Below, one piece after another: positions 1 through 32,423 of a stretch of DNA of 32,423 bases. The notes under the pieces are model-generated. The model saw nothing but the letters and a program-made list of their open reading frames with translations. It ran no database searches and had not been told where the DNA came from. The DNA is from Candidatus Buchananbacteria bacterium. Its GTDB lineage: Bacteria > Patescibacteriota > Patescibacteriia > CAIXNZ01. The position numbers were made by a program, and so were the translations under genes. The stretch lies in contig WJKP01000033.1 in the NCBI GenBank assembly GCA_014729025.1, positions 1-32,423 of the forward strand, given 5' to 3'. Numbering within the stretch: position 1 is the stretch's first letter; every line of letters begins with the position of its first letter.

Positions 1-1
1 T

Positions 2-133
2 CATAATCCATTAAGGGTATTTAAAACTACTATCGAATGGCTTAATTTTTACAATTTTGAAAGAATTCATTTGTCTATTAATGGTCTTACTCCTCATGAA
101 AAATTAATTCAAAGTGTTACCCTTGACTGTTAA
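2..133 (+). pseudogene. C-terminal fragment of an IS-type transposase/integrase core (rve) domain, truncated by the window edge
   Basis: Frame 2 reads HNPLRVFKTTIEWLNFYNFERIHLSINGLTPHEKLIQSVTLDC*, matching the 'W..YN..R.H..L.g.tP' end of integrase-core transposases. May be intact upstream of the window. Confidence 0.7.
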
Positions 134-149
134 CTATACATGTAATTAA

Positions 150-178
150 TTGACATTTTGGTTTAAGCTTGTTATTTT
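150..178 (+). promoter_or_regulatory. Sigma70-type promoter: TTGACA (150-155), 17 nt, TATTTT (173-178)
   Basis: Consensus -35, 17-nt spacer, 4/6 -10, just upstream of the 68-aa ORF with a GAGGAA RBS. Confidence 0.55.
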
Positions 179-206
179 TATAAAAAGCCAAAAAGAGGAA
201 TGAATT

Positions 207-413
207 ATGCTTATTAAAATACTTTTGATTAGCTTAATGGCCGGTACAGGGTTTGATATTTTGAATAACCTTGAATTTGATCCTGGTATTATCATGCCTT
301 TTTGGTATTCATTATTATTGCACAGCTTGGGTATTTCTTTTATTATCGTGGCTTTTGGTTTTTGGGTTTATTTTTTAATTAGACGCATTATAAAAACAAA
401 ATCAAGCACCTGA
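207..413 (+). CDS. Small hydrophobic membrane protein (68 aa), unknown function
   Basis: ORF with RBS and promoter upstream and terminator directly at its stop; two predicted TM segments by eye. Confidence 0.6.
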   Translation: MLIKILLISLMAGTGFDILNNLEFDPGIIMPFWYSLLLHSLGISFIIVAFGFWVYFLIRRIIKTKSST

Positions 414-427
414 AAAGGTGCTTTTTT
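404..427 (+). terminator. Rho-independent terminator AAGCACCT-GAAA-AGGTGCTT + T-run
   Basis: 8-bp stem, GAAA loop, T-run; overlaps the stop codon of the 68-aa ORF. Confidence 0.85.
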
Positions 428-470
428 CTTAATAAAAAAATGTCGCTCTTCGAGATCCTCAGTGTAGCAT

Positions 471-1040
471 TTATTTAGCTCTTTCTATGTATTCTTCTTT
501 TTCAGTATTAACGATTATTTCATCTCCTTGATTGATAAATAAAGGAGCATTAATGACTGCGCCGGTTTCCAGTGTGATTTGCTTGGTAACATTGGAAGAA
601 GAATCGCCTTTAATCCCCGGCGGAGCCTGGGTTACTTTTAATTTAACTTTAATGGGGATATCAACATTAACCGGCTGATCTTCAAAATAAAGGACATCAC
701 AATCAGTACCTTCTTTTAAATAATTTATTTTATTGCCTAATTGATCTAAAGGTAAATCAAATTGTTCGTAAGTTTCATTATTCATAAAATAAGCATTTTC
801 ATCATCTTTATACATATAATTAGCCTTACCTCTTTGTAAATCAGCATATTCAACCTTATCGCCTGGTTTAAAAGTTTTTTCCAAAACTTTGCCATCAACT
901 AGATTTTTTAATTTTGTTTGCATGACAGGCTGTCTTTGTTGCATTCTGACAAAATTAGCATCAGTTACAGAATAAGGTTGTCCGTCAATATTTAAATTAA
1001 CACCTTTTTTAATGTCATTTAGCGTAGAGATTGTACCCAT
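471..1040 (-). CDS. efp: Translation elongation factor P
   Basis: 189 aa; alignable with E. coli EF-P (VEKTFK-like LEKTFKPGDKVE, FMNNETYEQ, C-terminal TGAVINAPLFINQGDEIIVNTEKEEYIERAK). Confidence 0.95.
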   Translation of the reverse strand: MGTISTLNDIKKGVNLNIDGQPYSVTDANFVRMQQRQPVMQTKLKNLVDGKVLEKTFKPGDKVEYADLQRGKANYMYKDDENAYFMNNETYEQFDLPLDQLGNKINYLKEGTDCDVLYFEDQPVNVDIPIKVKLKVTQAPPGIKGDSSSNVTKQITLETGAVINAPLFINQGDEIIVNTEKEEYIERAK

Positions 1041-1100
1041 AAATATTTTAATTAAATTTTAAAATGGCTTTAAGCTTAGAGCTCATAGCTTATAGCCAGA

Positions 1101-1331
1101 TTATCTCTGCGTATAAGGTAAAATAGCCATATAACGAGCACGTTTAATAGCTTGGGCTAATTTACGTTGATGTTTGGAACAAACACCGCTTCTTCTTCTG
1201 GGCACTATTTTAGCGTATGAAGAAGTCCAGCGCCTTAAAAGCTGGCCGTCTTTATAATCAATATCTTTAATGCCATTAACGCAAAAATAACAATATTTTT
1301 GATTTTCTAAAAGTGATTTTTGTTTAGCCAT
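1101..1331 (-). CDS. rpsR: 30S ribosomal protein bS18 (Zn-ribbon Cys-containing form)
   Basis: 76 aa; CYFC...CSKHQRKLAQAIKRARYMAILPYT; gene order rpsF-ssb-rpsR. Confidence 0.95.
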   Translation of the reverse strand: MAKQKSLLENQKYCYFCVNGIKDIDYKDGQLLRRWTSSYAKIVPRRRSGVCSKHQRKLAQAIKRARYMAILPYTQR

Positions 1332-1430
1332 AAAGTTAGTAATTAGTCATTGGTAATTAGAAAATGGATAAAAATTTTTAATTAAAATCCTTTCCCTCCT
1401 TTTTTGATTTTTTAATTTTGTCATTTATCA

Positions 1431-1907
1431 TTAAAATGGAATATCTTCCAGTTTAATTTCATCACTATCGGATTCTGATTCACTGTTTTGTTTTGTCGAA
1501 GTATCTTCTTGTTCAATTGTTGGCAGGTCCGGTTCATTATTTTGAGCTGGTGCCGAACGAGTGCCTTGTCCTTGGTTAGAAGGGCGGTCAAGCATAATCA
1601 TGTTTTCAGCAATAATTTCTGTTCTGTATTTTTTAACCCCGTCTTGACCTGTCCAGTCTCTGGTCTGCAGTCTGCCTTCAATGTAGACTTTTGAGCCTTT
1701 TTTTAAATACTGCCCAACAATATCAGCTAGTTTTCGCCAGGCAACAACATCATGATATTCAACTTTTTCTTGTTTTTGCCCGCTTTGATCTTTCCAGACT
1801 AAATTAGTGGCAACAGTAAAGCTGGCAACAGAAGTTCCTTGCGGCGTACTTCTGACTTCTGGATCCCTGGTAAGATTACCAATAATCATTGCTTTGTTTA
1901 AATTCAT
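1431..1907 (-). CDS. ssb: Single-stranded DNA-binding protein
   Basis: [35 protein letters not shown], acidic tail ending [10 protein letters not shown]. Confidence 0.96.
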
Positions 1908-1971
1908 ATGGATTTGGTTAATTAATTAGTTTACATATTATAAATAATTTTACAATAAACTATTAGTTAAA

Positions 1972-2589
1972 TTAAACTATATCATCAGTATCTAAAAGTT
2001 CATCCAATTTTTTATCAAGATCTTCCAAGCTAACCTTGTCTTGACCGTCTTTTTCTTGGGTTTTTTCTTTTGGTTCTTCTTTAGCAGCCTTGATTTTTTC
2101 AATAGCTTCTTCTTTTTTCTTAGCCAATTTATCTTGCAGTGCTTTTTCTTTAATTAACTCTTTCTCGGTTTTGATTTTTTTCTTAACTATTAAAAATCTT
2201 AACACCTCATTGATTAAGCGTAATGATTCATTTAGTGATTTTAAAACATTGGTTGGTAATTTAAATTCAACTAATTGATAATAACCATGACTTTGCTGTT
2301 TGATTGGATAAGCCAGTTTTAATTTCCCCAAATCTTCTTCTTTGGTGATTTCACCATTATAATCTTTAATTAATTTTATTATTTTTTCAGTAATTGGTTT
2401 TAATTCATCAACCGAATAGGAAATTGGTACAATATAAAGCAATTCATAATGCTCAATTTTCTCTTCTTGTTCTTCATTTTCATCTTCAGTTGGTTGAGCC
2501 GGAATTGGTTGTTGTTGGTCTTTTTTTGTTTCTTCGTTTTTTTCTGTTGTGTCTTCTTCTTTGATATTATTTTTTTGTTCTTCGGACAT
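1972..2589 (-). CDS. rpsF: 30S ribosomal protein bS6 with long charged N- and C-terminal extensions
   Basis: Core HYELLYIVPISYSVDELKP...GEITKEEDLGKLKLAYPIKQQSHGYYQLVEFKLP; flanked by ~45 aa acidic N-terminal and ~65 aa charged C-terminal extensions; ssb and rpsR downstream. Confidence 0.9.
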   Translation of the reverse strand: MSEEQKNNIKEEDTTEKNEETKKDQQQPIPAQPTEDENEEQEEKIEHYELLYIVPISYSVDELKPITEKIIKLIKDYNGEITKEEDLGKLKLAYPIKQQSHGYYQLVEFKLPTNVLKSLNESLRLINEVLRFLIVKKKIKTEKELIKEKALQDKLAKKKEEAIEKIKAAKEEPKEKTQEKDGQDKVSLEDLDKKLDELLDTDDIV

Positions 2590-2634
2590 AAAATGCTTAT
2601 TAATTTATTTGTTAATTAATTGTTAGATAAAAAA

Positions 2635-2759
2635 AATCCCAAGGTGGGACTTGATTTTGCCAATAGCATATTGCCTATAGCTAAGTGTATTTACCTCATG
2701 CTATAATCAATTAGCTATTAGCTAATGTCACACCTTTGAAGCCACCGTATTTGGGGATT
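2635..2759 (-). promoter_or_regulatory. Structured 5' leader of rpsF (candidate S6:S18 autoregulatory leader)
   Basis: Minus strand: AATCCCCAA-ATAC-GGTGG (2759-2742) complementary to CCACC-TT-GGGATT (2647-2635), followed by a T-run, ~45 nt upstream of the rpsF start. Confidence 0.45.
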
Positions 2760-2845
2760 CATTATTCCCGCCTAGCGGGATGGAAAAGTGTTTTAATTGT
2801 TGATTTTTATTTTAGCAAACACTTAATAATTAGTCAAGTTTTTAT

Positions 2846-3325
2846 TTATAAATTAATGACTTTAATATCATGATCAATTGTATTTAAATATTTTTGCCAC
2901 ATTGCACTTGTTAATTCTAGGCTGGCAGTATTACGATTAGGATGAAAACTGACAATTTCAGCATTATAAACGTCTTTATCAATATAAACCTCAACAGCTT
3001 GTTTATCATCATTAATTAAACCAAACGGCGAAACAGCGCCTGGTTGCAAGCCTAATTTATCTTGCAATTCGTCAGGATTAGCAAAACTTAATTTTTTCTC
3101 ATTAACGATTGCTGCAATTTTTTTTAAATCGGCTTGCTTATCTGCTGGTAAAATAATTAAAAAATAGCGATTTTTCTTTTGATTTTTTAAAAATAAATTT
3201 TTTGTAGCTAAACCAGGAATCTGGCTGCAATATTTTTCAGCTTCTTCACATGTATAAACTGCCGGATGTTCATGTAAAATATAAGTTATTTGCTCGTCTT
3301 GTAAAAATTGTTCAAGATTTGGCAT
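2846..3325 (-). CDS. YbaK/ProX-like aminoacyl-tRNA deacylase (PrdX family)
   Basis: 159 aa; HEHPAVYTCEEAEKYC, KNLFLKNQKKNRYFLIILPADKQADLKK, GLQPGAVSPFGLINDD. Confidence 0.88.
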   Translation of the reverse strand: MPNLEQFLQDEQITYILHEHPAVYTCEEAEKYCSQIPGLATKNLFLKNQKKNRYFLIILPADKQADLKKIAAIVNEKKLSFANPDELQDKLGLQPGAVSPFGLINDDKQAVEVYIDKDVYNAEIVSFHPNRNTASLELTSAMWQKYLNTIDHDIKVINL

Positions 3326-3412
3326 AAATAGTCATTATTATTTGTTGTGAATTTATTTTATTTTATCAGAAAATGTTATATAATAAAAAAAATTATAATT
3401 AATTTAAAACTT

Positions 3413-4138
3413 ATGAATGAAAACATGACACAAACTCCACAAGCAAGTCCTAATCCCCAGGCAGCAGCGCCTATACCTCAAGGTCCTCAGCCTGGCGCAA
3501 CAGCCAGCCAAGTAAAAATTGCCGGGGCTGGCAGAAGGGTGGTCGCTTTTATTTTAGATTCAATTTTTGCTTTTTTGCCATTAGTTGTACTCATGATCCT
3601 TTACTCAATAGTATCTTTTGCTATCGTGCAAACAGTTGGTGCACAGGTCACAACTGACTTTCAAGCCATAGAACTGGCGACCCAGGATGCGCGTTCTACC
3701 ACAGCCGGTGTTATGAATGTGGTAATGGGTTTATTTGGTCTTTTGGGTATAGTTTTGGTTTTTTTATATTTTCCAATAGTTGAGGGTAAATATAGTCGAG
3801 GTCTAGGTAAAAAAATACTAAATTTAAAAATAGTAAAACAAGATAATTTACAAGAGCAAGGTATTGGTTTTTGGATGGCAGCAGCTAGATTATTGGCAAC
3901 TCAATCAGGTAGTGTTTTGGGTTGGATTTGGGCTTTTTTAAATCCGGAACGGCAAGCTTGGCAGGATTTAATTACCAAAACCTATGTTTTATATGATGAA
4001 AATGATTTATTTAATGTTCAAACTATTAATCAAGTTCAAAAACAAGAACCTAAGAAAAATTTGTTTATAATATTATTGGTAATTTTTTTCTTATTGCCTA
4101 TTTTATTATTTATGTTTCCTTTATTTTTAATTTTTTAA
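3413..4138 (+). CDS. RDD family membrane protein
   Basis: AGAGRRVVAFILDSIFAFLPL..., GRKILxLKIVK-like GLGKKILNLKIVKQD, QAWQDLITKTYVL. The ORF-track start at 3347 is probably too early. Confidence 0.8.
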   Translation: MNENMTQTPQASPNPQAAAPIPQGPQPGATASQVKIAGAGRRVVAFILDSIFAFLPLVVLMILYSIVSFAIVQTVGAQVTTDFQAIELATQDARSTTAGVMNVVMGLFGLLGIVLVFLYFPIVEGKYSRGLGKKILNLKIVKQDNLQEQGIGFWMAAARLLATQSGSVLGWIWAFLNPERQAWQDLITKTYVLYDENDLFNVQTINQVQKQEPKKNLFIILLVIFFLLPILLFMFPLFLIF

Positions 4139-4156
4139 TTTAATTAAATATTTATA

Positions 4157-4184
4157 AAAAAACCGCTTTATTAGGCGGTTTTTT
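4157..4184 (+). terminator. Rho-independent terminator AAAACCGC...GCGGTTTTTT
   Basis: GC stem followed by T6 just after the RDD gene. Confidence 0.85.
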
Positions 4185-4186
4185 AC

Positions 4187-4215
4187 TTGACAATTATAAT
4201 TAAATATGTTAGGAT
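4187..4215 (+). promoter_or_regulatory. Promoter for the structured ncRNA: TTGACA (4187-4192), 17 nt, TAGGAT (4210-4215)
   Basis: Perfect -35, 17-nt spacer, 4/6 -10; starts immediately after the RDD terminator. Confidence 0.65.
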
Positions 4216-4221
4216 TTTATA

Positions 4222-4434
4222 TGGATATCAGGGTGACGGCTGCCGGTAACCTCTTGAGGTTAGTGCAGTGATAACACTGCTAGTGGTCTGGACAACCAAA
4301 TTCCTAAGAGACAATTGATCATCCTCCTTTGGTTGGGAGAATCATCAATTGATGCGTAAGCGTGCTCAAAGGAAAGCCTTCCCTGATATCTCCAATACAA
4401 TTTACCGCTCTTGTTTCTGGGAGCGGTTTTTTAT
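4222..4434 (+). ncRNA. Stand-alone, highly structured noncoding RNA with own promoter and terminator (family not assigned)
   Basis: 10-bp closing helix GATATCAGGG(4224-4233)/CCCTGATATC(4381-4390); hairpins TAACC/GGTTA, GCAGTG-ATAA-CACTGC, CAATTGAT..ATCAATTG; pseudoknot-type complementarity CAACCAAA(4293-4300)/TTTGGTTG(4328-4335); no credible ORF; higher GC than the flanks. Confidence 0.8.
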
Positions 4435-4437
4435 TTT
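4404..4437 (+). terminator. Rho-independent terminator ACCGCTC...GAGCGGT + T-run, shared with the 3' end of the convergent DUF305-like gene
   Basis: 7-bp stem followed by TTTTTATTTTT. Confidence 0.85.
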
Positions 4438-4868
4438 TGTAAATATTGTTTCATTAATTCTATTTCTCTGATTTGAGTTTCAATAATTTGGTCAGCTAGT
4501 TCTTTGACTTCCGGATTTTGAATGCTAGCTTCTTGGCTGGTTAAAATAGCTGAAGAATGATGAGGAATCATGGCCTGCATATATTGTTTATCAGCAATAA
4601 AAATTTGTTCGCGTAAAAAGATAACGGTAATTATAAAAACAAGAAGACTGGCAACTAAAATAACAGCGTTTAATTTTTTATTTTTAAACATTTTACGCAT
4701 CAATATCAGCATTAATATGGCCATAGGTGAAACCATTAATAAGGCCATGTATAAACGATTTAAGCTTAAATAAAGATGATCTAAGCTGGCAACATTTAAA
4801 AACATGACACCATACATTATGCAAAAAGAAATAATAAGCATTAATAGAAAAATTTTATAGTTTTTCAT
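4431..4868 (-). CDS. DUF305-like membrane protein
   Basis: N-terminal TM segments and C-terminal MQAMIPHHSSAILTSQEASIQNPEVKELADQIIETQIREIELMKQYL, typical of DUF305. Confidence 0.8.
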   Translation of the reverse strand: MKNYKIFLLMLIISFCIMYGVMFLNVASLDHLYLSLNRLYMALLMVSPMAILMLILMRKMFKNKKLNAVILVASLLVFIITVIFLREQIFIADKQYMQAMIPHHSSAILTSQEASIQNPEVKELADQIIETQIREIELMKQYLQK

Positions 4869-4937
4869 TTTTTTAATAATAAATAATTAGTATGTTATAA
4901 TTTATATAACTTAATCTTATTATAGCATAAACTTAAT

Positions 4938-6113
4938 ATGAAATATTATTTTATTTTGGGTAAAAATCCTGAGCTTTCCAAGGCTGAAATTGAGTCGGTT
5001 TTGGAATTGTTTGATTATAAATTTAAAATAATTGAATTTAAAAAAAATATTTTGATTTTAGAAATGCCAAGAAAGCTAGACGTAGAAGTAATTAATCAGC
5101 GGTTGGGCGGTACAGTAAAAATAGGCCAAATCATTGATCAGGTTAATGATTTGGAAAAAATTGCTAATAAATTTTGCCAATTGATTAAATGCCAGTCAGG
5201 CAAGCTTCATTTTGGGTTTAGTTTGTATTCTTTGTCAGATAAAATTAATTTAGCAAAGAAAAAAAAGCAGATAAAACCAATCGCTATGGAAATAAAAAGA
5301 AAAATGCGTGAGCAAAAGCATTTAAATTCACGCTGGGTAATTAGTCAGGAAATTGAATTATCATCAGTAATTGTTAAAAAAAATCAATTACTAAAATATG
5401 GCTCGGAAATTTGTTTGTTTTTTTCAGATCAGCAGATTTTGATTGGTCAAACTTTGGCTGTTCAAGCTTTTGCAGAATTTGGTGCCCGTGATTATAAACG
5501 GCCAAGCCGTGATCAGACTGCTGGTATGCTACCCCCTAAATTAGCGCGAATTATGCTAAATTTAGCGAAAATAAGGCCAGAAGCAAAAATCTTGGATCCT
5601 TTTTGCGGTTCAGGTACTATTTTGCAAGAAGCTTTAATTTTGGGTTATCAAAATTTAATTGGTTTTGATTCAAGTGATAACGCAATTAAATATACGCAAG
5701 ATAATTTAACTTGGTTAGCTGATAAATATAATTTTGATCTTAAAAATATCCAGTTAAATCAAGTTGATGTGAAAAATTTAAATCAGCATTTAGATGAACA
5801 ATCAATTGATTGTATTATTACTGAACCATATTTGGGCCCACCCTTAAAAGGCAATGAACCAGAAATACAAATTAATAAAAACATTCAGGAATTGGAAGAA
5901 CTTTATCTTGAAGCTTTCAAGCAATTTCAGCAAGTTTTAAGAGAAAACGGCAAAATAGTTATGGTTATTCCGGAATTTAAAATAAAAAACAAAACAAAGC
6001 AACTTGATTTAGATAAAATTAAAGGTTTTAAGTTTTTAAATCAGGAAAAATTAATTTATTCACGCCCCCATCAATATCTTTGGCGTCAAATTAAGATTTT
6101 TATAAAAAAATAA
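4938..6113 (+). CDS. Trm11/THUMP-like SAM-dependent RNA (or DNA) methyltransferase
   Basis: RDYKRPSRDQTAGMLPPKLARIMLNLA, ILDPFCGSGTILQEALILG, IITEPYLGPPLKG. Confidence 0.82.
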   Translation: MKYYFILGKNPELSKAEIESVLELFDYKFKIIEFKKNILILEMPRKLDVEVINQRLGGTVKIGQIIDQVNDLEKIANKFCQLIKCQSGKLHFGFSLYSLSDKINLAKKKKQIKPIAMEIKRKMREQKHLNSRWVISQEIELSSVIVKKNQLLKYGSEICLFFSDQQILIGQTLAVQAFAEFGARDYKRPSRDQTAGMLPPKLARIMLNLAKIRPEAKILDPFCGSGTILQEALILGYQNLIGFDSSDNAIKYTQDNLTWLADKYNFDLKNIQLNQVDVKNLNQHLDEQSIDCIITEPYLGPPLKGNEPEIQINKNIQELEELYLEAFKQFQQVLRENGKIVMVIPEFKIKNKTKQLDLDKIKGFKFLNQEKLIYSRPHQYLWRQIKIFIKK

Positions 6114-6114
6114 A

Positions 6115-6142
6115 AAAAGGCGCCTAAATATAGGCACCTTTT
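6115..6142. terminator. Bidirectional terminator AAAAGGCGCCT...AGGCACCTTTT
   Basis: Inverted repeat between convergent gene ends with flanking A and T runs. Confidence 0.75.
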
Positions 6143-6854
6143 ATAGGGGGTATAACATACCGCCAAAAGTAAAAAGCAAGTTCCAGCTTTCTATTTTTGT
6201 CTCATACCCGTCAAATTCAGGCTGGTACCTTTCATAACTTAGCCCTAAACCAAAGTACTTTAAGTCAACACCAAGATAATAACGTTGGCCAAAACCTGTC
6301 CAGGTATTTGTGTCAACTCTATCCCATTCTCCCCAGCGATCATGTCCAGTAACCAGGGTAAATTGATTATACGGGAACCCCATTTCAATAACTACAGGCC
6401 AGATCGTTATTCCAATAGTAGGATTTAGGATATACCAAGCTGGTAAGAGTTGTGCATAAGCATAAGATTCGCCGCCATAATCACAGCGCTCAGTCTCAAA
6501 AAGTCCAGAGCGGTAAGCATCGACAGCCATAATATTAAGACCCAGGTCTGTACCGGCTTGCATAGTAAATGGAATAGGAAGATCAAAATAAAAGCGAAGT
6601 TTCAGTCGGCAGTTAATGCCCCAGCCTTCATCAAAATCAACTTTGGTACTACCTGTCGGGCTATCAGCCGGATGAGCATTAACCGTTAAAAGTTCATCTG
6701 AGAAATCAAATTGATAATAATTTATTTCAGCTGCCAAATTAAAAGAAAAGCCGAAAAATTCATTTAAATGAATCATATTTTGACTCGCATTTGATGATAA
6801 TGGCCAGAGCCCCATTATGCATAGCAGAAAAACTCCCAAGCTCATTTTTTTCAT
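6141..6854 (-). CDS. Secreted protein with signal peptide, beta-barrel-like composition
   Basis: MKKMSLGVFLLCIMGLWPLSSNASQ signal peptide; alternating aromatic/hydrophobic strands; ends SWNLLFTFGGMLYPL. Start placed at 6854 using the AGGAGGG RBS; the ORF-track start at 6926 overlaps the promoter. Confidence 0.7.
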   Translation of the reverse strand: MKKMSLGVFLLCIMGLWPLSSNASQNMIHLNEFFGFSFNLAAEINYYQFDFSDELLTVNAHPADSPTGSTKVDFDEGWGINCRLKLRFYFDLPIPFTMQAGTDLGLNIMAVDAYRSGLFETERCDYGGESYAYAQLLPAWYILNPTIGITIWPVVIEMGFPYNQFTLVTGHDRWGEWDRVDTNTWTGFGQRYYLGVDLKYFGLGLSYERYQPEFDGYETKIESWNLLFTFGGMLYPL

Positions 6855-6897
6855 TTCATACCCTCCTTTTTTGTCTTCAATTTTAAAAATACTTATT

Positions 6898-6926
6898 AAT
6901 TTAATACGCTTTTTTAAAAAAGTCAA
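6898..6926 (-). promoter_or_regulatory. Promoter TTGACT (6926-6921), 17 nt, TAAATT (6903-6898) for the secreted protein gene
   Basis: Near-consensus hexamers with 17-nt spacing on the minus strand. Confidence 0.65.
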
Positions 6927-6937
6927 TTAATTTTAAT

Positions 6938-6974
6938 TAAAAAAGCCGCCCGTAGCATCATTGGGCGGCTTTTT
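6938..6974. terminator. Bidirectional terminator AAAAAGCCGCCC...GGGCGGCTTTTT
   Basis: 7-bp GC stem with A- and T-runs on both sides. Confidence 0.85.
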
Positions 6975-7058
6975 ACGGAGAGGATCTCTCCTAAGGCAGC
7001 GCTAAGTTGTAAAAATTTTGCTAATAACCATCAGCTGTCGATGGTTGAACTGTTGTTC

Positions 7059-7130
7059 TTATGATTGATCCCCGCTTGTATCTGGATCAATCGCAGGTAA
7101 CCCCCTGATCTTTCCTGCTGGGGAGATAAT
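7059..7130 (-). other. Putative 23-codon ORF with non-canonical ATT start behind the 16S-tail-complementary element
   Basis: AAAGGAGGTGATCCA-ATT: I I S P A G K I R G L P A I D P D T S G D Q S *; no ATG/GTG/TTG at the correct spacing. Confidence 0.2.
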
Positions 7131-7145
7131 TGGATCACCTCCTTT
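7130..7145 (-). promoter_or_regulatory. Extended Shine-Dalgarno: AAAGGAGGTGATCCAA, complementary to the universal 16S rRNA 3' tail over 16 nt
   Basis: The plus strand reads TTGGATCACCTCCTTT, the standard bacterial 16S 3'-terminal sequence. Confidence 0.7.
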
Positions 7146-7215
7146 AGGAAAGTTGCTGGTTGAATTTCAATCGGCCTCCTTTTTTCTTTGATTTTAAGTA
7201 GAGCGCTTTTATCAT
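7144..7215 (-). CDS. Tiny basic ORF, 23 aa: MIKALYLKSKKKGGRLKFNQQLS
   Basis: GAGGAGGT RBS overlapping the stop of the upstream ORF (TGAGGAGGTGTAAATG); stop overlaps the next SD. Confidence 0.4.
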   Translation of the reverse strand: MIKALYLKSKKKGGRLKFNQQLS

Positions 7216-7225
7216 TTACACCTCC

Positions 7226-7333
7226 TCAGTTGGTGTGTTGTGGCTTTTGGGATCTTTTTGTTTTGGCAAAAATAGCCTGGATTTTCATTTGTTGATACCA
7301 AAAAGCCCTTGACTTCAAATGCCCATACCTCAT
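7226..7333 (-). CDS. Tiny basic ORF, 35 aa: MRYGHLKSRAFWYQQMKIQAIFAKTKRSQKPQHTN
   Basis: AAGGAGGT RBS 6 nt upstream of ATG, behind a near-consensus promoter. Confidence 0.45.
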   Translation of the reverse strand: MRYGHLKSRAFWYQQMKIQAIFAKTKRSQKPQHTN

Positions 7334-7367
7334 TAATACCTCCTTCAAGTAAGATTATCTTATTTTT

Positions 7368-7396
7368 ATTTTAATATAATTTAGCTAAGCTTTCAA
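7368..7396 (-). promoter_or_regulatory. Promoter TTGAAA (7396-7391), 17 nt, TAAAAT (7373-7368)
   Basis: Near-consensus hexamers with 17-nt spacing, upstream of the tiny-ORF unit and downstream of ychF. Confidence 0.6.
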
Positions 7397-7400
7397 ATTT

Positions 7401-8480
7401 TTATTTGGCAAAATGAAATAAAACCACATCACCGTCTTTAATTACATAATCTTTGCCTTCCATTTTAGCTACACCTTTTTCTCTGGCATTAGCCCAGCCT
7501 TGATTGGCAACAAACGTTAAATAAGGCACTACTTCAACTCGAACAAACCCGGCTTCAAAATCAGAATGAATTTTACCAGCTGCCTGAGGCGCTTTTGTTC
7601 CTTCAATAATTTGCCAAGAACGAGTCTCTTTTTCCCCTGTAGTTAGCATAGAAATATAATCAAGTAGCTGGTAACCCGCAATAATCATTTTTTCCAGGCC
7701 GGTTTGTTTAATATTTAAATCAGCTAAATAAGCTTTAGCTTCTTCATCTGATAACTCAGTTAATTCTTCTTCCATTTTACCGCAAACCAAAATAACGTTA
7801 GCAGGCTCCAAATTTAAATCAGCTTCTTTTAAAATTTGCTCGGTTGTTTTTCCTAAATCTTGCTCAGCTACATTAAAAACATATAAACAAGGTTTTTGCG
7901 TTAAAAATCTAAAAGTTTCAATTAATTCTAATTCGGCTTTAGTTAAATCAAGATTTTTAATTAATTTATTATTTTCCAAATCATTTTTTATTTTAAGCAA
8001 AAGATCTTTTAAGGCAGAATTATTTAATTTTTTGTCTTTTTTGTCCTCCAGTTTTTTATTAATTGATTTTAAATCAGCCATAATTAATTCCAAGTTAATA
8101 ATTTCCAAATCATCTTTAGAGCTAATTTGGCCTTCAATATGAGTGATCTTTTCATTTTTAAAGTGTCGCAAAACATGACAAATAGTGTGGCAATCTCTAA
8201 TATTAGATAAAAATTGATTACCTAGCCCCTCGCCTCTATGTGCTCCCTTAACTAAGCCCGCAATATCAATAAATTCAATGGTTGAGTAAATTTTTTTTTC
8301 TGAATCAGAAATTTTAGCCAGCGCATCTATTCTTGGATCAGGAACTTTAACGCAGCCGACATTGGGTTCAATTGTACAAAAGGGGTAATTTGAACTTTCA
8401 GCCTTTTGTCTGGTTAATGAATTAAAAATTGTTGATTTGCCAACATTTGGTAAACCGACAATTGCGATTGATAATGACAT
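7401..8480 (-). CDS. ychF: Redox-regulated ATPase YchF (Obg-family GTPase/ATPase)
   Basis: GLPNVGKSTIFNSLT, FIDIAGLVKGAHRGEGLGNQFL, TGL C-terminal TGS-like domain ending DYVIKDGDVVLFHFAK. Confidence 0.97.
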   Translation of the reverse strand: MSLSIAIVGLPNVGKSTIFNSLTRQKAESSNYPFCTIEPNVGCVKVPDPRIDALAKISDSEKKIYSTIEFIDIAGLVKGAHRGEGLGNQFLSNIRDCHTICHVLRHFKNEKITHIEGQISSKDDLEIINLELIMADLKSINKKLEDKKDKKLNNSALKDLLLKIKNDLENNKLIKNLDLTKAELELIETFRFLTQKPCLYVFNVAEQDLGKTTEQILKEADLNLEPANVILVCGKMEEELTELSDEEAKAYLADLNIKQTGLEKMIIAGYQLLDYISMLTTGEKETRSWQIIEGTKAPQAAGKIHSDFEAGFVRVEVVPYLTFVANQGWANAREKGVAKMEGKDYVIKDGDVVLFHFAK

Positions 8481-8525
8481 ATTTTTAGTAATTAATAATT
8501 AGACAAGGTATAACTCGTAATATAA

Positions 8526-9698
8526 TTAGTTAACTATAATACGGCGAATTGATTCAGCCAGGTTAGTGGTAATTACATAGGGAATAGTATTACATAACTT
8601 AGCAATATTTTCAATAGAATTAAGAGATTTTGTTTGATTATTAATAATTATTATTTCATCATGCTCATTTGCATTAGAATTGGTTAAATCACAAATACTT
8701 AAATTCATGCAGATTCTACCTAAAATAGGCAATTCTTGCCAGCCATTTTTTTGCGAATTATAGGCAAAAAGACCTTTATTACTCAATCTTCGGTTAATTC
8801 CTTCATAATAACCAGCCGGAATAATACCTATTTTTATAGCATTGGCGGCATTAAATGTTAAATTATAGCTAATTTTAGCACCTTTTGGTACTAATTTTGT
8901 TTGTATTATTGTTGAAATGAAGCGCAAACTAGGCTTTAATTGGCTAATTTTAGTGTAATTATGGTCATTGGGGTCTAAAGCCGAATAACCGTATAGACCC
9001 AAGCCTAGCCGAATACTATTGAATTCTGGGTCTTTAAGTTTAATTGCCGCGGCACTATTAGCAATATGTCTATATTTAGGTTTAAATCCCCTATCTTTTG
9101 CAATCTTTAAGGATTTTTTAAATAATTGAATTTGTTTTTGAGTGTAATTATCATTATTGGGATTATCAGCATCAGCTAAATGAGTCATTATTCCTTCTAG
9201 ATTTAGTGAGGGATATTTTTTTATTTCATTTAGTATATTAGGTAAATCATTAATTAAAAGTCCTTGGCGATTCATACCCGTGTCAATTTTTAAATGAATA
9301 TTTATTGGTTTATGGGTTTGAATTAAAGCTTTGATTGTTTCCAGATCATAAACAGTAATCGCCAGCTTTTTAAAATTAAATAATTTATAATTTTTAGGCT
9401 TATTATAGCCAATAATTAGTGTCTTACAATTATAGCTTGTTGATTTAATTTGTAAATATTCATAATAACTGTCAACGCAAATATATTTTAATTTTTGATT
9501 TTTTAGAATTTGAGCAATTAGTTCTAATCCGTGCCCATAAGCATTTGATTTTAAAACCGGGAAAATAAAAGAATCAGGATTAAGATCCTGATAGATTTGT
9601 AAATTATTAAGTATAGCAGATTGACTAATTTCAATCCGATTTAATGATTCTATTGTTCGTTCAAGCGGTTTTAAAAAATTATAAATAAATTTACGCAT
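8526..9698 (-). CDS. alr: Alanine racemase
   Basis: PVLKSNAYGHGLELIAQIL (PLP Lys), KIDTGMNRQGL, SIRLGLGLYGYS, LGRICMNLSICDLT. Confidence 0.95.
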   Translation of the reverse strand: MRKFIYNFLKPLERTIESLNRIEISQSAILNNLQIYQDLNPDSFIFPVLKSNAYGHGLELIAQILKNQKLKYICVDSYYEYLQIKSTSYNCKTLIIGYNKPKNYKLFNFKKLAITVYDLETIKALIQTHKPINIHLKIDTGMNRQGLLINDLPNILNEIKKYPSLNLEGIMTHLADADNPNNDNYTQKQIQLFKKSLKIAKDRGFKPKYRHIANSAAAIKLKDPEFNSIRLGLGLYGYSALDPNDHNYTKISQLKPSLRFISTIIQTKLVPKGAKISYNLTFNAANAIKIGIIPAGYYEGINRRLSNKGLFAYNSQKNGWQELPILGRICMNLSICDLTNSNANEHDEIIIINNQTKSLNSIENIAKLCNTIPYVITTNLAESIRRIIVN

Positions 9699-9803
9699 CG
9701 TTTTTTTTGCCTAGCAGTAGTTTTTGTGGATTTTAATGTGATTTACGCTCTAAGCTTATTAATTTATAGCTATGCGCCCTAGTTTTGACCAGGGGAGTAA
9801 TTA

Positions 9804-9879
9804 TGGTGGACCGTGCCGGACTTGAACCGGCCACCTCTGCCATGCCATGGCAGTGTTCTACCAGATGAACTAACGGCCC
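9804..9879 (-). tRNA. tRNA-Ala (GGC), CCA encoded
   Basis: GGGCCGTTAGTTCATCTGGTAGAACACTGCCATGGCATGGCAGAGGTGGCCGGTTCAAGTCCGGCACGGTCCACCA; anticodon loop ATGGCAT; G3:U70 identity pair present. Confidence 0.95.
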
Positions 9880-9882
9880 TTT

Positions 9883-10422
9883 TTAGTCAATAAATAGTGG
9901 CTCATAGCCATATTTTGTCAAAATTAATTCAATTTCAGTATATTTTTTACCAACAATCATGCCACCAGCTACAACCTTTTCTTGTGTAACTTCAGCTAGG
10001 CAAAATTCCGGAGGCATGAATTTATCTTTTTCCTGCTCATTTGTAAATTCAAAATCCACCAAGATTAAACCTGTTAAATCGTCTTTAAATACATCTATTT
10101 CAGCTGTTTTGTTTTTATATTTATAATAATAACGATATTTTCTAGCCCTTTTGCCAGTTAAATTGGAACTTAACTCCTTGAATTCGTTGGCAGTGATAGG
10201 AATTGTAAATTCATGTTGCTGAGAAGCATCATCAAGTATAACAGGGTATTTCTTGCAGATTTCATAGTCATCACCATTTTTTCTGATTCTTAATTTAGGA
10301 TGCTTGGAATTTTTAGGAATATAAATGTCAATAATTTCTTTATACGGTGCTTTAATTAGATTATCAGGTATAAATTTAAGCAAATAAGTCTTTTCGTATT
10401 CAATTTGATTATTTTTTAGCAT
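9883..10422 (-). CDS. CYTH-domain protein (class IV adenylate cyclase/triphosphatase-like)
   Basis: N-terminal EYEKTYLLKF (ExExK-type), PKLRIRKNGDDYEICKKYP, KTAEIDVFKDDLTGLILVDFEF, EVTQEK. Confidence 0.82.
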   Translation of the reverse strand: MLKNNQIEYEKTYLLKFIPDNLIKAPYKEIIDIYIPKNSKHPKLRIRKNGDDYEICKKYPVILDDASQQHEFTIPITANEFKELSSNLTGKRARKYRYYYKYKNKTAEIDVFKDDLTGLILVDFEFTNEQEKDKFMPPEFCLAEVTQEKVVAGGMIVGKKYTEIELILTKYGYEPLFID

Positions 10423-10437
10423 ATACCAAGCCCAATA

Positions 10438-10509
10438 TGTCCCCGCTAGGAATCGAACCTAGATTTAGGGATTAGGAATCCCTTGTTCTATCCATTGAAC
10501 TACAGGGAC
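10438..10509 (-). tRNA. tRNA-Arg (CCT)
   Basis: GTCCCTGTAGTTCAATGGATAGAACAAGGGATTCCTAATCCCTAAATCTAGGTTCGATTCCTAGCGGGGACA; anticodon loop TTCCTAA; CCA not encoded. Confidence 0.93.
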
Positions 10510-10568
10510 TAGATAATAGTTAATTGTAATTGTTATTATACCGCAATTTTAAGTTTTAAGCAATAAAA

Positions 10569-10584
10569 TGTTTCACGTGAAACA
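10569..10584. promoter_or_regulatory. parS site TGTTTCACGTGAAACA, in a 30-bp perfect palindrome (10562-10591)
   Basis: Exact match to the bacterial ParB/Spo0J parS consensus TGTTNCACGTGAAACA. Confidence 0.9.
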
Positions 10585-10794
10585 TTTTATTCTAATAAAA
10601 TTGCAATAGTTTGATTTATTTTACTAATATTATTATAAAAAAAGTGTCGCAATACTTTAGAAATAACTGGTCTAATGGGAAGTTTTTGGTGAAGTTTTTT
10701 ATTTTTATAAATAGTTTTATTTTGTTATAATTAATTTAGCGAATTAATTATATTAAATTTAGCTTTATTTTATTTTTGAGACAATAAAATTTTT

Positions 10795-12234
10795 ATGGAT
10801 AATAAGATGTCAAATAAAATTTTTTGGATATTATTTTTTGCAATTTTTATAATGGGTGCTTTTTTTCGTTTTTATGAATTAGACCTAAAGCCATTGCATC
10901 ATGATGAGGGAGAGGAGCAATATTTTTTTATTGAGCCATTACTAGATGATAAGGTTCTTATTTGGGATTATGATAATAAGGGATTAATTCGGCATTTTAT
11001 TAGTTATCCATTTGTAAGGTTTTTTGGTATTAATGCTTTTAGCCTTAGATTTACTTCAGCCCTAGCAGGTACAATTACAATATTACTATTATTATTTTTA
11101 ATGAAATATATAGGGAAGCAAGGAGTTTTATTGAGTTCGGCTCTTTTATCTTTTTCACCTTTTTTTATATATTATTCGAGACAATATACTCCTTATCCTT
11201 TTGATATTTTATTTCTTTTAATATTATTGATTTTAATTTTATTTTATTTAGATTCAAGAAAAAGAATTTACTTAATTTTGATTTCAATAGATTTGGCAAT
11301 AATCTTTAATTCAAATGTTGAGGCTTTTTTATTATTTGCATTAGTTTTTTTAATTTTTATTTATTTACTTTTTTTATTTAAGAAGGATATATATTTGAAA
11401 ATTTTAACAATAATTAGAGATATTTCATTTTCCTATAAATTAGTATTATTATTTATTTTTCTCTTTACTTTTATATTTTTTCAAACAAGTCTTTTTAGAA
11501 ATTTTAATAATTTATTAAATTTTCCTTATAGTTTTTTTAATTTAGCCAGTAAAACAGTCAATACGGGGCATAATAAAGGTTTTCTATATTATTTTAGAAT
11601 AATTTATCCATATGAGATAGGTCTTTTATTCTTTTGGTTAATTGGTATTTTTAAATTCAAGCGAAATTTATTTTCTAAATTTCTAGTATTTTGGTCTTGC
11701 GCTTTTCTTTTTATTTTTAGTTTAATTCCTTATAAAACTAACTGGACAATTATATATATATTATTTCCATTAGTTTTGTTGGCAGGAAATACTTTTCAGT
11801 ATTTAATTGAAAATTGGAAAACAAAAAGATTATTAATTATAACTTTTACATTATTAATATTAGTTACTAGTTTATATTTTAGTATTGAGCAAAATTTTAT
11901 TCATATAAATGATTTTACAAAAAATAAAATCGGATACGTTGAGACCAGTACAGACATATTTAGATTAATTGATGATATTAATAATTATGTAGATTTAAAT
12001 AAAGATAGCAAAGTATTAATTAGTGCTGAATCAAGCTGGCCAATACCAGCATACTTAAAAAATCTTAAATTATCGTATCAAACGGATTTAATTGGTTTAA
12101 ATATATCCGATTACCCAGGTTATGAAATTTTTATGGTTAATAAAGATCAATTGGTGGGAGAATACCCGGAATTTGAAAAAAGGGAGTATGAATTAAGAAA
12201 AAATTATAATTTAATAGTTTTATATAAAAACTAG
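10795..12234 (+). CDS. Multi-pass membrane glycosyltransferase (PMT/ArnT-like GT-C, TIGR03663-like)
   Basis: FRFYELDLKPLHHDEGEEQYFFIEPLL N-terminal catalytic loop; many TM segments. Confidence 0.78.
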   Translation: MDNKMSNKIFWILFFAIFIMGAFFRFYELDLKPLHHDEGEEQYFFIEPLLDDKVLIWDYDNKGLIRHFISYPFVRFFGINAFSLRFTSALAGTITILLLLFLMKYIGKQGVLLSSALLSFSPFFIYYSRQYTPYPFDILFLLILLILILFYLDSRKRIYLILISIDLAIIFNSNVEAFLLFALVFLIFIYLLFLFKKDIYLKILTIIRDISFSYKLVLLFIFLFTFIFFQTSLFRNFNNLLNFPYSFFNLASKTVNTGHNKGFLYYFRIIYPYEIGLLFFWLIGIFKFKRNLFSKFLVFWSCAFLFIFSLIPYKTNWTIIYILFPLVLLAGNTFQYLIENWKTKRLLIITFTLLILVTSLYFSIEQNFIHINDFTKNKIGYVETSTDIFRLIDDINNYVDLNKDSKVLISAESSWPIPAYLKNLKLSYQTDLIGLNISDYPGYEIFMVNKDQLVGEYPEFEKREYELRKNYNLIVLYKN

Positions 12235-12344
12235 ATATAATAAGTGAAGATATTAATAAAATTTATATAAGTTTGAAGATATTGCCTAAATAGTCTATTA
12301 TAATGATATATTTGATTTTATATCTATTTAATAAATAAGTTTAT

Positions 12345-13049
12345 ATGGATAATAAAATATTGCTAGCACTACCAGTTTATAATGAAGAAAAAGTATTAGA
12401 AAAATCAGTTTTAAAACTCTATAATTATTTTAAAAATAATATTAAGGATGATTGGCAGATAGTTATTGTTAATAATGCCTCAATTGATAAAACAAAAAAA
12501 GTTGCGGATTCTTTAGCTCAAAAATTTTTAAAAGTTGATTCTTTAAATCTAGAAGATAAGGGCAGGGGTAATGCTTTAAAAAATGTTTGGCAAAAATATG
12601 AAGCAGATATTTATGCTTATTGTGATATTGATTTAGCTACAGATATTTTTGCTTTTAAAAAATTATTTAATAGTATTATTAATGGTAGCGCTAATATTGC
12701 AATTGGAGCCCGGTATATTAAAGGTTCTCAAACAAAAAGAACACTTAATCGTTTAATTTATTCAAAAGTTTATATTTTTTTAGTTAGATTATTTTTCCCA
12801 ACAAAAATAAAAGATTTTCAGTGTGGTTTTAAGGCTGTTGATAAAAAAACAGTTTCAGAAATATTACCCTTAGTCAAAGATAAAGAATGGTTTTTTGATA
12901 CAGAACTTTTATTAATAGCTGAAAAAAATGATTTTAAAATTAAAGAGATTGCGGTTCAATGGAAAGAAAATCCTGAAACAAAAGTTAAGTTTATTAGGAC
13001 AATATATGATTATATTGAAAATTTAATTAAGTTTAAAAAATATTATTGA
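12345..13049 (+). CDS. Family 2 glycosyltransferase (polyprenyl-phosphate mannosyltransferase-like)
   Basis: LALPVYNEEKVLEKSVLKLYNYF, IVNNASIDKT, YCDIDLATD, DFQCGFKAVDK. Confidence 0.9.
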   Translation: MDNKILLALPVYNEEKVLEKSVLKLYNYFKNNIKDDWQIVIVNNASIDKTKKVADSLAQKFLKVDSLNLEDKGRGNALKNVWQKYEADIYAYCDIDLATDIFAFKKLFNSIINGSANIAIGARYIKGSQTKRTLNRLIYSKVYIFLVRLFFPTKIKDFQCGFKAVDKKTVSEILPLVKDKEWFFDTELLLIAEKNDFKIKEIAVQWKENPETKVKFIRTIYDYIENLIKFKKYY

Positions 13050-13858
13050 TGCGGGAAATACATAAAAAGGAAAGAGACTTCCATGATAAATGGGCAGATT
13101 TACAGAATATTGATGATATTGGTATCGATTCTTTTTTTGAAGCAACGACTGCTTTAGAAAATAAATATATAATAAATCAAATTAGTAAAGCAGGTGGATT
13201 AAAGGATAAAAAAATATTAGATGTTGGCTGTGGATTAGGCGAGAGTGCAATTTACTTCGCTCAAAAAGGAGCAAACGTTATTGCCATCGATACTTCTTCG
13301 GGTATGTTAAATTTTACCGATAAATTGGCAAAGAATAAGGATATAGCAGAAAGATTAGAATTATTAGTTATGTCAGCTGATGATGATTGGCCTTGGGTAA
13401 ATCAATTTGATTACATTTATGCTGCGAATGTTTTCCATCATGTTGCTAATAAAAAGACTTTTTTACAGAATATTAATCAAGCATTAAAACCAGGCGGCTC
13501 GTTTTTTATTTGGGATCCATTAAAATACAATCCTATAATTAATATTTATAGAACGATAGCACAGGAAGTTCGTACTGTTGATGAATCTCCAATAGGAAGA
13601 AAGGATGTTTCTCTCATTAAAAAATATTTTACCAATATTGAGATTCATTATTTTTGGCTATTGACTCTTATAATTTTTGTGAAGTATTTTCTTTCAGGCA
13701 TTGATCCAAACAAGGAAAGATATTGGAAAAGAATATATAGAGAGAAATCAATGGAATTACATTGGTGGCGTAAATTAGAATACTTAGATCATTTCCTTTG
13801 TCGAACGCCTTTTTTAAAATGGTTATGTTGGAATATTGTTATTTATGGTAAAAAATAA
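13049..13858 (+). CDS. Class I SAM-dependent methyltransferase
   Basis: ILDVGCGLGESAIYFAQKGANVIAIDTSSGML, DYIYAANVFHHVANKKTFLQNINQALKPGGSFFIWDP; TGATG overlap with the upstream GT2. Confidence 0.9.
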   Translation: MREIHKKERDFHDKWADLQNIDDIGIDSFFEATTALENKYIINQISKAGGLKDKKILDVGCGLGESAIYFAQKGANVIAIDTSSGMLNFTDKLAKNKDIAERLELLVMSADDDWPWVNQFDYIYAANVFHHVANKKTFLQNINQALKPGGSFFIWDPLKYNPIINIYRTIAQEVRTVDESPIGRKDVSLIKKYFTNIEIHYFWLLTLIIFVKYFLSGIDPNKERYWKRIYREKSMELHWWRKLEYLDHFLCRTPFLKWLCWNIVIYGKK

Positions 13859-14022
13859 TTAATTAATTTTAAATAATGAGAGAACCATATATTTTAATGC
13901 AAAGATAACTTTATTAAATAGACTAATTAGGCATATATTAATGATAATAAAGATTTATCTCAATATGAATTAAGACGTTATTATTATTTAGATTTAATAT
14001 TTAATAATTAAGTTATAAAATT

Positions 14023-14307
14023 ATGCTTTCAAAAATCCCTTTTGATTTAGACAAAGTAAAAAAAGAAGATGTTGATAAGGAAATTTTAAGATCAGCCATT
14101 ATTGCTGAATTGGACGCAATTAATTTGTATGAACAAATGGCTGATTTGACTGAAAATTCTGACATGAAGAAAATTTTATTGGATGTGGCCAGAGAAGAAA
14201 AAACACATGTTGGTGAATTTCAGTCATTATTGCTGGATTTAGATGATGAACAAGTCGTAGAATTAGAACAAGGCAGAAAAGAAGTTAATGAAGAATTAGG
14301 CAGATAA
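14023..14307 (+). CDS. Encapsulated-ferritin-like (EncFtn/rubrerythrin-like) four-helix protein
   Basis: LRSAIIAELDAINLYEQMADLTENSDMKKILLDVAREEKTHVGEFQSLLLDLDDEQVVELEQGRKEV; closely resembles the N-terminal ferritin-like domain of the P. furiosus encapsulin as recalled. Confidence 0.85.
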   Translation: MLSKIPFDLDKVKKEDVDKEILRSAIIAELDAINLYEQMADLTENSDMKKILLDVAREEKTHVGEFQSLLLDLDDEQVVELEQGRKEVNEELGR

Positions 14308-14310
14308 ATT

Positions 14311-14335
14311 AAAAAAGGGGAGCTTTTGCTCCCCG
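14311..14335 (-). terminator. Terminator GGGGAGC-AAAA-GCTCCCC-TTTTTT (minus strand)
   Basis: 7-bp GC stem with T6 on the minus strand. Confidence 0.8.
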
Positions 14336-14466
14336 AAGCCAATGAGAAAATATTTTTTTGCGCTCCTGGTAAAGGATCCTTGATTTTATTCCGTTTGGGG
14401 GTTGGAGCTGGGCGAGATCGGCCGTCCCGCTAAGTGGTTGGATTTGTTTATTTTCTCATTAGCTTT
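14311..14466 (-). ncRNA. Promoter-to-terminator noncoding RNA, closed by a 17-bp helix (6S-RNA-like overall layout; family not assigned)
   Basis: Minus strand AAGCTAATGAGAAAATA (14465-14449) pairs with TATTTTCTCATTGGCTT (14352-14336), one G-U; TATAAT at 14478-14473 with TTGTCC 18 nt upstream; no convincing ORF. Confidence 0.65.
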
Positions 14467-14472
14467 GAAATT

Positions 14473-14502
14473 ATTATATCATAAATAATCAAAGCTGGAC
14501 AA
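14473..14502 (-). promoter_or_regulatory. Promoter TTGTCC (14502-14497), 18 nt, TATAAT (14478-14473)
   Basis: Consensus -10, 4/6 -35, upstream of the minus-strand ncRNA. Confidence 0.55.
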
Positions 14503-14531
14503 ATCATTAATCATTGGTTAATATTTAAGTT

Positions 14532-15569
14532 ATGGAGCTATTATTAAGTATTATTTTAATTATTTTAGTTGCTGGCTTGGCAGTCATCTTTTTTTTATTA
14601 TTTAAATTAAATAAAGAGAAAACAGATGATCAGAGTATGGTTATGCTGCAAAATCAAATTAATGAAATTAATAAGACACTCGGTACAAGTTTGGCTGATA
14701 CTCAAAAAACAATGCAACGCCAATTTGGGCAAAATGCAAAAATAATTCAGGAAGTAACTGAGCGATTAACTAAGCTTGATGAGACTAATAAGCAGGTAAT
14801 GAATTATTCTGAGCAATTAAATAATTTACAGCGAATTTTGTTAAGTCAAAAACAAAGAGGCAATTTAGGTGAAGCCAGCTTGCAATTGGTTTTGGAAAAT
14901 ATTTTGCCGCCGACTGCTTATAAATTACAGTATCAATTTAAAGACGGAGATACTGTTGATGCAGTAATTTTTACCAAAGACGGTATTATTCCAGTTGATG
15001 CCAAGTTTTCTTTGGAAAATTATAATAAGATAGTTAATGAAGAAGATGAAACAAGAAGAGCTGGCTTGGAAAAAGAATTTAAAAACGATTTAAAATTAAG
15101 AATTGATGAAACCAGTAAATATGTTAAATCAAATCAAGGTACGCTGGATTTTGCTTTTATGTTTATTCCAGCAGAAGCAATTTTTTATGATTTATTAATT
15201 AATGAAGTTGGTGCCGTTAAGGTAGACACTAAAAATTTAATTGTTTATGCCATGAAAGATAAAAAAGTTATTATTGTTTCACCAACTACTTTTGCCGCTT
15301 ATTTACAAACAGTCTTACAGGGTTTACGAGCTTTTAAAATTGAAGAACAAACTAAAGAAATTATTAAAAGAGTTGAAATGTTGCAAAGTCATATGATCAG
15401 ATATGAAGAATATATGAAAAAATTAGGTAATAATTTAAGCACAACCGTTAATTCTTATAATTCAGCTTCCAAAGAATTTAAAAAAGTTGATAAAGATATT
15501 GTTAAAATTACTGGTAAAGAAAGCAAAATAGAGTCATTGGAGCTTGATAAGCCCCAAATATCTGATTGA
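14532..15569 (+). CDS. rmuC: RmuC-family DNA recombination protein
   Basis: N-terminal TM, coiled coil, RGNLGEASLQLVLENILPP, GIIPVDAKFSLENY, FAFMFIPAEAIFYDLL, IIVSPTTFAAYLQTVLQGLRAFKIEEQTKEI. Confidence 0.92.
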   Translation: MELLLSIILIILVAGLAVIFFLLFKLNKEKTDDQSMVMLQNQINEINKTLGTSLADTQKTMQRQFGQNAKIIQEVTERLTKLDETNKQVMNYSEQLNNLQRILLSQKQRGNLGEASLQLVLENILPPTAYKLQYQFKDGDTVDAVIFTKDGIIPVDAKFSLENYNKIVNEEDETRRAGLEKEFKNDLKLRIDETSKYVKSNQGTLDFAFMFIPAEAIFYDLLINEVGAVKVDTKNLIVYAMKDKKVIIVSPTTFAAYLQTVLQGLRAFKIEEQTKEIIKRVEMLQSHMIRYEEYMKKLGNNLSTTVNSYNSASKEFKKVDKDIVKITGKESKIESLELDKPQISD

Positions 15570-15697
15570 CAAGTTTATTATGATTTGTTAATATACTTTT
15601 AGCTCTCATGTTCATAGCTAAGTATTTAGTATTTAGCACAAATATGTGTTTTAATCTTACTAATTACTAATGACCAATTACTAATTACTAAATAAAT

Positions 15698-15994
15698 ATG
15701 CCACAAACAAAACAAGCTAAAAAAGAATTACGAAAAAGTCAGGAAAAAGCTGATTATAATCTTAAAATTAAACAAGATTTAAAAACATTGATTAAAAAAA
15801 CTAGAAAAGCCATTGAAAATAAAGAAGGTAAAGTGGAAGAAATGTTAAAACAAGTTCAAAAAAGTATTGATAAGGCTGTACAAAAAGGCGTTATTAAAAA
15901 AAATACTGGGGGACGTAAATTATCAAGATTATTGAGTGCTTATAAAAAATCACAACAAGCCGAGAAAGAAAAACCGGAAGAAAAAAATAAATAA
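15698..15994 (+). CDS. rpsT: 30S ribosomal protein bS20
   Basis: MPQTKQAKKELRKSQEKADYNLKIKQDLKTLIKKTRKAI...VQKSIDKAVQKGVIKKNTGGRKLSRLLSAYKK. Confidence 0.93.
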   Translation: MPQTKQAKKELRKSQEKADYNLKIKQDLKTLIKKTRKAIENKEGKVEEMLKQVQKSIDKAVQKGVIKKNTGGRKLSRLLSAYKKSQQAEKEKPEEKNK

Positions 15995-16043
15995 ATCCCC
16001 TAGATTGCTAGTTTTTTATTAAAATTTCAAATTAAGGTGGGAT

Positions 16044-16072
16044 CAATACTTTTAAAAAAAGTATTGTTTTTT
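16044..16072 (+). terminator. Terminator CAATACTTT...AAAGTATTG + T-run
   Basis: 9-bp stem followed by T6. Confidence 0.75.
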
Positions 16073-16109
16073 ATATATTTTTTTAACAAAAAACAGGGAG
16101 GAATTAAAT

Positions 16110-16475
16110 TTGAATACCTTTAAAATTTTGGTGGTGGATGATGAAAAAAATATCCTAAAAATTATGGCCAGGCTTTTGCGTCCTTATGGTACCATCATTC
16201 AAGCCAGTAATGGTCAGGAAGCTTTGACCTTGTTGGAAAAAGAGTCTTGGCAGGTTGATTTGGTTATTACTGATTTAACAATGCCCAAAATGGATGGATT
16301 GCAATTAATTGAAAGGATTCACGCAACTTGTTGTGATCTGCCAATTATTGTAATTTCAGGCCAGTACCAGACTGCTCCGCCAGCTGGTATTCAAATTATT
16401 GGAAAACCATGGCAAGACAATGAATTGCTTGCTGCTGTTGATCAGCACTTACAAAAAAACAAAACCCGCAATTGA
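16110..16475 (+). CDS. Stand-alone response-regulator receiver (CheY-like), TTG start
   Basis: FKILVVDDEKNILKIMARLL, DLVITDLTMPKMDGLQLIERI, PIIVISG, GKPW; GGGAGG RBS upstream of TTG. Confidence 0.9.
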   Translation: MNTFKILVVDDEKNILKIMARLLRPYGTIIQASNGQEALTLLEKESWQVDLVITDLTMPKMDGLQLIERIHATCCDLPIIVISGQYQTAPPAGIQIIGKPWQDNELLAAVDQHLQKNKTRN

Positions 16476-16486
16476 TGCGGGTTTTA
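16461..16486. terminator. Terminator AAAACCCGCA-ATTG-ATGCGGGTTTT between convergent genes
   Basis: Perfect inverted repeat with A and T tracts. Confidence 0.8.
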
Positions 16487-17455
16487 TATTTGCGCAATAA
16501 ATAAGTCAAATAATAATTTTGGCTTAGTTGAAGAAGTTTTAATTTGTAGATCAATATTTAAAAGTAATTGATAAATGTTTTTTAATTGATTTAAAGTGAA
16601 ATTTTGGGCTTGAGATAAAGCTTTCTGAGCAACAAACGGATGAATTTTTAATTCTTTGGCAATTTGATCTTTGGTCAATGATTGATTATTATTTTGTAAA
16701 TCTTTGATTAAAAGTAAAATTTTAAATTGCCTTATCAGCATGGAAAGTAAATAAATTTCATTGGCGCCTGAATTTATTTGATCAGAGATAAGCTTTAAGG
16801 CTTGTTTTTTATTTTTATTGCCTAAAGAATCAATTAATTTAAAAATATCGTCATCATATTTAGCTTTGACAAGTTTTTCAATCTCAGTAGGTGTAATTTG
16901 TTTAGTTTGGCAATAATTTACTAATTTTTCAATTTCACTAGTTAATTGCCATAAATCATTACCAACCATGGCAGCCAGTTTTGTGATCGCTGTTTTTTCA
17001 ATTTGTGCTTGTCTTTTTTTTATTTCTTTATCAATCCAGGCATTTAATTGACCAGTTGATAAAGGCTTGAATTCCTCAGCAAATTTTTCTTTAATTAAAC
17101 GATCCCAAAGCGCATTTTTGGTTCTTGATTTAGAGTGATTGGTTGCTTCCCAAAAAATTATAATATTATTTTGATCCGGCTGTTTTGATTCATGGTTTAA
17201 TAATTCAACAATTTCTTTTTGAATATTTTTTGATTTATTGTCAGAAATTAAATTTTTAATAATTACCATTCGTTTACGAGCTAAAAAGGGGGAAGCTTTG
17301 ACCTGCTGATTAAATTCTTCAAATTTAAGACCGGCGCCGTCTAAAACAGTTAAATTCATACCAGAAGAATCAACTTCTTTTTGAAACTTATTTTTAATTT
17401 TTTCTAATTTTTGGCTGGAGCGATAAGTATCCTCGCCGTATAAAAAGATGATCAT
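16484..17455 (-). CDS. holA: DNA polymerase III subunit delta
   Basis: MIIFLYGEDTYRSSQKLEKIKNKF, ASPFLARKRMVIIKNL, NDLWQLTSEIEKLVNY, LLSMLIRQFKILLLIKDL, HPFVAQKALSQAQNF. Confidence 0.92.
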   Translation of the reverse strand: MIIFLYGEDTYRSSQKLEKIKNKFQKEVDSSGMNLTVLDGAGLKFEEFNQQVKASPFLARKRMVIIKNLISDNKSKNIQKEIVELLNHESKQPDQNNIIIFWEATNHSKSRTKNALWDRLIKEKFAEEFKPLSTGQLNAWIDKEIKKRQAQIEKTAITKLAAMVGNDLWQLTSEIEKLVNYCQTKQITPTEIEKLVKAKYDDDIFKLIDSLGNKNKKQALKLISDQINSGANEIYLLSMLIRQFKILLLIKDLQNNNQSLTKDQIAKELKIHPFVAQKALSQAQNFTLNQLKNIYQLLLNIDLQIKTSSTKPKLLFDLFIAQI

Positions 17456-17582
17456 AAAGCCTTATGTTCATGGTGAGGTTCTCGAACCATGATTTTGAAT
17501 TATATATTATTGGCACCCTAGAGCCTCAGGGGCTATGAGCAGGTATTTCCATTTTAGCCCATATTCATAAAATACAAAAGTC

Positions 17583-17611
17583 TTGACAAATAAGCAGAAA
17601 TGTGTTAATAT
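17583..17611 (+). promoter_or_regulatory. Promoter TTGACA (17583-17588), 17 nt, TAATAT (17606-17611) for tRNA-Leu
   Basis: Perfect -35, 17-nt spacer, near-consensus -10. Confidence 0.75.
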
Positions 17612-17680
17612 GACAAGTATCTGCGGTAGGCTAATGTTTTGGTCTAGATGCAGAGGAGGTTTTTTAAATAAGTTTTGTGT

Positions 17681-17768
17681 GCGTGAGTGGCGTAATAGGT
17701 AGACGCAGCGGACTTAAAATTCGCTGGCCATAAAGGCCGTACCGGTTCAAGTCCGGTCTTGCGCACCA
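17681..17768 (+). tRNA. tRNA-Leu (TAA), long variable arm, CCA encoded
   Basis: GCGTGAGTGGCGTAATAGGTAGACGCAGCGGACTTAAAATTCGCTGGCCATAAAGGCCGTACCGGTTCAAGTCCGGTCTTGCGCACCA; anticodon loop CTTAAAA. Confidence 0.94.
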
Positions 17769-17777
17769 AACTTTTTT

Positions 17778-17803
17778 GTCAGTACAATGTTGCTGACTTT
17801 TTT
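17778..17803 (+). terminator. Terminator GTCAG...CTGAC + T6 after tRNA-Leu
   Basis: Stem followed by TTTTTTA. Confidence 0.7.
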
Positions 17804-17809
17804 ATTCCA

Positions 17810-17833
17810 AAAAATCGCCTGATGGCGATTTTT
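17810..17833. terminator. Terminator AAAAATCGCC-TGAT-GGCGATTTTT
   Basis: Perfect inverted repeat with A/T tracts. Confidence 0.8.
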
Positions 17834-17852
17834 CAATATTTTTAAATAGCTA

Positions 17853-18398
17853 TTAATTTAATTTATTTATCTCTGTAATTATTTTTTTAATTACTTCTTT
17901 GGCTTTAGCATTTTTATCATTAGTTTGCATTAGGGACATATCAATTGTTATATCTGAGTATTTTTTATATAAAGCCTGTCTTTCCTGATATAATTGTTCA
18001 AAATTTTTATTTTTTAACCCCACAATACCGCGACTTTCAAGATTTCTGATTCTATTTAAAATACGATCATAAGAATCAGCCAAATAAATAACAATTGAAT
18101 TGGCTTTTAAATATTGCATAGCAGCTGGTGAATAAACAACACTACCGCCAGGCGAAATTATTTTATTTTGAATATTGCCTAAACCAATAATAATATTTTT
18201 TTCCAATTCAATAAATTTTTCCTCCCCCAGATTATTTAAAAGTTTTTGTAATTTTTGATTAGTATCTTTTTCAATAACATCATCAGTATCAATAAAATCA
18301 AATTCAAGCAGTTTGGCTAAATTACGGCCAATAAAAGATTTGCCGGCGCCGGCCATGCCGATAAGGGTTATTGATTGTTTGTTAGGTGGTAATTTCAT
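17853..18398 (-). CDS. aroK: Shikimate kinase family P-loop kinase
   Basis: ITLIGMAGAGKSFIGRNLAKLLEFDFIDTDDVIE, GEEKFIELEKNII, ISPGGSVVYSPAAM. Confidence 0.85.
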   Translation of the reverse strand: MKLPPNKQSITLIGMAGAGKSFIGRNLAKLLEFDFIDTDDVIEKDTNQKLQKLLNNLGEEKFIELEKNIIIGLGNIQNKIISPGGSVVYSPAAMQYLKANSIVIYLADSYDRILNRIRNLESRGIVGLKNKNFEQLYQERQALYKKYSDITIDMSLMQTNDKNAKAKEVIKKIITEINKLN

Positions 18399-18495
18399 AT
18401 ATTTTCATAATGACCAATAACCAAATTCCAATAATCAATATAATTATTTACTCCCTCCATTTTGAATATTGGTTATTGTTAATTTATTATTAAAA

Positions 18496-21246
18496 TCAGT
18501 TTAATTCTCCCCAATTCTTGCCAGTTTCAATATCAACTTTGATTGGAGTTTTAAAATGATGATTAACATCCTCCATTTCTTTTTTAACAAATTTAGCTAC
18601 TTTTGACAAGTCGGCTTTTGGTACTTCAAAAATTAATTCATCATGAACTTGTAAAATTAGCTTGGTTTTTGAGCTGATTTCAGGTAGTTTATCATGAATT
18701 TTAATCATAGCCATTTTAATTAAATCAGCAGCAGCGCCTTGGATAGGCATATTAATAGCCATACGTTCTGCTGAGGCGGCGATATGGGGTACACCAGACT
18801 GAATATCGGGCAAATAACGTCTACGGCCAAAGATGGTCTCAACATAACCGTTTTTATGAGCAAAGTCTTTGGTTGCTTCAATGTATTTTTTAATTTTAGG
18901 AAAAGCTTGAAAATATTTATCAATAAATTCTTTAGCTTTTTCTAAAGGAATGCCGGTTCTTAAACTTACGCCTCTGGGGCCCATGCCATACATTATACCA
19001 AAATTAATTTCTTTGGCACTGCGTCTTAAGTCTTTATCAACTTGTTCCGGTTTTAAATTATGAATTTTGGCTGCAGTGATGGTATGAATATCTTGATTTT
19101 GTTTAAAGGCTTTGATCATATTTTTATCATTAGCCAGAGAAGCAACAATGCGTAATTCTATTTGCGAATAATCAGCTGCAATAAATTGATAATCTTTTTC
19201 AGCAATAAAAGCTTGCCGAATTTCTCGTCCAAGTTCGGTTTTTATAGGAATGTTTTGTAAATTTGGATCTGATGAAGATAATCTGCCGGTGGCAGTAATG
19301 GTTTGATTAAAACTAGTATGAATTCTTTTGGTTTTTGGATTAATTAATTTGGGTAAAGAATCAATATAGGTTGTTTTAAGTTTGCTTAGTTCCCTATATT
19401 CTGAAATAAGATCTATTATTTTATGCTGCCCCCGTAATTTTTCCAATTGTTCAGCCGCAGTAGAAAAGCCGGTTTTGGTTTTGCCAATACCTTTTGTGGA
19501 AATGGCTAGTTTATCAAATAAAATTTCTTTTAATTGCATTGGGGAGGCAATATTAAATTCAGTCCCGGCCAGTTTGTAAATTTTTTGGGAAATGTTTTTA
19601 ATTTGTTTGTTTATTTTTTGGCTTAATTTTTGTAAAAATTGTTGGTTAATTTTTATGCCGTTATATTCCATTTCAATTAATATTGGTACTAAAGGCATTT
19701 CTATTTCTTGCAATAATTTATTTAATTTTTCGTCGCTTATTTTTTTATTTAAAAGTTTAAATAACCGCCAAGTATAATCAGCGTCTTCACATGAATAATT
19801 AGCCAGTTTTTCTAAAGGAACTTGAGTTATTTTTAATTTTTTTTGTTCAGTTACTTCATTATAAGAAATCATTTGATGGCCGAGTTCGGTAAAAACCAGA
19901 TTATCCAGGCCATGAGCTCTTGAGCCGGGAGCCAATAAGTATGAAGCTAACATTGTATCAAAAAATAAATTGTTTACTTTTATATTTTGGTTTAATAAAA
20001 TTTCACTATCAAATTTTAAATTATGTCCAATTTTTTCTATTTGAGGATTTTCCAAAAAAGGTTGGAGTTTTATTAGCCAATCTTTTTTTATTTTAATATT
20101 TTCAAAAAGTCCCTCGCCTTGGATTTCAGCAATAGGCACATAATAAGCTTGGTTAGCTTGCCAGCAAAAACTTATTCCCAGTAATTGGTCGGCAAAAGGA
20201 TCCAAGCCTGTTGTTTCCGTGTCAAAAGCAAATGCTTTTTGTTTTTTTAATTTTTGTAAAAAACCATCTAATTCTTTTTCGGTTTTTATTAATAAATAAT
20301 TTTGCTTTTGATTTATTTTTTCAAAATCAGTTTTATCAGGACTTGTTGCTTGTTTATTGTTAAGATCAGGCAATTTATTGGCTAGGCTGGCAAATTGATA
20401 TTCTTGTAATAAATCTATTACTGCTTGTTTGTCATAAGATTTTATTTTAGACTCTGTTAATTTAAATTTTATAGGCGCTTCTTGGTTAATTGTGGCCAGC
20501 TTTTGACTTAGGTAAGCTTGTTCTTTATCTTGAATTAATTTTTGTCTGACAGAATCTTTAATTTTAGTTGAATCAATATTTTTATAAATATTATCCAAAG
20601 TTTTAAATTCATTTAAAAGTAAAATAGCTGTTTTTTCGCCAACACCCTTAACTCCCGGGATGTTATCAGAAGGGTCACCTTTTAAAGCTTTAAAATCAAT
20701 AATTTGTTCTGGTTTTAGTCCTTCATATTTTTGTTTAACCGTTTGAGGGTCATAGATAATTGTGTCAGAAATACCTCGTTTTAAACCATACATCTTGGTA
20801 TTATTATCCACTAATTGTAATAAATCCAAATCACCTGAAACAATAATGGTTTCTATGTTTGCTTTATTAATTTCGGGTAAATTACAAATCGTACCAATTA
20901 AATCATCAGCTTCATAATTATCAATTTCATAAACAGGCACATGGAATAATTTTAATAACTTTTTAATTTTAGGGGTTTGTTCATAAAGTTCGGGCGGAGC
21001 AGCTTCTCTTTGTGCTTTATATTCAGTATAAATTTCATCACGAAAAGTTTTTCTGGCTTTATCAAAGGTTACAGCAACATAATCAGGTTTTAATTCCCGT
21101 AAAGCTTTTAAAAAAATAGTAGTAAAACCATAAACAGCATTAACCAATTCCCCATCCTTAGTGGTTAAAGGAGGCAAGGCGTGAAAAGCTCGGTGAATTA
21201 AGGCATGTCCGTCAACTAACATTAATTTTTGTTTTGTTTGTGACAT
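18496..21246 (-). CDS. polA: DNA polymerase I with 5'-3' exonuclease, 3'-5' exonuclease and polymerase domains
   Basis: N-terminal FEN domain; FAFDTETTGLDP; LRRSAKEINFGIMYGMGPRGVSLRTGI; QVHDELIFEVP. Start set at MSQTKQKLMLVDGHAL. Confidence 0.97.
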   Translation of the reverse strand: MSQTKQKLMLVDGHALIHRAFHALPPLTTKDGELVNAVYGFTTIFLKALRELKPDYVAVTFDKARKTFRDEIYTEYKAQREAAPPELYEQTPKIKKLLKLFHVPVYEIDNYEADDLIGTICNLPEINKANIETIIVSGDLDLLQLVDNNTKMYGLKRGISDTIIYDPQTVKQKYEGLKPEQIIDFKALKGDPSDNIPGVKGVGEKTAILLLNEFKTLDNIYKNIDSTKIKDSVRQKLIQDKEQAYLSQKLATINQEAPIKFKLTESKIKSYDKQAVIDLLQEYQFASLANKLPDLNNKQATSPDKTDFEKINQKQNYLLIKTEKELDGFLQKLKKQKAFAFDTETTGLDPFADQLLGISFCWQANQAYYVPIAEIQGEGLFENIKIKKDWLIKLQPFLENPQIEKIGHNLKFDSEILLNQNIKVNNLFFDTMLASYLLAPGSRAHGLDNLVFTELGHQMISYNEVTEQKKLKITQVPLEKLANYSCEDADYTWRLFKLLNKKISDEKLNKLLQEIEMPLVPILIEMEYNGIKINQQFLQKLSQKINKQIKNISQKIYKLAGTEFNIASPMQLKEILFDKLAISTKGIGKTKTGFSTAAEQLEKLRGQHKIIDLISEYRELSKLKTTYIDSLPKLINPKTKRIHTSFNQTITATGRLSSSDPNLQNIPIKTELGREIRQAFIAEKDYQFIAADYSQIELRIVASLANDKNMIKAFKQNQDIHTITAAKIHNLKPEQVDKDLRRSAKEINFGIMYGMGPRGVSLRTGIPLEKAKEFIDKYFQAFPKIKKYIEATKDFAHKNGYVETIFGRRRYLPDIQSGVPHIAASAERMAINMPIQGAAADLIKMAMIKIHDKLPEISSKTKLILQVHDELIFEVPKADLSKVAKFVKKEMEDVNHHFKTPIKVDIETGKNWGELN

Positions 21247-21266
21247 ATAAAATAATCTTATCATTT

Positions 21267-22070
21267 TTATGCTTTTGTTTCCATTAAATTTCTAATATAG
21301 GAATTCAAATCTATTTTTTTTGTATAATTTTGTAAAAATTGGAATAAATTAGCAAAGATATTTGATAGTAATTTATTTTTTATAAAAATAACGCTTTCGT
21401 TTTCATAATTAAGAATAATAATCATCTCATTATGTATTATTAAATCGGCATTAAAATCAATGAATTCATCTGCAATTAAATAATTTATCATAGGTCTACC
21501 TAAATGAGATTTGAGTTCTTTTTTTGATAGTTTATCAAAGTACGACATGATGCTTTGAGCTGCAATTACTTCCATGATAATGCCTGATTTTTTCAATCTT
21601 TTATGAAATTCCAGGGTAAATTGTTTAGGAAAATTTTCGGTTTGATATTTGGCTGAAGCGACACATTGAATATAGTAGACTCTGTAAGCTGGATTAAATT
21701 TTAAAATTTTATTGGCAGCTTCAAGGATTTTTTCTTTGCCTCTAAAAATTTCTACAATAATAGATTTATCTTCAATTTTACCAATTATTTCAGAATAAAA
21801 ATCTAAATTATCAATTAAACCTCTAAATTTTGACGCTAAATCAGAATCTTCAGTTCTTTGCCATTCAAAATGATTTTGAACTTTAATTTTTTTTACAAAC
21901 CCCCTTTGTTTTAGATTTTTCAAATAAAATTCAACACTTGTTCTGGGGATTAAGGTTAATTTAGCTAAAGAGGTGATTTTTATTGATTTTTTAGTGCTGA
22001 GATTATTTAAGATTTTTACTTCTTTATCAGAAAGGTTTAAGACTTTTTTATTGTTAGTAGAAAGTTTCAT
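21267..22070 (-). CDS. TrmB-like transcriptional regulator (wHTH)
   Basis: LSDKEVKILNNLSTKKSIKITSLAKLTLIPRTSVEFYLKNLKQRGFVKKIKVQNHFEW plus C-terminal effector-like domain; start at MKLSTNNKK. Confidence 0.75.
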   Translation of the reverse strand: MKLSTNNKKVLNLSDKEVKILNNLSTKKSIKITSLAKLTLIPRTSVEFYLKNLKQRGFVKKIKVQNHFEWQRTEDSDLASKFRGLIDNLDFYSEIIGKIEDKSIIVEIFRGKEKILEAANKILKFNPAYRVYYIQCVASAKYQTENFPKQFTLEFHKRLKKSGIIMEVIAAQSIMSYFDKLSKKELKSHLGRPMINYLIADEFIDFNADLIIHNEMIIILNYENESVIFIKNKLLSNIFANLFQFLQNYTKKIDLNSYIRNLMETKA

Positions 22071-22077
22071 ATTATAA

Positions 22078-22106
22078 ATAATAATAAATGACAAAAATAT
22101 TGTCAA
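22078..22106 (-). promoter_or_regulatory. Promoter TTGACA (22106-22101), 17 nt, TATTAT for the regulator gene
   Basis: Perfect -35 and 5/6 -10 with 17-nt spacing on the minus strand; divergent from the 22233 operon. Confidence 0.6.
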
Positions 22107-22165
22107 TTTTTTTAATTAATATTTATTTAAGGTTAGCCTAAAAATAAATTTTGACATATTTAATA

Positions 22166-22193
22166 TTGTTTGAAAAGTTTAATAATATATAAT
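22166..22193 (+). promoter_or_regulatory. Candidate promoter TTGTTT, 16 nt, TATAAT (22188-22193)
   Basis: Consensus -10 upstream of the GGAGGGG RBS and the ORF at 22233. Confidence 0.45.
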
Positions 22194-22232
22194 TAATATA
22201 AATTCTGTTTAAGAACAAAAAGGAGGGGAAAA

Positions 22233-22763
22233 ATGGTTGATGATATGGATATTTATGAGAGTATTATTAGAGATGGTTTTGAAATAGGTAAAGAAAAAAG
22301 GAAAAAAAGAGAAGAAGCAATTGCTTTAGAAAAGAAAAAAGAATTAGAGCAAGAAGAAAAAGACAAGGAAGAAAAAAAACGTATGAATAATAGGTTTGCT
22401 CATATATTTTTTTTAGAGCTTCAATTGGCAATAAGTGAACAAATTTCTTTTAATAAAAAAGGCTCAATAAAAATATATCTAATGTCATATCCTTGCGGTG
22501 ATCGTTATACTCAACGAAAGTGTTTTTGCTGGATATCAGAATATGGGATTAATAAATACAAAAAAAGAAATTATGCCCCTGAGGGTATACGTGAGTATAA
22601 TCTAAATTTTGAGGAGGTGAGTGATACAATACAACGAAGGCTTAAAAAATTGGGAATCAAGTTTGAAATTAAGAAATGTAAAGCTTATAAATTTTTTTGC
22701 ACTCATAGTGTTGATGTGACTTCTGAAAAAGTTTTTATTCTTGACCTTGAATCTTGTTTGTAA
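22233..22763 (+). CDS. Hypothetical protein, charged coiled-coil N-terminus, Cys-containing C-terminal domain
   Basis: Strong RBS (AAAGGAGGGG) before ATG; no recognised family. Confidence 0.7.
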   Translation: MVDDMDIYESIIRDGFEIGKEKRKKREEAIALEKKKELEQEEKDKEEKKRMNNRFAHIFFLELQLAISEQISFNKKGSIKIYLMSYPCGDRYTQRKCFCWISEYGINKYKKRNYAPEGIREYNLNFEEVSDTIQRRLKKLGIKFEIKKCKAYKFFCTHSVDVTSEKVFILDLESCL

Positions 22764-22777
22764 AAAAGGAGGAAAAA

Positions 22778-22966
22778 ATGAAAAATTTAACACCCCAGGA
22801 ATTTAAGTGTATTGTAGGCAGTTGCCCGCAAGTTTATGAGCTTGATGACATGACCTTGTTGGTAATTGGCAAAAAATCAACAGAGCTTCCAGCGGACGTC
22901 AAAATAGCAAAGGATGAACAAGCGATCACAATTTCCAGAGAGTTAGTAAAAAAATCTCTGGAGTAA
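22778..22966 (+). CDS. Small 62-aa protein MKNLTPQEFKCIVGSCPQVYELDDMTLLVIGKKSTELPADVKIAKDEQAITISRELVKKSLE
   Basis: AAGGAGG RBS; start moved from 22754 to the ATG at 22778; terminator directly downstream. Confidence 0.7.
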   Translation: MKNLTPQEFKCIVGSCPQVYELDDMTLLVIGKKSTELPADVKIAKDEQAITISRELVKKSLE

Positions 22967-22971
22967 CTTTA

Positions 22972-23004
22972 AGGGGGCGAGAATTCAGCTCGTCCCCTTT
23001 TTTT
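22972..23004 (+). terminator. Terminator GGGGGCGAG...CTCGTCCCC + T7
   Basis: GC-rich stem and T-run. Confidence 0.88.
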
Positions 23005-23042
23005 GATATAATAAAGTTAAATTAAAAATTAATAAGTTTATA

Positions 23043-24512
23043 ATGTTGAGAATTAAAAATTATAAGGATTTTAAATATTTTTTGCAGGACAAATTAGACA
23101 CTAAAGGGGTTATTTTTGGTGTAGGCGTAACCTCTTTTATGCGTTTTTTTCCTTCTTTATTTGTAAAAAATTTTAAAATAATTTGTTTTAAGGATTCCAA
23201 AGATAATCAAGTATTAGAAAAATATTTAGATGAAATTTTTATTTTGAAAAAAAGACGGCCGACTTTAAAATTACCTTTTACCAATACCAATAATATTTTA
23301 AGGAATAAAACCGTTCAAAATTATATCAAGTCACATAAAGGTAAAAAATATTTATTTTTATATAAAGCTGATAAAAATATTACCAAAGCAATTAAAGGTT
23401 TAAATGTTAAATTAATTGCCAATAGAGCTCATTTAAATAAATTATTTGAAAATAAAGTTAATTTTCGCAGGCAATTAATTCGCGCCGGTTTGCAGCCCGT
23501 GCCCGGTCAAATAATGAAGTTTTCCGAATTTCAAAAACCAGAATATGATTTTGATTTTTTTGTTAATAAATACGGCCCTAAATTTGTTTTGCAATTGCCT
23601 GATTTTCGTTTGGGTGGCGGAAAGGGCACTTTATTTATTGATTCAAAACGAAAATTTAACGAGTTTAAGAAAAAAATCGAATCCGGGATTTATAAGAGAA
23701 AAGAATTACAAACAATCAATATTACCAAATTTATTGAAGGCAAATCATGTTCAATTGCCTGTTGTGCGACTAAATACGGTACATTGGTTTCTGGTATCCA
23801 ACAGCAAATAATGGATATACCGCAAGTGATTGCCAAGAAAAAAGGCAATGGTGTTTTTGTAGGCCACGTATTTGGTTTGAAATTCAACCCCAGTATAAAT
23901 AAGCAAGCCAGGGAAATGGGTGAAAAATTTGGTAAGTATATGTATAGTAAAGGTTATAAAGGAATTTTTGGCTTAGATATTATTATTAATCAAAAGGAAA
24001 ATAAAGTTTACCCGATTGAATGTAATGCGCGTTATACTGGCGCTTTCCCTATGATTTCAATGCTATGCATGAAATATAAGATTATTCCTTTGGATTTTTT
24101 CCATTTTTTAGAATTTTTAAAAATTCCCTATAAAATCAATGTTAAGGAATTAAATAAAAAATATCAAAAGCAGATCAAGGGTAGTCATCTTATCCTTTCC
24201 AATACGCGTGATTATTCGATTGAAGTTAAAAATGAATTAGAAGTCGGGACTTATCGATATCAAAAAAATAAAATAAAATATTTATCAGATAATATTTTTT
24301 ATGATGATTTAAAAACTGCCAATGATTTTGTTTTGGTTGATGGTGTGCCTAAAAAAGGTCAAAAAATAAAAAAATGGAGCCGAACAGCTCGTATTGTCCA
24401 CGTTTTATTTAATGCTGATATTTTAAAAGCCAATGATAAAGAATTAAAAGATAAATATTTAAATATTGTTTACGCAATTTATAAGGCTATGTTTGGGAAA
24501 AAACAACCATAA
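23043..24512 (+). CDS. ATP-grasp ligase (carboxylate-amine/peptide ligase-like), 489 aa
   Basis: KFVLQLPDFRLGGGKGTLFI, NITKFIEGKSCSIACCATKYGTLVSGIQQQ, GIFGLDIIINQKENKVYPIECNARYTGAFPM. Confidence 0.85.
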   Translation: MLRIKNYKDFKYFLQDKLDTKGVIFGVGVTSFMRFFPSLFVKNFKIICFKDSKDNQVLEKYLDEIFILKKRRPTLKLPFTNTNNILRNKTVQNYIKSHKGKKYLFLYKADKNITKAIKGLNVKLIANRAHLNKLFENKVNFRRQLIRAGLQPVPGQIMKFSEFQKPEYDFDFFVNKYGPKFVLQLPDFRLGGGKGTLFIDSKRKFNEFKKKIESGIYKRKELQTINITKFIEGKSCSIACCATKYGTLVSGIQQQIMDIPQVIAKKKGNGVFVGHVFGLKFNPSINKQAREMGEKFGKYMYSKGYKGIFGLDIIINQKENKVYPIECNARYTGAFPMISMLCMKYKIIPLDFFHFLEFLKIPYKINVKELNKKYQKQIKGSHLILSNTRDYSIEVKNELEVGTYRYQKNKIKYLSDNIFYDDLKTANDFVLVDGVPKKGQKIKKWSRTARIVHVLFNADILKANDKELKDKYLNIVYAIYKAMFGKKQP

Positions 24513-24514
24513 AT

Positions 24515-25021
24515 ATGGTAAAATCTCAAATTAAAACAGATAAAATTATTCGCGATTTTTTAGATGATAGTCAGATAAAAACATTTCAAGATGTAGTTAA
24601 TTTAAAAAATAAAATTCTAAAATCATTAGAATTTAGGTCATATAATCAGAAAACAAAAAAACATGCAGATAGCATTCAGTGGCAAAGGACAGCTTCACAA
24701 ATTTTAAAAGACGGCTATGTTTACAAGGGTAAAGCTTGTTCTGATTTGGCTATAGTTTTTTTAGCTTTATGTAAAACAGCAGGACTTGAATCAAGATTAG
24801 TGAAATTAATTAGCCTTGATAATAAACAGACGCATTCAATTGCTGAATTTAAGTTTAATGGATATTGGTATCGAATTGATCCGTCAGTACAAGATTCAAT
24901 TCCTTTTAAAGGTGCTTTGACTAAAAAATCAATTTGGAATAAAAGATTCAAGGTTTATAAAAAAGGCAGGGATGTATGGGAATTAGGTTTGTCTAATATT
25001 GAGGATGAGAAGAATATTTGA
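24515..25021 (+). CDS. Transglutaminase-like (papain-fold) protein
   Basis: Putative Cys-His-Asp triad in KGKACSDLAIVFLALCKTAGLESRLV, QTHSIAEFKFNGYWYRIDPS; 2 nt downstream of the ATP-grasp gene. Confidence 0.8.
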   Translation: MVKSQIKTDKIIRDFLDDSQIKTFQDVVNLKNKILKSLEFRSYNQKTKKHADSIQWQRTASQILKDGYVYKGKACSDLAIVFLALCKTAGLESRLVKLISLDNKQTHSIAEFKFNGYWYRIDPSVQDSIPFKGALTKKSIWNKRFKVYKKGRDVWELGLSNIEDEKNI

Positions 25022-25081
25022 TAATAAAAAGCCCTTTCGTCTTAGCTATTCGTTGCAATTCAAACTACAGCGGACAAGCCT

Positions 25082-25108
25082 GAATTCCGTGGGGAATTAA
25101 TTTTTTAT
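25082..25108 (+). terminator. Candidate terminator AATTCC-GTGG-GGAATT + T-run
   Basis: Short stem then TTTTTTATTT between convergent operons. Confidence 0.45.
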
Positions 25109-25114
25109 TTAAAT

Positions 25115-25711
25115 TTACCATTTTAGGATAGACCAATTACCATTGGATTCTTTTTGAAAGATTATGCCTAAAGATCTTCTTTCATAACCTACTTGCATGC
25201 CTGCAGTACAATAAGCTTTATCTTCAATGTCTTCTTCCTCACATTTTGCTAAAGTATCGGATAATGCTTGGGCAAAATCTTTTAGTGTTAAATTTCGGTT
25301 TTTAAATAATTCTATCTCTGATTTAAACTCTTGTTTTTTTTCAGAAGAAATAAAAGTTAATGTTTTTTCTAGATCATTATTTTTAGCGGCGGTAATAAAG
25401 CCTTTCCAGGTTTGATATATTTGTTTTGTTTCAGAATTATTCTGATCGGAAAATATATCTGTACCATAATCAGCAAAACGCCAACATCCTTCTTCATAAA
25501 CAAAAAGAAAAGTTTCATTTGAATTTTTAGAATTAAAATATAATTTATTATTTTCTTTAACGCTTGAAAATTTTTCATTTAATTCATCTTGCATGGTTTG
25601 ATAAGTCTGGCTGTCAGTCATTCGCCCCTTGTTGCTGGTAAGGTAATAACGGTTAAAAAAGTTTGTTAATTCACTAGAAGCATTTGCTGAAAACCAATAA
25701 AAATTTTTCAT
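25115..25711 (-). CDS. Hypothetical protein (DUF4878/NTF2-like layout possible)
   Basis: 198 aa; overlaps the upstream ORF by 4 nt (ATGA-type coupling); repeated polar KxxWxGFxxAAKNNDLEKTLTFISS segment. Confidence 0.65.
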   Translation of the reverse strand: MKNFYWFSANASSELTNFFNRYYLTSNKGRMTDSQTYQTMQDELNEKFSSVKENNKLYFNSKNSNETFLFVYEEGCWRFADYGTDIFSDQNNSETKQIYQTWKGFITAAKNNDLEKTLTFISSEKKQEFKSEIELFKNRNLTLKDFAQALSDTLAKCEEEDIEDKAYCTAGMQVGYERRSLGIIFQKESNGNWSILKW

Positions 25712-26379
25712 ATTAATAATATTTTTCGAGCTTCACGTGTAAATAGGGGCATACTTTTATTGGGTTCATAAGCGTATAAATAGCCATAACGAAACCAATT
25801 TGTTAAAATATCAGTTGGTTCGTAAAAGCCTTTTAAATTATCATAAGCTTGATTTTTATCAAGTAAAATATTTGCTGTATTTTTAGCTTCATTTAAGTCA
25901 GCAAACATTTGCTGTCCATAATTTTTGATTGTTTGGTTTTCGGAATCCATCATTGCTTGATGTAAATTTTGTAATTTTTCAATGTTATTATATTGTAATT
26001 CAGTATTAAGATATTCTGGATAATTAGTGTCTAATAAATTAAGAATATCAGGATTCTCTTCAATTTTTTCTATTGCAAATTTAAAAATATACCATTCGTC
26101 TATTATTTTTTCTCGTTCAATGGGATCTTGAGGTATTTGATCTAAAAATTCAATTTCAGTAGGTGGGATATTGTCTGCAATAATTATTTCATCTCCAATT
26201 TCTTGATTAGTTTTTTCTGAATCGTTTTTTTCTTCCAGGTCGACTGATTCTTTTGTGATTTTAGATTCAGAATAATCTTGTTTTGCCGTTTTTTGTAAAT
26301 AGATAGTTAAGATCAAAATATCAGCCAGTACTAAAATAGCAATAATTGAGAGTAAAATGACTGTTATTTTTTGTCTCAT
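25708..26379 (-). CDS. Membrane-anchored hypothetical protein
   Basis: N-terminal TM segment (VILLSIIAILVLADILILTIYL) followed by an acidic linker. Confidence 0.65.
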   Translation of the reverse strand: MRQKITVILLSIIAILVLADILILTIYLQKTAKQDYSESKITKESVDLEEKNDSEKTNQEIGDEIIIADNIPPTEIEFLDQIPQDPIEREKIIDEWYIFKFAIEKIEENPDILNLLDTNYPEYLNTELQYNNIEKLQNLHQAMMDSENQTIKNYGQQMFADLNEAKNTANILLDKNQAYDNLKGFYEPTDILTNWFRYGYLYAYEPNKSMPLFTREARKILLI

Positions 26380-26396
26380 AAGTTTAGGGTTAATTT

Positions 26397-27407
26397 TTAT
26401 TTTAAATTAGGGAAAATTGATTGTAAAATTAATTTTGAAACATTAACATCTTTACCTTGGTCAGGATTTTCATGCATGTCCAAGGCCGGGAAAGAATTGA
26501 TTTCAATTATGCTGTAATCGTCTTTTTTACTGATATTTTTGGTAATTAAATCAACGCCAGCCAAATTCAAATTAAATTTTTGGCAGGCTTTGATGGCTAT
26601 TTTTTTATAAAAAGGATGAATTTTGTCAGTTATATTTATGGTTATGCCACCACCAAATACATTGGATGTTTGACGTAAGCGAATTGTTTGGCCTTTATCT
26701 AAAACCGTATCAAATTCAACATTATGCAGTTTTAAATTTCTTTTTAGTTCTTTATCAATTAAAGGTTTTTTGTTTTTATTTTTAAAATAACTGTGTTTTT
26801 GATAAAAATTTTTAATTAATTGTTTTACTGTTTTTTTGCCGTCACCTATAATTTGTGGATAGACCCTTTGAGTCGCTGCAACAACTTTATTATTCAAAAC
26901 CAAAATACGATAATCATTACCAGTAACATATTCCTCTACCATGAATAATTTTTTCTTTTTCTTTTTGCCCCATTCTTTGGCTTTACGCCAATATCTTTGT
27001 AAACGTGAATAAGCCAACTTAATGGTGGCTAAATCATTAATATTGGCTGTTACGGCCACGCCTAAAGAATAATCAAAGGGTTTTATAACAAAAGGATATT
27101 TAATTTTTTTAGTTTTTAATAATTTTTTAACTTCACTTAAACTGGCAGTCAAAAAAGCTTTTGGTACTTTAATGTTAGTTTTTTCTAAAATTTTTAAGGT
27201 TAAAAATTTATTAGAAACCAAAGCGCTATTGGTTGGGTTTATACCTATTTTTTTATGAAAAAAATAATGAGTTTTGTCTTTATAAATCAAGGCAAAGCTT
27301 AAAAATCTTTTATCTATTTGTTTAACTTGAATACCGCTTTTTTTCGCTTCTTTTAAAAGATTTTTAATAACAGTATTAGTTACTTGCGGGTATTTATTTT
27401 TTGCCAT
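26397..27407 (-). CDS. ATP-grasp ligase related to cyanophycin synthetase / GshF C-terminal domain
   Basis: FVIKPFDYSLGVAVTANI, FMVEEYVTGNDYRILVLNNKVVAATQRVYPQIIGDGKKTVKQLI, NLNLAGVDLITKN...SIIEINSFPALDMHENP. Confidence 0.88.
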   Translation of the reverse strand: MAKNKYPQVTNTVIKNLLKEAKKSGIQVKQIDKRFLSFALIYKDKTHYFFHKKIGINPTNSALVSNKFLTLKILEKTNIKVPKAFLTASLSEVKKLLKTKKIKYPFVIKPFDYSLGVAVTANINDLATIKLAYSRLQRYWRKAKEWGKKKKKKLFMVEEYVTGNDYRILVLNNKVVAATQRVYPQIIGDGKKTVKQLIKNFYQKHSYFKNKNKKPLIDKELKRNLKLHNVEFDTVLDKGQTIRLRQTSNVFGGGITINITDKIHPFYKKIAIKACQKFNLNLAGVDLITKNISKKDDYSIIEINSFPALDMHENPDQGKDVNVSKLILQSIFPNLK

Positions 27408-27570
27408 ATTTAGAATTTAAAATTAAAAAAATTATAAAACCGCTGACTAGGCCGACAGGAATACCAATAAAATAAGAAAAGAAAATATAAGGCTGCAATA
27501 AGCCAGTTACGGCTAAAGTTATTATAATAAAACTTAAAATGGAAATTATTAAATTTAAAAATATGCGCAT
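27394..27570 (-). CDS. Small two-TM membrane protein
   Basis: MRIFLNLIISILSFIIITLAVTGLLQPYIFFSYFIGIPVGLVSGFIIFLILNSKYGKK; overlaps the ATP-grasp start; start set at ATG 27570. Confidence 0.6.
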   Translation of the reverse strand: MRIFLNLIISILSFIIITLAVTGLLQPYIFFSYFIGIPVGLVSGFIIFLILNSKYGKK

Positions 27571-27571
27571 A

Positions 27572-29026
27572 TTATTGATTAAATATTTTTTTAATTTTTT
27601 GTTTGGCTTCTTTGATTTGCTGCGCACTTAGTTTTAAACCGGCTTTATTATAATCCGGCGAGGTCTCTATTGTAAAAATTCGTTCTTTTAAATTTTTTTG
27701 TTTTTGAATACCGCTCGGTACAGCAGGAATTAGATTGATGGCTTTTTTTATATCTTCAGGAAATTTACCTGGATCAGCTGTTTCGTAAATTACTGCCAAT
27801 TGATCATGTTGACCGTTTAAATATATTTCCAGGCTTTGCCAGCCAACTGCGCCGTGCGGTTCTAAAATAACATTATATTTATTATAAACTTTTTTAATAG
27901 TTTTGTAATGGTCTTGATTGGAAATTCCAATTGAATAAAGATCTTGACGCATTTTATCTAAATCAGGTGTTTTATCAATTACTCCGGGCTTGATTACTTG
28001 TTTTGTTTGTGGATTTTGTTCATCATACATATGCCCGTTATAAAAATCAATTAAGCGGGCTAAATTTGAAGGATGTGAAACTATCATGGCTGATGAGGGG
28101 GATTTTTTTGATGGTTCAACTGTATATTGGCCAGTTTTTAAAAAGTCAGGAACGGTTAAATTGGCATTAACTCCGCAAATTATTTTTTTAATCGGCAAAG
28201 CCATTTGTTTGGCAATAACTGTACCCATCATATCGCCAAAATTACCAGAAGGGATGCTGGCAATTATTGGTTCAGGATATTGAGCAATTCGGGAATAAGC
28301 AAAAAATGGATAAATTGCTTGTGGTAAAAGCCGACCCAAGGAAATTGAATTGGCAGAGGTGAAATTTTCTTGGTCATTGGTTGTTTTTTGGGCAAAATCT
28401 TTATCGCCCAGTAAAGTTTTTGCTAATGATTGGCAAATATCAAAATCACCATTAACCGCAAAAGCATAAACATTATCACCTAAAGTTGTCATTTGTCTTC
28501 TTTGAGCTTCAGAAATTGAATCTTTTGGAAAAAAAACAATGTTTTTTACGTTAGATAAGCCATGTAATGCATCAGCTACTGCTCCTCCAGTATCTCCTGA
28601 AGTAGCGACAATCACTGTTCTTTTTAAATTTCTTTTTCCTAGAAAATAATTTAGACTGCGGGCAAAAAATCTTGCAGCATAATCTTTAAAAGAATAAGTC
28701 GGCCCCTGAGTCAGCCACATAATATAAGTTTTGCCTGTTACATTCTCAAGCTTGGTCGGAATTTTGTTATTTGAATAAGCATCATTTAAAATATTTTTTA
28801 AATCATTTTTGGGTATTTCTTCATGTAAAAAAGGCTGTAAAACTAAAAAAGCAATTTCGCTATATGATAATTGCTTCATTTGTTTAATTGTTTCAGTGGC
28901 TAATTGCGGGATATCTGATTTTGCTATCATATACAAACCATAATCAGGTGGCAGGCCTTGAAGCAAAGCAGTCTCAAAATTATTTTTTAAATTTTTATTA
29001 TTAGTACTGTAGTAATTAATAGGCAT
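27572..29026 (-). CDS. thrC: Threonine synthase
   Basis: MWLTQGPTYSFKDYAARFFARSLNYFL (PLP Lys), ATSGDTGGAVADAL, IPSGNFGDMMGTVIAKQM. Confidence 0.95.
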   Translation of the reverse strand: MPINYYSTNNKNLKNNFETALLQGLPPDYGLYMIAKSDIPQLATETIKQMKQLSYSEIAFLVLQPFLHEEIPKNDLKNILNDAYSNNKIPTKLENVTGKTYIMWLTQGPTYSFKDYAARFFARSLNYFLGKRNLKRTVIVATSGDTGGAVADALHGLSNVKNIVFFPKDSISEAQRRQMTTLGDNVYAFAVNGDFDICQSLAKTLLGDKDFAQKTTNDQENFTSANSISLGRLLPQAIYPFFAYSRIAQYPEPIIASIPSGNFGDMMGTVIAKQMALPIKKIICGVNANLTVPDFLKTGQYTVEPSKKSPSSAMIVSHPSNLARLIDFYNGHMYDEQNPQTKQVIKPGVIDKTPDLDKMRQDLYSIGISNQDHYKTIKKVYNKYNVILEPHGAVGWQSLEIYLNGQHDQLAVIYETADPGKFPEDIKKAINLIPAVPSGIQKQKNLKERIFTIETSPDYNKAGLKLSAQQIKEAKQKIKKIFNQ

Positions 29027-30124
29027 TTAGTTAAAAATATTATAATTATAGATTTTTATTAAAGCCATTAAACCGTGCTGGGTTGAGTCAATTCTTTGTT
29101 GATTTTTTTCTAAAGAATCTCGAAATCCGCCAATTGCTTTTTGAGGATTAATAAGATTTTGGGCTGATTTTTCAGTGTATTGTAAATTTAAAAGATGATT
29201 TAAGCTTAAGTTAATTGTTTTTTTATACTCGTTAATACGTTGTTGATTTTGATTTTGAACGGCTAATTTGTAAGCATCAATTAATCCTTCCAAATAAACA
29301 GGCGTAATAATTTGATTTTCAGCAATTAGCCAGTCATTCATATTAAAAATAAAGTCAGCGATTGCTTGATTCTCTGTTTCCTGATAAAGATAATAAGCTG
29401 CTTGAGTTTGCCAGGGTATAAAAGCAGTATTTTTATTGGTTTGCCAATATTTTTGATAATATTTATGGGCTTTTTGTACTGATGCCAAATAGACGGGATC
29501 ATTATTGAGATGGTAGTATTTTATTAAAGCCAGCATTGCTTCGCCCGGATAATAATTAATTCCAGTTAATTTTTGTTGATCAAAATATAATTTATAAGAA
29601 CCATCTGTTCGCTGTTGATTAATTAGAGCTTGAGCGAATTTTTTTTGTAAATTTTGTGAATTAGGATAATTAGGTTCATTTTGCAAAGCTAACAAAATAA
29701 AAGCATTTTGAGCAATTTGATTATTATCTTCAATTTGTAAATAGCAATAATCAGCAGGACATTTTTGAAAATATAAATAATAATCAAAAGTGGAGTTAAT
29801 CAAATCAGTTAATGCTTTGTCATTGTTTAAAAATTTGTTTAACTCAGTTATCGCCCATAAAGTGGCTAATTGCCTGGTATGATTATTTTTATTTGAATAA
29901 GAATTAGTTGCTGGTTGATATTGATAATGCAAAATTCCTTTAGCTTGGTCAATATTATTTAAAAACCATGATTTGGCCATTAAAATTCGATTTTGGATTA
30001 TTTGCTGGTTTAAATTTTTTTCAGAATGTAGAACTGAAAACCAAATCAGGCTAAAAATTAAAGCACTAAAAAAACTAATAATGATAATAATACTATAAAA
30101 AAATAGATTTTTATATTTAAACAT
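29027..30124 (-). CDS. Membrane-anchored alpha/alpha-barrel (six-hairpin-like) protein
   Basis: N-terminal TM; repeated helices with TRQLATLWAITELNKF, DGSYKLYFDQQKLTGINYYPGEAMLALIKYY, DSTQHGLMALIKIYNY. Confidence 0.7.
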   Translation of the reverse strand: MFKYKNLFFYSIIIIISFFSALIFSLIWFSVLHSEKNLNQQIIQNRILMAKSWFLNNIDQAKGILHYQYQPATNSYSNKNNHTRQLATLWAITELNKFLNNDKALTDLINSTFDYYLYFQKCPADYCYLQIEDNNQIAQNAFILLALQNEPNYPNSQNLQKKFAQALINQQRTDGSYKLYFDQQKLTGINYYPGEAMLALIKYYHLNNDPVYLASVQKAHKYYQKYWQTNKNTAFIPWQTQAAYYLYQETENQAIADFIFNMNDWLIAENQIITPVYLEGLIDAYKLAVQNQNQQRINEYKKTINLSLNHLLNLQYTEKSAQNLINPQKAIGGFRDSLEKNQQRIDSTQHGLMALIKIYNYNIFN

Positions 30125-30145
30125 GAATCAGTTATTGTAATTTTG

Positions 30146-30217
30146 AGGCCACGGTGGGAATCGAACCCACGTATAAGAGTTTTGCAGACTCCTGCCTTAC
30201 CACTTGGCTACGTGGCC
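30146..30217 (-). tRNA. tRNA-Cys (GCA)
   Basis: GGCCACGTAGCCAAGTGGTAAGGCAGGAGTCTGCAAAACTCTTATACGTGGGTTCGATTCCCACCGTGGCCT; anticodon loop CTGCAAA; discriminator U. Confidence 0.95.
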
Positions 30218-30284
30218 TTAATTTGCTTAATAAACTTGCCATAAAGGCAAGTTTATAATACTTTAGCATATCTTTAAGTTTATT

Positions 30285-31046
30285 TCAAACCCTTTGAACT
30301 TTAAAATCAGGTTTAAAAGTAGCGTTTAAAGCCAGATAAAAAGAAAAAACCCTGATGATATTTAAATCACGATTTTCAATTTCTTGATCTTTATTAAATA
30401 ATAAAACCATAACGCCAATATCTTTATCATGCATATAAATTGGCTTGGAGAGTATTTGGTATTTTTTAAAAAAATCTTCACGAATATTAAGATTAGTAAA
30501 ATATTTTTTTTGGCCTTTATTAAAACTGCAGTATAATTTATTATAATTTTGCCTGGCTATTTTTTCCAGATTTATTTTTATTGTTTCATCTTTTAAATCC
30601 GACTCAAAAATTTTAAAATTATTTTTATAAGTAAAGCTTAATAAGCCAGCTTTGGCGTTAAGAATATTAATTAAGCTGGAAAAAATTTTAGTCGTTGAAT
30701 TTTGCAAAGAAACATTTTTTGATTGATCTAAGCTGGCAATATCAACCTCTAAAAGACTGTCGATTTTACGGTTAATCTGACCGATGTATTGATAAGAAGC
30801 AGTTAATTGATCAACTTGTTCTTTTAATTGATTTTCTTTTTTTTCAATTATTATAAAAGCAAAATATATAATAATAACACTCAATAAAAAAGTAATTAAA
30901 AGATCCAGGTAAATATAAGCATATGCTTTATCTAATAAAAAATGTGCTATTAAATTATAAATAATAATAACCAAAATTACACTAATCAGAATTGTCCAGC
31001 GCAGTTTTTTATATTCTTTTTCAATAAATTTTTCAATAATATTCAT
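30285..31046 (-). CDS. Membrane protein with coiled coil and GAF-like domain
   Basis: Two N-terminal TMs, coiled coil, then KAGLLSFTYKNNFKIFES...ILSKPIYMHDKDIGVMVLLFNKDQEIENRDLNIIRVFSFYLALN (GAF-like ending). Confidence 0.6.
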   Translation of the reverse strand: MNIIEKFIEKEYKKLRWTILISVILVIIIYNLIAHFLLDKAYAYIYLDLLITFLLSVIIIYFAFIIIEKKENQLKEQVDQLTASYQYIGQINRKIDSLLEVDIASLDQSKNVSLQNSTTKIFSSLINILNAKAGLLSFTYKNNFKIFESDLKDETIKINLEKIARQNYNKLYCSFNKGQKKYFTNLNIREDFFKKYQILSKPIYMHDKDIGVMVLLFNKDQEIENRDLNIIRVFSFYLALNATFKPDFKVQRV

Positions 31047-31052
31047 GGCAGT

Positions 31053-31547
31053 TTATTTATAAATTTCAACTTTTAAATATTTGACACCGAATTGCTTGGC
31101 TTTGCTTTTATCAGTCATCCAAATATCCATTCGTGAATTAAAACGTTCATGCATACGATCCACTACAGTATAGGTTTTATTTGGGTTCAATTCTGGGAAT
31201 TTAACTTTTGTGCCAAACGGTAAAAAATTACAGGCAACTACGTTTTCTTTGTTATGTTTGCATAAATCATAACCACTAGCGGCAATACATGGTGTTTCAT
31301 CGGTTTGTTCTGGCGTACTGGAATAAGCAGTAATATGAATATTCATTATTTTTGTTTGTGGTTTAAATTTTAAACGTACTAAGTTTTGTAGTTTTTGATA
31401 ATAATTACCCGCGGGGTGGTAATTGGCTAAGGAAGATATAATTGGCAAACAAAAAATTGCAATAAAAATTGCAATGATTAAAATATACACGCCTTTTTGA
31501 GAAAACGCTATTTTGGCTAAATATATTTTTAAACTACTCAATTTCAT
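31053..31547 (-). CDS. Membrane-anchored 3D-domain (double-psi beta-barrel) protein
   Basis: MNIHITAYSSTPEQTDETPCIAASGYDL...VVACNFLPFGTKVKFPELNPNKTYTVVDRMHERFNSRMDIWM. Confidence 0.85.
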   Translation of the reverse strand: MKLSSLKIYLAKIAFSQKGVYILIIAIFIAIFCLPIISSLANYHPAGNYYQKLQNLVRLKFKPQTKIMNIHITAYSSTPEQTDETPCIAASGYDLCKHNKENVVACNFLPFGTKVKFPELNPNKTYTVVDRMHERFNSRMDIWMTDKSKAKQFGVKYLKVEIYK

Positions 31548-31605
31548 AATTTTTATTAAGAGTAGTTTTCCTCTTAATAATATTATAGCACAAAAAGCCT
31601 AAAAA

Positions 31606-31634
31606 CAAAAACTATCCGCTGAGGATAGTTTTTG
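31606..31634 (-). terminator. Inverted repeat/terminator CAAAAACTATCC-GCTGA-GGATAGTTTTTG
   Basis: Perfect 12-bp inverted repeat downstream of the second 3D-domain gene. Confidence 0.75.
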
Positions 31635-31662
31635 TTTTGAACTGTATATTAATCCCTGGCTT

Positions 31663-32172
31663 TTATTGATAAATTTCCATTTTCAAATTTTGCAAGCCAA
31701 ATTTTACAGCATCTGGTCGATTTTTCATCCAAATATCAGCCCGATAATAGTATCTGGCATTCATTCTATCTTGTACAGTATAAATTGTATTAGGATCATA
31801 ATCAGAAAATCTAACTTTAGTACCAAACGGTAAAAAATTGGCAGCAATTACATTTTGCTGATTATTTTTACATAAATTAAAACCATTAGCCGTAATACAA
31901 GGCGTTGAATCAGTTTGGCCCGGTAAACTGTTATAAGCAGTAACAGGTATTGTCATTACTTTTGTTGGTTCGCCCAATTCCTCTACTGGCGATTTAGGTT
32001 CCTCAGCTTGTACTTGTTCAGTGTTCAAAAATTGATCTTTAACAGTATAAGCCAAAGAAGTGAATCTCGGTAGGGCAAATTGCCAAACTAAAACAAAAAT
32101 AATTAATATAAGGATTGATTTTTCAATTATTTTTTTGTTGATTTTAGATAAAATCCAATTTTGATAAGACAT
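31663..32172 (-). CDS. Membrane-anchored 3D-domain protein, paralogue of 31053-31547
   Basis: MTIPVTAYNSLPGQTDSTPCITANGFNL...VIAANFLPFGTKVRFSDYDPNTIYTVQDRMNARYYYRADIWM. Confidence 0.85.
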   Translation of the reverse strand: MSYQNWILSKINKKIIEKSILILIIFVLVWQFALPRFTSLAYTVKDQFLNTEQVQAEEPKSPVEELGEPTKVMTIPVTAYNSLPGQTDSTPCITANGFNLCKNNQQNVIAANFLPFGTKVRFSDYDPNTIYTVQDRMNARYYYRADIWMKNRPDAVKFGLQNLKMEIYQ

Positions 32173-32228
32173 AATTCAGTTTATTTTTTAGAATAAAAAG
32201 CGTTCCCGATTGGGAACTCAATGACTAC

Positions 32229-32257
32229 ATTATAGCATATTTATTAAAAATTGTCAA
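32229..32257 (-). promoter_or_regulatory. Perfect consensus promoter TTGACA-N17-TATAAT
   Basis: TTGACA (32257-32252), 17 nt, TATAAT (32234-32229) on the minus strand upstream of the 3D gene. Confidence 0.88.
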
Positions 32258-32377
32258 TAGTTTTTAGGGTAATTCATAACATGCATAGGGTAGTTTTCTA
32301 GTATAACTTATATCTCTAAATAAATATTCATATGAATATTTAAATTTAAAATAGTTAAATAAAAAAATCAAGTATTT

Positions 32378-32410
32378 GAAAACAGCCCCATAGTCTTGGA
32401 GGCTGTTTTC
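32378..32410. terminator. Hairpin GAAAACAGCC...GGCTGTTTTC, terminator-like
   Basis: 10-bp perfect inverted repeat with T-tract at its 3' end. Confidence 0.6.
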
Positions 32411-32423
32411 TCTGGCACCGCCA

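Follow-up and report, generated by a model that had tools for sequence, protein, structure and literature searches.

The window, a stretch of 32,423 nucleotides, is one contig (C21) of a Candidatus Buchananbacteria genome of 1,079,062 bases (G000), and the candidate RNA lies in the spacer between an RDD-family gene and a DUF305 gene (Table 1). Read along the + strand, this spacer holds, in order, a symmetric terminator-like hairpin, a promoter, a 169-nt folded body, and an intrinsic terminator. The first hairpin probably ends the RDD mRNA, and could alternatively end minus-strand transcripts. When an exact TTGACA, a −10 element matching at ≥4/6 positions, and a TG before the −10 are all demanded, equally good promoter sites number 69 in 2.16 Mb (both strands of the whole genome). 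The expected start at ~4223, ~7 nt past the −10, falls on the very base that opens closing helix P1, and the terminator begins 12 nt past that helix. No ORF longer than 46 aa lies inside. Judged from sequence alone, a non-coding transcript is thus enclosed by its own promoter and terminator, as in a stand-alone sRNA gene. The sequence-only reading of this DNA had proposed just such a gene, pointing to a consensus promoter, a terminator, and the lack of an ORF; we recover all three, and promoter, terminator, and fold together support the proposal well. RNA polymerase would start near 4223 and stop near 4432, giving an RNA of ~210 nt, and we consider it very probable that the gene is transcribed.

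Table 1. Features of the spacer and its flanking genes, with positions in the window
Feature	Position	Strand	Basis or remark
RDD-family gene	3413–4138	+	upstream flank of the spacer
Symmetric terminator-like hairpin (AAAAAACCGC...GCGGTTTTTT)	4156–4186	.	read by eye; absent from the terminator scan's list
Promoter TTGACA-17-TAGGAT, extended −10 TG	4187–4215	+	motif scan; sigma-70-type
Structured RNA body, 169 nt	4223–4391	+	z = −4.8; rank 1 in genome descriptor scan
P1 closing helix, 11 bp	4223–4233/4381–4391	+	pair probability 0.68–1.0 (5′ strand)
P2, GGCU with AGCC	4238–4241/4375–4378	+	pair probability 0.91–0.97
Hairpin P3, loop CUUG	4247–4262	+	folding prediction
Hairpin P4, loop AUAA	4265–4280	+	folding prediction
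Pseudoknot strand CAACCAAA	4293–4300	+	0/1000 shuffles
Large arm P5 (4301–4305/4370–4374, 4308–4310/4365–4367), three-way junction at its end	4301–4374	+	folding prediction
Long hairpin, apical loop 4328–4335 = pseudoknot partner UUUGGUUG	4312–4351	+	folding prediction, pseudoknot test
CCUCCUUU, an exact match to the usual anti-Shine-Dalgarno core	4323–4330	+	sequence; partly within hairpin stem
Hairpin with GUAA (GNRA) tetraloop	4352–4363	+	folding prediction
Intrinsic terminator (4404–4427) and T tract	4404–4437	+	terminator scan
DUF305 gene	4431–4868	−	downstream flank of the spacer

Genomic setting

Two relatives from the same family (G001 and G002) show rpsF adjoining the methyltransferase gene, with ychF on the other side; close orthologues of the RDD and DUF305 genes were searched there and none was found, nor did synteny reveal an RNA in the equivalent spacer. 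Because these two genes lack close orthologues while the outer genes stay neighbors, we place the RNA in a lineage-specific block, and the earlier suggestion of collecting homologues from between the RDD and DUF305 genes of related genomes found nothing to collect in these two relatives. The same arrangement would suit a mobile-element remnant or a decaying RNA gene that arrived with the RDD-DUF305 block and has no present function. However, the promoter, P1, the pseudoknot, and the terminator are all intact, and decay would erode such parts, making a remnant improbable.

Two other stretches of the window drew attention. On the minus strand, positions 6940–7370 carry a series of short open frames with GGAGG before each and a terminator at the end, which may encode tiny peptides or form a structured leader; AAAGGAGGTGATCC, at 7145–7132, falls within this series. 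Another candidate for a stand-alone RNA, built to the same plan, occupies 14300–14480, also on the minus strand, with a TGATATAAT promoter, a 17-bp closing helix (14336–14465), a terminator directly after it, and a fold z of −4.7. It belongs to no Rfam family and has no convincing relative in 57 genomes.

Predicted fold and pseudoknot

The minimum free energy of the body is −63.7 kcal/mol, compared with −44.2 kcal/mol (sd 4.1) in 1000 dinucleotide shuffles, none of which was as stable, and z reaches −4.9 once the terminator region is included. Its GC content, said earlier to exceed that of the surroundings, is indeed 47% vs 29% for the window (top 0.2% among 169-nt windows). A descriptor scan for intergenic RNAs (closing helix ≥8 bp, ~110–270 nt, terminator ≤35 nt away, little ORF overlap) returned 8 matches in the 1.08-Mb host genome, among which the candidate locus ranked first as the most stable per base. 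As predicted, P1 would clamp the RNA body, from which two small hairpins and a large arm bearing a three-way junction would branch. The closing helix drawn from the letters at 4224–4233/4381–4390 is present, with a length of 11 bp rather than 10, and the CTCC/GGAG hairpin and the 8-bp CAATTGAT/ATCAATTG helix prove to be stacked parts of a single arm (4312–4351), as that reading implied.

Eight exact pairs join CAACCAAA to TTTGGTTG (4293–4300 with 4328–4335). Among the dinucleotide shuffles, 0/1000 reach 8 pairs and 1.4% reach 7, and when CAACCAAA/UUUGGUUG pairing is forced, the nested structure loses 3.4 kcal/mol for a duplex worth −7.9 kcal/mol; chance and energy thus both support this crossing, the first of two in the sequence-only reading. 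Since 4293–4300 lies right next to the arm's base, pairing would require the apical loop to bend back over about one arm length, and the three-way junction (4311/4352) would give it the freedom to do so. In the structure we envisage, the large arm folds back and its apical loop would pair with the strand just 5′ of the arm. The second crossing, CTCTT (4251–4255) with AAGAG (4306–4310), finds no support: forcing it breaks two helices, with 7.4 kcal/mol lost and 2.9 gained, and a loop match of at least 5 is expected by chance, appearing in 43% of shuffles. What had been described as a multi-pseudoknot RNA therefore retains one credible pseudoknot.

Single-sequence folding alone has been reviewed as weak evidence (PMC8250186), a caution that lends some weight to a chance fold in a GC-rich spacer. 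Against this reading stands the combination of z = −4.8, the first rank in the genome, a pseudoknot at P < 0.001, and the placement of promoter and terminator, and we regard chance as very improbable.

The strand also has to be weighed. The element could belong to the minus strand, either as a DUF305 mRNA 3′ untranslated region reaching the hairpin at 4156–4186 or as a tiny peptide gene, given that the minus strand folds about equally well (−67.3 kcal/mol) and offers a TTG at 4314 with AAAGGAGG 8 nt before it and 28 codons. Yet the promoter scan lists no minus-strand site between 4392 and 4600, just upstream on that strand; the fold is closely flanked, a few bases away on either side, by the + promoter and + terminator; and the GUAA tetraloop exists on the + strand only, all of which makes a minus-strand origin distinctly improbable.

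Comparison with known RNAs

At gathering thresholds, cmscan of the whole window found tRNAs alone, and permissive Rfam scans of the locus gave nothing relevant. The models for 6S (RF00013), RNase P (RF00010), and SRP (RF00169, RF01854) had no match at the locus, the SRP helix 8 signature had none in a scan of C21, and raiA (RF03072) was absent at the locus even at E ≤ 10. The Rfam search proposed alongside the sequence-only reading thus places no known class here, whether raiA, 6S, RNase P, or tmRNA; the suggested resemblance to raiA finds no backing, and the remark that hallmarks of SRP, tmRNA, and RNase P RNA are lacking is borne out. The RNase P RNA of the genome sits on contig C31 (E = 5e-55) and its tmRNA on contig C2 (ARAGORN). 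In size, the candidate falls in a range similar to that of RNase P RNA, SRP RNA, and tmRNA. As a separate observation, SRP RNA went undetected in the whole genome with small and large bacterial models, and the large model also failed to detect it in 12 relatives.

The raiA motif RNA, or ModT, has two pseudoknots and eight helices and comes mostly from Bacillota and Actinomycetota (PMC11706538). The candidate is likewise a stand-alone, structured, pseudoknotted bacterial RNA of ~200 nt, but in contrast to the raiA consensus with its two pseudoknots, only one of the two proposed for the candidate is supported.

The main rival explanation is a protein-bound or RNA-polymerase-bound RNA, 6S-like, that is abundant and works by its fold rather than by base pairing. 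A whole-genome search detected no 6S RNA, which would leave that role vacant (a divergent 6S elsewhere in the genome, missed by the search, is possible), and the candidate resembles 6S RNA in its similar length, its own promoter, and its clamped 5′ and 3′ parts, with a tidy start and stop and a stable fold. Unlike 6S RNA, however, it is predicted to form a branched junction with a pseudoknot instead of one long hairpin interrupted by a central bubble, and together with the missing Rfam match this leads us to consider a 6S-like role unlikely.

Search for homologues

No homologue of the candidate emerged from blastn over 57 genomes, from a single-sequence covariance model run on 286 genomes from the class and 380 from the phylum, or from phages, plasmids, and two viral-contig pattern scans, and in 0.74 Mb of a relative (G005) neither model nor structural descriptor scans gave a convincing analogue. 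The genomes listed for this search included none of the same genus, and because each search first filters by sequence, a homologue that has diverged strongly may have escaped it. Several matches were discarded: blastn gave short hits in relatives (best E 0.004 to 0.02), the one in G001 sitting within a pilin-like reading frame; an 18-mer match in a viral contig looks like part of a coding region; R1 matches in distant genomes, at 15.7 and 12.3 bits, were chance-like; and phage and plasmid matches lay for the most part in the upstream hairpin and around the promoter. A second member of the structured RNA class envisaged for this lineage, which covariation evidence and the name of a class would both require, did not turn up in these searches. 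The literature search likewise returned no described RNA of comparable sort for the host's group. Since neither a known RNA family nor a relative was found, we regard the locus as an orphan and probably a genuine RNA gene specific to its lineage.

Possible function

The + strand carries no gene directly 3′ of the candidate, which is therefore not a leader. As no downstream + gene is placed for cis control, a trans-acting RNA is the most likely kind, and on balance we think the candidate probably acts in this way.

The most concrete hypothesis for how it would act involves Shine-Dalgarno sites. The stretch GAUCAUCCUCCUUU (4317–4330) resembles a 16S rRNA 3′ end, and the CCUCCUUU within it complements AAAGGAGG at every base. 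The genome has 144 copies of AAAGGAGG, 127 of which are followed closely by a possible start codon. The chance expectation for CCUCCUUU is ~0.011 per 169 nt, for a match noticed after the fact. Half of the stretch lies inside a stem, which would hide CCUCCUUU. RNAduplex target prediction on gene starts was uninformative, giving long unrealistic duplexes alone.

Several Firmicute sRNAs, for example RsaE and LhrC, pair C-rich motifs with Shine-Dalgarno sequences. The candidate shares with them a C/U-rich stretch complementary to such sequences, but a pseudoknotted hairpin would bury half of its stretch, and its targets are putative. In the proposed mechanism, the CCUCCUUU/UUUGGUUG segment would pair with the AAAGGAGG ribosome-binding sites of some mRNAs and would block their translation while the pseudoknotted hairpin is open. 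Given the half-hidden stretch and the post hoc nature of the match, we consider this pairing doubtful. Quite improbable is the bolder proposal that the candidate is the first known member of a new structured RNA class confined to a clade of small-genome bacteria, a pseudoknot-gated anti-Shine-Dalgarno mimic in a family whose 16S tail changed from GGAUCACCUCCUUU to GGACCAUCUCCUUU.

The 16S rRNA 3′ end of the host (G000 contig C4:38092–38109) reads GGACCAUCUCCUUUCU instead of GGAUCACCUCCUUUCU. G001 and G002 have the same variant, in 16S context, and G011 and G015, from other families, keep the usual end. Despite the variant, Shine-Dalgarno sites of the host genome are still mostly AAGGAGG.

Taken as a whole, the reading we prefer, a stand-alone gene for a trans-acting, lineage-specific structured sRNA with putative Shine-Dalgarno pairing as its mechanism, has in our estimate slightly less than an even chance. 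If the locus is transcribed, this ~1.1-Mb genome has a gene for a structured regulatory RNA, and the clear bounds of the candidate suit it to expression and probing work.
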